Source: a virus
Virus record (IMG/VR): IMGVR_UViG_3300024344_000023
Span: 1 to 50,645 of that record
DNA: 50,645 nt
Reading direction: 5' to 3' (one strand)
Each line of letters begins with the position of its first letter. Position 1 is the first letter of the stretch. Shown here piece after piece: positions 1-50,645 of this stretch. The notes below the pieces were generated by a model. The model saw nothing but the letters and a program-made list of their open reading frames with translations, had not been told where the DNA came from and did not search any database. The translations under genes were made by a program, and so were the position numbers.

Positions 1-1
1 T

Positions 2-271
2 CTTTTTAATAGATTGGTAAGAATTTTAGAATTAAACCTACAAGGCTTTGATCCTACAGCAACTTATCAGTATACTAATACTACTCGCGACCAAAATTTG
101 TTTAGTCGTGGAGACATCATCTGGAACTTGACAGAAGACAGCCTGCAAGTTTTTGATGGATACAAGTGGCAAACATTATACGCGCCGGACGGAAAAGGCG
201 TGAAAGCCGCAGGACAGCTTGGAAAATTAACCGTATCAACAAACGGTGCAACCACGGTTCCTATACTATAA
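2..271 (+). CDS. 5'-truncated small virion or fibre-associated protein
   Basis: The frame is open to the left edge of the window, so the gene begins outside it; an internal TTG at base 14 is only the first possible start inside. About 89 residues are visible, ending with a TAA that overlaps the next ATG by one base. The visible part has a GDIIWN...DSLQVFDGYKWQ stretch, which resembles a small beta-rich surface or tail-associated domain. I do not recognise a family. Its place after the tail fibre (by circular gene order) and before internal virion genes suggests a structural role, which is inference. Confidence 0.75.
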   Translation, partial: LFNRLVRILELNLQGFDPTATYQYTNTTRDQNLFSRGDIIWNLTEDSLQVFDGYKWQTLYAPDGKGVKAAGQLGKLTVSTNGATTVPIL

Positions 272-957
272 TGCCTATCAAAAAAGTAAGCGGAGGCTAC
301 AAGTGGGGTAAGTCTGGAAAGGTTTATCCAACGAAAGCCGGAGCACAAAAGCAAGCCCAAGCAGCATACGCTTCGGGGTACAAAAACGGAGGACCTGTGG
401 CAGGAAAATACGGTGGAATGAAAGGCATTGCCGGAATTGCGGCAATGACACCTGTGGGAGCAAGAGGCACCAGAAACAGGCCCGGCGGTAGAAACACAAA
501 AATGCGTGGAAGAATGCAAGTAGGGGTCATAGAAGAAAAGCAAACAAGGGCAGACATGAATGAGATTGCTCGTTTAATTAACCCTCAAACATACATGGCT
601 CAAGGCATGTCTTCAGAAGAGGCAACAGCTAAAGCAATGGAAATGAAAGATATGTATGGAACACCGGAAGAATACAGAAAGTATAGGTATGATAAAAACT
701 TTGGTATGGGTAGTGAATATGGCACTGGAGAAGAATTAAGGGCTGCTGGTATAGATGCAATACCAAGCGCTGCAACCAGTTTCGGAATGCCTAAAAACTT
801 TATAGAAGAAATTATGTCTTATTTTGAAAAGATTGGAACGTTTGCGGGTGCGCCTGCACCAAGCGCATTGGCCGATGAAGTGGCGAAATTTATTAAGAAC
901 AACCCATTGGGCAATAGAAGATTACCACCATGGCTAACTGGCGGAGGCGGCGGATAG
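271..957 (+). CDS. Conserved phage protein, basic N-terminus
   Basis: This 228-residue protein starts at an ATG overlapping the stop of the gene before it (TAATG coupling); an open extension further upstream lies inside that gene and is not favoured. The first 45 residues are lysine- and glycine-rich (KVSGGYKWGKSGKVYPTKAGAQ...), a pattern that recurs in small marine phage proteins and looks disordered or DNA-binding. A GGPVAGKYGGMKG segment follows. The C-terminal half is helical and ends in a glycine run. No enzyme motif is visible. It heads the rightward block of internal virion proteins, so a structural role is likely but unproven. Confidence 0.8.
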   Translation: MPIKKVSGGYKWGKSGKVYPTKAGAQKQAQAAYASGYKNGGPVAGKYGGMKGIAGIAAMTPVGARGTRNRPGGRNTKMRGRMQVGVIEEKQTRADMNEIARLINPQTYMAQGMSSEEATAKAMEMKDMYGTPEEYRKYRYDKNFGMGSEYGTGEELRAAGIDAIPSAATSFGMPKNFIEEIMSYFEKIGTFAGAPAPSALADEVAKFIKNNPLGNRRLPPWLTGGGGG

Positions 958-958
958 T

Positions 959-2131
959 ATGAATATGTATGCTGGAGCTCTTGACGACTCCATTTTTAGT
1001 TCTGATCTACCAACAGTAGAAAGTTTAGGTATGCCTATAACTATGACGCCTATGGATGCGATTAAATTTGCTGGGTGGTACAAAGACAAATTCGGCCATG
1101 GTCCAATGGGCCCTCAAGAATGGATACAGTATGGAGACCTTTGGAAAAAAGAAAGCGGTTATTCGATGGCAGGAACCACTGCTGGCGGCCAAGGTTCTGG
1201 TTTAGATCAATACGTAAAAGATAGAAATAATAATACAACTGGGCCAACGCCTGTGCCACCAGGGGCAACAAACAATTATGTTCAGTCCTCTGTTGTAGAT
1301 TATTCTGAAAATCAGTTGGATGAATATGGTCTTCCAAAAGAAGCCAACGAAGGAGATATTTTTACAGCCGCGGACGGAAATGTATACGAAGCCCACACCG
1401 CTCAAACCGTTAATGAAGCGGGAGAAGTAACCAACGAAGAAATAGAGTGGCGTCCTACAAGTTTTTCTGTTCCCCCTGGTTCCAGTTCCAGTTCCGGTTC
1501 CGGTTTTGGGATTACTGATATCTTTGACATTTTGTCCGGTAAAGAAGGTCTTGAAGGAGACTATAAAAGAGCAGGAATCTGGGGACTTCTTGGACAAATA
1601 GCCGGAGGACAATTCGATCAAGGTATTGGTGAAGGGTTGCCGGGAGCTTTAGGTAATATATTGGGTATTTTTGGACTTAACCAAGGACCTCTAGGAGACG
1701 CGGCAAGTTCAGGTGATTGGAAAGAGTTGATAAAACAATTGTTTTTGTTTAAAGATGCAAAAGAAAGAGCAAAAGAAATGGAAGTACCTACGGGTCAAAT
1801 GGCTGCTCAAAGTGAAATAGGAAAGCAGTGGGGTTTACCCACTCGAGAAAGCATGGTCTTGCAAGGCCTTGGTCCAAACTACTTACAAGGACAAAAATAT
1901 GCCATGAACCTGGGCCAAACAATGCCCGCGGCCACACATACTGTGGGAATGCCTTATATTGAGAAAGGCAAACATGGTGGTATTATGGGAATACAACAAA
2001 GTTATGGTGACATCACGCCTGCTTTTCTTGAGCCGGGCGAATTTGTGTTTACCAAAAAAGCAACCGACAACATTGGGGCAAAAAGACTTTATAAACTGAT
2101 GAAAGAAGCTGAACAAATGGGAATGGAATAA
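959..2131 (+). CDS. Putative internal virion or tail protein
   Basis: This 390-residue protein begins one base after the preceding stop. It has a Gly/Ser linker around residues 175-185 and hydrophobic glycine-rich helices in the middle. The C-terminal stretch includes GGIMGIQQSYGDITPAFLEP followed by GEFVFTKKA, close to the PGEFVxxxKA signature common near the ends of phage tape-measure and internal virion proteins. It overlaps the next gene by one base. I infer a virion protein of the ejection apparatus; the exact role cannot be read from sequence. Confidence 0.75.
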   Translation: MNMYAGALDDSIFSSDLPTVESLGMPITMTPMDAIKFAGWYKDKFGHGPMGPQEWIQYGDLWKKESGYSMAGTTAGGQGSGLDQYVKDRNNNTTGPTPVPPGATNNYVQSSVVDYSENQLDEYGLPKEANEGDIFTAADGNVYEAHTAQTVNEAGEVTNEEIEWRPTSFSVPPGSSSSSGSGFGITDIFDILSGKEGLEGDYKRAGIWGLLGQIAGGQFDQGIGEGLPGALGNILGIFGLNQGPLGDAASSGDWKELIKQLFLFKDAKERAKEMEVPTGQMAAQSEIGKQWGLPTRESMVLQGLGPNYLQGQKYAMNLGQTMPAATHTVGMPYIEKGKHGGIMGIQQSYGDITPAFLEPGEFVFTKKATDNIGAKRLYKLMKEAEQMGME

Positions 2132-3084
2132 TGTCAAACGGAGACGATAACAGCACTACAACATATACAGGAACCTATGGTCCAGAAAGCACCATAGGTT
2201 TTGAAGCACCTTGGGTCGAACAAATGCGACGCGGGTATCTTGATAACTTGTGGAACCTAACAAGGCAGCCAATGCCTGTTCCAATACGAGGTGTTGCAGG
2301 ACTTGACCCGTTTGAAATGGGTGCAAGAGCACTGACTCCTGGACTTGGTGGATTTCAACCTTATCTGCAACAAGCAGGCGGTGCATACGGACAAGGGCTC
2401 GGGGCCCTGGGCCAAGGGACACAAGCCGGGTACATGGGCGCACAGGCGTATGATCCAAGCATGGGTCAAGCTTTCTTTAATCCTTATGAAGATCAAGTGG
2501 TACAAAGAAGTCTCGATGATGTGTATAAAAACTTTGCACAACAAGACATGCAAGCAAGATCTGGTGCAGTAGGCGCAGGAGCCTATGGCGGCGGTCGTGG
2601 AAGACTGATGGCACAAGAACGATTTAACCAATTGGGCAAAGGCATGTCGGGCACAGCCGGGCAATTGAGATCACAAGGATATTCTCAAGCACAACAACAA
2701 GCACAAAACGCTTTCATGGACCAGCAACAAAGAATGCAGCAAGCAGGTCAAATGGGTATGCAGGGTGCCGGTATGTACGGACAACTTGGATCGGGGATCA
2801 TGGGCCTCGGACAAACAGGACAACAACTTTTACGTAATCAAATCGCAACACTGTCGGGTCTTGGGCAAACTGGAAGAGGTATACAAGATGCAATGTACGG
2901 TTCTCAATACGACGCTTCTTCTCAATTAGCCAAAGAGCCTTACCAAAGAATGCAGTTCCTTGCGCAAATGTTACAAGGAATGTTCCCGCAAGGACCAAGG
3001 ACAGGAATTACAACGACGTATAACCCTCAACAGGGAACTCCTCCAAACATGGCGGAAATTCTTTCTAACTTCTTTGGGATTTAA
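2131..3084 (+). CDS. Gln/Gly-rich internal virion protein
   Basis: This 317-residue protein starts at an ATG overlapping the preceding TAA. It is rich in Gln, Gly, Ala and Met (QAGGAYGQGLGALGQGTQAG; QQQAQNAFMDQQQRMQQAGQ), with the segment FNPYEDQVVQRSLDDVYKNF near residues 115-135 and an AGAYGGGRGRLM turn. I recall the FNPYE(D)QVV element from many marine podovirus proteins next to ejection genes. The composition suits an extended, partly disordered protein that could pass through the portal. The function is inferred from context only. Confidence 0.8.
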   Translation: MSNGDDNSTTTYTGTYGPESTIGFEAPWVEQMRRGYLDNLWNLTRQPMPVPIRGVAGLDPFEMGARALTPGLGGFQPYLQQAGGAYGQGLGALGQGTQAGYMGAQAYDPSMGQAFFNPYEDQVVQRSLDDVYKNFAQQDMQARSGAVGAGAYGGGRGRLMAQERFNQLGKGMSGTAGQLRSQGYSQAQQQAQNAFMDQQQRMQQAGQMGMQGAGMYGQLGSGIMGLGQTGQQLLRNQIATLSGLGQTGRGIQDAMYGSQYDASSQLAKEPYQRMQFLAQMLQGMFPQGPRTGITTTYNPQQGTPPNMAEILSNFFGI

Positions 3085-3086
3085 GT

Positions 3087-5978
3087 ATGCCAGGCTGGAG
3101 CAAAAGACCTTTATTTAAAAACCCCACCATGATGGTAGGTGGTGGTTATGTGGGTATGCCTAAAGGCATGAGTATTCCTGGGTATCAAGATGGGAGCCTG
3201 ATAGGTAAAGGCGGAATGTTGTTCGATCCGACTGATCCGACTGATGTGGCTTTGCTTGGATTGGGAATGGCTCCAATACCCGGTGCTAGAATAGCAGCTG
3301 GTGCTGGTAAACTTGGAAAAATGTCTAAGAAGCTAAAAAAATCTTTTGAACCCGGCGGAGTCGGAGAACTTGCTGCTGTAGCTACTGGTTCATCTGCTCC
3401 ATTTTTATACATGGCTTCAATGTTAGATCGTTCACGCAAAGAAGCAAGAGAAGGAACAGAAGGAAAAACAATTGAGCAATTAATTGAAGATAAAAATAGA
3501 AAAGCATTTATTAAGCAATTAATTGAAGATACAAAACAACAAGAAAAACCAGATGAAAGACTAGAACAACTGGGTAAAGAAACCGAGTATCAAAAAACAA
3601 TTGAAAAAATAGCGGGTCTTTTTTCGTCGAGCGACCCAAATCGTCCCCGTTTACTTAGAGACTATGAGTCGAACCTTCACTGGTATGCTAAGAACATTGC
3701 CGGCGGACACCAAGTTCCTAAAGAACAGGTTATGCAAGATTTGATGAAAGCCATTGAAGCACAACGAAGCGCACCTGAGATGAAAACAGGGGGCATCGTT
3801 GGACTGGAGAACGGTGGCATAATGCCTAAGTTGTTTGAAGGCGAAGAGATTGTAGAAACCAATCCAACCATAAACGCAATGGCGGCTCAAGGCGGTGGTC
3901 TTTCGGCAGAGGCGCTTCCAGAAGCGGCTGTTCGTGGTGTTCCAAGTGCTCCAAACGAACGTGGAATCGTGTCTATGGCTGTAGAGGCAGAAGAACTTGC
4001 AGAAGAACTTGCAGAAGAAGACAACCCGATTGTTGCAGCAGCGAAACAAGAAGCCAAAGAAAAATTACGTTTAGAGTTTGACATAGTAAAAAGCACAGCG
4101 GCTGCGGACGCAGCGCAGGGAAGAGATCCCTCTTTCATTATTAAAGAAAGTATGGACAACCTTGCTCGATCCGCTAAAAACATAGAACAAGAAACCGTAG
4201 AAAAATACCCTGAGATTCCATTGAACACTGATTTACTCAACAGCCAAGACCTTGAACCTTATCAACAAGAATTAGTTTCTGTGTTTGAAATGCCTGCTCA
4301 AAATGAAGAAATTCCTTTGGAAAAAGATTCGATTGTTATGGCAAAAAACGGAGGCCTTATTCCAGGGTATCAAGATGGGGACGTGGTTTTGCCTCCCGAA
4401 TGGGCTTGGATTGACCAAGAATTTATTGACGCAGGTTTAAGTTTAGAACAAGCCGAAGCAGAGATGATTAAAAAACACGGGCCCACAATTTTAAAAATGC
4501 GTGAGTTTTATGGTGGTAGAGAAACAGAGTCGGAAAAAAAGAAAAGGTATCGTAGCTTAAGTAGTCAGGAAGTGTTAGAGGAGATGCGACAAGAAAGAGA
4601 CGATCCGCGCAGAAGCAATCTTTTAAGAGCTATGGGTGAAGTAGACTTTATGGGCAGCACTAAACCTACTTTTCTAGAGAGTCTTCCCTTTGCTCAACCC
4701 CGAACAGGTGAAGGTATTGAGCGTATGAGTGACGAGTTGAACAAAAGATACATAAAAGAAAACATAGAACTTTTAAGAGAATACAACAGAACTTTTGATG
4801 ACGAAGGTAAGCTTAAACCCCCGCCTCCTGAACTTGAAGAAATTGTAGTCACCGCACAAAAAAGAAACGAAACAGGGCCAGAATTAGACCAAGCTATTGC
4901 TGCGTACACAGAAGCAATAAACAGTGGAACCGAAACTCCCGCTTGGGCAAAAAAGATAATTAGGGACAATCTTCAGAAATCTTCAGAAAACAACGAAGAA
5001 GAAACATCAGTGGATTCACCGGAAACTCTTTCTCCTTCTAGTTCAACTGCCAACTTGTTGCAGATGATAAAAGAACTTGGAGCAACCATGGAGACAGGGA
5101 TTGATACAGCAAAAACAGACGTTAAAAAAAGAGCAAAAGATTTAACCGAGGTTTATGATATTGAAGTTCAAAAATCGACCGATGCTGTTAATGCTGCCAA
5201 TACATCTATTAATAACGCTTTAACGTCTTACGAAAAAAGAATCCCTGAGTTGGCAAGATTAATAGGATTACGTTCGCCGGGCACAGCTATATTCCAAAAA
5301 CAAAACGCGGCCAGAGAAGCAGAAATAAGAATGAGGAATGGTGTAGACGACACTAAAATGGAATTAGGAAAACTAGAAAAAGAATTGCAAGAAGCAAGAA
5401 GAGAAAACAATCTTGCGGCTTCAAGAGATATTAAAGCTAGGCAACTTGATGCGATCAGTCGTTTAAATGAGCTTGCTATAGAACAAGGTGTTGATCTTAA
5501 GATGCAGACAACGATGAAGTTATTAGAGCATGAAATGAGGTTAGATGAAATTAGAATGCAGGCAGAACTTGCACAAACAAACACGGGTGTAAATCAACAA
5601 TTGATAAGCGCCATGAATGATCTTAAAGCAAGAATAACAAGTGAAACAGATCCAGACGCAAAAGCCTTACTTGAGTCAGAGTTGGATACTTATAGAACCG
5701 TGGTCCTAGGACAAAAAAGCCCTCAAGCTCAAATTACTACTGCTTTACTTGAAGGAAACTATAAAGAACTTTTCTCTGCTTATTCGGTGGAAGATATGCA
5801 AAGATATGCGCCTAGTTTACAAGGAGAAAAGACCATACAGATTGAAGGCATACCTCAACCTTTGACAGGTTCTTTCCCTGATTTTTATAACTACATGGTT
5901 TCTAAGAAAAAACCAAACAAAGAAGTTTATTACACAGACAAAGAAATTGTAGAGATGTGGAAACGCGGTAAGGGGTAA
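3087..5978 (+). CDS. Large coiled-coil internal virion protein
   Basis: This 963-residue protein starts two bases after the preceding stop. The N-terminus has GGGYVGMPKGMSIPGYQDGS, and the IPGYQDG element returns near residue 428, so the N-terminal half carries degenerate repeats, also including GGIVGLENGGIMPKLFEGEE. The segment from about 90 to 180 is charged and helical. Residues of about 660-870 are a long coiled coil rich in Glu, Lys, Arg and Leu, free of prolines for long stretches. No catalytic motif is seen. Length and position next to the 1,831-aa protein suggest an internal core or ejection protein comparable in role to T7 gp15, but sequence homology is not claimed. Confidence 0.8.
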   Translation: MPGWSKRPLFKNPTMMVGGGYVGMPKGMSIPGYQDGSLIGKGGMLFDPTDPTDVALLGLGMAPIPGARIAAGAGKLGKMSKKLKKSFEPGGVGELAAVATGSSAPFLYMASMLDRSRKEAREGTEGKTIEQLIEDKNRKAFIKQLIEDTKQQEKPDERLEQLGKETEYQKTIEKIAGLFSSSDPNRPRLLRDYESNLHWYAKNIAGGHQVPKEQVMQDLMKAIEAQRSAPEMKTGGIVGLENGGIMPKLFEGEEIVETNPTINAMAAQGGGLSAEALPEAAVRGVPSAPNERGIVSMAVEAEELAEELAEEDNPIVAAAKQEAKEKLRLEFDIVKSTAAADAAQGRDPSFIIKESMDNLARSAKNIEQETVEKYPEIPLNTDLLNSQDLEPYQQELVSVFEMPAQNEEIPLEKDSIVMAKNGGLIPGYQDGDVVLPPEWAWIDQEFIDAGLSLEQAEAEMIKKHGPTILKMREFYGGRETESEKKKRYRSLSSQEVLEEMRQERDDPRRSNLLRAMGEVDFMGSTKPTFLESLPFAQPRTGEGIERMSDELNKRYIKENIELLREYNRTFDDEGKLKPPPPELEEIVVTAQKRNETGPELDQAIAAYTEAINSGTETPAWAKKIIRDNLQKSSENNEEETSVDSPETLSPSSSTANLLQMIKELGATMETGIDTAKTDVKKRAKDLTEVYDIEVQKSTDAVNAANTSINNALTSYEKRIPELARLIGLRSPGTAIFQKQNAAREAEIRMRNGVDDTKMELGKLEKELQEARRENNLAASRDIKARQLDAISRLNELAIEQGVDLKMQTTMKLLEHEMRLDEIRMQAELAQTNTGVNQQLISAMNDLKARITSETDPDAKALLESELDTYRTVVLGQKSPQAQITTALLEGNYKELFSAYSVEDMQRYAPSLQGEKTIQIEGIPQPLTGSFPDFYNYMVSKKKPNKEVYYTDKEIVEMWKRGKG

Positions 5979-5981
5979 GAC

Positions 5982-8900
5982 ATGGCTCAAGAAAACCCTT
6001 TTAGTGCTTGGGACCCTTACTTTGAAGGCACTGATCCTACAAAACCTGTTCCAGAAGAAAAAGAAAAAGAAGAAAATCCTTTCAGCGCTTGGGATACTTA
6101 CTTTGATGATGACCAAAGCATAACCCCAATTACAGAAATGCCTGAAGAAACGTTGCCTTCCGGTGATCCAAGAGACGAAGGCTTTTTCCCTATATTTGGT
6201 AGAACCATTGACGAACTGCAAGCAAGTGGTTGGGCGGGCCTACGTGTATTGGGTGAAGCAACGGGATCAGAAAGGCTTATACAAGTAGGTGATGAGGGTG
6301 TTCGTTTTAACGAAAGACAAATTGCCAAGTACGGCAGGCCCATGCAAGTTGAAGACTTTGAAGACATCGGGGACCTTGGTCCGTTTATTAAACAAGCCAT
6401 TGCTCAAATTATTCCTTCCATTGCTGTTTCTTTACCAACAGCAATCGCCGGAGGTAAAGCGGGAGCATTAGCGGGTGGCGTTCCAGGAGCTATTGTAGGA
6501 GGTGCTTTGGGTGCTTTCCTTCCTTCTTTTATATTGGGCACCGGTGAAGTAGACCGTGAAATAAAAGCTAGAGCCGGGGAAGATTTTGAGGATCCTGGTG
6601 CAGCGTTCAAAGGCGGAGCATTGGTCGGTGCTCTCGATGTTGCCTCGGTTGCTTTTGGCCTCAAACCTTTAATGCCGGTCATTTTAAAGAAAGCTTCTAT
6701 TAAAGATATTACAGATCAATTAATTTCCGAAGGTGTAGAAAAAAGCGTGGCCCAAGCAGCTGTTGCCCAAGCACTTAAAGCTTCTTTGTTTGAAGGCGGC
6801 ACAGAAGCAACTCAAGAATATATAGAAGATTTTATGGCGGAATCAGCAACGGGAATGGCCAGCGAAGAAGGACAGCTGCAAAGTGCTTTACTTAACGCGT
6901 TTACTTTAGGTGCCATAGGTGGTGTCGGCATGGGTGCCGTGTCCGGTTACATTAGTCAAGGAAAGACCAACAAGCTTCTACAAAACGAAAAAGAAATTTC
7001 CGAAGCAATTGAGAATATGGAACAACAAGTGCAAGAAGAAGTCAATTTGCAAGGCCAAAGTTGGAAAGACATGAAGCTAAGAGAGCTCAAAGAATTAGGA
7101 AAAGAGATTCCAGGAATGGAAAAAGCGAACACAAAGAAAAAAGCAATTGATTTGCTCACAGATGATGCAATTACTCAAAAACAGTTTACGCTTATGAAAA
7201 CTTATTTAATAGAAGAGTTTGGAAACCTTTCACCACAAGAAGTCATAGAGAGGGGTGCGTTACGTAAACAATTAGAAGAGCTTGCAAAAACAGAAGAAGG
7301 CATCAACGAACTTATTCTTATAGCGGAAACTTCTGCCTTAACGAAAAAGGGAGAGAAAGACATTCCCGTTATTGATGTTTCCAGAAAACAAACGGTAGAT
7401 TCTTTAATCAATCAAATTCTTGATCGGTATGTGATGGATAAAAGAATAGAAGAAGGAAACTCTACTTCTGTTTTGTTTGCGTCGGCTTTAACTTGGGAGT
7501 ACCAAAACAGAAAGAAAAATTTATTAAAACTAACGCGTCCTTCTTTAATTAGAATGCTTAAAGCTCGCCCCGGTTTAAAAGCTTCTACTGAAGTTTTTAA
7601 TAAGAAAGGTGAGGTGGTAGGAAAGAAAGCGGCAACGAACGAACAAATTGTGCAAATGATTATGGATCACGATGTGCACCTCAACATACACGGAAGAAGA
7701 AAAGAAAATTATTATGAGGGCAAAGGTTATACGCGCACAAAACTTTTGCCTTTTGGAAAAGGGCGTTATCAGAAAAAAATAGAAAAAGATGGGCCAAGCC
7801 AAAAGTATAACATCATACCTGTAACCGAAAACGATGTTAAGTCTCAGACCTGGGGACTAGATCAAACTTGGGACGACTTTGTTGCTGAACACACAGGATT
7901 GGGTGGTTCGGCTGTGGAAATTACTTATACAGTAAATGGAAAGGAATTGCATGAAGTTGTGCCAAAAGGAACAAGTAACATAAGAAAAGACGACTTTGAT
8001 TTTGAAGGAAGAAACGTAACACTTAATGAAGACGGTACTGTGTCCGGTGGTTCCGGTCTTTTTGATAACTATGAAAAAGCAAAGCAAAATAAAAGAAACA
8101 AAGTTGAAGTAAAAGAAATACGGTTAGAAGACAATCCCGATTTAAAAACGCAGGGAGATCCAGTGGGTGGGATTCTTGCTTCTCTTAGACATTGGTTTGC
8201 TCCCAGTGGGCCTTTGGGTTGGACCGGGTTCATGGCTAAAAGACAACGGATTGGAAACATTCGCAAGATGAACCAGTTTATAAACCAAGCGGCGAGAAGA
8301 GCAGAGTTGGCTATTGCTCATTCTGTATCTCATGCAGAATTTGCAAGCGAAGAAATGGCTCAAGAAGCGTTGAGAAGAGCGCTTAATGCAAGCACAAAAA
8401 GATTTAAGCGGGATGAAAAAAACGAAACAGACGCGGATGGAAACGAAATTCAAGGAACATCTGAAAAAGCTAGAATAGAGCAAGACATAAAAGAAACTCA
8501 AGAAAGAATTAAAATAATAGAGTCAACGTTGTCTACCATTGAAATTTTAACTGAAGAAGATTTAGCTTCTGTTGAAGGACCACGAAAAGAGGCTTTTATT
8601 CAACTTAATAAAGAAGAACAAAACCTTTTAATTACTCGACATATTTTAAAAGGCGATCTTTTAGAAATGCAACAAATGCTAAATCCAGAAAAGTTTAAAC
8701 TTACACCAGCCGAAATAGCTAATCGAACTTTACCGCCATCGCTTAGAGAACCTTTTATGGAGATACGTTCTTTCATTGACATGATGAGTGAACGTTTGTT
8801 AAGAGAGTTACCTAAAGATCTTTTAAAATCAGAAAAAAGAGGTCAGCCTTTAAGAGAAGTCATACAAGAAAATTTAGGTAGTTACATGACTCGCTCTTAT

Positions 8901-11477
8901 CAAATATTTGAAGCCGGTGGTTTTTATGATCCGACAAGTTGGTGGCAAAGAAACTTGCCTACAAAGAGCGGCAGAGAACTTAGAAAAAACATAGCCGCTG
9001 TTGAAGAGCTTTTGTCGCGTCCTATAGAAGAAGGAGGCTTTGGTTATTCAATAGAGAAAGCTAAACAAGAAACAGCAAAGATTGCTTCAGGTATGGTAGG
9101 GCAACAACCTGTTGAAGCTTTCGCCGGAATGCGTGTTTTGGGAAGAGCAGATCAAACTGAAAGAGGAGAAACTGGGTTTGAGTCTTTAGCCAAAGATGTT
9201 TTGCTAGAAAGACAAAGAATACCTAAACCCGTTAGAGCTTTAATGGGCGAAGTAACTAACCCATTAGAGGCAGCAGCCGTGACGACCGCTCGTCTTTCTA
9301 CATTGCTCGAAAACAACCGTTTTTGGCAAACACTGGCAGCTATAAACGAGCAGCCGGGCCAAAGACTTTTTTCTCCCGTACCTGTAAGTAAAGAACAATT
9401 AGGGGGAATGCCGGGGTGGCTTGGTAAAGACAAGGGTTTTTATTATCAAGTTAATACAGAGGGTTACAACCCTTTTAACGGAATGTACACAACAAGGGGT
9501 GTTGCTGAAGCTTTAGGACAAATGGGTGGCACGCAACAAATGCTTACAAGTGGAATGAATGCTTCTCTTTGGAAAAACCTCGTGCTTACACCTAAAGCTT
9601 GGACACAACTTGGTAAAATTGTTCTCAGCCCTCCTGCACAAATCAGGAACTTTATGAGTGCTGCTATGTTTGTATTGGGCAACGGACATTTTTTAGGGAT
9701 TGCTTCAAATTTTCCTAAAGCCATAAAGATTATTGGGCATGAACTCTTTGAAGGCGGTGTTGACGCACAAGGCCGTCCAATCAGTGCAAAACAAAGAGCG
9801 CAAAGAACATATAGGCGCTTGCAAGAACTGGGTGTTCTTAATACCAGTGTTCGTTTGGGAGACGTGCTAAACACGTTTAGGTTGGCTGGTTCTGGAATGT
9901 TCCAAGAGCCAGGTGATTTTACAGCGGTTTTATGGAAACCTTTTAATAAAGCGTATAGAGGGGCAGAACAAGCGTATACTGCTGCCGATGATTTTTGGAA
10001 AATCATTGCTTATTATTCTGAACTAAACACACTAGAAAAAACATTTCAAACCGAAGCCGATTACATGCAAATGATCGAGTGGTCTAAAGAACTGGGAATG
10101 CAGGACACACTAAACAAAAACGATTTTATGGCTGCAAGAGAAGAGTTGGCTGCTTTCATAGTCCGACAAACAGTGCCGAACTATGATTATGTTGGAAACT
10201 TTGCTGACATTTTAAGAAGTGGTGTGGCTGCTCCTTTTGGAAACTTTATTGCTTTTCCAACAGAAATAGTAAGAACCAGCGCCAACATAAATGCGCTTGC
10301 TTTTAAAGAACTAGGGTCAAACAATTCAAGACTGCAAGCAAGGGGGGCTGCAAGACTTACGGGGTATGGCTTATCCGCTTTCGGTGTTGGTGCAACCGCC
10401 CAAGCAATTGGACAGGCTTTAAATGATATAGATGATGAAGACCTTAAAGCAGCCAAAAAATTTCTTCCTGATTGGGCAAAACACAACTTGTTAGTTCCAA
10501 TAGACAAAAAAAGCGAAGAAGACGGCGGTGGTTTTGATTACCTTGACGGAAGTTACATTTTAGTTTACGACGATCTTGCACAGATTCCTTTTGCTACAAT
10601 GCGGGAATATGAAGAGGGTAGAGAAGAAGGACGAGGAATAGTGGAAAGTGCTTCAATCGCCATGAGAAGAAGTATAACTGAGTTTATGGAGCCCTACACT
10701 GAACGCAGTATTTTTCATCAGGCTGCGTTAGATGTTATGCAAAACAGAAACAACAATACTGGTAAGCCTATATTTAACACTGCTCGAAGAGAAGCACTGC
10801 CTTTTAACGGGGCCGCAGAAGAAGCTGCGACTTATCTTAACTATATGTGGGAAAGAACGCAGCCTGGAATAGCTTCAGCGGGAGCAAAAGTATTGCGTGG
10901 GCAACAAGCAGAAGAAGCGGCTTATGATCGTTTTGGAAGTAAACAAGAGTTAGGGGATGCGTGGTTGTCTTTCTTTGGTATGAAAGTCAATCGAGTTAAT
11001 CCTACCGCCAGTTTAAGTTTTGCTTTAACAGATCTTCTTACCCAAAAAAGAGAAGCTAAAAATATTTTTAATAGAGTAGCGTATAACCGAGGTGCGGTAA
11101 CTTCGGAAGAACTAGAGTCCGCTTGGATAGAAGCTCAAAAAGCTAACTATTTTATAAACCAAACCATTTACAATACGTTTGAAGCAGCGAAAATATTAAA
11201 TGGGAACCGTGATGAAATAGACACAGTTAAAAAAGAACGTCTTACAAACAAAAAGGAACGAAAAAATATTGTTGATGAGGGTTTAAATGTTGCTATAAAA
11301 CCATCGGACGCAATTAAAAAACGTTTTGAAACTAGAACAGAACAGTTAGAACGTTCGGAAGGTGTTCCTTCTGTTCGTTTTTGGGACGAAAATGCTTTCG
11401 ATATTATTTACGATTACTTTAATGATCTTCCTCTTTCACCTGACTTTGACTCTCAGTCTGTTCGAGAAGACTTATAA
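5982..11477 (+). CDS. Giant internal virion / DNA ejection protein
   Basis: At 1,831 residues this is the largest gene in the window. It opens with a tandem repeat: ENPFSAWDPYF is followed about 25 residues later by ENPFSAWDTYF. Residues of about 145-185 form a glycine/alanine hydrophobic helix pair able to enter a membrane. Near 365-390 is a SAP-like helix-turn (SWKDMKLRELKELGKEIPGM). Long charged helices follow. The size and the last place in the internal virion block match ejected core proteins such as T7 gp16, by analogy. I saw no clear lytic transglycosylase motif. The last 59 bases overlap the convergent exonuclease gene. Confidence 0.85.
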   Translation: MAQENPFSAWDPYFEGTDPTKPVPEEKEKEENPFSAWDTYFDDDQSITPITEMPEETLPSGDPRDEGFFPIFGRTIDELQASGWAGLRVLGEATGSERLIQVGDEGVRFNERQIAKYGRPMQVEDFEDIGDLGPFIKQAIAQIIPSIAVSLPTAIAGGKAGALAGGVPGAIVGGALGAFLPSFILGTGEVDREIKARAGEDFEDPGAAFKGGALVGALDVASVAFGLKPLMPVILKKASIKDITDQLISEGVEKSVAQAAVAQALKASLFEGGTEATQEYIEDFMAESATGMASEEGQLQSALLNAFTLGAIGGVGMGAVSGYISQGKTNKLLQNEKEISEAIENMEQQVQEEVNLQGQSWKDMKLRELKELGKEIPGMEKANTKKKAIDLLTDDAITQKQFTLMKTYLIEEFGNLSPQEVIERGALRKQLEELAKTEEGINELILIAETSALTKKGEKDIPVIDVSRKQTVDSLINQILDRYVMDKRIEEGNSTSVLFASALTWEYQNRKKNLLKLTRPSLIRMLKARPGLKASTEVFNKKGEVVGKKAATNEQIVQMIMDHDVHLNIHGRRKENYYEGKGYTRTKLLPFGKGRYQKKIEKDGPSQKYNIIPVTENDVKSQTWGLDQTWDDFVAEHTGLGGSAVEITYTVNGKELHEVVPKGTSNIRKDDFDFEGRNVTLNEDGTVSGGSGLFDNYEKAKQNKRNKVEVKEIRLEDNPDLKTQGDPVGGILASLRHWFAPSGPLGWTGFMAKRQRIGNIRKMNQFINQAARRAELAIAHSVSHAEFASEEMAQEALRRALNASTKRFKRDEKNETDADGNEIQGTSEKARIEQDIKETQERIKIIESTLSTIEILTEEDLASVEGPRKEAFIQLNKEEQNLLITRHILKGDLLEMQQMLNPEKFKLTPAEIANRTLPPSLREPFMEIRSFIDMMSERLLRELPKDLLKSEKRGQPLREVIQENLGSYMTRSYQIFEAGGFYDPTSWWQRNLPTKSGRELRKNIAAVEELLSRPIEEGGFGYSIEKAKQETAKIASGMVGQQPVEAFAGMRVLGRADQTERGETGFESLAKDVLLERQRIPKPVRALMGEVTNPLEAAAVTTARLSTLLENNRFWQTLAAINEQPGQRLFSPVPVSKEQLGGMPGWLGKDKGFYYQVNTEGYNPFNGMYTTRGVAEALGQMGGTQQMLTSGMNASLWKNLVLTPKAWTQLGKIVLSPPAQIRNFMSAAMFVLGNGHFLGIASNFPKAIKIIGHELFEGGVDAQGRPISAKQRAQRTYRRLQELGVLNTSVRLGDVLNTFRLAGSGMFQEPGDFTAVLWKPFNKAYRGAEQAYTAADDFWKIIAYYSELNTLEKTFQTEADYMQMIEWSKELGMQDTLNKNDFMAAREELAAFIVRQTVPNYDYVGNFADILRSGVAAPFGNFIAFPTEIVRTSANINALAFKELGSNNSRLQARGAARLTGYGLSAFGVGATAQAIGQALNDIDDEDLKAAKKFLPDWAKHNLLVPIDKKSEEDGGGFDYLDGSYILVYDDLAQIPFATMREYEEGREEGRGIVESASIAMRRSITEFMEPYTERSIFHQAALDVMQNRNNNTGKPIFNTARREALPFNGAAEEAATYLNYMWERTQPGIASAGAKVLRGQQAEEAAYDRFGSKQELGDAWLSFFGMKVNRVNPTASLSFALTDLLTQKREAKNIFNRVAYNRGAVTSEELESAWIEAQKANYFINQTIYNTFEAAKILNGNRDEIDTVKKERLTNKKERKNIVDEGLNVAIKPSDAIKKRFETRTEQLERSEGVPSVRFWDENAFDIIYDYFNDLPLSPDFDSQSVREDL

Positions 11478-12153
11478 AGTTATCTAATCGAGTGTTCCAA
11501 GCTTCTGCTGCACGCTCAAACTCTCTTCCTTCTAAAACAAACTCTTGGTAAAAGCAATCAACCGAGCACATCATAATCACACCCTTCTTTATTTCTGTGC
11601 CATAAACCTCGTTGTGTGCCATTGCATACGCCGCAAGTTGTTGAAAATAATCCCAAAGATATTCTCTACGTCTTTTTGGTGTGTTGGTTTGTTTAAAATC
11701 CATGATGGCTTCAGTGCCTAAATGTTTTCCAATCACGTCAGCCGTGCCTGCATACTTCCCTGGATAGTACAACGAGACCTCACAACCATATACTTGGTCA
11801 ATGGAAGGAAAACCTTGGTCCATAATTGTGCACGCCATTTTATAGGCTCTCTTTTGTTCGGGTGTTTCAGGATAATAATTCCAAATACTGCCTTCAAGAA
11901 GTTGCTTTTCTAGTATCTCATGCATCTCAGTGCCTCGAGCAGCCGCTTCTTTTCTTATTCGGTCCGCTTCTTCTTGGCCCACACGCTCAATCCATTTTTG
12001 TAAACTGTCGTTTTGTGGTTTTGTTTTTGATAAAACAGTGGTTACAGAAGGCAGTCTTTCTTCTCCGTTTACATAAAGCCTTCCAACTTCACCGGTTTCC
12101 CTAGAAAGTTCTTTGTATTCGTACGGAGAAGAAAAAAGAATTTCTGCTTTCAC
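11419..12153 (-). CDS. PD-(D/E)XK exonuclease (RecB/Cas4-like fold)
   Basis: This 244-residue nuclease starts at a GTG overlapping the stop of the upstream RHH gene by 4 bases (GTGA). It shows the ordered motifs of the RecB-like nuclease family: H78 in GTEMHE, E125 in CEVSLYY, D139 in GTADV, the D152-x-K154 pair in IMDFKQT, and the QxxxY-type motif around Q172-Y176 (YFQQLAAYAMA). Family members degrade DNA ends, in phages for host DNA recycling or recombination. It sits at the far end of the leftward replication block and probably shares a transcript with the RHH regulator. Its 3' end overlaps the giant virion gene by 59 bases tail to tail. Confidence 0.93.
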   Translation of the reverse strand: MKAEILFSSPYEYKELSRETGEVGRLYVNGEERLPSVTTVLSKTKPQNDSLQKWIERVGQEEADRIRKEAAARGTEMHEILEKQLLEGSIWNYYPETPEQKRAYKMACTIMDQGFPSIDQVYGCEVSLYYPGKYAGTADVIGKHLGTEAIMDFKQTNTPKRRREYLWDYFQQLAAYAMAHNEVYGTEIKKGVIMMCSVDCFYQEFVLEGREFERAAEAWNTRLDNFISLLEQTESQSQVKEEDH

Positions 12154-12305
12154 TGCGCCTTGCCGTTGTCTATGTCCTCTGCCAAACGTTTGATCGCATA
12201 CGCAAAGACATAGCTCTTAGGTCTTTCAGTTTTCTTAGCTATTTTGTCTGCCATTTTTACAATGTCTGTGCGTATAGCTACGCTTTTCCACTTAGTGGTG
12301 TCCAT
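12150..12305 (-). CDS. Ribbon-helix-helix (RHH) DNA-binding regulator
   Basis: This 51-residue protein begins at ATG preceded by AAGGAG at good spacing. Residues 8-12 (SVAIR) form the short beta strand of an RHH fold, followed by DIVKMADKIAKKTERPKSYV and FAYAIKRLAEDI, the two helices with the turn between them. RHH proteins dimerise and use the paired strands to read palindromic operators, usually repressing their own promoter. A 16-base palindrome overlaps the -10 of the promoter directly upstream, fitting autoregulation. The stop overlaps the exonuclease GTG, so the two genes are translationally coupled. RHH assignment is from pattern, not a profile search. Confidence 0.82.
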   Translation of the reverse strand: MDTTKWKSVAIRTDIVKMADKIAKKTERPKSYVFAYAIKRLAEDIDNGKAQ

Positions 12306-12335
12306 TACCTACTCCTTATATGAGATTTATTAAGA

Positions 12336-12364
12336 ATTATACAAAAGTATAAGACCAATATCAA
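12336..12364 (-). promoter_or_regulatory. Sigma70-type promoter with overlapping palindrome
   Basis: Read on the minus strand, TTGATA (12359-12364) and TATAAT (12336-12341) are 17 bases apart. The palindrome TTATAC-TTTT-GTATAA (12337-12352) covers the -10. It drives the RHH/exonuclease pair separately from the polymerase operon, whose last gene ends at 12372. A repressor bound here would block RNA polymerase, and the neighbouring RHH protein is the obvious candidate. Confidence 0.72.
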
Positions 12365-12371
12365 CTAACGT

Positions 12372-14231
12372 CTAGGACATAGAGTCTCCCCAATTCTTTC
12401 CTATTTCTGCGTCAACTTTATTTGGTACTTCTAGTTTTACAGAGTCTTCCATAATCTCTGTAATTTCTTTTATTTGCTTTTTGTTTGCCACAGAAAAAAC
12501 AAGTTCGTCATGTACCTGTAGTAAAGGTGCGTAGGACGCATTGTAGCAGTCTAGCATCGCTTTCTTTGTCATGTCTGCGGCTGACCCTTGTATCAATTTG
12601 TTCAACGCTTTATACACGAAAGCACGCTTTATATCTCCGTTGTATTCGTGCATCGCTTCTTTGTATTTCATTGGTCGACCAGTGCCGTATTGTCTTGGTT
12701 CCCACATATCAAAGTGAGATCGGCGACCAAGTAGTGTTTTAATGTATCCTCTTGTGCTCGCGCTTCGCATTACTGTATCTGCAAGCTGCCTAACAAAAGG
12801 TGCGTAAGTGTTGAAACGAACCAGTATCTCACTTGCCTCTGCAACATCGACTCCTAGTTGGTCTGCAAGCTTGCCTTTGCCCATGCCGTACATAATACCG
12901 AGACCAATTGTCTTGGCTGTCTTACGGTCTATGCCTGCAAGGTTTGCAACCTCTTGGTGAAAGTCTGCATCACCAGAAATGAACGCTTCTGCAATAGAAT
13001 CTGCACCTTCGTACTTAGACCTGTAAGCAAAGTGCGTTAATATCCTGGGTTCTTGCTGAGAAAAGTCAGCAGAACACCACTTTTCTCCTTTTTCCGGAAG
13101 AAACAAAGAACGAATCAGCGGCCCCAACTCTTTGTCTCTGGCAGGGACTTGTTGTAAGTTTGGGTTTGACATGGACAAACGACCTGTCACAGTGCCTCCA
13201 GTCTCTCCTTTTAACTGTCGAATGTCTGCATGAATACGCCCGTTGTGTGCGTGTTTAGCAATCGTGTCAATAAAAGTGCTGTGCGCCTTGTTCAACTCCC
13301 TTATCTTCATAATCTTCTGTGCCATAGGGTGTTCGTGGTTTGCCAAAAATGCTTTGGTAAAACTTGGAGAACCTTTTGCCGTGTGGTTGTAAGGTATTTT
13401 GCAAGCATCAAACACCTGTGCTACAGAGTTTGCTGCCCATACTCTTACATCTTTCACACCTGACTCTTTAATTACTTCTTTAACTATTTGTTCTTGTTGC
13501 TTAATCAACTGCTTTTTTAGTTGCTCTGCTCTGTCAAGATCAACTCGTACTCCCGTCATCTTCATGTTAAACAAAACAGGAAACAGATCTGTTTCTAGGT
13601 TAAAGATGTTCCAAAGGTTTTGATCTTCTAGGTGTATTTTAAAATGGTTCCAAAGTTTGAGTGTCAGTGCCGCGTCCTGTGTTGCATAAGTACCAACATA
13701 AGAAGAAGGCAGTCGCCACATTTCTGCTTTCGGATCAATGCCCCACTCTTCTGCTGCTTGTCTCAGTTCAGCCTCAGACTTTCCTTCTTGTAAATACTCT
13801 ATGCCCAAGGCATTAAGTGTGTACCAGTACATGTTTTCATTAACCAAAGGGGCAACAACCATGGTGTCAATGATTCTGCCCTTCACGTCTACACCTTCTT
13901 TCTTTAGCCAACCCACGTCGTACATGGCATTGTGAAAAATCTTGTCTTGTTCTCCGGACAAAACTTCTTTAACAAAGTCCAATACCTTTTTCTTTGGAAA
14001 GTTAAAGCCTGACTCGTGTGCAAAAGGAAAGTAATCTGCGTATCCGTCGCAAGCAATTGAAACGCCGACAATCTCTCCGTCGCCGCGGACATAGCCAGGT
14101 CCTTTTTCTTTTAGGTTGGGGTCTCTTGTCTCGGTATCTATTGCAATCTCGTCTGCATCAAGCAGTCTTTGCGTTGGAAAGATGTCGGGTGGTGTCCACT
14201 CTGTTGGTGGTTGAAATGTTTTAAAGGCCAT
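12372..14231 (-). CDS. polA: DNA polymerase I family A with 3'-5' exonuclease
   Basis: This 619-residue replicative polymerase has an N-terminal DEDDy exonuclease: D32/E34 in AIDTET, D105 in HNAMYD, and Y182...D186 in YATQDA. The polymerase motifs are A (SADFSQQEPR, D389), B (RKTAKTIGLGIMYG, 436-449) and C (QVHDELV, H574-D575-E576). No 5'-3' exonuclease domain is present, as usual for phage PolA. At the position equivalent to E. coli Phe762 the residue is Leu444, four after the catalytic Lys440 and four before Tyr448. The start overlaps the end of the helicase gene by 11 bases. It is expected to copy the phage genome with the neighbouring helicase, primase and SSB. Confidence 0.96.
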   Translation of the reverse strand: MAFKTFQPPTEWTPPDIFPTQRLLDADEIAIDTETRDPNLKEKGPGYVRGDGEIVGVSIACDGYADYFPFAHESGFNFPKKKVLDFVKEVLSGEQDKIFHNAMYDVGWLKKEGVDVKGRIIDTMVVAPLVNENMYWYTLNALGIEYLQEGKSEAELRQAAEEWGIDPKAEMWRLPSSYVGTYATQDAALTLKLWNHFKIHLEDQNLWNIFNLETDLFPVLFNMKMTGVRVDLDRAEQLKKQLIKQQEQIVKEVIKESGVKDVRVWAANSVAQVFDACKIPYNHTAKGSPSFTKAFLANHEHPMAQKIMKIRELNKAHSTFIDTIAKHAHNGRIHADIRQLKGETGGTVTGRLSMSNPNLQQVPARDKELGPLIRSLFLPEKGEKWCSADFSQQEPRILTHFAYRSKYEGADSIAEAFISGDADFHQEVANLAGIDRKTAKTIGLGIMYGMGKGKLADQLGVDVAEASEILVRFNTYAPFVRQLADTVMRSASTRGYIKTLLGRRSHFDMWEPRQYGTGRPMKYKEAMHEYNGDIKRAFVYKALNKLIQGSAADMTKKAMLDCYNASYAPLLQVHDELVFSVANKKQIKEITEIMEDSVKLEVPNKVDAEIGKNWGDSMS

Positions 14232-15765
14232 ATTGTAGTGTCTCGTTTTGTGCGTTAATTAAAAAGAGGTTTTCTCTTGCTCGAGTCACGGCCACATAGA
14301 ACTGTCTGTGTAAACTGTCTGCGTTTAATGTCGCGTTCAGTTTTTGTGCCGGAGACAAGTCTAGCAGTACAGCTACGTTGTCTGCTTCTCCGCCTTTTGC
14401 CTTGTGTATTGTAGACAAGGAAATCCTTGGCTCACTGTGCAAGTCCTCTTTGTTTTTTAAGGCTTTCTTAATGAAAGCTATCTTTTGTTCTTTGATCTTT
14501 TTTGAAAATACTTCCTCCCAAGTTTTATTAAGACATTCTTTTTCTAAGCCAAAAAGATCCACCACTTCTTTTTTCTTTACGACTTTGCTTTTGTCTTCTT
14601 CTTTTGCAGGAGCGGAGAGAAACCCCCTCTTCACTTCTGTTTTACTTAGATAACGGTATATTGTTTCCAATCGCCCCACCGTTATCTTCTTCTTTTGTTT
14701 CAGTTCCTTCCACGCATCAACCGCTTCTATCATTGTTTGTGGAATATATCTAAATCCGTTGTGTGAGAAAGGCACACCTTGGTCAACCAATCTCTTTCTT
14801 ATGTTGTGTCCTTCGCTGTCGCCGTTCAACATGTAGTCGCAAGAGGCAAGGATTAACCACTCTCCTTCTTTCGTAGGCAAAACATCTACGGAGGGCAGTC
14901 GTTCTGTCTTTCCCTCTCTGCTTGTAGGCAAATATTTCTTTGCCTGTCGTGTACTGATTCGAGACGCGATTCTCTCTGCCACTCTGTGCACTTCTTTTGG
15001 TACTCTAAAAGACTGATCGAGGACCACGGTCCTACCTTCCATTCCAATAAACCGATCCGGACGTGCACCGTTCCATTCGTATATGGCTTGGTCATCGTCA
15101 CCCGCGATATAAGAAACGGGGACCACGGACATAAGTTTTTCTATCAAACGCCAGTTCAATTCCGCCAAGTCCTGTGCTTCGTCTACAATTAAAACTTCTA
15201 GGTCAGGCACTCTTCCTTTATTTATAAACTCATTAATCATGTCAGCAAAAGAAAAGATGCTTTGTTCTTCTCTGTACTGTGCCCAAGCTTTGTTGATCGC
15301 TTCCAACAACGCAGGCTCAACCTTCTGTCTTTGTTTTATGGGTGTTCGTAATCTCTCTGCACCGACAAGCCTACAGTTTGCTTTGGCGTTTTCTATGATC
15401 TGAAAGTAAGGATCCTCGACCATGGCATCTAAGGATTTACTGGTCTTGCCGTGGTAGTGTTGAGTCAATGGAAAGCTGTACAGTTCTAAAAACTCTTTGA
15501 TGTCTTGTCCTTCTAATACTCTTGTAATACCCATGGCTCTTTTGCAAAACGCATGGCTCGTACAAAAGTAAACAAGATCGTCTTTGTCAAAACCAAAACG
15601 TCTTCTTGCTCTGTGCTTTCCTTCCTCTGCTGCTTTTACAGAAAAAGAAATGAATGCAATCTTATCGGGGGCAACACCTTGGTCAAGGTGTTCTTCTATC
15701 TTTCGTAGCAGTGTGGTTGTTTTTCCGGTGCCAGGAGGCCCAAAGAACTTATCTACATTACTCAT
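14221..15765 (-). CDS. Superfamily 1 UvrD/Rep-like DNA helicase
   Basis: This 514-residue protein carries a complete set of SF1A motifs: Walker A GPPGTGKT (9-16), Walker B IVDEAQD, motif III GDDDQAIYEWNGA, motif IV LDQSFRVP, motif V STIHKAKGGEAD, and motif VI YVAVTRARENL. UvrD/Rep-family proteins unwind duplex DNA 3'-5' with ATP. In this operon it probably acts as the replicative or recombination helicase, since no DnaB-like helicase is seen in the window. It overlaps the primase gene by 8 bases upstream and polA by 11 bases downstream, so expression is coupled. Confidence 0.95.
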   Translation of the reverse strand: MSNVDKFFGPPGTGKTTTLLRKIEEHLDQGVAPDKIAFISFSVKAAEEGKHRARRRFGFDKDDLVYFCTSHAFCKRAMGITRVLEGQDIKEFLELYSFPLTQHYHGKTSKSLDAMVEDPYFQIIENAKANCRLVGAERLRTPIKQRQKVEPALLEAINKAWAQYREEQSIFSFADMINEFINKGRVPDLEVLIVDEAQDLAELNWRLIEKLMSVVPVSYIAGDDDQAIYEWNGARPDRFIGMEGRTVVLDQSFRVPKEVHRVAERIASRISTRQAKKYLPTSREGKTERLPSVDVLPTKEGEWLILASCDYMLNGDSEGHNIRKRLVDQGVPFSHNGFRYIPQTMIEAVDAWKELKQKKKITVGRLETIYRYLSKTEVKRGFLSAPAKEEDKSKVVKKKEVVDLFGLEKECLNKTWEEVFSKKIKEQKIAFIKKALKNKEDLHSEPRISLSTIHKAKGGEADNVAVLLDLSPAQKLNATLNADSLHRQFYVAVTRARENLFLINAQNETLQYGL

Positions 15766-17356
15766 CTTCCCAATCCTTGATTGGATTGTTAAGTTTAAAG
15801 TCGTCTGCGCTCACGTTCAGTGCTTTGTTTTCTTCTGTACTAAGCACCCAAAGAGAACTGTTGCCCATACTTTTGTCTATGTATTTAACAGCAGTTGTTG
15901 CGCCAATATTTTTAAGTTCGCTATAGATCTCAGCTTCCTTTATGCCTTTCATCCCTTTGAAATCTCTAATGTATTTTACCAAGTCTCGCCCACGAAACCA
16001 CCATTCATGGTCATCTTTTTCTTCACTGCGGTATACAGCACCTGCGGCAACAGCCACGCGAGCAGAAGATTCTGTGTTCTTGCAGAACTCCATAACTGCG
16101 TCTTGTAGTAGTCCTGATTTGGTCATGTCGGGTGGCACTTCTATCTCTTGTACGTTTTGCAAGAGTGCGTTTAGTTTCATCACCCAATCTTTTTTCTTCA
16201 TGTCAGGAGGACACTGGTTCAAAACATCCATGCACTTTTGCTGAAACAATGTAAAGCTGTGCAGTTCCCGTGTTTCGAGGACCAGGGTCTTTCCTTCCAT
16301 GTCTAAATGCCAGAGAGGAGGGTCCGTCAGGTACTTTCTAAGACCTGACAGAGACATCTGTTTTTCAGATGCATCTATACCGTATCTTCTTGTGACGCAT
16401 GTTCCGCTTTGGCAATGGTTTACCAAAGGAGGTGTGGTACACTTATAGAGATAGTCGGATTTCTCCAAACTATTCATCAAGGCATTCAATTCAGTGTGTG
16501 ACAGGGGCTTGTGACACGCCGTCTTGTTTACCTCCTGAAGTTTATCGCGCCACTCATCACTTTCCGGATGTACCTTTCTAAAAAGTACGCCGTAAGAAAA
16601 GAGGGCATCGTTGCGGGTGCCTTCAGGTATCCCGTTTAGCTTCATGTGTACCAAACAGGGCGGTGCATGGTCCCAAAAAGCTTCGGCAGAACCCTCCTGC
16701 CTAGCCTTTCGGCTTTTCTTCACTGGTTTAACTTTATCAAGCGCATCTTCGTCCAGTGCTTTACGCTTGACTTCTTTTAAAAATTCTTCCGGACTCAGTG
16801 CTTCTCCCTTCTCATTGAGTCCATATCGTGTGGTGTCTTTGCCGCCAAAGTACGGCATGTTGAGCCAGTTTCCTGTCTGCTTATGTCTTTCTACTTGCTT
16901 GCTCCATTGATATTGCTTTGGAAAGATCTCGTCTCCTGTTCTTCCCATGGCCGCTGCTATCTCTTCTAGTTTTGATCTGAACTTAAACGCAGAGACGGGA
17001 ACCTTTGTAAATAAAAATAAGTGTATGCCGCCCGATTTGGTCGTACAGGGGACCAAGGGCAATGACATGTCTTTAATGAGTTTTTGCAAGTGTTCTACGT
17101 CCACTGGGTATTCGTCAACGTCTATGCAACCCCACTGACACGTTTCGTCGTCAGTGATTGGTATAACGCCAATAGATGTTGTGCCTTCTAGGTGCTGCTG
17201 CCAGTGGACCAAGGACAAAGGCTCTTGTAGTGTCCTTCCCTTTCCATCTTTCTTTGTGCCTTTTGGGGTTTGTTTTGTACCCTCTATTTTATAAACACCA
17301 TAGGCTCTATCTAGTCCGGCAAAAGTTTCCATAAACTCTAATGCTATATCTTTCAT
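15758..17356 (-). CDS. AEP-superfamily primase (TOTE-type domain)
   Basis: The protein is 532 residues from the chosen ATG, which has AAGGGG seven bases upstream; a TTG 42 bases earlier lacks a good ribosome site. The first ~200 residues look like an archaeo-eukaryotic primase domain: WGCIDVDEYP gives the metal-binding D79-x-D81, SGGIHLFLF gives the S-x-H type motif (H112), and GNWLNMPYFGG is a typical third element. This arrangement resembles the TOTE-type AEP domain. The C-terminal half is helical with several cysteines (CTTPPLVNHC...C) and may be a helicase-loading or DNA-binding region. Likely makes primers for the adjacent PolA. AEP assignment is by motif only. Confidence 0.82.
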   Translation of the reverse strand: MKDIALEFMETFAGLDRAYGVYKIEGTKQTPKGTKKDGKGRTLQEPLSLVHWQQHLEGTTSIGVIPITDDETCQWGCIDVDEYPVDVEHLQKLIKDMSLPLVPCTTKSGGIHLFLFTKVPVSAFKFRSKLEEIAAAMGRTGDEIFPKQYQWSKQVERHKQTGNWLNMPYFGGKDTTRYGLNEKGEALSPEEFLKEVKRKALDEDALDKVKPVKKSRKARQEGSAEAFWDHAPPCLVHMKLNGIPEGTRNDALFSYGVLFRKVHPESDEWRDKLQEVNKTACHKPLSHTELNALMNSLEKSDYLYKCTTPPLVNHCQSGTCVTRRYGIDASEKQMSLSGLRKYLTDPPLWHLDMEGKTLVLETRELHSFTLFQQKCMDVLNQCPPDMKKKDWVMKLNALLQNVQEIEVPPDMTKSGLLQDAVMEFCKNTESSARVAVAAGAVYRSEEKDDHEWWFRGRDLVKYIRDFKGMKGIKEAEIYSELKNIGATTAVKYIDKSMGNSSLWVLSTEENKALNVSADDFKLNNPIKDWEDE

Positions 17357-17428
17357 TGCGCCCCTTTGCAAACAAGGGCCTTCCAGGTGTGTTGTCAAGT
17401 ATTGGAAAGCCCTTGCGCTAGCAGTCAG

Positions 17429-18235
17429 TTATGCCCAGTCTTCGTCAGACTTGGACTTGTCCTGTATTGCGGTTTTAGTTGATGGTTTTCCAAGCGCAGA
17501 CATACCGCCTCCTTCGCAGAAGTTGGCAAAGTCTTGGCCTTCTGAAAACTGTTCCTTGTCGGAGACCAGTGTCTCAAGTGCGACGTTAAAGCCGTACCAA
17601 GACCCTTTGTCATTGGACTCTTCCTTGGTGCCCACACGATACAGTTGAGCAAAGGCAGGCGGATTAAACGAGCCTTTCTTTCCTTTCACTGTTTGTGTAA
17701 TAACCATGTTGTTCCAAGAACGTGAGTGTTTTAGCTGAGAACCAGACAGGTTAATCACGCAACGATAGGTTGTATCGTTTGCGTGTAGGTACCCGTAGTG
17801 GTTTCCAGTGTTTACCAACTGAGTTCTGCGACCATCATTGTGTGCAATGATGTCTCTGTATTGCGGATCACGCTCTGCTTTGTAGATTAAATCTGTGTCA
17901 GCAGGGTGAACAGCAACTAAACCGCCGCCATTTTCTCTGAGGTTCCACTCAACATAGTTCCGATCATACCAACAAGGCTGAAATAAAAATCCTTCCACCC
18001 CATCAATAATCGAATTGTTTCCAGTAAACAAAAAGTCTCCGGCATGGGCATCGGCATGATACTCAGGCTTTGTTTTTTGTAGAACTGGTGATAGCGCTTG
18101 AATGATTTGGATTCTAGGTGTCACCAAATCTTCTGCGCCAACTTGTCCGAATCCTTCACCGGCATGTTTTTCAAACAATGCGGTAAGGTCGGTCCCTTTA
18201 GTAGACTTACTACCATTCGCTTTTTTATTAGCCAT
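17429..18235 (-). CDS. Probable phage single-stranded DNA-binding protein
   Basis: This 268-residue protein lies between the primase and small replication genes. The core is beta-rich with many aromatic residues (FLFQPCWYDRNYVEWN, GNHYGYLHANDTTYRCVINL). The C-terminus is short, acidic and aromatic (DKSKSDEDWA), the arrangement T7 gp2.5 and bacterial SSB use to contact polymerase and helicase. I infer ssDNA coating during replication. There is no primary sequence match I can name, so a different replication accessory role remains possible. Confidence 0.6.
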   Translation of the reverse strand: MANKKANGSKSTKGTDLTALFEKHAGEGFGQVGAEDLVTPRIQIIQALSPVLQKTKPEYHADAHAGDFLFTGNNSIIDGVEGFLFQPCWYDRNYVEWNLRENGGGLVAVHPADTDLIYKAERDPQYRDIIAHNDGRRTQLVNTGNHYGYLHANDTTYRCVINLSGSQLKHSRSWNNMVITQTVKGKKGSFNPPAFAQLYRVGTKEESNDKGSWYGFNVALETLVSDKEQFSEGQDFANFCEGGGMSALGKPSTKTAIQDKSKSDEDWA

Positions 18236-18255
18236 TTTTCTTCGTTCCTATATTA

Positions 18256-18849
18256 TTAGCTTTTTATTATTTTTGTGCGTTGTCCTGTGTACACAGAAAA
18301 AAGTTTCTGTGTGCTACTGTCAAACGCGGTTTCGCCACTTTCAATGAGCCGTTTTACTTCGGCTCTGAGAGTAGATGGGTGAACAGCCTCGCGTTGCTTG
18401 TAAATAAATTTCTGCTTTTCGAGGGCGCTCATTAACTTTTGCGCAATTTCGTCTTCGCCTGTGTCAAACTCAACACTGACTGTGTTCCTTACAAGATCAC
18501 CTAGGCCATTCTTACGCAGCCATTCGTGTGCTTCCTGCTTGTTCTTCTCTGTAATTCTTGCGGAGTAGAAAGGATCAACAGACACACGAGAACCATCGTC
18601 CATACTAAGAGAACTGAATCCCATGCTTTGCATTTGTTCGGGAATAATCTCTTCGCTGTATTGTCGATACTTCTCTTTAAGCTGCTTTAGTTTTTCCTCG
18701 GCGTTTCCAACTTGGCCGCCAAGTTCAAGCATTGCGTTCATGTTTTCTGCCAAAGAATTGAGTTGTTTGTCGTCAATTTTAGTGACTTTCTTCTCAACCG
18801 TTTCTTCAAACAGGTCCAACAAAGCATCATCGGGTTTAGTGGACGACAT
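18256..18849 (-). CDS. Coiled-coil protein of the replication operon
   Basis: This 197-residue protein has an N-terminal coiled coil (residues ~25-70, AENMNAMLELGGQVGNAEEK then LKQLKEKYRQYSEEIIP), then a small domain with SLSMDDGSRVSVDPFYSARI and an HEWLRKNGLGDLVRNTVSVEF segment. Architecture of a coiled coil followed by a beta/alpha domain is seen in phage proteins that modulate recombination nucleases, such as Gam-like proteins, but I cannot show homology. It starts 13 bases inside the end of the upstream gene. Role unknown; context points to DNA metabolism. Confidence 0.8.
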   Translation of the reverse strand: MSSTKPDDALLDLFEETVEKKVTKIDDKQLNSLAENMNAMLELGGQVGNAEEKLKQLKEKYRQYSEEIIPEQMQSMGFSSLSMDDGSRVSVDPFYSARITEKNKQEAHEWLRKNGLGDLVRNTVSVEFDTGEDEIAQKLMSALEKQKFIYKQREAVHPSTLRAEVKRLIESGETAFDSSTQKLFSVYTGQRTKIIKS

Positions 18850-19108
18850 TTGAAACCTCCTCTGCTTCTAGCTGCGTTATCTCTTCGTCGTGTCTAAAAG
18901 CCTCTTCAACAATACCCATAACGTATTCTTTTGCCTGTTCTTTGTCTTTGCATGAATCATACGCAAGGCTTGCAAAAAGATGGGTTCCAACAAACACCAC
19001 ATGCGGTGGTTCTAAGTCGTCCGCCGCATCAAAGACTGCTTCTAATATGTCTTCGTTGAGTTTGTTGTGTGCGCTTTTGCCTTTATGGTCTTTTTTATTT
19101 TTACTCAT
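18836..19108 (-). CDS. Small acidic hypothetical protein
   Basis: The protein has 90 residues: a lysine-rich N-terminus, then a mostly helical acidic body (DILEAVFDAADDLEPPHVVF; RHDEEITQLEAEEVSNVV). A TAGGAGGTA ribosome site sits just before the ATG. The gene ends by overlapping the coiled-coil gene by 14 bases. I recognise no family. Confidence 0.78.
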   Translation of the reverse strand: MSKNKKDHKGKSAHNKLNEDILEAVFDAADDLEPPHVVFVGTHLFASLAYDSCKDKEQAKEYVMGIVEEAFRHDEEITQLEAEEVSNVVH

Positions 19109-19117
19109 GTCTACCTC

Positions 19118-19309
19118 CTAGTTTGTGTAAACAATGTTTAAAGGAACCACTTCGCATATATGAGGTGTGTCCTCATAAGTAGTATCAATAAATCCTTGGG
19201 CCTGTTCGAATGATTCAAACATTCCAAAAGAGGTTGTTAGTGGTAAGTGTGAGTTGGGGTCGCCTACGGTGACGTTGACGATATAAAGTGATGATTGTTC
19301 ACTGTTCAT
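19118..19309 (-). CDS. Small hypothetical protein, first gene of leftward operon
   Basis: This 63-residue protein is the promoter-proximal gene of the leftward replication block. It has an alternating hydrophobic pattern (SLYIVNVTVGD) and FESFEQAQGFIDTTYEDTPH, compatible with a small alpha/beta fold. The ATG follows GGAGAAATACCA. Being first to be transcribed from the divergent control region, it could be an early regulator, but nothing in the sequence proves that. Confidence 0.72.
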   Translation of the reverse strand: MNSEQSSLYIVNVTVGDPNSHLPLTTSFGMFESFEQAQGFIDTTYEDTPHICEVVPLNIVYTN

Positions 19310-19369
19310 TGGTATTTCTCCATATAGTTTTCTTTGTGCAACACCTTATCTTTTTCAGGTTGCAAGTGG

Positions 19370-19399
19370 AGTATAGACTATATATACTTTTATTGTCAA
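19370..19399 (-). promoter_or_regulatory. Promoter of leftward replication operon
   Basis: On the minus strand TTGACA (19394-19399) and TATACT (19370-19375) are 18 bases apart, a good sigma70-type match. The imperfect palindrome TATTGT-CA-ACAATA (19391-19404) overlaps the -35 and could be an operator. Transcription from here would cover the genes from 19309 down to the exonuclease. Confidence 0.7.
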
Positions 19400-19427
19400 C
19401 AATAAAAAACAATAAGAAGAATTGTTA

Positions 19428-19433
19428 TATAAT
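19428..19433 (+). promoter_or_regulatory. -10 box of rightward SNF2 operon
   Basis: TATAAT lies 18 bases before the SNF2 gene ATG, inside the 141-base divergent control region. The -35 for this direction is weak; the nearest TTGTCA is too far (29 bases). Rightward transcription may therefore need an activator or depend on the nearby palindrome. Confidence 0.4.
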
Positions 19434-19450
19434 AGAAAGGATAATATAAG

Positions 19451-20896
19451 ATGTTAAACTACGAATATCAAACGGTGCCATACAAGCACCAAGAGAAGAC
19501 ACTGGCCCGTTGTGCACACAGAAAAGAGTTCGCTCTGTTCTTAGAAATGGGACTCGGTAAGTCAAAAGTTCTCTTAGACAACGCCGCGATACTTTACGAA
19601 GCCGGTAAAATTAACGCACTGCTCATTATAACACCCAAAGGCAACCTCAGAAACTGGGACAAGAATGAAATACCCAAACATTTACCCGACCGCATCAATC
19701 GAAAAGTGGTGGTGTGGCAACCCAACCATACAAAAGCCTGGAAACAAGAGTATTGTTCTCTTGTATTAGAAGAACACTCGGACCGATTAGAGATTCTGAC
19801 CATGAATGTTGAAGCATTTTCCACGGACAAAGGACTTAAATTTGCGCGAAGTTTTGTTTTAGGACACGATACTATGATTGCCGTTGATGAGAGCACATTG
19901 ATTAAAAACCCACAGGCAAAGCGCACAAAAAACCTACTGGCTTTGTCTCGCGATGCAGAATACAAACGAATTTTGACGGGTTTTCCTGTGACCAAAACAC
20001 CCTTGGACCTTTTTGCGCAATGCGCCTTTCTCAATCCGCTCTTGCTTGGGTTCAAAAGTTATTACGCATTTAAAGCACGGTTTGCGATTACTAAAATGAG
20101 GCGCATGGGACACAACAGCTTTCAAGAAGTGGTGGGTTATCATCGACTGGACGAGTTGCAAGGCATGTTGAAAGAGTTTTCAGCACGGTGGACCAAGGAC
20201 AAGTGCCTTGATTTACCGGAAAAAGTTTACATGCAACGCTCGGTTGAGTTGAGCGACGAGCAAAAGAGGGCGTATCAACAGATGAAACAAGAAGCGTTGA
20301 TGATAATTGAGGACGAAGTGTATACCACACAGACTGTTTTAACACAGTTGATGCGGTTGCAGCAAATTGTTGCGGGTAGTTTGCGCACACCGGACGGAGA
20401 ACTACAGCTTCTTCCCAATAATCGCATTAAAGAAACCTTGTCTGTGCTTGATGAAGTCAGTGGTAAAGCTATAATTTTCGCCGTATTTCAAACAGATATA
20501 GAGCAGTTGACTAAAAAGATTGCAGAAACTTTTGGCGATGACAGTGTTGCTTCTTATTATGGTAAGACACCACAAAAGGATCGTGAAAGTATTCTAGATC
20601 GTTTTCAGGATGAGAAAGATCCGTTGCGTTTCTTTGTCTCCAACCCACATACCGGGGGCCGTGGACTGACTCTTACTGCTGCAAGTTATATGATCTTTTA
20701 TTCCAACAGCTATGACCTGGAGTTGCGCATACAAGCAGAGGACCGAATACACCGGATTGGACAGGAAAAAAGTTGTACTTATGTAGATATGGTGTGTGAA
20801 AATACAGTAGATGAGAAAATTTTAGAGTCATTAAAAAAGAAAGTGAGTATATCCAACGAAGTGTTAGGCGAGGTGCGAAAATGGTTTCAAAACTAA
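19451..20896 (+). CDS. SNF2-family helicase / DNA translocase
   Basis: This 481-residue superfamily 2 protein has Walker A EMGLGKSK (32-39), motif Ia LLIITPKGNLRNW, motif II AVDEST (145-149, D-E-S rather than D-E-A-H), motif III ILTGFPVTK, motif V TGGRGLTLTAASYMI and motif VI LRIQAEDRIHRIGQ. This is the compact single-chain SNF2 layout common in phages. Such proteins translocate on duplex DNA using ATP and may remodel protein-DNA complexes or help recombination. It is the first gene of the rightward unit facing the replication operon and overlaps the next gene by 16 bases. Confidence 0.94.
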   Translation: MLNYEYQTVPYKHQEKTLARCAHRKEFALFLEMGLGKSKVLLDNAAILYEAGKINALLIITPKGNLRNWDKNEIPKHLPDRINRKVVVWQPNHTKAWKQEYCSLVLEEHSDRLEILTMNVEAFSTDKGLKFARSFVLGHDTMIAVDESTLIKNPQAKRTKNLLALSRDAEYKRILTGFPVTKTPLDLFAQCAFLNPLLLGFKSYYAFKARFAITKMRRMGHNSFQEVVGYHRLDELQGMLKEFSARWTKDKCLDLPEKVYMQRSVELSDEQKRAYQQMKQEALMIIEDEVYTTQTVLTQLMRLQQIVAGSLRTPDGELQLLPNNRIKETLSVLDEVSGKAIIFAVFQTDIEQLTKKIAETFGDDSVASYYGKTPQKDRESILDRFQDEKDPLRFFVSNPHTGGRGLTLTAASYMIFYSNSYDLELRIQAEDRIHRIGQEKSCTYVDMVCENTVDEKILESLKKKVSISNEVLGEVRKWFQN

Positions 20897-21123
20897 GACG
20901 CAGATTGCCTCGTCCTGATGCAAAGAAAGACACCCAAATAAATATTCGCATTACGGCCATAGAAAAAAGAAATTTAGAGATTATGAGCCGGAACGACATT
21001 CGAGGGACCAGTGACTTTGTGCGCCGTTTGTTAAACAGAGAATGGAAACGTCTTAGAAAGAAAGAAGGTCAAGCCAACATCGATGCGATGATTGATAACT
21101 GGAATGATGGAGATTTTGATTGA
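20881..21123 (+). CDS. RHH-like DNA-binding protein
   Basis: This 80-residue protein has a strongly basic N-terminus (KLRRRLPRP), then TQINIRITAIEKRNLEIMS, a strand followed by a helix, and DIRGTSDFVRRLLNREWKRL, the second helix, matching a ribbon-helix-helix plan. The acidic tail ends DNWNDGDFD. It begins 16 bases inside the SNF2 gene, so the two are co-translated. Probable transcription regulator; a target could be the palindrome at 19391-19404 upstream of the same operon. Confidence 0.7.
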   Translation: MVSKLRRRLPRPDAKKDTQINIRITAIEKRNLEIMSRNDIRGTSDFVRRLLNREWKRLRKKEGQANIDAMIDNWNDGDFD

Positions 21124-21156
21124 CTTTTTGTTGTTTTTTGAGTTATTGTATGGGAC

Positions 21157-21372
21157 ATGATACTAAGAGACTCACAAACAATATGTTTATCGCTCTCTGC
21201 GGAGAACTTTGAAAAGTTGAGGACGGCTTCTTTGGCCCGTGACATTACGATTGAGGAACAGTTGCTTCGTTATATAGCAAAAGACTATTCCAAGAACGGC
21301 GACACCATGGAAGCGCACCTTGATGCAAAGGGCGAATACTTAATGGGCTTATCAGAAGCGCGTAATTCATAA
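21157..21372 (+). CDS. Second RHH-like small protein
   Basis: This 71-residue protein shows QTICLSLSAENFEKLRTASL then ARDITIEEQLLRYIAKDY, again strand-helix-helix like the RHH fold but more diverged from the gene before it. It follows by 33 bases and ends the rightward run before a 307-base gene-free stretch. Possible antitoxin-like or repressor role; no toxin partner gene is evident beside it. Confidence 0.62.
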   Translation: MILRDSQTICLSLSAENFEKLRTASLARDITIEEQLLRYIAKDYSKNGDTMEAHLDAKGEYLMGLSEARNS

Positions 21373-21450
21373 CGGGTTGGCTTAACTCGTCGAGTTTTTT
21401 GCGTTCGCGCTTCTGTCTATGGTAATTATGTGCGCAAAAAACAATAGGCT

Positions 21451-21538
21451 ACCAATGGGAATTGAACGTTCTCGCCCCCTGCGCGTTATTTTAACGTTGC
21501 CATTGGTTCTATCCTAAAACGACGTTAAAAAAGGGGGC
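21451..21538. other. Structured noncoding element with two exclusive folds
   Basis: This part of the gene-free stretch 21373-21679 can form two foldings that cannot coexist. Fold 1 pairs ACCAATGG (21451-21458) with CCATTGGT (21500-21507), and AACGTT (21465-21470) with AACGTT (21493-21498). Fold 2 pairs TTTTAACGT (21489-21497) with ACGTTAAAA (21522-21530), extended by GCCCCCT (21474-21480) with AGGGGGC (21532-21538). The shared segment is 21493-21498. No coding frame and no tRNA fold were found. It may be an RNA switch, a transcript end, or a DNA cruciform. Confidence 0.6.
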
Positions 21539-21546
21539 ACCTTTCC

Positions 21547-21574
21547 TTGACATTATAAGACTAATCCTTATACT
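21547..21574 (+). promoter_or_regulatory. Sigma70-type promoter before structured leader
   Basis: TTGACA (21547-21552) and TATACT (21569-21574) are 16 bases apart. A start near 21581 would put the strong hairpin of the next entry at the very 5' end of the mRNA. It would drive the gene cluster beginning at 21680. Confidence 0.68.
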
Positions 21575-21583
21575 TCTTATATA

Positions 21584-21665
21584 AGGACGCTTTCCTGTTT
21601 TTTGTATTTTGATATAGACAAACTAAACAATAACTTAGTTCTCAATGTTTACAGGAAAGTGTTCT
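21584..21665 (+). promoter_or_regulatory. Long-range 5' leader stem-loop
   Basis: Bases 21584-21598 (AGGACGCTTTCCTGT) pair with 21651-21665 (ACAGGAAAGTGTTCT) over 15 positions including two G-U pairs. The 52-base loop holds a small inner stem, AACTAA (21621-21626) with TTAGTT (21635-21640). The ribosome site AAGGA (21668-21672) starts three bases after the stem, so folding could affect both mRNA stability and translation of the gene at 21680. Confidence 0.62.
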
Positions 21666-21679
21666 ATAAGGAAAAAACC

Positions 21680-22162
21680 ATGAACATATTTTATTTTGAC
21701 AAATGTCCGGTCCAAGCAGCAAGGGCGCAACCCGACAAAATGTTGGTGAAGATGCCTTTAGAGACTGCGCAGATGTTGTGCACTGCACACCGAGAATTAG
21801 ACGGCGATGAATACGCAGATAAGGTGGGTCTCTACAAAGCTGCTTACAAGAATCATCCTTGCACGATCTGGGCCAGAGAAACCAGTAAGAATTATGAGTG
21901 GTTGCTCAGACATTTTCTTGCGTTGGGCGATGAATACGCTTTTCGCTACAGTAAAAAACACAAAAGCGTAAATGACTTGTATATTCTTTTGTCTCAGTTG
22001 CCTTGGAATATGCCTTTAAATGCCATGACACCAATTGCACAAGCGATGCCTGACGAATATAAGGACGAAGATCCAGTCAAAGCGTATAGAAATTACTGTA
22101 TCGCTGAAAAAACCTACGCGAAATGGGAAAAAGGCAGAGAAAAACCGGAATGGTGGGTATGA
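21680..22162 (+). CDS. Conserved phage protein of unknown function
   Basis: This 160-residue protein starts at the ATG with AAGGA eight bases upstream; an in-frame extension to 21602 lies inside the leader stem-loop and is rejected. The N-terminus MNIFYFDKCPVQAARAQPDK followed by MLVKMPLETAQMLCTAHREL belongs to a conserved phage family that I remember as starting MNIFYLD...VKMxLExAQxLxTAHR, with histidine and cysteine positions suggesting metal binding. Its function is not known to me. It ends in an ATGA overlap with a membrane protein gene. Confidence 0.85.
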   Translation: MNIFYFDKCPVQAARAQPDKMLVKMPLETAQMLCTAHRELDGDEYADKVGLYKAAYKNHPCTIWARETSKNYEWLLRHFLALGDEYAFRYSKKHKSVNDLYILLSQLPWNMPLNAMTPIAQAMPDEYKDEDPVKAYRNYCIAEKTYAKWEKGREKPEWWV

Positions 22163-22368
22163 AAATTGTCGTAGGTCTCTTAATTATTCTCCTGGGTTTT
22201 GTTTTTCTTGATCTGTCCACACTCGTTTTTAAAAACGATCTTTATTTGCTTACGCTCTTAGGGACTTTCAATAATCTTTTTTCTTTAAAGGTTGGATGGG
22301 CTTTTCTTCAAGCAGTTATCAGTCTTGCTTTGATTGTTTCAGGAGTTAAAATAATAAAATGCTCTTAA
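22159..22368 (+). CDS. Small two-helix membrane protein (holin-like)
   Basis: The protein has 69 residues starting at the ATG that overlaps the previous stop (ATGA). Residues 2-23 (KIVVGLLIILLGFVFLDLST) and about 46-66 (WAFLQAVISLALIVSGVKII) are membrane segments joined by a polar loop with FKND. The C-terminus is short (KCS). Size and topology fit a class II holin, but no endolysin gene is adjacent or recognised elsewhere in the window, so an early inner-membrane role, such as superinfection exclusion, is equally possible. Confidence 0.72.
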   Translation: MKIVVGLLIILLGFVFLDLSTLVFKNDLYLLTLLGTFNNLFSLKVGWAFLQAVISLALIVSGVKIIKCS

Positions 22369-22493
22369 AAGACATACACAAACTGATGAAGTCGGGCAGA
22401 CTTCAAAAAGTCATTAACAAAACTTTTAAAGAAAGGAGAGGAAGTGTCAAAGATAAGAAGTATAGCCGGACGAGGACCAAAAAAACTGGCTGA
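22359..22493 (+). CDS. Possible small basic protein
   Basis: A 44-codon frame (MLLKDIHKLMKSGRLQKVIN then KTFKERRGSVKDKK) starts 10 bases inside the membrane protein gene, with AGGAG 13 bases upstream, and overlaps the next gene by 50 bases. It is very basic and helical. The overlap with a well supported gene and long ribosome-site spacing make this tentative. Confidence 0.35.
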   Translation: MLLKDIHKLMKSGRLQKVINKTFKERRGSVKDKKYSRTRTKKTG

Positions 22494-22734
22494 CTGGGCT
22501 GAGTTTTTGGAGAACACAGGTGAAGCCATGTTGGTTGCAGACGGATTTGAAGAAGCCTTTATGGGTGTTTCAAACGAATGGGGTCCACCACGGGCCGTCT
22601 ACAGTTACGATCATTGCGTTCAGGTGCTTACACGAGACATGAGCCTTGAAGATGCAGTTGAACACATGGAATTTAATGTAGTGGGTGCTTATGTTGGAGA
22701 ACAAACACCTATTTTTGTAAGAGAATATGTATAA
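22444..22734 (+). CDS. Small hypothetical protein
   Basis: The protein has 96 residues from a GTG with AGGAGAGGAA immediately upstream. It shows KKLADWAEFLENTGEAMLV, an amphipathic helix, and EWGPPRAVYSYDHCVQVLTR, then a compact alpha/beta C-terminus. It is separated by 15 bases from the next gene. No family recognised. Confidence 0.78.
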   Translation: MSKIRSIAGRGPKKLADWAEFLENTGEAMLVADGFEEAFMGVSNEWGPPRAVYSYDHCVQVLTRDMSLEDAVEHMEFNVVGAYVGEQTPIFVREYV

Positions 22735-22749
22735 AAGCCGGAGGATATA

Positions 22750-23028
22750 ATGGCAAAAAAGAAAGAACAACGAAAGGTTATTCCTTTTCCTACTAAAAAG
22801 AAAAAACACGATTCTTGTGAGGCGTGTAAAAAAGAACTTGTTGATGAAATTATTTGGTTGGCAAAAGATGGAAAACAATATTGCGATCATTGTTATGACA
22901 ATGTTTTTTATCCTGAATACTACGGTTTTACTAGAACGGAATTTGAAAAAGAAAAAGCTGCTAAAGACACAAAGAACGCTGTTTTGATGTGGGAGCATCA
23001 AAAATCACCACCCAAGTTGCTGCATTAA
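22750..23028 (+). CDS. Small zinc-ribbon-like protein
   Basis: This 92-residue protein has a basic N-terminus (KKKEQRKVIPFPTKKKKH) followed by CEACKKEL and CDHCYDN about 24 residues later, a CxxC...CxxC zinc ribbon. The C-terminus is aromatic and charged. The ATG follows GGAGG. Small zinc-ribbon proteins in phages often bind nucleic acids or host enzymes; the target is unknown. Confidence 0.8.
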   Translation: MAKKKEQRKVIPFPTKKKKHDSCEACKKELVDEIIWLAKDGKQYCDHCYDNVFYPEYYGFTRTEFEKEKAAKDTKNAVLMWEHQKSPPKLLH

Positions 23029-23030
23029 GT

Positions 23031-23249
23031 ATGAAAAGAACAAACAACACACGATTAAATCCAACGAGGCCCTATGTTGAGGGCGTTCATAAAAAGAAAA
23101 CCGATCCTGAGTTCTTAGCTTGGTTTGAAGAAAACAAAGGAGAGTTTGCACCTTGGTTCGTTAAAGGTGTTAAAGAAGGCAGCAATCTTTGCACGGCTTC
23201 TGCTGTTTGGGAGTGGGAAAAAGCAACCGGAAAAGCTTATGACGACTGA
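23031..23249 (+). CDS. Small hypothetical protein
   Basis: The protein has 72 residues from the ATG two bases after the preceding stop. No strong ribosome site is seen, so translation probably depends on ribosomes finishing the upstream gene. An in-frame ATG at 22989 lies inside the upstream gene and is not favoured. Features: FLAWFEENKGEFAPWFVKGV and ASAVWEWEKATG, tryptophan-rich helices. It overlaps the DUF3310 gene by 11 bases. Confidence 0.68.
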   Translation: MKRTNNTRLNPTRPYVEGVHKKKTDPEFLAWFEENKGEFAPWFVKGVKEGSNLCTASAVWEWEKATGKAYDD

Positions 23250-23493
23250 TAAGGAGGATATGGTCAACCATCCGCCTCACTATAATCAAGGTGGAATGGA
23301 GGTGATTGATGTCATTGAAGCGGGAATCGGGGACCAGGGTTTTGTCGGGTACTTGCTCGGGAACGTTTTGAAGTATCTTTTGAGATTTCCACACAAGGGC
23401 AAACCAATCGAGGATCTAAAGAAGGCCCGGTGGTACTTGGATCGATTGATACTTGTGGTTTCAAACAAAGAAAAACCCACACCAAATGAATGA
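23239..23493 (+). CDS. DUF3310 nucleotide-kinase-like protein
   Basis: This 84-residue protein contains VNHPPHYNQGGMEVIDVIEA, then LLGNVLKYLLRFPHKGKPIE and DLKKARWYLDRL, the hallmark order of the DUF3310 family, often labelled nucleotide kinase in phages though the activity is not well established. The ATG at 23239 overlaps the upstream gene by 11 bases. The internal ATG at 23260 has AAGGAGG too close (two bases) to be used well. It is the last gene before a strong terminator. Confidence 0.85.
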   Translation: MTTDKEDMVNHPPHYNQGGMEVIDVIEAGIGDQGFVGYLLGNVLKYLLRFPHKGKPIEDLKKARWYLDRLILVVSNKEKPTPNE

Positions 23494-23508
23494 TGTGGGT
23501 TTTTGTTT
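23471..23508. terminator. Bidirectional intrinsic terminator
   Basis: AAAAACCCACA (23471-23481) pairs with TGTGGGTTTTT (23494-23504), giving a stem with an A-rich 5' side and T-rich 3' side, so it can end transcription from either strand. It lies between the convergent DUF3310 gene and the leftward gene at 23508, and overlaps the 3' end of the former. Confidence 0.85.
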
Positions 23509-23858
23509 TACTTGATAGGTTTTTTGAATTGTAACTTTCTGATAGTCGGTAATGATTTTTCAAATTCCTTTTGCAAGTATTTTGCTGGAAGTGGTGGATT
23601 GAACTCAAGAGTACAGGTGTTTAGGTAATACCATTCTCTGTGTATCTTTCCCTCGTCTTCTGTCCAAAAATCCTGCACTAGAACTAGATCAAAAGAACAA
23701 ATGATTTCATCATCGTAGTCCCAATAACCTAAATAAGATGAAACAAGACGCTCTAAAGAGCCTATCTCAATGTGGTCGTGGTCAACAATGTCGTTTTCGT
23801 CTCCAAGAGTTTCCATGTCCCATTCGTAGTGTATTCTTTTTCCAATATAGTTATTCAT
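23508..23858 (-). CDS. Acidic hypothetical protein
   Basis: This 116-residue protein begins MNNYIGKRIHYEWDMETLGD and is rich in Asp, Glu, Trp and Tyr (SYLGYWDYDDEIICSF; DFWTEDEGKIHREWYYLNTC). AAGGAATAAAAT precedes the ATG. The strong negative charge could indicate DNA mimicry, which is speculation. It stands alone on the minus strand between a terminator and a gene-free stretch. No family recognised. Confidence 0.75.
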   Translation of the reverse strand: MNNYIGKRIHYEWDMETLGDENDIVDHDHIEIGSLERLVSSYLGYWDYDDEIICSFDLVLVQDFWTEDEGKIHREWYYLNTCTLEFNPPLPAKYLQKEFEKSLPTIRKLQFKKPIK

Positions 23859-23981
23859 ATTTTATTCCTTTTATTATGATTAATTAAAATTAAGTTTTGC
23901 TTGGTGTCATGTTGTCCATGCACCCTTCTATGGCATCTGATTGTTAAAGATCGCTACTGTCACTGTTCTTGCTACTCTTAT

Positions 23982-23990
23982 ATTATACCA
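23982..23990 (-). promoter_or_regulatory. Extended -10 promoter candidate
   Basis: The minus strand reads TGGTATAAT, a TGn-TATAAT extended -10 without a clear -35. It would give a leader of about 115 bases before the acidic protein gene that starts at 23858. Confidence 0.42.
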
Positions 23991-24172
23991 TGTGTCTTAC
24001 AGCCCTTTGTTTACGGGCCTTTCGGGAGGGGTCTGTTTTTGGAATGATGGTAAAAAGAGGGGAAAGGACCGGGGACCAGTGCCAAAAAGGGCTTCTTTTT
24101 TAGAATGAGTCTAAAAAGTCTTGTTGTTTTATGCGGGGTGTTTTGTTGTTGCGATACAACAAACGTGCAAAA

Positions 24173-24409
24173 ACCTCATTTCTGCAAAAGTAGAACTGAG
24201 GTAGGAATTATGCCTTGAACATTCCCTATATACAGTGTTTTTAACTAAATCTCATTTCTAAGTTCTATTTTTACAATTTTTTGGTTTTGACTATCAGGAC
24301 CAAACATTGAAAACACGACTGAGAAACTGAGATTAGCCTCAAAGCCTTTACCTATAGGGGTTTCGGTCTCATTTCTACCAACTGAGGTTGAACTGAGAAA
24401 ATGAGATTA
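24173..24409. repeat. Iteron-like inverted and direct repeats before terS
   Basis: The gene-free stretch 23859-24455 holds three related inverted pairs: ACCTCATTTCT (24173) with AGAACTGAGGT (24192), AATCTCATTTCT (24248) with AGAAACTGAGATT (24322), and GGTCTCATTTCT (24365) with AGAAAATGAGATT (24396). The direct repeat ACTGAGAAAMTGAGATTA occurs at 24318-24335 and 24392-24409 with one difference. No coding frame was seen. The set sits immediately upstream of the terminase small subunit gene, so a terminase-binding (pac/cos) site or replication origin are the leading guesses. Confidence 0.7.
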
Positions 24410-24455
24410 CTTTTTCTTACGTTTTTGTGCTATATTTTGCAAAACGAGGGTTTTT

Positions 24456-24776
24456 ATGAGCAAAAAGAAACAAAAAGGACCTCCTGGGTCCAATAACCCA
24501 AGCGGAAAGAACGTTCCGCACCTTACAGACAAGCAGAAACGCTTTGCAAGGGAACTTGTTTACAATGATGGCAGTAAAACCAAAACTCAATGCGCCATTG
24601 ATGCCGGATACTCTAAAACAAGGGCCGGAGTTTCGGCTGCCGAACTTACCAACCCTAGAAAATACCCCCTTGTTGTTCGCCACATTCAAGAAATGCAAGG
24701 AGAACTTCAACAAAAGTTTGATGTCACTTTTGATAGACACATAAGAAATTGGCTGAGATCCGTGACCAAGCATTAG
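24456..24776 (+). CDS. terS: Terminase small subunit, N-terminal part (frameshifted)
   Basis: This 106-residue reading contains the DNA-binding part of a small terminase: LTDKQKRFARELVYNDGSKT and CAIDAGYSKTRAGVSAAELT, then LVVRHIQEMQGELQQKFDV. The normal family continuation is found in the -1 frame from 24749. The two frames can be joined at R97 (24744-24746) followed by AAA read from 24746, giving one 173-residue TerS. After R97 this frame gives an unrelated tail of nine residues (NWLRSVTKH). The cause could be a lost base in the short A run at 24746-24748, a sequencing error, or translational slippage. Confidence 0.85.
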   Translation: MSKKKQKGPPGSNNPSGKNVPHLTDKQKRFARELVYNDGSKTKTQCAIDAGYSKTRAGVSAAELTNPRKYPLVVRHIQEMQGELQQKFDVTFDRHIRNWLRSVTKH

Positions 24777-24976
24777 AAAAAGGCAACTTAACTGCCGCCG
24801 TTTCAGCCGAAGTGCAAAGAGGACGTGCTGCCGGATTATATATAGATAGAAAAGAAATACGAACAGGATCGCTTGAGTCCTTAAGCGAAATAGAATTGAA
24901 ACAAAGAATTGATGGTTTTTTAAAAGATTATGCGCCTTTGCTTGAAGCAGAAGAAGGCGAATACGAGGAAGTTTGA
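24749..24976 (+). CDS. terS: Terminase small subunit, C-terminal part (frameshifted)
   Basis: This 75-residue reading (from TTG as first possible start) carries the C-terminal half of TerS: EIRDQALEKGNLTAAVSAEV and QRGRAAGLYIDRKEIRTGSL, the conserved AxxxxGLYxxxKEIRxG block, then an acidic end (EAEEGEYEEV) that would contact TerL. It overlaps the N-terminal frame by 28 bases in the -1 phase and lacks a good ribosome site, so independent translation is doubtful. Its stop overlaps the next ATG (TGATG). Confidence 0.82.
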   Translation: MAEIRDQALEKGNLTAAVSAEVQRGRAAGLYIDRKEIRTGSLESLSEIELKQRIDGFLKDYAPLLEAEEGEYEEV

Positions 24977-25119
24977 TGGTTCTTTACACCGAAAAGCAAC
25001 TAGAAGGGTGTTATAGAGTTTATTGTAAGGAACAAAGTAAAAAAGATATGCCCTTTATGTCTCTTGCTGACTTTAGGGCTATGTTTGAAAAAATGATGTC
25101 GACTATTTACCCTGTCTAA
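24976..25119 (+). CDS. Small conserved protein following terS
   Basis: This 47-residue protein (MVLYTEKQLEGCYRVYCKEQ, then MSLADFRAMFEKMMSTIYPV) starts at an ATG overlapping the TerS stop. The compact YTEKQLExxYRVYxKE and LADFRxMFE pattern resembles small proteins I recall beside phage terminases. Function unknown. It ends one base before the convergent leftward gene cluster, with no room for a separate terminator. Confidence 0.75.
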   Translation: MVLYTEKQLEGCYRVYCKEQSKKDMPFMSLADFRAMFEKMMSTIYPV

Positions 25120-25536
25120 TTACGGAAGTTCCCAGGTCCATGTTTCGTTGTCGAGTTTTCTCCACCCCCTACTAATTAATTCAATAGTTATTTCTCCTGT
25201 AACTATGCAGTCAACCAAAGGCTCTTTTTTAAGTTCGTGGTGTATTCTTAAAAGTTCTACATCAGAACATTTCGTGTAATCCTTGCCTTTTTTCTTTGGT
25301 TTTGGCTGTTCTTTTTCCATAAACCTATTAATCAACCAATCATGGTTTTTTCTGTAGTATCGAAACACGTTCTTGTATTCTTCTTGCCCGTGTTCTCGTC
25401 TTTCTCTACAATTTCTGTCGAACATTCTAAAAACAAAAACCCTAAAACCATCGGTTAAAAAGTTTTCTCGTTCTCGTTCTGACACAGGAAACAAAGCTAA
25501 TTGTTCCCACTCGTTCTTACGCCATATTTTTGTCAT
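25120..25536 (-). CDS. Basic hypothetical protein, accessory operon
   Basis: The protein has 138 residues and is the last gene of the leftward six-gene operon. The N-terminal half is Arg/Phe-rich (DGFRVFVFRMFDRNCRERRE), then a YYRKNHDWLINRFMEK helix and a lysine-rich linker (PKPKKKGKD). The C-terminus has TKCSDVELLRIHHELKKEPL. It overlaps the gene before it by 4 bases (ATGA). No family recognised. Confidence 0.7.
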   Translation of the reverse strand: MTKIWRKNEWEQLALFPVSERERENFLTDGFRVFVFRMFDRNCRERREHGQEEYKNVFRYYRKNHDWLINRFMEKEQPKPKKKGKDYTKCSDVELLRIHHELKKEPLVDCIVTGEITIELISRGWRKLDNETWTWELP

Positions 25537-25742
25537 GCGTCCTCCTTTTGCTTTTTGTAGATCGCTTTCGCTCTCTGTATTAATAAACTACTAACTTGTG
25601 GACTTGCCGACTCGTTAGGATTCCAAAATTTTGTTTGGCCTGTCTCTTGATCTACTTCAAATCGTATGTTGCCACGACCAAAACCAAGATGAACAAGCCC
25701 CGTTGTTTCTGAGGTGTATTTAACCTTTGCGCCATTACTCAT
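25533..25742 (-). CDS. Small hypothetical protein
   Basis: The protein has 69 residues. It is beta-rich at the start (GAKVKYTSETTGLVHLGFGR then GNIRFEVDQETGQTKFW) with a basic C-terminal helix (LLIQRAKAIYKKQKED). It overlaps genes on both sides by 4-8 bases within the leftward operon. No family recognised. Confidence 0.7.
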   Translation of the reverse strand: MSNGAKVKYTSETTGLVHLGFGRGNIRFEVDQETGQTKFWNPNESASPQVSSLLIQRAKAIYKKQKEDA

Positions 25743-26064
25743 AATACTTAAACTCCCATTTATTGTGATCCCATTGCAACGTGTTTAATCTACATTCCCA
25801 ACAAACATAGTCCACCGAAGGGCCACCTTCATCGACCACACAATTACCATTAGCACAATCAGGATTTGCTTTATATTCATTACCAAGACAATAAAAAACT
25901 TCCTCCCAATACTGCGTAAACGGCAGAAAATCAAAGCCATCTGTACTATCAATGTGGCCCTTTTCTTTTTCTGTCATCGCATCGTATTCGTCTGCACGTT
26001 TTTCCATTTCATCTAAGTAAGGAAACTTTTTATGCAGCTCTATTAAACTTGTGCCTTCACTCAT
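25735..26064 (-). CDS. Hypothetical protein with four-cysteine knuckle
   Basis: The protein has 109 residues from the ATG with GAGGAG eight bases upstream; a start five codons earlier lacks such a site. The N-terminus is helical (LIELHKKFPYLDEMEKRADE). The C-terminal part has CANGNC...CWEC, a possible zinc-binding knuckle. Likely a small host-interaction protein; no family recognised. Confidence 0.7.
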   Translation of the reverse strand: MSEGTSLIELHKKFPYLDEMEKRADEYDAMTEKEKGHIDSTDGFDFLPFTQYWEEVFYCLGNEYKANPDCANGNCVVDEGGPSVDYVCWECRLNTLQWDHNKWEFKYYE

Positions 26065-26287
26065 CGCTTTTCTCCTCATTACTTGTTCTTACATCTATGT
26101 ATTTATCCCAATCTTCTTCTGAAATAATATATTCGACCATAAACTTTAAGACCTCTTTGTTTTTGGTATTTTCTAAAGCCACTAAAGTTTCATAAAAACA
26201 AGAGGTATCTCCTGTTTCAAAACCATTTTTAGTGTCTTCGTAAATTTTATCTGCAAGTGATATTTTAGGTTCTTTATCATTACTCAT
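26057..26287 (-). CDS. Acidic helical hypothetical protein
   Basis: This 76-residue, strongly acidic protein (DKIYEDTKNGFETGDTSCFY; FMVEYIISEEDWDKYIDV) overlaps both neighbours by a few bases. Short, acidic, helical genes in series are typical of phage early accessory operons. No family recognised. Confidence 0.68.
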   Translation of the reverse strand: MSNDKEPKISLADKIYEDTKNGFETGDTSCFYETLVALENTKNKEVLKFMVEYIISEEDWDKYIDVRTSNEEKSDE

Positions 26288-26523
26288 CGCTTCCCCCCTA
26301 GTGTTCTACTATGTACTTTCCAATAAATAATGAAATCAGATATGACCTCTAAAGCTGATCCATATTTTTCTTCTTCCCATGAAGGTCTTGGGGCCAATGT
26401 TTCTAAATACTCAACCGCTTCTTCTATCTTGCTTAAGTCTTGTTGCAAGAAATGACTGAGCATCTTGTCTCGCTTGATTGCGGGGTTTTCCATAACCATT
26501 GATCTAAATAAATCCATAATCAT
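26284..26523 (-). CDS. Small helical hypothetical protein
   Basis: The 79-residue, helical protein has MVMENPAIKRDKMLSHFLQQ then DLSKIEEAVEYLETLAPRPS. A GGGGGG stretch precedes the ATG, which overlaps the previous stop. No family recognised. Confidence 0.68.
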   Translation of the reverse strand: MIMDLFRSMVMENPAIKRDKMLSHFLQQDLSKIEEAVEYLETLAPRPSWEEEKYGSALEVISDFIIYWKVHSRTLGGKR

Positions 26524-26786
26524 TCCCCCCTTTCACACATTTCTTCTTTCAGTCTTTCAACCGCTACATCGTTTTGAAGAATTTCTTCTTCAAGTTCCCA
26601 AAGATCATCAGCAATAACTTTAATTTCTGTAAGTTGATTGTAAATAACTTTGTCCTCACACTTGAAAGCATCCTCTGATACAGAATCTATTTTTTCTCTA
26701 AGGTCATATATAAGGTTGTTAAACTTTTTATACAAAGACTCAGGCAACCGATTATGCCTTACTACTTTTCCGTACATAATTGTCAT
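26520..26786 (-). CDS. First gene of leftward accessory operon
   Basis: The protein has 88 residues from the ATG following TAGGAGAATAATT. It has a basic start (YGKVVRHNRLPESLYKKFNN) and a long acidic helix at the end (LWELEEEILQNDVAVERLKE) able to form a coiled coil. As the promoter-proximal gene next to a palindromic operator it could be the operon's regulator, but no DNA-binding motif is recognised. Confidence 0.7.
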   Translation of the reverse strand: MTIMYGKVVRHNRLPESLYKKFNNLIYDLREKIDSVSEDAFKCEDKVIYNQLTEIKVIADDLWELEEEILQNDVAVERLKEEMCERGE

Positions 26787-26840
26787 AATTATTCTCCTAA
26801 AATAATTGTTTTTGTTAATATGAAAAAATCCATACTACAT

Positions 26841-26869
26841 ATAATACAGAATTGTATATACAATGCAAA
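26841..26869 (-). promoter_or_regulatory. Divergent control region with 14-base palindrome
   Basis: On the minus strand TTTGCA (26864-26869) and TATTAT (26841-26846) are 17 bases apart. The perfect palindrome ATTGTATATACAAT (26851-26864) fills the spacer between them, the classic place for a repressor operator. It lies between the leftward operon and the rightward nuclease gene. Confidence 0.62.
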
Positions 26870-26895
26870 TAAATATCCCATAAGGTAAATTTACT

Positions 26896-27297
26896 TTGGC
26901 AAAACTAGAATCTAATTTTTGGAAACAAGTCAAAAACAACCTCAAGGAATTTCAATGGGTTAGGCTAGAATCTTGGGCTACAAAAGGTGTTCCTGATCTC
27001 ATGGGCTTTACTGAGGAAGGTGTAATCTTCACAATAGAACTCAAAGTAGCGAAAGGTAAGTCCGTTTCTTTTTCTCCCCATCAGATTGCTTTTCATATCG
27101 AACATCAAAACTCGCCCTGTTTTATCTTGGTCAAGGCCCTCTCTCCTTCCACCCCTAAAAAATATGGGGTTTATCTCTTTCATGCCAAAGAAGTGCGTGA
27201 GATCGCTGATAAAGGGCTTGATGCCTCTGCTATATATAGCACCTCGTCCCCTGTCGACTGGACCGAGGTCCGTGATTCCTTGTTGTCTGCCCTTTGA
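26896..27297 (+). CDS. VRR-NUC-like PD-(D/E)XK nuclease
   Basis: This 133-residue protein starts at a TTG with AAGG ten bases upstream; no ATG gives a fuller match. The motif series GVPDLMG, FTIELKVAKG and SFSPHQIAFH gives D...E-x-K and a following Gln, the active site of the VRR-NUC/Holliday-junction-resolvase-like nuclease fold. Stand-alone phage members act on branched DNA or host DNA. It is the first rightward gene of the accessory series, divergent from the leftward operon. The D-ELK spacing supports an intact active site. Confidence 0.85.
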   Translation: MAKLESNFWKQVKNNLKEFQWVRLESWATKGVPDLMGFTEEGVIFTIELKVAKGKSVSFSPHQIAFHIEHQNSPCFILVKALSPSTPKKYGVYLFHAKEVREIADKGLDASAIYSTSSPVDWTEVRDSLLSAL

Positions 27298-27314
27298 CAC
27301 TTGTCCCCTCTCCG

Positions 27315-27365
27315 TGTCGCCTCTGCATGACACTTGTCCCCTGTCCTTGTTGCCTCTGCATGATA
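27315..27365. repeat. Dispersed 20-base repeat, copies 1-2
   Basis: Two copies, TGTCGCCTCTGCATGACA (27315-27332) and TTGTTGCCTCTGCATGATA (27347-27365), of a family with consensus TTGTCGCCTCTGCATGATAC. They lie in the 210-base gap after the nuclease gene and before the next promoter. Confidence 0.8.
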
Positions 27366-27446
27366 AATTTTTTGGCTCGTTGTCGCTTGTGATCTGTCCC
27401 ATATTATTGTATAGTATGTCAGTATGGGAGAAGTCTTATTAAATAT

Positions 27447-27475
27447 TTGACACAATGGGAGAAAAATGCTATTCT
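27447..27475 (+). promoter_or_regulatory. Cassette promoter A
   Basis: TTGACA and TATTCT are 17 bases apart, with ATGGGAG inside the spacer. The leader GGGGTTCAATTTAATT ends in AAGGAA before the ATG at 27508. This is one of six related promoters in the region. Confidence 0.75.
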
Positions 27476-27507
27476 AGGGGTTCAATTTAATTAAAAAGGA
27501 AATACCT

Positions 27508-27756
27508 ATGGAACAATTAACTTTTGAAAACATAGAAACAGATGAGGACAAACCAAGAATAGCTGACCTTAACTATAGAGTAGTCGTGCAAAACAATGTG
27601 ATCGACCATTCCATAGCCATCAGCGAGCTCGATGAGGAGCTTTTTACTCAAGAGCATTGGAACGCACTTACTAAAGCAATCAAAAAATACTTGGAAGAAT
27701 GCCAAGACCCCGAAGAAAGGCTTGTAAAAGCATTGTCGGGGTGGCTTCCTAAGTAG
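27508..27756 (+). CDS. Small acidic protein, cassette A
   Basis: The protein has 82 residues: LTFENIETDEDKPRIADLNY then an amphipathic helix HWNALTKAIKKYLEECQDPE. It has its own promoter upstream and its own strong terminator downstream, so it is a self-contained expression unit. Acidic, no family recognised; a host-takeover role is a guess from the architecture. Confidence 0.75.
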   Translation: MEQLTFENIETDEDKPRIADLNYRVVVQNNVIDHSIAISELDEELFTQEHWNALTKAIKKYLEECQDPEERLVKALSGWLPK

Positions 27757-27766
27757 CCCCTCCCCC

Positions 27767-27804
27767 AGTCCCCTGTCCGTGATCCGCGGACAGGGGATTT
27801 TTTT
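27767..27804 (+). terminator. Strong intrinsic terminator
   Basis: CCCCTGTCCG (27770-27779) pairs with CGGACAGGGG (27787-27796), a 10-bp GC-rich stem followed by seven T. Confidence 0.92.
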
Positions 27805-27809
27805 GCGCC

Positions 27810-27873
27810 CGTCGCCTGTGCATGACACTTGTCGCCTTTGCTTGTTGTCCGTCCGTGTTGCCCTTGCATGATA
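27810..27873. repeat. Dispersed 20-base repeat, copies 3-5
   Basis: Copies CGTCGCCTGTGCATGACAC (27810-27828), a degenerate TTGTCGCCTTTGCTTG (27829-27844) and TGTTGCCCTTGCATGATA (27856-27873), placed between the terminator before and the promoter after. Confidence 0.78.
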
Positions 27874-27909
27874 ACGACCGCAATGGGTTAGGTTGGTGTT
27901 GGAAAATAG

Positions 27910-27938
27910 TTGTACATTTGTGGGAGTTTTCGTATATA
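27910..27938 (+). promoter_or_regulatory. Cassette promoter B
   Basis: TTGTAC and TATATA (17-base spacer; a TATAAT two bases later gives 19) with GTGGGAG in the spacer and leader AGGGTTCAATATTAATAA then CTAGGAG before the ATG at 27975. Confidence 0.72.
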
Positions 27939-27974
27939 ATAAGGGTTCAATATTAATAACTAGGAGAAATCCAA

Positions 27975-28409
27975 ATGGCAAAGCAACTAACAAATAAACA
28001 AATCGAAACTCTTGCAAAAGCAATCGTTAGACAGGTCACGAAAGTCGCCGGTAAAAAAGCGAGCAAAGACCCCAAAGCGAACAAACTTCTAAAAGACTTA
28101 GAAGTACTAGATAAGAAGATCGCTAAGATGGAGAACGAAAGGACAGCAGTCGTAGAAAAGCGAGACAGCTTAATTACGGAACACAACAAGTCGAGCAAGG
28201 AAACCCGAATTGAGCGAGAACATACCTACATAAACCACTGTAGAGAGGAGAGGTACATGGTGCTTCCTCAAAAAGAGTTCGCTGATGGTGTCAGAAGTTC
28301 ATACGAGTTGCAAAACCGACTCGAAGAAGAGATCGTTCTCGAACACATGAAGCAAGATGGCGATACTGTCGCCCTTCAAGAGATACTCATTGAGAGGTTT
28401 TCCGTTTAA
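27975..28409 (+). CDS. Coiled-coil protein, cassette B
   Basis: The protein has 144 residues. Residues ~25-75 form a charged coiled coil (KLLKDLEVLDKKIAKMENER then TAVVEKRDSLITEHN), flanked by a basic N-terminus and a helical C-terminus ending ALQEILIERFSV. It is transcribed from its own promoter and followed by its own terminator. Function unknown; coiled coils of this size often mediate binding to a host complex. Confidence 0.78.
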   Translation: MAKQLTNKQIETLAKAIVRQVTKVAGKKASKDPKANKLLKDLEVLDKKIAKMENERTAVVEKRDSLITEHNKSSKETRIEREHTYINHCREERYMVLPQKEFADGVRSSYELQNRLEEEIVLEHMKQDGDTVALQEILIERFSV

Positions 28410-28477
28410 AAATAGGTAGGCTCGCCCTAAGATTTTAGTGGGAAGAACTTCTGAGATTCCTGCGAGAGGCTACCGAG

Positions 28478-28510
28478 AAACCCCCGTCAGAAATGTCGGG
28501 GGTTTTCTTT
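28478..28510 (+). terminator. Intrinsic terminator
   Basis: AAACCCCCG (28478-28486) pairs with CGGGGGTTT (28497-28505), followed by a T-rich tract. Confidence 0.88.
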
Positions 28511-28525
28511 TGTCCGTGATCCGCC

Positions 28526-28603
28526 TGTCGCCTCTGCATGACAAGTGCCCGTTGCCCTTGCATGATAGAGTTTTGATCTAGGTTTTACCGGCCTGCATGA
28601 TCC
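28526..28603. repeat. Dispersed 20-base repeat, copies 6-8
   Basis: Copies TGTCGCCTCTGCATGACA (28526-28543), CGTTGCCCTTGCATGATA (28550-28567) and the partial GCCTGCATGATCC (28591-28603), again between a terminator and a promoter. Confidence 0.78.
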
Positions 28604-28605
28604 AG

Positions 28606-28639
28606 TTGCTATATGTCCCATAAGCTGATAACCTATAGG
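28606..28639 (+). promoter_or_regulatory. Cassette promoter C (diverged)
   Basis: TATAGG with leader GTACATTCAATAAATAAAGG matches the cassette leader, but the -35 is poor (TTGCTA, 22 bases away) and the ATGGGA element is present in the opposite orientation (TCCCAT). Probably weaker or differently controlled. Confidence 0.42.
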
Positions 28640-28666
28640 TACATTCAATAAATAAAGGAGAACAAT

Positions 28667-28873
28667 ATGAATGAGCAACTAGAACTAAACCTAGATCCAA
28701 TAGACTGCGACATCTGCGAAGGCGAGATCGAGCCTGATGAACATGGGTGGCAGTACGGATACAATGCACGACCTTACAAAGACGGAAGAGCCTGTGCTTT
28801 ATGCAACTCCTTTTTTGTGTTGCCCATGAGATTGGAAGGCATCAAAAAAGGTGGTTTTGTTAAGCCAGAATAG
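28667..28873 (+). CDS. Small zinc-ribbon protein, cassette C
   Basis: The protein has 68 residues with CDICEGEIEPDEHGWQYGYN and, 27 residues after the first pair, CALCNSFFVLPMR: a CxxC...CxxC zinc ribbon. The pattern C-D-I-C-x-G-x-I-x-P followed by G-R-x-C-x-x-C-N is one I recall from small cyanophage and marine phage proteins of unknown function. GGAG precedes the ATG. It forms a single-gene unit with its own terminator. Confidence 0.82.
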   Translation: MNEQLELNLDPIDCDICEGEIEPDEHGWQYGYNARPYKDGRACALCNSFFVLPMRLEGIKKGGFVKPE

Positions 28874-28885
28874 ATCCTAGATCAG

Positions 28886-28914
28886 CCCCGCGTAGGATCA
28901 CTACGCGGGGTTTT
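28886..28914 (+). terminator. Strong intrinsic terminator
   Basis: CCCCGCGTAG (28886-28895) pairs perfectly with CTACGCGGGG (28901-28910) around a 5-base loop, then TTTT. Confidence 0.93.
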
Positions 28915-28922
28915 CTTTTGCC

Positions 28923-28985
28923 TGTCGCCCTCGCATGATCCCCGCTCGCTGCCTCTGCATGATACTTGTTACCCTTGCATGATAC
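28923..28985. repeat. Dispersed 20-base repeat, copies 9-11
   Basis: Copies TGTCGCCCTCGCATGAT (28923-28939), CGCTGCCTCTGCATGATAC (28947-28965) and TTGTTACCCTTGCATGATAC (28966-28985), the last two directly abutting. Confidence 0.8.
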
Positions 28986-29025
28986 GAATTTGGCCAAGGC
29001 CAGGTATACGGCCGCAGAAAAGATC

Positions 29026-29054
29026 TTGACAATATGAGACTGCTCTTATATCCT
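29026..29054 (+). promoter_or_regulatory. Cassette promoter D
   Basis: TTGACA and TATCCT are 17 bases apart, with ATATGAGA in the spacer at the ATGGGAG position, and leader GGACACTCAACTATTAATTA then GGAG before the ATG at 29086. Confidence 0.74.
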
Positions 29055-29085
29055 GGACACTCAACTATTAATTAGGAGTAAACCC

Positions 29086-29547
29086 ATGGAACTTTTAAAA
29101 ACCTTTAATAATCTATTTGATCTTTCATACTTAAACGGAAAGCCAAAAGAGCCGGTTTGGTTTAGAGAACCGAACCCGTCAATAGAACAAGAACTGGAGG
29201 GCCGATGCCGAAGCATTGCGGAAGAAATCACCGACGGGTTGAAGAACTGTGACCCGGAGATCTTCAATCGATGGTATGAAGAAGATGAACCGGAGGATTT
29301 TCAACCTCACGCCTGGGATTACATCGAGGATATATTAGGTATTCAATATGTTGTAAGCGGTGATTGTGAGTATCTCGGGGCGCAGATCACGGTCAGCTAT
29401 GGTGGTCCTAACATTTACATTCACACGAGAAGCTGCACTGTCAAAGGTTATTGGGGAGGCGATCAAGCCCAATGGGGATATGTTGATAATATCGGCCTGG
29501 ACGACGTTTGCGAAGAACTCTACAACTGTGGGGCGAACCGTGGTTGA
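29086..29547 (+). CDS. Conserved acidic phage protein, cassette D
   Basis: The protein has 153 residues: a helical first half (CRSIAEEITDGLKNCDPEIF) and a beta-rich second half with YVVSGDCEYLGAQITVSYGG and PNIYIHTRSCTVKGYWGGDQ, ending in GLDDVCEELYNC. The GGPNIxIxTR...GxWGxDxA...LDDxCEE pattern resembles a phage family I recall without assigned function. Strongly acidic. It may be followed by a small membrane peptide in an overlapping frame. Confidence 0.82.
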   Translation: MELLKTFNNLFDLSYLNGKPKEPVWFREPNPSIEQELEGRCRSIAEEITDGLKNCDPEIFNRWYEEDEPEDFQPHAWDYIEDILGIQYVVSGDCEYLGAQITVSYGGPNIYIHTRSCTVKGYWGGDQAQWGYVDNIGLDDVCEELYNCGANRG

Positions 29548-29620
29548 AACCTTTTTTATAACCGCCGTGGCTTTGGCCTTTGTCATTGGCATACTTGGCA
29601 TACTTGTTACCTTTAAGTGA
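29540..29620 (+). CDS. Possible 26-residue membrane peptide
   Basis: A GTG-started frame overlapping the previous stop by 8 bases encodes VVETFFITAVALAFVIGILG followed by ILVTFK, a single membrane helix. The 3' end, ACCTTTAAGTGATCCGGAGA, is repeated at the end of the gene at 30040, which suggests shared ancestry of the gene ends. No good ribosome site, so translation would rely on coupling. Tentative. Confidence 0.38.
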   Translation: MVETFFITAVALAFVIGILGILVTFK

Positions 29621-29689
29621 TCCGGAGATTGTCCATTGTCTTGATCTTTTTGTTGTTCTACTTGTTACCGATGCTTTTACGCATCTGAG

Positions 29690-29736
29690 CTTGGTCCCCG
29701 AATCTCCTAGTTGTTGATATTGAACCGGGGACCAAG
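29690..29736. other. 11-bp perfect inverted repeat upstream of promoter E
   Basis: CTTGGTCCCCG (29690-29700) pairs with CGGGGACCAAG (29726-29736) across a 25-base loop, ending six bases before the -35 of the next promoter. No T tract follows, so it is not a standard terminator; it could bind a protein or act as a transcript end signal. Confidence 0.7.
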
Positions 29737-29741
29737 TGCTC

Positions 29742-29769
29742 TTGACATTTATGGGAGATGTGTCATACT
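29742..29769 (+). promoter_or_regulatory. Cassette promoter E
   Basis: TTGACA and CATACT are 16 bases apart, with ATGGGAG in the spacer, then GGGTACTCAATTAACAACTA and GGAAG before the ATG at 29801. It is nearly identical downstream of the -10 to promoter F. Confidence 0.74.
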
Positions 29770-29800
29770 GGGTACTCAATTAACAACTAGGAAGAACAAA

Positions 29801-30043
29801 ATGGAAAAAATTAACTATCACACACACAACGGGCGCATTCATGCAGACACTCGAAAAATTCTAAATACTTTACCAATAGAAACACTAGAATCGATGATTG
29901 GAGAAATTAAAAAAGAATTGTTTCGGATTCACAAGGAGCATGGAGGACAAGATTCTTTTGTACATAAAAAAACTATAAACCTAGAATTAGATGTTCTAAT
30001 GCTTAAATCATTAATTAAAAGAAAAGCGGGGGAAAACACATGA
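29801..30043 (+). CDS. Small basic protein, cassette E
   Basis: The protein has 80 residues from the ATG after CTAGGAAGAACAAA; an open extension upstream would cover the promoter and is rejected. Features: YHTHNGRIHADTRKILNTLP then two amphipathic helices (LESMIGEIKKELFRIHKEHG; LDVLMLKSLIKRKAG). It overlaps the next gene by 4 bases, the only two-gene cassette in the series. Unknown function. Confidence 0.75.
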   Translation: MEKINYHTHNGRIHADTRKILNTLPIETLESMIGEIKKELFRIHKEHGGQDSFVHKKTINLELDVLMLKSLIKRKAGENT

Positions 30044-30306
30044 AACAAGAATCATTAACATACGAGGAAATCAGATCACTTATTCTTTTAGTGTATTTGA
30101 ATGTCAACTCAATCGATAAAGATCTGATTAAGTACGATATCGAAAATGACGACTGTTATGGATTTGATAGCATTGAAGGGGCACGAGAGCTGGAAAGAAA
30201 ACTTTATGTTATGAAAAGAATAGCCCGACGACGAGAGGCAGCCATACCACGATGGGAGAAGGGTCGGATCAAGCCCAATGGCCACGGCTCAATTACCTTT
30301 AAGTGA
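30040..30306 (+). CDS. Small helical protein, cassette E second gene
   Basis: The protein has 88 residues: LTYEEIRSLILLVYLNVNSI, an acidic middle (YDIENDDCYGFD), and a basic C-terminus (LYVMKRIARRREAAIPRWEK). ATGA overlap with the gene before. The final bases ACCTTTAAGTGATCCGGAGA match those after 29611. No family recognised. Confidence 0.74.
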   Translation: MKQESLTYEEIRSLILLVYLNVNSIDKDLIKYDIENDDCYGFDSIEGARELERKLYVMKRIARRREAAIPRWEKGRIKPNGHGSITFK

Positions 30307-30350
30307 TCCGGAGAATGACTAAGGCTAAGCACTAACCCAACCCCTAATAG

Positions 30351-30384
30351 CCCCGGCACCTATCCCCCAGGTGTCGGGGTTTTT
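30351..30384 (+). terminator. Intrinsic terminator, first of a duplicated pair
   Basis: CCCCGGCACCT (30351-30361) pairs with AGGTGTCGGGG (30369-30379, one G-U), then TTTTT. An almost identical cassette occurs at 30823-30856, including flanking GCTAAGCACTAACCC. Confidence 0.92.
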
Positions 30385-30393
30385 CTTTGTCCC

Positions 30394-30443
30394 TTGTCGC
30401 CTTTGCATGATACATGTTGCCCCTTGTCGCCTTTGCATGATAC
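30394..30443. repeat. Dispersed 20-base repeat, copies 12-13
   Basis: Two exact copies of TTGTCGCCTTTGCATGATAC at 30394-30413 and 30424-30443, 30 bases apart, between the terminator of cassette E and the promoter of cassette F. These are the best-preserved members of the family. Confidence 0.85.
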
Positions 30444-30481
30444 GCGTACGCATACACACACCTGTGCAGGAATAACAGGGG

Positions 30482-30522
30482 TGCGTCATAATTTGACGCA
30501 TGTATGGGAGTCATGGTATACT
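30482..30522 (+). promoter_or_regulatory. Cassette promoter F with operator palindrome
   Basis: TTGACG (30493-30498) and TATACT (30517-30522) are 18 bases apart, with ATGGGAG in the spacer. The perfect inverted repeat TGCGTCA-N5-TGACGCA (30482-30500) overlaps the -35, so a repressor could bind there. The leader GGGTACTCAATCAACAATTA then GGAG leads to the ATG at 30554. Confidence 0.76.
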
Positions 30523-30553
30523 GGGTACTCAATCAACAATTAGGAGAAGTCTT

Positions 30554-30805
30554 ATGACTCATTTTAACACTATGCCCGAAGTCGGTGACACTGTTCAGTG
30601 TGACGACTGCAGTGGTAGAGGCTGGTACTCTATGTCTCCAGCCACGGACGATGAAAACTATAACGACCACTATCAAACCGATCACAACTGTCACAACTGT
30701 CGTCGCACCGGTAAACTGGTTGTAGTAGGCTTTAGCAAGGACGGAGTTCAAACAGCAGCCCCTGAGTCTGACTGGGTCTATGGCGAGGACGGAGACTACA
30801 GCTAA
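30554..30805 (+). CDS. Small DnaJ-type zinc-finger protein, cassette F
   Basis: The protein has 83 residues. It contains CDDCSGRGW and CHNCRRTG about 32 residues apart, a CxxCxGxG pair like one half of the DnaJ cysteine-rich domain. The insert is acidic (TDDENYNDHYQTDH) and the C-terminus ends DWVYGEDGDYS. The ATG follows TTAGGAGAAGTCTT. No J domain is present. Could modulate host chaperones or bind nucleic acid; single-gene unit with own promoter, operator and terminator. Confidence 0.8.
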   Translation: MTHFNTMPEVGDTVQCDDCSGRGWYSMSPATDDENYNDHYQTDHNCHNCRRTGKLVVVGFSKDGVQTAAPESDWVYGEDGDYS

Positions 30806-30822
30806 GCACTAACCCCTAATAG

Positions 30823-30856
30823 CCCCGGCACCTATCCCCCAGGTGCCGGGGTTTTT
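30823..30856 (+). terminator. Intrinsic terminator, second of a duplicated pair
   Basis: CCCCGGCACCT (30823-30833) pairs perfectly with AGGTGCCGGGG (30841-30851), then TTTTT. It duplicates the terminator at 30351 with its flank. Confidence 0.93.
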
Positions 30857-30997
30857 CTTATATGGGGATCCTATTGCGCAAACTTCGTCCAGCTTTCTCG
30901 AGCCCGAAAACTTTTCCCCCCGCGTGCCGCGCGCGTCTGGGATCTGACTATAAGAGAAGGATTGAGACACAAATTTTCTACAGAAAAAATTTCGCAC

Positions 30998-31073
30998 TTT
31001 TTTGTTAGGAGTCCCTACTCAGAAAAATTTTATATTTTTTTGCTAGGAGTCCCTAGCCCCCCAAAATTTTGTG
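30998..31073. repeat. Tandem 38-base repeat with hairpin
   Basis: Two 38-base units each start TTTTTTG(T/C)TAGGAGTCCCTA. The second contains GCTAGG-AGTC-CCTAGC, a 6-bp hairpin; the first is a weaker version. AT-rich flanks follow. They lie in the 281-base gap before the HNH gene, which holds no other gene. Confidence 0.68.
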
Positions 31074-31079
31074 TATACT
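31074..31079 (+). promoter_or_regulatory. -10 box close to HNH start
   Basis: TATACT ends eight bases before the HNH ATG, with no clear -35 and no ribosome site. If used, the mRNA would start at or next to the ATG (leaderless). Confidence 0.38.
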
Positions 31080-31086
31080 AAAAAAT

Positions 31087-31539
31087 ATGGCAAAAACAAA
31101 AACTTGCATCACTTGCAATCGAGACCTGTCAAAAGACGACTACACAAAAAAGCGTAATGTCTGTAAGCGTTGCACTTCTTTTCAAAGAAACGTTGCAAGA
31201 AACCAAACACCGGAATCGTATCTTGCTGTGGTTTACCACAAACTAAAAACCGCAAGAACCGATATGGAGTGGGATATTGATGCAGACCATATAAATAAAT
31301 TGTGGCACAAACAAGAAGGACGTTGTGCTCTGTCCGGCGTATTTATGACATGGCACGCGGGAGAAGGACGCCAGGACCTCAATGCCAGTATTGATAGAAA
31401 AGATCCCACAAAAGGGTATATAATAGGCAACGTCCAATTGGTGACACAAAGAGTAAATACCATAAAACACACGCTGGGAGAGGGAGAACTCTACTGGTGG
31501 TGCAAAAACATCGTAGTTAATAAAGAAGATGCCAACTAA
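31087..31539 (+). CDS. HNH endonuclease next to terminase
   Basis: This 150-residue protein has an N-terminal zinc ribbon (CITCNRDL...CKRC) and an HNH core: GRCALSGVFMTW, then NASIDRKDPTKGYIIGNVQL and VTQRVNTIKHTL, giving the D-x-x-D/G-Y-x-x-x-N-V-x-x-V and N-x-x-K elements. Phage HNH proteins encoded beside terminase genes can nick DNA and help packaging, as known for several phages. Here it lies 324 bases before TerL. No Shine-Dalgarno sequence precedes the ATG. A homing endonuclease is an alternative, since the gene closes an accessory island. Confidence 0.9.
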   Translation: MAKTKTCITCNRDLSKDDYTKKRNVCKRCTSFQRNVARNQTPESYLAVVYHKLKTARTDMEWDIDADHINKLWHKQEGRCALSGVFMTWHAGEGRQDLNASIDRKDPTKGYIIGNVQLVTQRVNTIKHTLGEGELYWWCKNIVVNKEDAN

Positions 31540-31729
31540 ATTTAAACCGACAGAAGAAACCTATGACCGTCGAACACAAAAAACAACGGTCACTTATCAC
31601 TGGATCAAAGGAACGCCCCTACAAGATTTGCTGGCAGCAATAGACAACCCGAACACCAAACCAAAATTAATCCATAAATTTAAAAAAGAAATATTAAGGA
31701 GAAAAAAGTATGGAAACGGAAAAAACTGA
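31529..31729 (+). CDS. Small basic protein before TerL
   Basis: The protein has 66 residues, overlapping the HNH gene by 11 bases and the next gene by 20. It is basic, with THYHW-type beta start (KTTVTYHWIKGTPLQDLLAA) and a Lys/Arg-rich end (FKKEILRRKKYGNGKN). Probably co-translated with the HNH gene. No family recognised. Confidence 0.7.
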   Translation: MPTKFKPTEETYDRRTQKTTVTYHWIKGTPLQDLLAAIDNPNTKPKLIHKFKKEILRRKKYGNGKN

Positions 31730-31871
31730 AAAGCTGACAGCCCAAGAAGTTGGGCAATACTGGTACAATCGCGGCTTCCGTGATAAAGAGCTACAACAAC
31801 GCGTTGCAGAAACACTGGCAAACGAGGAATTGATAGACGACAACAGCGAAACCTGTAAGACCTGTGACTAA
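31710..31871 (+). CDS. Small acidic protein immediately before TerL
   Basis: The protein has 53 residues (METEKTEKLTAQEVGQYWYN; LQQRVAETLANEELIDDNSE) with a strong AAGGAGAAAAAAGT site upstream. The C-terminus is CKTCD, a CxxC pair. It overlaps the preceding gene by 20 bases and TerL by 8. Position suggests a packaging or terminase partner; unproven. Confidence 0.75.
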   Translation: METEKTEKLTAQEVGQYWYNRGFRDKELQQRVAETLANEELIDDNSETCKTCD

Positions 31872-33342
31872 ATTAAACACAGAAAAACTGCTGGAAAGAT
31901 ACCCAGACGCAGCAAAACAACTCCTTGATATGCAGCAGGCGCTAAAAGCCAAAGAACTGCAACGAGTAGGACAAGACAGCTTTATTACTTACATAAAACA
32001 CATGTGGCCCGACTTTATTGAAGGGCGACACCACAAGATTTTTGCTGAAAAACTGGAACAAGTGGCCCGTGGAGAGCTAAAACGGCTGATTATTAACATG
32101 CCACCACGTCACACAAAGAGTGAATTTGCCTCCACATACTTTCCATCTTGGGTTTTGGGACGCAATCCGAAACTAAAAATCATGCAAATCACGCATACGG
32201 CAGAACTGGCCTTTCGTTTTGGTCGAAGAGTCAGAGATTTGATTGATTCTGAAGAATACAAAAGCGTTTTTCCCAATGTTGAGCTAAAAGCGGACAGTAA
32301 ATCCGCAGGACGTTGGGAAACCAACGGTGGCGGTGAGGCGTTTTATTCCGGTATTGGCGGTGCGGTCACGGGCCGTGGTGCGGATATACTGGTTCTCGAT
32401 GACATTCACTCGGAACAAGACGCACTGTCACCAACAGCACTGGACAATGCGTGGGAATACTATTCTTCTGGGCCAAGGCAGCGTCTACAACCCGGCGGTG
32501 CCATCATAATCGTGATGACCCGATGGGGGACCAAGGACCTGACAGGGAGACTGTTGTCAAAACAAACAGACGAGCACGCAGATCAGTGGGAAGTTGTAGA
32601 ATTTCCTGCAATTATGCCCAGCGGAGAGGCTTTATGGCCCGAATATTGGACTGTTCCAGAGCTAGAAGGCGTAAAAGCGTCTCTTCCTGTATCGAAATGG
32701 GAAGCACAATGGATGCAAAAACCGACATCTGAAGAAGGCGCGATACTAAAAAGAGAGTGGTGGAAGCTTTGGGAAGAGGAACGCGTGCCCAATATGCAAT
32801 TTGTCATACAAAGTTATGACACAGCATTCAGTAAGAAAGAAACCGCAGACTTCTCTGCTATTACCACATGGTGCGTGTTTTACCCCGATGAGGGCGGTGA
32901 ACCGAACCTTTTATTGCTGGATGTACGTAAAGGACGTTGGAATTTTCCAGAACTAAAGAACATTGCGTTTGAACAATACGAATACTGGGAACCTGATATT
33001 GTGATTATTGAAGCCAAGGCCAGTGGTATGCCGTTGACACATGAATTGAGGCAAACAGGAATACCCGTGCTCAACTATTCGCCGAACAAAGGACAAGACA
33101 AAGTGGCAAGAGTCAATGCCGTTTCTCCTATATTAGAGGCTGGAATGGTCTGGGCCCCGGACAAAAGGTGGGCGGAAGAACTGATTGAGGAGTGTGCTGC
33201 TTTTCCTTTTGGCGACCATGATGATTTGGTGGATTCGACCACACAAGCGCTGTTGCGTTATCGACAAGGCGGCTTTATTGCTTTAGAATCAGATGAACTG
33301 ATGGACAACGATTATAAACCCCCTAGAAAAGAATATTATTAA
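31864..33342 (+). CDS. terL: Terminase large subunit
   Basis: This 492-residue packaging motor starts at a GTG inside the end of the preceding gene. The ATPase has an atypical Walker A, NMPPRHTKSE (78-87), Walker B ILVLDD (175-180) followed by IHS, and coupling motif IIVMTRWG (216-222). The nuclease half shows D319 in QSYDTAF, E383 in IIEAKASG and D451/D454 in GDHDDLVD. This terminase pumps DNA through the portal and cuts it. It ends in a TAATG overlap with the next gene. Its small subunit lies 7 kb upstream across the accessory island. Confidence 0.97.
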   Translation: MTKLNTEKLLERYPDAAKQLLDMQQALKAKELQRVGQDSFITYIKHMWPDFIEGRHHKIFAEKLEQVARGELKRLIINMPPRHTKSEFASTYFPSWVLGRNPKLKIMQITHTAELAFRFGRRVRDLIDSEEYKSVFPNVELKADSKSAGRWETNGGGEAFYSGIGGAVTGRGADILVLDDIHSEQDALSPTALDNAWEYYSSGPRQRLQPGGAIIIVMTRWGTKDLTGRLLSKQTDEHADQWEVVEFPAIMPSGEALWPEYWTVPELEGVKASLPVSKWEAQWMQKPTSEEGAILKREWWKLWEEERVPNMQFVIQSYDTAFSKKETADFSAITTWCVFYPDEGGEPNLLLLDVRKGRWNFPELKNIAFEQYEYWEPDIVIIEAKASGMPLTHELRQTGIPVLNYSPNKGQDKVARVNAVSPILEAGMVWAPDKRWAEELIEECAAFPFGDHDDLVDSTTQALLRYRQGGFIALESDELMDNDYKPPRKEYY

Positions 33343-34739
33343 TGGCAACAGAACAGGAAAAGACAGACAAAGAACTATTGGGCGCCTTTCTTAGACAGAG
33401 AGGTATGGATGAATCCATCACAGCCGGACCGGAAGAATACCGACAATTTGGCAGAGGCATTGCCAGAGGTTTACCGCTTATGGCTGGTCTGCCAGCGGAC
33501 CTGGGCCAAGCAGCTTTAAAAATTATGTATCCCGAACAGTTTAAAGACGTAGAGTATTTTTCTGCGCCTTTTGGTGGAGAGTACCTTGCAGAAAAAATGG
33601 GACTGGGACGCGAAGGAGGTGGCTTAGAAGCACTTGGAGAAGTAGCAGGAGGCTTTGCCAACCCCGAGTTACTACTAAAAGCCGGTGTTTTGGGGATGAC
33701 AACTAAAGGCGTGCCTTTTATTGAAAAACAAATTGAGCGAGCAATCAAACAAGGATTGCTTCCCAAAACAGCAAAGGCGGTAGGGGGAGCAGAAAGAAAA
33801 ACTTTTAGAGAAGTTTTACAAGAAGCGGAAGAACAAAAGAAGTTAGCGGAAACACTAAAAGCTGAAAAAGGCAACCCGTGGGGAATTGCTCCCACTAAAA
33901 TTAAAAAAATAGAAGATGTGGCAGACGACTACATTAGAGAAACCAGAGAAAAATTGTACGGAGGATTAGACGACCTTTCTAAAGCGGGTGTTTTATACAA
34001 CATGGAAAAAGCCACTGACGCGTTAAAAGCGGAAGGTTTTATACCCTTAAAAGGGTTTAAGCCCGGCACAAACAACCCACAAGTTTTAGAAGAAGGAAAA
34101 GTTTATTTCTTTAATCGAGCACACGCTAGAGGAGACTTAAAAGACACACAAGGGTTTTCAACCAACCCTGATTTGGGAATGGACATAATAGTTGGCGGGA
34201 AAGACGGCATGGCAGACGCAGTGATGCAAATAACTATGGACCCAAAAATGGGCGACATTATTGATAATCCTTTTTATGTGGGTCAATTACGTTCTAACAC
34301 TCCGGTCGGAGGACAAAGAGCAATAAAACAACTTGGGCCCATTTTGGATAAACTGAACATTGAAATCCATATGAACCCTGGTTTTATGTCAAATTGGAAA
34401 ACACAAAGGCAGTCGGTATTAACAGAGCATTATGCAGAACTGGATAAAAACATGAGAGGCACACCCTATTCAGATAAATTTGCTAAACAAATAACTGACA
34501 TGAAAGAGCGCTTGGCCAAAAAACCAGACACCTTTAATCCGAAACTTCATACAAGTAGAACAGAAAAGTTGAAGTCTTGGTACGAAAGAGTGGGAAACTT
34601 TGCCCCCGATGAGTCAACAGGAAGCTATGTAAGAAAAGCAGACTATGACCGCTACTTAGAGTGGCAAGCGAAACAAATACCTAAAAAGGGGATAGGTGGA
34701 CTTATAGCCACGAACAATACTCGTTTGCGAAGACCCTAA
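33342..34739 (+). CDS. Unknown 465-residue protein between TerL and portal
   Basis: It starts at an ATG overlapping the TerL stop. The N-terminus is helical with a hydrophobic GRGIARGLPLMAGLPADLGQ patch, like the N-termini of internal virion proteins. The middle is a charged helix (EVLQEAEEQKKLAETLKAEK). The C-terminal half holds a beta-rich segment: VYFFNRAHARGDLKDTQGFS and NPDLGMDIIVGGKDGMADAV, then GQLRSNTPVGGQRAIKQLGP. I do not recognise a family. Proteins in this slot are usually packaged or assist portal assembly, so a virion-carried effector is possible. Confidence 0.78.
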   Translation: MATEQEKTDKELLGAFLRQRGMDESITAGPEEYRQFGRGIARGLPLMAGLPADLGQAALKIMYPEQFKDVEYFSAPFGGEYLAEKMGLGREGGGLEALGEVAGGFANPELLLKAGVLGMTTKGVPFIEKQIERAIKQGLLPKTAKAVGGAERKTFREVLQEAEEQKKLAETLKAEKGNPWGIAPTKIKKIEDVADDYIRETREKLYGGLDDLSKAGVLYNMEKATDALKAEGFIPLKGFKPGTNNPQVLEEGKVYFFNRAHARGDLKDTQGFSTNPDLGMDIIVGGKDGMADAVMQITMDPKMGDIIDNPFYVGQLRSNTPVGGQRAIKQLGPILDKLNIEIHMNPGFMSNWKTQRQSVLTEHYAELDKNMRGTPYSDKFAKQITDMKERLAKKPDTFNPKLHTSRTEKLKSWYERVGNFAPDESTGSYVRKADYDRYLEWQAKQIPKKGIGGLIATNNTRLRRP

Positions 34740-34778
34740 AACTTATATAAACTACTTAAACACATTCGGAGAAATAAA

Positions 34779-34955
34779 ATGGCAAAAGCCCCTAAAATAA
34801 TCAAAGGCTTGGAAATAGAAGGCCAAGGTTCTGTCCCTTACGCAAAAACAACAGAAATGAAAACCAGCAAAGGACCACAGCCGGGCGCCGGAAAAGGTAA
34901 ATCTAAAGGCGGTAGAGCCGCTGAAAGAGGCACCAACTTTACAGGCGTATACTAG
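34779..34955 (+). CDS. Small basic Gly/Lys-rich protein before portal
   Basis: The protein has 58 residues (MAKAPKIIKGLEIEGQGSVP, then YAKTTEMKTSKGPQPGAGKG, ending ERGTNFTGVY) with CGGAGAAATAAA upstream. It is basic, glycine-rich and probably disordered, and ends six bases before the portal gene. The (K)TSKGPQPGxGKGK...RGTxFTGxY pattern is one I associate with tiny genes beside marine phage portals. Likely a minor structural or assembly protein. Confidence 0.8.
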   Translation: MAKAPKIIKGLEIEGQGSVPYAKTTEMKTSKGPQPGAGKGKSKGGRAAERGTNFTGVY

Positions 34956-34961
34956 AAACAC

Positions 34962-37424
34962 ATGGTAGATGAATTTAAACAGCCGACTAATATTGATCGG
35001 GTCACGGATCTTATTGACCTAGACATTGAGGCTGGTCAAGAGGTCGAAATCGAAGCACCTCTTCCGGAAGACATGGATATTGAAGTCAACTTTGCTCAAG
35101 ACGGCAGCGCTGTTCTTGACTTCATGCCAGACGAAATGAACGTCGAGGCCATGATTCCATTTAACGCAAACCTTGCAGAATACATGGATGAGGGAGAACT
35201 CGGTGCATTATCGGCGCAACTCATGGGCGATTTTGAAGAAGATCGAATGAGTCGTGACGAATGGGAAGACACTTATGTAAAAGGACTGGACCTGCTTGGG
35301 TTTAGGTATGAAGACCGAGACAGACCTTTTCCCGGAGCCAGTGGTGTAACACACCCTCTCCTTGCTGAATCAGTCACACAATTTCAAGCGTCTGCCTTTA
35401 AAGAACTGCTTCCAGCAAGAGGCCCTGTAAAAACAGAAATCATTGGTGCGGCAACACCAGAAGTAGAAGCGCAGGCAGATCGTGTGCGCGAGTTTATGAA
35501 TTATGAAATTACGTGTGTTATGGAAGAGTACACACCTGAGATGGACCAGTTGTTGTTTTATTTACCACTGGCCGGTTCTGCATTTAAAAAAGTTTATTAC
35601 GATCCTTCACTGCAAAGAGCAGTCAGTAAGTTTGTTCCAGTAGAAGATTTGGTTGTGCCGTATGCGGCGAGTGATTTAGAAACATGCAGTAGAATTACAC
35701 ACGTCGTTAAAATGAACTATAACGAAGTTCGCAACCAACAATTGTCTGGATTTTATCGTGACATAGAAATTACACCAGCCTACAACACCACACAAACAGT
35801 GACGCAAGACAAAGTAGAAGAGATTGAAGGCATTAGTGGCGCGGGCAATGACATGATGTATGAATTACTGGAGTTTCATGTGGTCATGGAAATTCCGGGG
35901 TTTGAGGATCCAGACGGATTGCACCTGCCTTTTATTATTACAATTGACAGAACGTCGGGAAGAGTGTTGTCAATTAGACGCAACTACTATGAAGACGATC
36001 CACTAAAACAAAAAGTCACTTATTTTGTTCATTACAAGTTTCTCCCAGGACTGGGTTTCTACGGCTTTGGTTTAATCCACATGATCGGCGGTCTGTCCCG
36101 AACTGCAACAGCAGCGCTTAGACAACTCGTTGACGCAGGAACCCTGTCCAACCTCCCGGCTGGTTTTAAAGCCAGAGGCATAAGAATTAGGGATGATGAG
36201 ACACCTTTAGAACCCGGTGAATTTAGAGACGTGGACGCACCGGGGGGCGCTTTAAGAGATTCTTTGATGCCTCTCCCTTATAAAGAGCCAAGTGGAACCT
36301 TATTCAATTTAATGGGCTTTTGTGTAGAAGCCGGTCAGCGCTTCGCTGCCATCACAGACATGCAAGTTGGCGAAGGCAATGAACAAGCGGCAGTCGGAAC
36401 GACATTGGCACTCATGGAACAGGGGACCAAGGTCATGTCCGCGGTCCACAAACGACTGCATTACGCACAAAAAACAGAATTTAGAATATTAGCCAGAGTA
36501 TTTTCAGAATATCTACCACCAGAATATCCGTATCAGGTTGTTGGTGGAGACCAGATGATAAAACAAGCGGACTTTGATGGTCGCGTTGACGTCATTCCAG
36601 TATCTGATCCAAACTTTTTCTCTTTTGCACAACGTATCTCACTTGCTCAACAAGAGCTACAACTGGTGCAAAGCAACCCAGAAATACACAACATGAAAGA
36701 AGCCTATCGCAGAATGTATACTGCGTTGGGATCGGAGAACATCGAAGCACTTTTGATGCCCGATCCACCTCCTCCAATGCCGGTAAGTCCAGCGCTGGAG
36801 AACGCTTCGGCAATGATGGGCGCACCTTTAACCGCTTTTCCAGACCAAGACCACGATGCGCACATAGAGTCGCACATTTCTTTTTTAGAAAACGCCATGG
36901 CAAAAATGAATCCAATGGTGTCTACAGCATTGTTGTCTAACATTTTTCAACACGTTGCGTTTAAAGCTGAACAGATTGCAGAACAACAATTACAACAAAT
37001 GGCGCAACAAGACCCTCAATTGCAACAGCAACTGATGCAAGAACAACAGATGATGCAACAGTCAATGATGGCAGAACAACAGGGGATGCTTGCACCACCT
37101 ATGCCGCCTAACCCCATGAGAGAGCAGCTTAAAGCACAAACCGAAGCCGGTTTACTTGACGATTTAATGCCGCGAATAAACGAAATTATGGCTGTGGCAG
37201 AAGGCAACGAGGGTGTATTGGCATTGAAACAAGAAGAACTTATGATAAGATCACAAGAGAACGAAGACGACAAACGCATCGCTGAAGAGAAACTGGAGCT
37301 TGAGCGTGAAAAAATGAACGTGCGGGAAGAAACCGACGAAGAGAAGATGAGAAGCCAAGAAGACATAGCAGCACTGAGAGCATCTATTTCTCGTGAAAAA
37401 ATGGAACAAGCTAAGAAGAAATAA
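34962..37424 (+). CDS. Portal (head-tail connector) protein
   Basis: This 820-residue portal forms the dodecameric DNA channel at one capsid vertex and docks TerL. Recognisable parts are FEEDRMSRDEWEDTYVKGLD, RPFPGASGVTHPLLAESVTQ and FQASAFKELLPARGPVKTEI near residues 80-160. YLPLAGSAFKKVYYD, VPVEDLVVPYAASDLETCSR and KFLPGLGFYGFGLIHMIGGL follow, then a long Gln/Met-rich C-terminal region (residues ~670-720) and a charged coiled coil that would form the internal barrel. The length, over 800, fits long-barrel podovirus portals. It ends with a TAATG overlap with the Hint-domain gene. Confidence 0.93.
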   Translation: MVDEFKQPTNIDRVTDLIDLDIEAGQEVEIEAPLPEDMDIEVNFAQDGSAVLDFMPDEMNVEAMIPFNANLAEYMDEGELGALSAQLMGDFEEDRMSRDEWEDTYVKGLDLLGFRYEDRDRPFPGASGVTHPLLAESVTQFQASAFKELLPARGPVKTEIIGAATPEVEAQADRVREFMNYEITCVMEEYTPEMDQLLFYLPLAGSAFKKVYYDPSLQRAVSKFVPVEDLVVPYAASDLETCSRITHVVKMNYNEVRNQQLSGFYRDIEITPAYNTTQTVTQDKVEEIEGISGAGNDMMYELLEFHVVMEIPGFEDPDGLHLPFIITIDRTSGRVLSIRRNYYEDDPLKQKVTYFVHYKFLPGLGFYGFGLIHMIGGLSRTATAALRQLVDAGTLSNLPAGFKARGIRIRDDETPLEPGEFRDVDAPGGALRDSLMPLPYKEPSGTLFNLMGFCVEAGQRFAAITDMQVGEGNEQAAVGTTLALMEQGTKVMSAVHKRLHYAQKTEFRILARVFSEYLPPEYPYQVVGGDQMIKQADFDGRVDVIPVSDPNFFSFAQRISLAQQELQLVQSNPEIHNMKEAYRRMYTALGSENIEALLMPDPPPPMPVSPALENASAMMGAPLTAFPDQDHDAHIESHISFLENAMAKMNPMVSTALLSNIFQHVAFKAEQIAEQQLQQMAQQDPQLQQQLMQEQQMMQQSMMAEQQGMLAPPMPPNPMREQLKAQTEAGLLDDLMPRINEIMAVAEGNEGVLALKQEELMIRSQENEDDKRIAEEKLELEREKMNVREETDEEKMRSQEDIAALRASISREKMEQAKKK

Positions 37425-38899
37425 TGGCAATATTACCAAAAAACCCACTCACAAACGAAAAGTTACTTCCTGACGATATTTCTATTAGGTCGTGCCCAAG
37501 TCCAGAAGAACATATTCAACTAGCAAATAACGATTGGATATTGGCCGGGGAAATTAAAGTAGGTGATGAAGTTATTACTTCAGAAGATCCTCAGAAAGTA
37601 ACTTTTGCAAAAACAATTGAAGATAGTCCAAGACGAGAAGTTTTGTTTACAAAAGGAGACAGTATTGTAACATCACCTAGTCACCCTTATTTTGTAAAAA
37701 ACAAAGGTTTTGTAGACGTAGAAGATTTGAAAGAAGGGGATGAAGTTGGGGACCTGATTGTTAGTGAAGTAAAACCTTTCTCCGATGGCCCTGTAATTCA
37801 TATTTCAGTGGACAAAGTTCAAACTTATATGCTACGAGGCGGAACAGAAGAAAACCCTGTGCCTGCTTTGTCGCATAATAAATTACCACCACCCGAATCA
37901 AGAGACCCGGGCCAAGGCTTTAATTTTAGTGATTTTATGACTGCGGCCGATGCGGAAGAGCTTTTTAGAAACATGGACACCAGCGGGATTGAGGCCGGTG
38001 TTTTACAAAAAATGGGTGTTCCAGACTTTCTAACAAACACTCAAGTACAGGACGCCATAAACCAAGCTCTTGGAGCAACAGACTTTCTAAGCCAAGAAGA
38101 CGTTGAAAGAATGCTGCAACAACAAATGAACAATCAAAACATCGATTTAAGTGATTACACAACAAGCTCAGATCTTTCTGGTTTTTTGACTCAAGAGCAG
38201 ATTCAACAAATGATTGCAAACGCTCAGATGCAAGGCATGACCGAAGATCAAATTTTAAAGATGATTCAAGAAGTCACAGGCGGCCAAATGAGCGATGACG
38301 CTATAAGAGAACTTATAGCTGAAGCCGTGGCTGGAGCCGGAGGGCTTACCGAACAACAGATTCAACAAATGATTGATGCAGCGATGGGCGGAGGCATGAC
38401 TGCCGAACAAATCCAAGACATTATTGCACAACAAGGATATTTAACAGAAGACCAAATTAAAGCCATGATGGGAGAGTCAGGGTATTTAGGACAAGAAGGA
38501 GTAAACGCCTCTGTTCAAGCGGCTCTCGATGCTGCACTAGGACAAGGCGGAGCAATCGATTCTGCTATTGCAGCCGCCATGCAAAACACCGGTACAAGTA
38601 CAAACTATCCCGAATTAAATCCTATATATTCACCAGGAGGACCAAGGCCAGGTTTTGAATATGACATGGGTTTTGGAACTTGGTCTCCGTCTGCGCCACC
38701 ACCAAATAATCCTTATGGAAACACAAACCCTTATGAATTAATGCTAGGACCCTTTGCTGGAATGACGCCTTTTGCTGGTGGAACCAAAACAGGAATTGAA
38801 ACCATAGCGCCGCCTCAAACAACACCAATAATTATAAATAAAACACCTGACGGTATTCCAACCCAACCTTTAAAAAAAGAAATGGTTTACGGCGGATAA
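37424..38899 (+). CDS. Virion protein with intein-like Hint domain
   Basis: In this 491-residue protein, residues C24 to N152 look like a Hint (intein-type) domain. C24 starts the domain, ILAGEIKVGDEVIT is block A-like, TSPSHPYF (83-90) contains the conserved His87 of block B, LKEGDEV is an internal repeat, VDKVQTYMLRGG is block F-like, and SHN (150-152) is the terminal His-Asn. The next residue is Lys, not Cys/Ser/Thr, so full splicing is unlikely and cleavage is more plausible, as in bacterial intein-like domains. The rest has repeated LTEQQIQQMI-type units (about residues 205-350) and a proline-rich end. It lies between portal and GroES. Confidence 0.8.
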   Translation: MAILPKNPLTNEKLLPDDISIRSCPSPEEHIQLANNDWILAGEIKVGDEVITSEDPQKVTFAKTIEDSPRREVLFTKGDSIVTSPSHPYFVKNKGFVDVEDLKEGDEVGDLIVSEVKPFSDGPVIHISVDKVQTYMLRGGTEENPVPALSHNKLPPPESRDPGQGFNFSDFMTAADAEELFRNMDTSGIEAGVLQKMGVPDFLTNTQVQDAINQALGATDFLSQEDVERMLQQQMNNQNIDLSDYTTSSDLSGFLTQEQIQQMIANAQMQGMTEDQILKMIQEVTGGQMSDDAIRELIAEAVAGAGGLTEQQIQQMIDAAMGGGMTAEQIQDIIAQQGYLTEDQIKAMMGESGYLGQEGVNASVQAALDAALGQGGAIDSAIAAAMQNTGTSTNYPELNPIYSPGGPRPGFEYDMGFGTWSPSAPPPNNPYGNTNPYELMLGPFAGMTPFAGGTKTGIETIAPPQTTPIIINKTPDGIPTQPLKKEMVYGG

Positions 38900-38911
38900 A
38901 GGAGAGAAATT

Positions 38912-39100
38912 ATTGACAGCGTAGATTTTGCTTATAAACTATTGAAAGTAGTACGAGAAAAGCAAGAAAGAGTACAAACGATGATGCTTAACGGCGAAGT
39001 AAAAGACTGGGAGCATTATCGCAATTTAACAGGACAAACAGAAGCTTTGGCTTATGTTATATCTGAGATAGACACGTTACTAGATAAATCAGGAGATTAA
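38912..39100 (+). CDS. Small helical protein, apparent ATT start
   Basis: The frame encodes 62 residues: IDSVDFAYKLLKVVREKQER then VQTMMLNGEVKDWEHYRNLT and GQTEALAYVISEIDTLL. The DFAYKLLKVxREKxxxV...HYRxLxGQxxAL pattern matches small phage proteins I recall beside portals. No ATG, GTG or TTG lies in frame before the conserved start; the codon seven bases after AAGGAG is ATT, a rare initiation codon. A start lost by mutation is the alternative. The protein is intact otherwise. Confidence 0.75.
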   Translation: MDSVDFAYKLLKVVREKQERVQTMMLNGEVKDWEHYRNLTGQTEALAYVISEIDTLLDKSGD

Positions 39101-39103
39101 ACT

Positions 39104-39583
39104 GTGAGTGACGCCACCACCGCCCTTGAAGAGAAGTGGGCGCAAGAAGAGGCTAGTAAAGCGCCTTTAGAAAAAGCTTACGAAAAAATTGGACAAAAGA
39201 AAACGGATGAGGAGAAACTCAATCCAGAAAAACTTTCTTCCGATTTATTAAGCCAACTGCCTACTCCAACAGGGTGGAGAATACTCATTCTTCCCTATCG
39301 TGGAAAAACTCGAACAGAAGGCGGTATTTATCTCACAGAACAAACAGTGGAACGACAACAACTGTCCACGGTCCTTGGTTATGTGTTAAAGGTTGGCCCT
39401 TTGGCTTACCAAGACGAACAGAAGTTTCCAACAGGACCTTGGTGCGAAGACGGAGATTGGGTGTTGTTTGGACGATATGCCGGTTCTCGTTTTGATATAG
39501 AAGGCGGCGAAGTAAAAATTCTTAACGACGATGAAATCATCGCTAAAGTAGAAGACCCAGAAGCAATTCTGCATAATTATTAA
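39104..39583 (+). CDS. groES: Phage GroES-like co-chaperonin
   Basis: This 159-residue protein starts at a GTG four bases after the preceding stop. After a charged ~55-residue N-terminal extension comes a GroES (Cpn10) fold: PTPTGWRILILPYRGKTRTE, then GGIYLTEQTVERQQLSTVLG (the mobile loop region), VLKVGPLAY, WCEDGDWVLFGRYAGSRFDI and ILNDDEIIAKVEDPEA. Phage GroES proteins such as T4 gp31 cap the host GroEL to fold the large capsid protein. Position between portal and scaffold fits that. No GroEL is encoded, so it must use the host's. Confidence 0.93.
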   Translation: MSDATTALEEKWAQEEASKAPLEKAYEKIGQKKTDEEKLNPEKLSSDLLSQLPTPTGWRILILPYRGKTRTEGGIYLTEQTVERQQLSTVLGYVLKVGPLAYQDEQKFPTGPWCEDGDWVLFGRYAGSRFDIEGGEVKILNDDEIIAKVEDPEAILHNY

Positions 39584-39598
39584 CATGAGGAGCAAATC

Positions 39599-40549
39599 AT
39601 GCCAGCACAAGAACTGACAAAAACTGACGAAGAAAAAATGGTGGACCTGGATGTTTCCGGTCCTGCCGTTGACGTCGAATTACCACAAGACGGCGCTGTT
39701 ATATCAGAGGTAGAAGAGGTAGAAACAGCCGAAGAAACCCCGCAACAAATTGAAGTTAAAGAAAAAGACGAAGACGAACTACAAGAATACAGTAAAAACG
39801 TTCAGTCTCGAATAAACAAACTCACCGGCAAACTTAGAGAAGCGGAACGCAGAGAACAAGCAGCAACTCAGTTTGCAGAAAGTGTTAAGCAAGAGAACGA
39901 AAAGTTAAAAACTAAAAACGTTGCCCTTGATGGAAACTATATGGTTGAGTATGCAAACAGAATTACAACCGAAACAGCGTCGGCAAAAGCAGATTTAAAA
40001 TCAGCTACTGAAATGGACGATGTTGAAAAACAGGTTGAAGCACAACAAAAACTTGCAAGGCTGGCCGTTGAAGCACAACAGTTAAAAAACTTAAATACAC
40101 AAAGGCAAGCCCGAAAAGAAGAAACTGTGTCTCCTAACATGACGCTTGACCAAGCCGTAGAACAAGCTAATACAAACCAACAACAAGTTGCTCCACCGGA
40201 TCCAAAAGCGGAAGCGTGGGCAGAAAACAATCCTTGGTTTGGTGAAGACACCGCTATGACTATGACCAGTTTTGTAATACACAGGCAGTTGACAGAGGAA
40301 GAAGGGTTTGACGCAACTGAAGATCAGTATTATGATGAGATAGATAAACGAATGAGGGCAGAGTTTCCACATAAATTTGGAGAAGCTGTTCAAGAAGAAA
40401 TCCGTCCCGCCCAAACGGTGGCATCTGCTACACGCAGTCCAAAAAGAGGGCGCGGCAAGAACACTGTGAGACTCACACCATCACAGGTTGCTATTGCTAA
40501 AAAATTAGGTGTGCCACTAGAAGAGTATGCAAAACACGTGAAGGAGTAA
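39599..40549 (+). CDS. Scaffolding protein
   Basis: This 316-residue protein has GAGG before its ATG. It is strongly acidic at the N-terminus (residues 1-65, Glu/Val-rich), coiled coil at about 70-180 (LREAERREQAATQFAESVKQ; KADLKSATEMDDVEKQVEAQ), and basic near the C-terminus (RSPKRGRGKN then RLTPSQVAIAKKLGVPLEEY). This acidic-helical-basic layout immediately before the capsid gene is typical for scaffolding proteins, which guide procapsid assembly and exit. No sequence-level family match is claimed. Confidence 0.8.
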   Translation: MPAQELTKTDEEKMVDLDVSGPAVDVELPQDGAVISEVEEVETAEETPQQIEVKEKDEDELQEYSKNVQSRINKLTGKLREAERREQAATQFAESVKQENEKLKTKNVALDGNYMVEYANRITTETASAKADLKSATEMDDVEKQVEAQQKLARLAVEAQQLKNLNTQRQARKEETVSPNMTLDQAVEQANTNQQQVAPPDPKAEAWAENNPWFGEDTAMTMTSFVIHRQLTEEEGFDATEDQYYDEIDKRMRAEFPHKFGEAVQEEIRPAQTVASATRSPKRGRGKNTVRLTPSQVAIAKKLGVPLEEYAKHVKE

Positions 40550-40552
40550 AGC

Positions 40553-41038
40553 ATGACTAAAAAAACAGAAAACAACACTCGCGCTTCACGCGAGACCGAT
40601 ACTAGAGAAAAACAAGCTCGACGTAAACCATGGTCTCCACCATCCGCATTGGATGCGCCCCCGCCTCCTGAAGGCTATCGACATAGGTGGATAAGAACCG
40701 ATGTCCGCGGACAATCTGACACGAAGAATATGTCAGCAAGACTCCGTGAAGGATATGAACCTGTGAGAGCAGATGAATATCCGGACTTCGAAGCTCCCAC
40801 CATTGAAGACGGTAAACACGCAGGATGTATTGGGGTAGGAGGGCTGATATTGGCCCGTATACCTGAAGAAACAATCGAAGAAAGATCGCACCATTTTGAT
40901 CTCAAAACTGAGGGACAAATGGACGCTGTTGACAACGATTACTTCAGAGACGGATCACATCCCTCTATGTCGGTTTCTAAACCAAATCGGCAATCTCGTG
41001 TAACATTGGGCGGTAAGAGAGCGGCTGATAAGGCTTAA
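40553..41038 (+). CDS. Conserved protein between scaffold and capsid
   Basis: This 161-residue protein is three bases after the scaffold gene. The basic N-terminus (RASRETDTREKQARRKPWSP) is followed by PPPPEGYRHRWIRTDVRGQS and LREGYEPVRADEYPD. GHRWxRxxxxGxxDxxNVxxRxxEGxEPV is a pattern common in small phage proteins located before capsid genes. The C-terminus is His/Asp/Ser-rich (DNDYFRDGSHPSMSVSK). Likely an assembly or minor capsid protein. Confidence 0.8.
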   Translation: MTKKTENNTRASRETDTREKQARRKPWSPPSALDAPPPPEGYRHRWIRTDVRGQSDTKNMSARLREGYEPVRADEYPDFEAPTIEDGKHAGCIGVGGLILARIPEETIEERSHHFDLKTEGQMDAVDNDYFRDGSHPSMSVSKPNRQSRVTLGGKRAADKA

Positions 41039-41085
41039 CTTTTATCGGTAATTTAATATCATCTTATTTAGAGGACTAAATAAAA

Positions 41086-41667
41086 ATGGCTAACGTAGAT
41101 AAAGCCTTCGGGCTTCGTCCGTATAAAGGACTTAATGTTGGTTCGGCTGTACAGCAAGCTAATAAGTATAGTATTGACCCTTCCGGATACGGTACAAGCA
41201 TCTTTCAAGGTGACTTGTGCATATTCGCAGGCGGATATATTAACAGAGCAGCGGCTAGTTCAGCTAACATAGTTGGTGTGTTTTCACATTGTTACTATGT
41301 TAATTCCAGCGGAGAGCCTACGTTTTCGAATTACTACCCTGCAAGCACAACTGCACTCGGAAGTGGCGCTATAGATGTATTCATCTATGACGACCCTAAT
41401 CAAATGTTTGTTGTACAAGCAGACGGCGCATCGGCTGTTACCTGTATAGGTAGAAATGCTGATACCGACGGAATTGGTGGTAGTACGACTACGGGCGTAA
41501 GCACTCGAGAGCTCGACTCAAGCACAATCGCCACAACTCAAGCTTTACAGCTTAAGATTGTTGGTGTGGTTCAAGATGATTCTAACGGAGATCTCACAGC
41601 GAATAATGCAAATTTGGTTGTAATAATCAATGAGCACGCTTACAGAGGTCCTGTGGCTGGAACTTAA
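41086..41667 (+). CDS. Capsid decoration or minor head protein
   Basis: This 193-residue protein starts MANVDKAFGLRPYKGLNVGS, a start I have seen in marine phage head proteins (MANxDxPFGLRP...). The body is beta-rich with Ser/Thr/Gly repeats and few charges, as in decoration proteins. GAGGACTAAATAAAA precedes the ATG. It directly precedes the major capsid gene by 12 bases, and presumably coats or stabilises the head. Confidence 0.8.
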   Translation: MANVDKAFGLRPYKGLNVGSAVQQANKYSIDPSGYGTSIFQGDLCIFAGGYINRAAASSANIVGVFSHCYYVNSSGEPTFSNYYPASTTALGSGAIDVFIYDDPNQMFVVQADGASAVTCIGRNADTDGIGGSTTTGVSTRELDSSTIATTQALQLKIVGVVQDDSNGDLTANNANLVVIINEHAYRGPVAGT

Positions 41668-41679
41668 GGAGTATAGATA

Positions 41680-42588
41680 ATGGCAATAAGTAGAGCGCAA
41701 CTCGTAAAAGAATTGCTACCTGGCTTGAATGCTCTCTTTGGACTAGAGTACGGCAGATATGACAACGAACATGAAGAAATTTATGACGTTGAATCAAGTG
41801 ACCGCGCTTTTGAAGAAGAAGTTATGCTTACCGGTTTCGATGCAGCACCCGTTAAATCTGAAGGAGCAGGTGTAGCATTCGACTCAGCACAAGAAGCCTT
41901 TACCTCTAGGTATACCCATGAAACCATTGCTTTGGCGTTTTCAATTACTGAAGAAGCTATCGAAGATAATCTTTATGACAAATTGTCAGCAAGATACACT
42001 CGTGCGCTTGCAAGAAGTATGTCAAACACTAAGCAAGTAAAAGCAGCATCTGTCTTAAACAGAGCCTTTAACACAAGTTATTTAGGCGGCGACGGTAAAG
42101 AGCTTTGCGCAACTGACCACCCAACTGTAGGTGGCGCTAATTTGCGTAATGAACTTTCTACCTCTGCTGACCTTAACGAAACTTCGTTAGAGCAAGCACT
42201 GATTGACATTGCAGCATTTACAGATGAGCGTGGACTAAAAGTAGCACTTCAAGGAATGAAACTAATCATCCCTAAAGAACTACAGTTCACTGCTGATAGG
42301 CTCATGGAAACACCTGGTCGTGTAGGAACTTCTGATAATGATATAAACGCAGTACGCAACATGGGCATGGTCCCTGAAGGCTACGTCGTAAATCATTATC
42401 TTACTGATACCGATGCCTGGTTCATTAAGACTGATTGTCCAAACGGTTTCAAAATGTTTAACCGTTCGCCAATCAAGACTTCAATGGAAGCAGACTTCGA
42501 TACTGGTAATGTTCGATATAAGGCACGCGAAAGATATTCGTTTGGGTGGTCTGACCCCCGAGCAGTCTTTGGCAGCCCCGGAGCATAA
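41680..42588 (+). CDS. Major capsid protein
   Basis: This 302-residue protein forms the capsid shell. It has ISRAQLVKELLPGLNALFGL, then DRAFEEEVMLTGFDAAPVKS and EGAGVAFDSAQEAFTSRYTH as the N-arm/E-loop region, AFSITEEAIEDNLYDKLSAR, ATDHPTVGG, and PKELQFTADRLMETPGRVGT, ending RERYSFGWSDPRAVFGSPGA. This order, especially the SI(T)EE(A)xEDNxYxxxSAR and DHP(T/I)xGG elements, matches the HK97-fold Mu-like major head subunit family. GGAG precedes the ATG. A weak terminator follows, common after capsid genes. Confidence 0.92.
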   Translation: MAISRAQLVKELLPGLNALFGLEYGRYDNEHEEIYDVESSDRAFEEEVMLTGFDAAPVKSEGAGVAFDSAQEAFTSRYTHETIALAFSITEEAIEDNLYDKLSARYTRALARSMSNTKQVKAASVLNRAFNTSYLGGDGKELCATDHPTVGGANLRNELSTSADLNETSLEQALIDIAAFTDERGLKVALQGMKLIIPKELQFTADRLMETPGRVGTSDNDINAVRNMGMVPEGYVVNHYLTDTDAWFIKTDCPNGFKMFNRSPIKTSMEADFDTGNVRYKARERYSFGWSDPRAVFGSPGA

Positions 42589-42600
42589 AGCTAAATATGG

Positions 42601-42617
42601 AACCCCGCCGCGGGTTT
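42601..42617 (+). terminator. Weak terminator after capsid gene
   Basis: AACCC (42601-42605) pairs with GGGTT (42612-42616) around a GC-rich 6-base loop, then only a short T tract; a longer T-rich run comes 30 bases later. Could trim part of the capsid transcripts. Confidence 0.35.
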
Positions 42618-42693
42618 CTTACTCAACGCGGCACACTTTCTCTTTCTTTTTATATTTTTTCCAAGTAATATAGTTATTGTATCTAGGGATAAC

Positions 42694-42748
42694 CTTGTCC
42701 TATCGACTGACCTAGCAGACAAGCCAAGACAATAGGACTTATTTTTTC
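42694..42748 (+). promoter_or_regulatory. Leader with alternative hairpins
   Basis: CTTGTC (42694-42699) can pair with GACAAG (42718-42723), or GTCCTAT (42697-42703) with ATAGGAC (42732-42738), which is followed by TTATTTTTTC like a terminator. The two exclude each other. The downstream gene's ribosome site CAGGAG follows at once, so the hairpins could meter readthrough from the capsid gene. Confidence 0.48.
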
Positions 42749-42761
42749 AGGAGAAAAAATT

Positions 42762-43268
42762 ATGGCAAAATCAACCTTTTCAGGTCCAGTTAAATCACTA
42801 GCTGGCTTTATTTCGGCAGGAAACGCTAACGTAGTTAGTCTAACTGCTGACACAACTTTGACTGTTGCAGCACACGCTGGGAAAGTCATAGTGACTAATG
42901 ACGCAGACGGTAAATTTACTTTACCCTCTATTGTTGCAACTGCTCCAGGCAGTGACGACGATCCAAACCAAACCAATAACCTAGGCGCTACTTTTACATT
43001 TATAGTCGTTACCGCAGCAACAGATATGGACATCCTAACCGATGGAACCGATAAATTTGTGGGCGGTCTTTACACCGGAGTTACTGATGCAACAGGGAAG
43101 ACTTTTATCTCTGGTGCGAGCAATGATGTTATCACTATGAACGGAAGCACTAAGGGCGGACTTGCTGGTAGCATTGTAAAAGTAACTGCAATGGCTTCTG
43201 CTAAGTATGCGGTGGAAGGAATCATACTTGGTTCAGGAACACTAGTTACTCCATTCGCTGACGCATAA
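42762..43268 (+). CDS. Beta-rich head decoration-like protein
   Basis: This 168-residue protein starts MAKSTFSGPVKSLAGFISAG, a start shared by marine phage structural proteins I recall. The rest is a Thr/Val/Ala/Gly beta protein with few charges, including TLTVAAHAGKVIVTNDADGK and GATFTFIVVTAATDMDILTD. CAGGAGAAAAAATT precedes the ATG. Likely a decoration protein on the capsid surface. No catalytic residues seen. Confidence 0.8.
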   Translation: MAKSTFSGPVKSLAGFISAGNANVVSLTADTTLTVAAHAGKVIVTNDADGKFTLPSIVATAPGSDDDPNQTNNLGATFTFIVVTAATDMDILTDGTDKFVGGLYTGVTDATGKTFISGASNDVITMNGSTKGGLAGSIVKVTAMASAKYAVEGIILGSGTLVTPFADA

Positions 43269-43279
43269 GGAGGTAAACC

Positions 43280-43699
43280 ATGGCTAATACAGTCACAGGC
43301 CCTACCATTCAATATGACTATGACAAAAAACTAGTTGTTTATTGTTCAGTTTTATCAGACGGAAGCGCAAGTAGCACAACGTTGGTCGATGTTTCAGCAT
43401 TGACAAAAAACAACGGAAAATCTTGCGCTCACGTTGCACTGAGTAAAATCTGGTACACAGTAGGCGGAGGAACAGATGCTCCTGCTTCCCTAGATTGGGA
43501 TGCAGACACTAACGTTACTTTCTTAACGCTTTCTTATGACAATATGTTTGACTTTAGTTCTATTGGAGGATTGGTTAACACAGAAGCGACGGGATACAGT
43601 GGAGACGTTCTTTTCGTTATTCCATCAACTTCCGATGCAGGAAATGAATACACAGTCTGGTGCGAGTTCATAAAATACTATGAAGCACCTAATAATTAG
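43280..43699 (+). CDS. Beta-rich structural protein
   Basis: The protein has 139 residues: VTGPTIQYDYDKKLVVYCSV and AHVALSKIWYTVGGGTDAPA, then TFLTLSYDNMFDFSSIGGLV. Composition and position between two small head genes suggest a minor head or connector protein. AAGGAGGTAAACC precedes the ATG, an unusually complete ribosome site, so high expression is expected. Family unknown. Confidence 0.78.
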   Translation: MANTVTGPTIQYDYDKKLVVYCSVLSDGSASSTTLVDVSALTKNNGKSCAHVALSKIWYTVGGGTDAPASLDWDADTNVTFLTLSYDNMFDFSSIGGLVNTEATGYSGDVLFVIPSTSDAGNEYTVWCEFIKYYEAPNN

Positions 43700-43708
43700 A
43701 GGTAAATT

Positions 43709-43897
43709 ATGCCAGGACTAGGAAGAAAAAGAGAAATGATACGAAAAGGCCAAGACTGGACCCAAGAAGGCTCCGGCTACACAGGCGGCAAAAAAGTTAA
43801 AGGCTATAAGAAGGGCGGAAAAATCCCGGGCTACATGGGAGGCGGCGGCGTAATGGGAATGGAAACTTCTTATAAGAAAAAAGACCGTAGGCCGTAA
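43709..43897 (+). CDS. Small basic Gly/Lys-rich protein
   Basis: The protein has 62 residues (GRKREMIRKGQDWTQEGSGY, then KVKGYKKGGKIPGYMGGGGV). The KKGGKIPGYxxGG motif recalls the IPGYQDG repeats in the 963-aa internal virion protein, suggesting a shared binding element among virion proteins. Highly basic, probably disordered. It ends two bases before the adaptor gene. Confidence 0.78.
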   Translation: MPGLGRKREMIRKGQDWTQEGSGYTGGKKVKGYKKGGKIPGYMGGGGVMGMETSYKKKDRRP

Positions 43898-43899
43898 TC

Positions 43900-44571
43900 A
43901 TGGCAACTTCAGGGACAACCGCGTTTGACCTGAACGTTGATGAGTTAATCGAAGAAGCTTTTGAACGTTGTGGTCTGGAACTTAGAACGGGCTATGATTT
44001 AGAAACAGCTAGGCGTTCTTTAAACCTTATGTTTGCCGATTGGTCAAACAGAGGGCTTAATCTTTGGGTTATAGAAGAAAGAACGGAGTCTTTAACAGAG
44101 GGCACTGCTAGTTATGATCTTGACGTCGACTTAGTAAATGTTTTGTCAGCGGTTATTAGAACCACTTCTGGAAGCACCACAACTGATTATCAAGTAAATA
44201 GAATTAGCAGAAGCGATTATCATTATTTGCCAGATAAAAGCATAAAAGCGAGGCCAACTCAGTTTTATGTAGAAAGATCTATAACACCTAAACTGTATTT
44301 GTATCCAGCACCTGAAAACTCAACCGATGTCTTTAGGTATTATGCACTTACGAGAATACAAGACGCGGGCGTGTTTACAAACACACTAGAAATCACTTTC
44401 CAGTTTCTCCCCGCTATGGTTGCAGGTCTTGCGTACTATGTTGCCATGAAAAGAGCGCCTGAAAGAATACAACTTTTAAAACAGGTGTACGATGAAGAAT
44501 GGCAAAGAGCTTCTTTAGAAAACATAGACACTGTAAGTTCTCGTTTTCTTCCATCTAGGACAGTTATATAA
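43900..44571 (+). CDS. Head-tail adaptor (P22 gp4-like)
   Basis: This 223-residue protein contains NVDELIEEAFERCGLELRTG, then YDLETARRSLNLMFADWSNR and GLNLWVIEERTESLTEGTAS. SRSDYHYLPDKSIKARPTQF and ITFQFLPAMVAGLAYYVAMK follow. The LxxAxRSLNLMxxxWxNRGLNLW core is typical of the packaged-DNA stabilisation/adaptor family of P22 gp4, a ring that binds the portal and closes the packaged head. The stop overlaps the next start (TAATG). Confirms a short-tailed-type connector. Confidence 0.87.
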   Translation: MATSGTTAFDLNVDELIEEAFERCGLELRTGYDLETARRSLNLMFADWSNRGLNLWVIEERTESLTEGTASYDLDVDLVNVLSAVIRTTSGSTTTDYQVNRISRSDYHYLPDKSIKARPTQFYVERSITPKLYLYPAPENSTDVFRYYALTRIQDAGVFTNTLEITFQFLPAMVAGLAYYVAMKRAPERIQLLKQVYDEEWQRASLENIDTVSSRFLPSRTVI

Positions 44572-45332
44572 TGGCGTTTGCAAGTGGAAAAAGAGCTTAT
44601 GGAATATGCGACATATCGGGTTTTCGTTATCGTTTAAGAGACATGAAAATGACTTGGGATGGTTTTTTGGTTGGCCCCGATCAGTGGGAACCTAAACAAC
44701 CTCAACTAAACCCTCCGCATTTCTCCCCTGATGCAGAAGCAATAAGAAATCCAAGACCCGCTAGAACTGAGCCGGTTGCAGAAGCCTTATTGACAAACAA
44801 CCCCTTTTTATCTACAGCCAGTAGTGCTGTAGTAACTGTTTTTGAGGACGACCATGGAAGAACAACGGGAGACAAAGTTAGGTTTAGAGGAACTTCTCCT
44901 TTTGCTGGGCTCTCTTCGTCTGCTTTAGAAGACCCTGACGGTTATTCAATTACAGTTATAAACACAGACACCTATAGCTTTAGCGTTTCTTCGGGAACCG
45001 CGGACAGTGCTACAAGAGGTGGCGGTGGTTTTGTTTCGGTAGGACCTGCTCAGACGCTTTTGCCCTTAAACCCTTTTCGAGCACTTGCCTCTGGAGAAAA
45101 TGCAATTGTTCAAGCCACCGAGTTTAAGCACAATAGAACAACCGGGGACACGGTTCGTTTTCGTAAAACCGAAGCCTTTGACGGAATAACAACCACTGTA
45201 CTTGAGGCTTCAAGTGGATATACAATAACAGTTGTAGATGACAACAATTATAAATTTACTTCAACCGGGACCGCAACAACGGGAAACGTTAGCGGTGGCG
45301 GTTCTACAACAACGGCGGGACCAACAACATGA
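44571..45332 (+). CDS. Tail protein with duplicated beta domain
   Basis: This 253-residue protein has an N-terminal segment YGICDISGFRYRLRDMKMTW then DGFLVGPDQWEPKQPQLNP, a pattern I recall (CDxxGFxxRLxxMxxxWDGxxVxxxxxExKHPQ) from many phage genes in this position. Residues ~75-150 and ~165-245 are two copies of one beta domain, each with TGDxVRFRxTxxFxG, then LExxxGYxITVxxxxxYxF and a Gly-rich end. Such modules occur in tail tip or fibre-attachment proteins. Overlaps the next gene by 4 bases. Confidence 0.82.
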   Translation: MAFASGKRAYGICDISGFRYRLRDMKMTWDGFLVGPDQWEPKQPQLNPPHFSPDAEAIRNPRPARTEPVAEALLTNNPFLSTASSAVVTVFEDDHGRTTGDKVRFRGTSPFAGLSSSALEDPDGYSITVINTDTYSFSVSSGTADSATRGGGGFVSVGPAQTLLPLNPFRALASGENAIVQATEFKHNRTTGDTVRFRKTEAFDGITTTVLEASSGYTITVVDDNNYKFTSTGTATTGNVSGGGSTTTAGPTT

Positions 45333-45997
45333 GTTTTACATACAGTGGATTAAAGACATCGATTCAGAATTACATGGACAATTCTGAAACTACTTTTGTT
45401 AATACGCTCGATACATTTATTCAAGAAGCGGAAAACCGTATATTCAACACAATTGAATTAAATGTTTTTCGCAAAAACGTTACAGGCACGGCCGCTTCTG
45501 GAAACACTTATCTTTCTGCGCCGACAGATTTTGTTGCACCTTTAAGTTTAGCTGTTTTAGACAGCAGTAATAACTACACATACCTTTTACTCAAACACCC
45601 AAGTTTTATGAGAAGCTATATAAAATCAGCAGCAACAACGGGAGTGCCTAAATATTACGGACAATTTGATGACGACACATTTATTTTGGCGCCAGCGCCA
45701 AACGCAAACTTGACTTTTGAACTGCATTACCTATATGAGCCAGCGTCTTTGACAACTAAAGGAGACAGTGGAACAACTTGGGTTTCCACCAATACACCTA
45801 ATTTATTGTTGTACGGAAGTTTAGTAGAAGCCAGCATTTTTATGAAGCAAGACTTAAACGAAACAAATATGTTTGAACAGCGTTTTCAAAATGCTTTGGC
45901 AAACGCGATAACTTTAATGGAAGGAAGGGCTACAAGAGACGAAAACCGTTTTGACAGACCAAGAGGTTTTGTCTCTCCTAAACAACAACAACAATAA
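45329..45997 (+). CDS. Adaptor/tail tube-like connector protein
   Basis: This 222-residue protein begins MSFTYSGLKTSIQNYMDNSE, has DTFIQEAENRIFNTIELNVF, TYLSAPTDFVAPLSLAVLDS, VPKYYGQFDDDTFILAPAPN and FELHYLYEPASLTTKGDSGT, then LLLYGSLVEASIFMKQD. This order (LxxxIQxYxDN...IxxAExRIxxxL, then LPxDFxxP, then PxY, then YY-x-xPxxL...NWLLxxxPxxLLYGxLxEA) is that of the phage adaptor family (DUF6682-like), which sits under the portal/gp4 ring. It ends one base before the next gene. Confidence 0.85.
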   Translation: MSFTYSGLKTSIQNYMDNSETTFVNTLDTFIQEAENRIFNTIELNVFRKNVTGTAASGNTYLSAPTDFVAPLSLAVLDSSNNYTYLLLKHPSFMRSYIKSAATTGVPKYYGQFDDDTFILAPAPNANLTFELHYLYEPASLTTKGDSGTTWVSTNTPNLLLYGSLVEASIFMKQDLNETNMFEQRFQNALANAITLMEGRATRDENRFDRPRGFVSPKQQQQ

Positions 45998-46717
45998 ATG
46001 TTAGAAAACAAACTAAAAGGCAAGAAGATTGCCATAGTTGCCATGGGCAGAAGTCAATTAGACTATCATTTGTCCATTAGCCATAGTCAAGAATACGACG
46101 AAGTTTGGGCCATAGGCTCAATGTCCGCTGTTATAAATCCAGACAGAGCTTTTATTATGGATCCGGCAACAAGGTTTTTTGACACTTTTGATGCAGGACC
46201 TCAAACCCACGTTATGCGCAGAACACTGCCAAGACTAGACATTCCAATTTATTCTTGTGTAGAAGACAACCGCGTTCCTGGAATTGTTTTATATCCTTTA
46301 GAAGAAGTCATTCAAAAAACAGGGTGCGCTTATTTTAATAACTCAATTGCATACGCCATTGCTTATGCGTTGTATCAAGAAGTAGGATCTATCAACATGT
46401 TTGGAGCAGATTTTACATATAAAACCAACGTGCATTTTGGAGAAATGGGGCGAGCGTGCTGCGAGTTTTGGTTGTCTAAATGTATTCAAAAAGGAATAGA
46501 TGTTGCGATTGCACCAAGCTCTTCGTTACTAGATACTAACGTGTCTACAAAAGAAAAATTATATGGATACCATAGGCTTGATGATCCACCTGTGGTATAT
46601 TTAGACAAAGGTGAACTAGTTGTTGGAAACCTTTCAGAAGTTTTAAAAGAGAAACCACTTACAGGACTTTCGGGAAGACAGGATATTGTTGGTCCACCAG
46701 AACCAGAGAAATATTAA
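45998..46717 (+). CDS. Rossmann-like protein, possible glycan enzyme
   Basis: This 239-residue protein begins KKIAIVAMGRSQLDYHLSIS, a nucleotide-binding-type strand-turn-helix, then YDEVWAIGSMSAVINPDRAF and IMDPATRFFDTFDAGPQTHV. A second set, INMFGADFTYKTNVHFGEMG, RACCEFWLSKCIQKGIDVAI and APSSSLLDTN, resembles the MptE/DUF115-like family, which includes motility-associated sugar transferases. A virion or host-surface glycan modification role near the tail genes is possible. Enzyme activity is not demonstrated by any residue I can name with confidence. Overlaps the next gene by one base. Confidence 0.7.
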   Translation: MLENKLKGKKIAIVAMGRSQLDYHLSISHSQEYDEVWAIGSMSAVINPDRAFIMDPATRFFDTFDAGPQTHVMRRTLPRLDIPIYSCVEDNRVPGIVLYPLEEVIQKTGCAYFNNSIAYAIAYALYQEVGSINMFGADFTYKTNVHFGEMGRACCEFWLSKCIQKGIDVAIAPSSSLLDTNVSTKEKLYGYHRLDDPPVVYLDKGELVVGNLSEVLKEKPLTGLSGRQDIVGPPEPEKY

Positions 46718-47007
46718 TGGAAACTGATTCATTTAAAATCTCCATAGGAAACCTTGGAGTAAAAACAACACATGGTAGAGGCCATACAGTAGAAGAAGTT
46801 GCTGAAATGGCTACTAATAAATTGGTTTCGGTGAGCGACACAGCGCCGGAACCAATCAAAGCGCAAGCCCATGCCTTCAGAAATTCGTGTCAAGTTATTA
46901 TTGCTCATTACATGCGTGAGGCAATTAAAAACCACATGTGTACGATAGGCAATCAATTAGAAGCGCAAGGACATAAAGACCTTGCGGAAATTATTAGGAG
47001 GCTATAA
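46717..47007 (+). CDS. Conserved small helical tail-region protein
   Basis: The protein has 96 residues: a beta start (FKISIGNLGVKTTHGRGHTV), then EEVAEMATNKLVSVSDTAPE and a long helical region (IIAHYMREAIKNHMCTIGNQ). The HGRGxxxEExAxxAxxKxxxVxxxxPxxIxxQAxAFR pattern is familiar from phage genes in this location. One-base overlaps on both sides. Probable assembly factor or minor tail protein; no enzymatic motif. Confidence 0.78.
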   Translation: METDSFKISIGNLGVKTTHGRGHTVEEVAEMATNKLVSVSDTAPEPIKAQAHAFRNSCQVIIAHYMREAIKNHMCTIGNQLEAQGHKDLAEIIRRL

Positions 47008-47438
47008 TGGCTATAACACAAGCGATGTGTACTTCTTTTAAGAAAGAACTTCTTGAAGGCACACATAACTTTAAAGCATCTGGAGGAAACTCCTTTAAGC
47101 TTGCTTTGTATACTAGCTCCGCGACCATGACGGCAGCAACTACGGCATACTCAACTTCGCAAGAAGCATCAGGAACGAACTATACTGCGGGTGGAGCAGC
47201 TTTAACAAACGTCAACCCTACATCATCAGGAACAACTGCGTTCACTGATTTTGCTGATTTGACTTTTGGAACAGCTACTGTCACTGCGAGAGGTTGTATG
47301 ATTTATAATGATACAGCCAGTGGTGATCCAGCAGTTGCAGTTTTTGATTTTGGTGGAGACAAAACAAGTACAGCAGGTAGTTTTACAATATCTTTTCCAA
47401 CCGCAGACGCAAGTAACGCTGTTATTAGAATAGCGTAA
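47007..47438 (+). CDS. Beta-rich tail structural protein
   Basis: The protein has 143 residues: MCTSFKKELLEGTHNFKASG, then NSFKLALYTSSATMTAATTA, TNYTAGGAALTNVNPTSSGT and FGTATVTARGCMIYNDTASG. The KxELLxGxHxFxxxxxDxFKxALYTxxATxxxxTTxY...GxNYxxGGxxLxxV layout is familiar from phage structural proteins, predicted to be tail-spike or fibre-attachment modules. Starts on the preceding stop (TAATG). Confidence 0.83.
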   Translation: MAITQAMCTSFKKELLEGTHNFKASGGNSFKLALYTSSATMTAATTAYSTSQEASGTNYTAGGAALTNVNPTSSGTTAFTDFADLTFGTATVTARGCMIYNDTASGDPAVAVFDFGGDKTSTAGSFTISFPTADASNAVIRIA

Positions 47439-47445
47439 ACCAGTT

Positions 47446-48246
47446 ATGTCTGGTTGGGGTCGGTCCACATGGGGCACTGGTCCTTGGGGTGAACCTGCAG
47501 TCGTTAGTGTTACAGTTAATGTAACAGGCGTTGCGGGAACAACTGCACTAGGAACAGAAACCGTTAGTTGTGATGCTAATGTCGCAGAGACAGGTGTCGC
47601 TGCTACGGGTGCTATTGGCAGTTTAACTGTAACAGGTGTCGCTAATGTTACGGAAACAGGAGTGGCTGGAACAGGTGCAGTTAGCTCATTAACCGTAACA
47701 GGTGTCGCTAATGTTACGGAAACAGGAGTGGCTGGAACAGGAGCAGTAAGTAGTTTAACTGTTACAGGTATAGCTAATCTTTCTGTTACAGGACTAGCGG
47801 GAACCACCGCTTTAGGTACTGAAACTGTTAGTGCCGATGCAAATGTCAGTGAAACAGGAGTAGCTGCTACTGGTGCAATAGGTACAGTTATTGCTAATGG
47901 TGTAGCTCTTGTTGGTGTTAGTGGTACAGCATCTACTGTTGCGCAAGGCGATGAAACAGTTACTTGTGACGCAAATATTTATCCAACAACAGTAGCTGGA
48001 ACAGGAGCGATTGGCTCTTTAACAATACAAACACAAAATATTGTATCTATAACAGGGCTAGCTGGAACATCGGGGCTTGGATCAATAACTGCCGCTGGAC
48101 GCGCCAATATTGATCTAACTGGATTACAAGGAACTGGGGCTATTAGTCAATTATTGGTTTGGGGACCAATAATTCCAGGACAAGATGCTGAATGGGCCGT
48201 AATTGATGATTCTCAGTCCCCAGATTGGACAGATGTTGCGGCATAA
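47446..48246 (+). CDS. Repeat-rich beta-solenoid-like tail protein
   Basis: This 266-residue protein starts SGWGRSTWGTGPWGE and then consists of about eleven ~22-residue units of the form VTGVANVTETGVAGTGAVSS (Val/Thr/Gly/Ala). Two units are almost identical in DNA: 45 bases at 47631 recur at 47697, 66 bases apart. The C-terminus ends DAEWAVIDDSQSPDWTDVAA, like other fibre-attachment proteins. A regular beta-solenoid in a tail accessory protein, probably exposed, fits. Copy number may vary by recombination. Confidence 0.85.
   Translation: MSGWGRSTWGTGPWGEPAVVSVTVNVTGVAGTTALGTETVSCDANVAETGVAATGAIGSLTVTGVANVTETGVAGTGAVSSLTVTGVANVTETGVAGTGAVSSLTVTGIANLSVTGLAGTTALGTETVSADANVSETGVAATGAIGTVIANGVALVGVSGTASTVAQGDETVTCDANIYPTTVAGTGAIGSLTIQTQNIVSITGLAGTSGLGSITAAGRANIDLTGLQGTGAISQLLVWGPIIPGQDAEWAVIDDSQSPDWTDVAA
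47631..47741 (+). repeat. 66-base tandem repeat within tail protein gene
   Basis: The 45-base segment at 47631-47675 recurs at 47697-47741 without change, giving a 66-base (22-codon) period. The other units of the gene keep the protein pattern but differ in DNA, so this is a recent duplication or conversion. Confidence 0.85.
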
Positions 48247-48287
48247 TAATATAAAGACTATAATCAATTAAATAACGGAGGCGTTTA

Positions 48288-50606
48288 GTGGCAACATATG
48301 TAAACAATTTAAGACTTAAAGAAATAACTACAGGGGATGAATCAGGTACTTGGGGTACAAGTACCAATACAAATCTTGAGTTAATCGGAGAAGCGCTTGG
48401 TATAGGCACTGAAGCCATAACTACCAATGCAGACACACATTCAACTATTGTAGCAGATGGTCTAGCTGATGCAGGCAGAGCCATGTATCTTAAATACACT
48501 GGTACGTTAGATTCAGCTTGTACGATTACAATTACTCCAAACACCATGAAACGAGTTCAAATAATTGAAAACGCTACCAGTGGATCGCAAAATATTATTA
48601 TCTCACAAGGCTCTGGAGCAAATGTAACGATTGGCAGTGGTAAAGTAGCAATAGTACAACTCGATGGTGCTGGTTCTGGAGCAGCAGTATTAGATGTTTT
48701 AACTGATCTACAAGTTACAGATACTTTATCGGTTAATGGAACAACTATAACTCTTGGCGATGGAACAGCAGAAGATACAAAACTTGTATATGACGGAAAT
48801 GCAAAAGACTTTTATATTGGCTTAGACGATTCAGCCGATAAATTAGTGATTGGTGATGGTTCAACAGTAGGAACAAACAGTATTCTTACTTTAACAGACG
48901 ATACTGTAACCATTGGTGACGGAGCAGCAGTTGACACCGCAATAGTTTTTGACGGAAATGCACAAGATTTTTACATTGCACTAGATGATTCAGCCGATGA
49001 TTTACTTATTGGCCTAGGTTCAACAGTAGGCACTACACCAATTATTTCTGTCGATGAGAATAAAGATGTAGCGATTCCAGATGGCGGATTAACCATTACG
49101 ACAAGCGATAATACCGATCAGCTTTCTCTTGTTTCAACGGATGCCGATGCTAACAGTGGTCCAAACCTTAGAATGTATCGAAACTCAGGTTCACCAGCAG
49201 ATGGCGATGTATTGGGTGCTATTGAATTTGAAGGTCGAAATGATAATTCAGAAGATATTAAATATGCAGAGCTTTTTGCTGAAACTTACGATGTTTCAGA
49301 TGGCACAGAAGATGGACGATTTTTTATAAAAACAATGGTTGGCGGAAGTTCTACCCATAGAATGTATATGAATTTCAATGAAACTAATTTCAATGAAGGT
49401 GGCGCAGATGTAGATTTTAGAGTTGAAGGAGATACTGATGCAAACCTTTTATTTGTTGATGCTGGTAATGATAAAGTTTATATAGGTGCTGCTACTGGTG
49501 ATGGAAAATTTGAGGTTGAAAATGGAACCGCGGGCAATTGGACTGGTTTATTTGATAATACAGCCAGTGGTGGTGCAGGTGTATTAATCAAAAGTGCTGG
49601 CGATACTGGAAGTGAAAATTTATTAGATGTTAGAAATGGAACTGGAACTGTATTCAAGGTTGCTCAAGCGGGTGCTACTGTAACAGTAGGCAATGCAGAA
49701 ATAGCAGACCCAACAATACTTATAGATTCTGCAACTGGTGGTGATCCACAACTTCATTTTGATACGAGTGCCGCCAATAGATCAGCTCTTATCAAATTTA
49801 AAGATGAAGGCACTATTCATGGTTTTATTGACTATATACATAATGGGGATTTAATGAACTTTGGTTCTAACTCATCTACGGGTATAACCGCGACCGTTGG
49901 AGACGGAGTATTCTTTGTCGGTGCTACAGCAGCCGTTGATGGAGAAAGAGCAGCCATATCAAAAGAGGGAACTTGCAAACTCTTAATACATTGCACAGAA
50001 AACTCCAGTGCGAGAGATGCAGTAATTTCTTTGCACACTCGAAATGGTGGCTCACAAAACAGAATCAACTTTTTAGATGGTGCGGGTGCTGGCAGTGGTC
50101 AAGGTCAGTTTTATTACAATCACGATGGAAACACGATGTATTGGATAACAGGTGGCACAGAGAACATGACACTCGACAGCTCTGGTAATTTAACCATTCA
50201 AGGTTCGTATTCACCATCAGACGGAAGATTAAAAAAGAATGTTGAAGATTTCTCATACGACATTGAAAAATTCAAAGCGTATTCTCCTAAAATTTTTGAT
50301 TGGATAAACCCAGAAGAACATGGCGGTAGAACACAGCAAATCGGATTCATTGCTCAAGAACAAGAAGCAATCGATGAGCGTTTTGTTGAAGAAGTCGAGA
50401 CCGATGCAGACAGAAAAGATACAAAACTTTTGGATACAATTACTAAACAAGATGGCGATGTAAAAGGCATCTCAAAAACATCTGAATTTGTGCAGAAGGA
50501 CAGTATGTATATCTCAGTTATACAGCAATTAATTGGAAGACTAGAAGTTGCTGAAGATCAAATTAACGAATTAAAACAACAAGCACACGATAAGTGCGAA
50601 AACTAA
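48288..50606 (+). CDS. Tail fibre with S74 self-cleaving chaperone
   Basis: This 772-residue protein starts at a GTG with GGAGG upstream. The N-terminus (TYVNNLRLKEITTGDESGTW then GTSTNTNLELIGEALGIG) is a common fibre attachment domain. Residues ~160-260 are repeats of the type DTAIVFDGNAQDFYIALDDS followed by ADDLLIGLGSTVGT. A beta-rich shaft follows. From S644 (SDGRLKKNVEDF) is a peptidase S74 / endosialidase-type intramolecular chaperone domain with IFDWINPEEHGG and QQIGFIAQEQEAID. S74 domains fold the trimer and then release themselves by cutting before this serine. A C-terminal coiled coil (LIGRLEVAEDQINELKQQ) supports trimerisation. Likely receptor-binding. Confidence 0.93.
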   Translation: MATYVNNLRLKEITTGDESGTWGTSTNTNLELIGEALGIGTEAITTNADTHSTIVADGLADAGRAMYLKYTGTLDSACTITITPNTMKRVQIIENATSGSQNIIISQGSGANVTIGSGKVAIVQLDGAGSGAAVLDVLTDLQVTDTLSVNGTTITLGDGTAEDTKLVYDGNAKDFYIGLDDSADKLVIGDGSTVGTNSILTLTDDTVTIGDGAAVDTAIVFDGNAQDFYIALDDSADDLLIGLGSTVGTTPIISVDENKDVAIPDGGLTITTSDNTDQLSLVSTDADANSGPNLRMYRNSGSPADGDVLGAIEFEGRNDNSEDIKYAELFAETYDVSDGTEDGRFFIKTMVGGSSTHRMYMNFNETNFNEGGADVDFRVEGDTDANLLFVDAGNDKVYIGAATGDGKFEVENGTAGNWTGLFDNTASGGAGVLIKSAGDTGSENLLDVRNGTGTVFKVAQAGATVTVGNAEIADPTILIDSATGGDPQLHFDTSAANRSALIKFKDEGTIHGFIDYIHNGDLMNFGSNSSTGITATVGDGVFFVGATAAVDGERAAISKEGTCKLLIHCTENSSARDAVISLHTRNGGSQNRINFLDGAGAGSGQGQFYYNHDGNTMYWITGGTENMTLDSSGNLTIQGSYSPSDGRLKKNVEDFSYDIEKFKAYSPKIFDWINPEEHGGRTQQIGFIAQEQEAIDERFVEEVETDADRKDTKLLDTITKQDGDVKGISKTSEFVQKDSMYISVIQQLIGRLEVAEDQINELKQQAHDKCEN

Positions 50607-50618
50607 GAGGAAAATAAA

Positions 50619-50645
50619 ATGGCAATTTCATATACATGGAATGTT
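50619..50645 (+). CDS. 3'-truncated gene following the tail fibre
   Basis: Nine codons (MAISYTWNV) after AAGAGGAAAATAAA are visible before the window ends. The start MAISYTWNV matches small fibre-adjacent proteins I recall from marine phages. Joining base 50645 directly to base 1 would give a stop after two more codons, so the rest is missing or lies on another part of the genome. Confidence 0.7.

Follow-up and report, generated by a model that had tools for sequence, protein, structure and literature searches.

A Hint domain that very likely moves as a cassette with exact borders among structural-region genes of marine phages

The portal-adjacent gene and its Hint domain

The window analysed here is the entire 50,645-nucleotide stretch of a marine virus of bacteria (IMG/VR record IMGVR_UViG_3300024344_000023, positions 1 to 50,645), in which a 130-residue, intein-like Hint domain sits in the gene adjoining the portal gene. 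This host gene (P0001; 37424-38899, plus strand, like its parts and the portal, GroES and capsid genes named here) encodes 491 residues and starts directly after the portal protein gene (34962-37424; phrog_1216, 2e-57). It is followed downstream by a GroES co-chaperonin gene (39104-39583; Pfam Cpn10, phrog_3188) and by the major capsid protein gene (41680-42588; Pfam Phage_capsid_4, phrog_371). A PHROG search with the host gene gave no match, and the gene order, with the portal gene before it and the GroES and capsid genes after it, makes it a likely virion gene. The GroES gene is phage-encoded, lies inside the head gene cluster and is retained throughout the relatives. Between terminase and portal, a 465-aa open reading frame (33342-34739) has no significant family match; two large unannotated open reading frames are found at the terminase-portal position in phages HTVC027P and 023Pt_psg01.

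The translated host protein consists of an N-terminal part (residues 1-23; 37424-37492) that differs between relatives in the DNA alignment of empty sites, the Hint cassette of 130 codons (37493-37882), and a repeat-rich C-terminal part (residues 154-491; 37883-38896) that is kept in relatives without the Hint domain. The C-terminal part is built of helical LTxxQIxxMI-type repeats; its phmmer match to a TAL effector structure (3e-18) is produced by these repeated helices and is probably compositional. The repeat count varies strongly between relatives. Dockerin-like motifs, for example DVNQDGAIDLLDAIWINQMAEGLRDP (Ca-binding-loop-like), occur in the N-terminal part of the portal-adjacent gene in contigs L014, L016, L020, L023, L100 and L103, whether the Hint domain is present or absent.

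Profile, fold and border evidence delimit the cassette as Cys24 to His151-Asn152-Lys153, with the +1 Lys included. The initial annotation, made from the letters of the window, had described Hint blocks from C24 to N152 (37493-37879), and the translation has each of them in place: C24, KVGDEV, SPSHPYF with His87, TYMLRGG and H151-N152-K153. Cys24, the nucleophile of block A, occupies cassette position 1 (TGC, 37493-37495) and is invariant in 37 of 37 full-length copies, as are the Ser and His of the block B SxxH motif, which runs from Ser84 to His87 (cassette positions 61 to 64; 37673-37684) and aligns with block B of the bacterial intein-like (BIL) structure 2lwy. The block F region, placed by alignment of the copies, spans Asp130-Tyr135 (cassette positions 107-112, DKVQTY; 37811-37828); at the block F His position the window copy has Gln, and the other copies have Glu, Gln or His, usually Glu or Gln. 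Block G, His151-Asn152, together with the invariant +1 Lys153 (37874-37882; 37/37 copies), forms the 3' border.

Searched in isolation, the domain matched Pfam PT-HINT (1e-7; 32.7 bits against a cut-off of 27.7), as did 25/25 family members scanned (E <= 0.01). The window domain matched 2lwy by phmmer (5e-5), and the family profile matched the same A-type BIL structure at 9e-9. Two AlphaFold2 models were of low confidence (pLDDT 55 and 58, with the minimum at both cassette ends); when these low-confidence models were searched with Foldseek, the best PDB matches were inteins, BIL and BUBL-BIL domains (E down to 2e-6, probability 1.00), with 6riy at the top (E 2e-6, TM 0.59-0.63). The best PDB matches of both models were all Hint, so the objection that a match at fold level might be missing, foreseen in the initial annotation, falls away. 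With the fold and sequence blocks A, B, F and G of the Hint superfamily all found, C24-N152 is practically certain to be a Hint domain. It is also free of an endonuclease insert, as had been proposed, having a fixed length of 130 aa with nothing inserted between blocks B and F. Cys24 is the sole Cys of the entire host protein, and Cys is scarce in Hint host proteins (4 in 12,768 residues); we do not take this scarcity as evidence because low-complexity composition may explain it.

Copies, borders and gene slots of the cassette

Two scans with the domain located the family in 39 IMG/VR contigs. With P0001 as query, no copy was found in 50,697 phage records, and a genome scan found no member among 84,980 prokaryotic genomes. 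An hmmsearch of all open reading frames of 143 sequences (142 loci plus the window) gave either a full-strength match (or a contig-end fragment) or none, and a looser block B pattern, run on viral contigs, added only four sequences to this family: a chance match, a pretoxin-like Hint gene, an intein in a terminase and a fragment whose block B is Hint-like. Full copies all have 130 residues, are free of indels and end in HNK. The host proteins are diverse (Pro-rich, Gly-rich, collagen-like or helical-repeat), and the cassette starts anywhere from residue 24 to past residue 700. Two cassettes share one open reading frame in L009, L015, L016 and L020, and a second copy in L014 is truncated by the contig end. 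No report of this Hint family in phage structural genes was found in searches of open-access literature.

Many copies are accompanied by a Trp-rich motif, xRWxxNPPQxGDPxFxxYxxWW, placed ~22-28 residues before Cys1 or ~26 after Lys130; the window copy is without it. The motif is confined to Hint-bearing open reading frames among the first 143 sequences, and in the viral collection 15/15 confirmed loci lie on Hint-family contigs (e.g. L020:4868-4981). This companion motif and the invariant +1 Lys are new features.

Cassette borders were determined from DNA identity per codon in 661 copy pairs with unrelated flanks. Identity rises from 0.29 at the codon before Cys1 to 0.83 at the Cys codon, and drops from 0.98 at the Lys codon to 0.38 at the next codon. 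Unrelated flanks surround cassettes with DNA identity up to 95%, and the flanks are low-complexity linkers that fall into 16 left and 14 right classes. By synteny, the cassette is found in the portal-GroES interval (the majority of contigs), in the gene immediately upstream of the homologue of window gene 43900 (L008), in a giant open reading frame with a phrog_3287 structural gene on one side and a DNA-ejection-type gene on the other (L049; L050 is similar), and in a gene adjoining a cluster of tail-spike, lysozyme and phrog_3287 genes (L025, L026; L032 is similar). The cassette thus occupies at least three different structural-region genes, and probably four; the lower count is given because the last two slots may be related.

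Cassette identity does not correlate with portal identity (Spearman 0.09, p 0.16, n=244 pairs). The window cassette is 93% identical in protein to that of L010, with portals at 57%, and 71-72% identical to those of L034 and L056, with portals at 85-87%. Among contigs with a portal about 85% or more identical to that of the window and a visible next gene, the cassette is present in 6 and absent from 22. These 22 close relatives supply the comparison with insert-free genomes that the initial annotation had recommended, and the same C-terminal part occurs in Hint-less relatives. The DNA alignment of the empty sites is conserved on both sides, with a variable stretch of ~25 codons at the place of the cassette. 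Taken together, the sharp borders, the several genes, the absent correlation with the portal and the cassette-free close relatives indicate that the Hint block is very likely a mobile cassette with exact borders despite the missing endonuclease. The earlier view that a domain without an endonuclease insert is not mobile does not hold in effect: the block behaves as a mobile cassette, lying in frame within several unrelated genes and with borders exact to the codon.

It is extremely unlikely that the many contexts are metagenome assembly chimeras formed at repeated sequence, although L005 (1-2266) is a probable chimera of two Hint genes from one phage type. Identity is 100% between its 5' part and the portal-slot gene of L009/L037 and 94% between its 3' part and the L008 gene, with the intervening capsid genes missing; if real, L005 would mean that capsid genes were deleted by recombination between cassettes. 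Exact runs of at least 55 bp in common with another cassette also occur in many single-contig arrangements. However, the window arrangement occurs in 4 contigs and has at most 41 bp in common with any other cassette, six arrangements occur in at least 2 contigs and three more are free of a shared run >50 bp, and the distinct host genes (e.g. L025/L026) and empty relatives are independent of chimeras. Our conclusions are based on arrangements in at least 2 contigs, on gene slots and on empty relatives, with the caveat that contigs of different IMG samples may share overlapping read sets. L005, otherwise set aside, is still counted in the border and portal statistics, where it contributes only 2 of about 39 copies.

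Recombination between copies is visible in L010 and L021, which are 99.6% identical across the portal as far as the start of the Hint gene, where the N-terminal parts become unrelated. Their cassettes have 78% identity over the full length, with the two sequences almost the same over roughly the final 70-80 cassette bases and beyond, a pattern that implies a recombination joint within the cassette 3' end. Flank classes on the two sides of the cassette occur in re-assorted combinations, and mosaic cassettes exist as well, so homologous recombination between copies accounts for part of the shuffling. The switch inside the L010/L021 cassette, the re-assorted flanks and the mosaics would also fit a joint acting at the DNA level, that is, a conserved stretch in hypervariable genes at which co-infecting phages swap N- and C-terminal modules by homologous recombination. 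This is unlikely to be the explanation, as it does not account for protein-level purifying selection on catalytic residues or for the sharp 5' border, and flank class hardly predicts a similar cassette half. Such exchange is probably a side effect that acts alongside the autoprocessing cassette proposed below.

Selection on the cassette and its terminal lysine

Among 27 non-redundant cassettes, mean dS is 1.13 (near saturation) and median dN/dS is 0.096; the cassette is under strong purifying selection (dN/dS about 0.1). Eight residues are invariant in 37/37 full-length copies: Cys at cassette position 1, Ser at 61, His at 64, Asp at 107, Thr at 111, His at 128, Asn at 129 and Lys at 130. By contrast, flank residues vary, with seven different residues at -1 and four at +2; of 24 arrangements, 20 have Ser or Thr at +2, and the window has Leu. 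This conservation makes it quite probable that the domain is catalytically active. Small beta domains act as spacers in several virion proteins, and an exapted, catalytically silent Hint fold might similarly provide a fibrous virion protein with a rigid beta domain. We regard this as very improbable, since a scaffold would not require Cys1, His, Asp and HN, which are kept in every copy at saturated synonymous divergence.

The Lys after the Asn is present as the initial annotation had it, but every full-length cassette ends with this residue, which is not an incidental part of the flank, and the unit is accordingly extended to 37493-37882. That an unvarying Lys is part of the cassette suggests a role for its side chain, conceivably as an acceptor; positioning, an influence on pKa or a constraint acting on the DNA of the 3' end are other conceivable reasons. 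Few synonymous changes were seen in all copies at cassette positions 127-130 (window 37871-37882; TCG 23/27, AAT 27/27, AAA 26/27), hinting at a DNA-level constraint or at recent gene conversion.

Relation to known domains, proposed processing and significance

The cassette resembles A-type BILs (C. thermocellum BIL, PDB 2lwy) in its Hint fold, its N-terminal Cys and C-terminal His-Asn (37/37), its non-nucleophilic +1 residue (Lys in 37/37, with no +1 Cys, Ser or Thr) and its lack of an endonuclease. The proteins that carry A-type BILs are not conserved, and the domains occupy their hypervariable regions (PMC7765530); the window cassette likewise lies in a variable portal-adjacent gene. Unlike A-type BILs, it occurs as near-identical cassettes with codon-exact borders in phage structural-region genes, with the Trp-rich companion motif and a block B SxxH, and its +1 residue is always Lys whereas that of BILs is variable.

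Other Hint classes share some of these features. Class 1 mini-inteins have the Hint splicing domain, Cys1, the block B His and HN, but the cassette differs from them in lacking a +1 Cys, Ser or Thr and a homing endonuclease and in its many unrelated insertion sites. Class 1 inteins were rejected on the +1 Lys of all copies and on sites that are low-complexity linkers, not the conserved active-site motifs found in conserved enzymes, and full-length homing inteins on the fixed length and the uninterrupted span between blocks B and F. Class 3 inteins (MchDnaB1, PDB 6riy/6rix), which give the best fold match, are similar to the overall fold of the model; this class was rejected as the cassette has Cys1 and lacks the Cys that the WCT motif places in block F. 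B-type BILs are without block G similarity, whereas block G HN is present in 37/37 copies. PT-HINT (pretoxin Hint, PF07591) is the best Pfam profile and exceeds its cut-off, but a pretoxin Hint of a polymorphic toxin was rejected because Pfam and NCBIfam gave no toxin family after residue 153 and the gene is a phage gene adjoining the portal. In Hedgehog Hog, a sterol recognition region follows the Hint; the part of the host protein that follows it here is made of helical repeats. The VidaL intein (PDB 6vgv) has a short local match, partial and weak (E 0.0062), at the IQLANNDWILAGELKVGDEV region of the family; unlike the Hint family here, VidaL is a splicing intein.

On balance, we consider it moderately probable that the block works as a Hint autoprocessing domain of the A-type-BIL-like kind. 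It would pass from one marine phage to another as a 130-codon cassette, exact and in frame, that is inserted into disordered linkers of proteins encoded in the structural region. Counted against this reading are the low AlphaFold2 confidence, the block B Ser where Thr is usual, the block F His position, which is usually Glu or Gln, and the unvarying +1 Lys, which BILs do not have as a feature. In the proposed reaction, Cys24 would attack the preceding peptide bond (N-S acyl shift) with the assistance of block B His87, and Asn152 would cyclise with the help of His151, freeing Lys153. The thioester to residues 1-23 would then be hydrolysed or captured by an amine of the C-terminal part. Expected products would be a 23-residue peptide, the 129-residue Hint domain and a 339-residue protein beginning with Lys, with a ligation of 1-23 to 153-491 as a minor product; the host protein would be cut at one or both cassette edges, or ligated by aminolysis. 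A-type BILs mostly cleave, with some splicing via a freed amino group that attacks the N-terminal thioester (PMC4031507). The initial proposal that Lys at +1 blocks splicing at the last step is supported as regards A-type-BIL-like rather than canonical chemistry, but the blocked step is transesterification (branched intermediate), and A-type BILs retain splicing by aminolysis of the N-terminal thioester (PMC4031507).

The same aminolysis could serve a selfish self-splicing element, which would excise itself and rejoin the host parts through the freed alpha-amine of Lys, leaving one extra Lys, and would persist by moving and not by helping the phage. Excision and rejoining would make insertions tolerated. 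Exact borders, presence or absence in close relatives, several unrelated host genes and intact catalytic residues are all compatible with such an element, and A-type BILs can splice without a +1 nucleophile (PMC4031507). Nevertheless we hold it to be possible but somewhat unlikely: the sites are disordered linkers, where tolerance would scarcely require splicing, the endonuclease is absent, A-type BILs predominantly cleave, and attack by the alpha-amine does not require an invariant Lys. It is quite improbable, though conceivable, that the side-chain amine of the +1 Lys attacks the Cys1 thioester and that Asn cyclisation releases the Hint domain, so that an isopeptide bond links the N-terminal part to the C-terminal part or to an adjacent subunit. 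If true, the cassette would give phage particles a transferable means of cross-linking proteins.

The phage would most likely use an autoprocessing cassette to process or diversify virion-associated proteins that are long and disordered. A maturation switch, as first suggested, is possible; phages that are nearly identical may have or lack the cassette, and this patchiness speaks against an assembly step that the phage cannot do without.

The usual picture of inteins is one of movement into a single conserved site by means of a homing endonuclease. Here, an endonuclease-free Hint domain is found in several unrelated phage genes with codon-exact borders. It is strongly selected, and its presence or absence distinguishes phages that are nearly identical. 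Two questions thereby become testable: the use of BIL-type domains, and the way in which Hint domains without an endonuclease spread. If active, the cassette would be a naturally context-tolerant, 130-residue self-cutting domain for disordered linkers.
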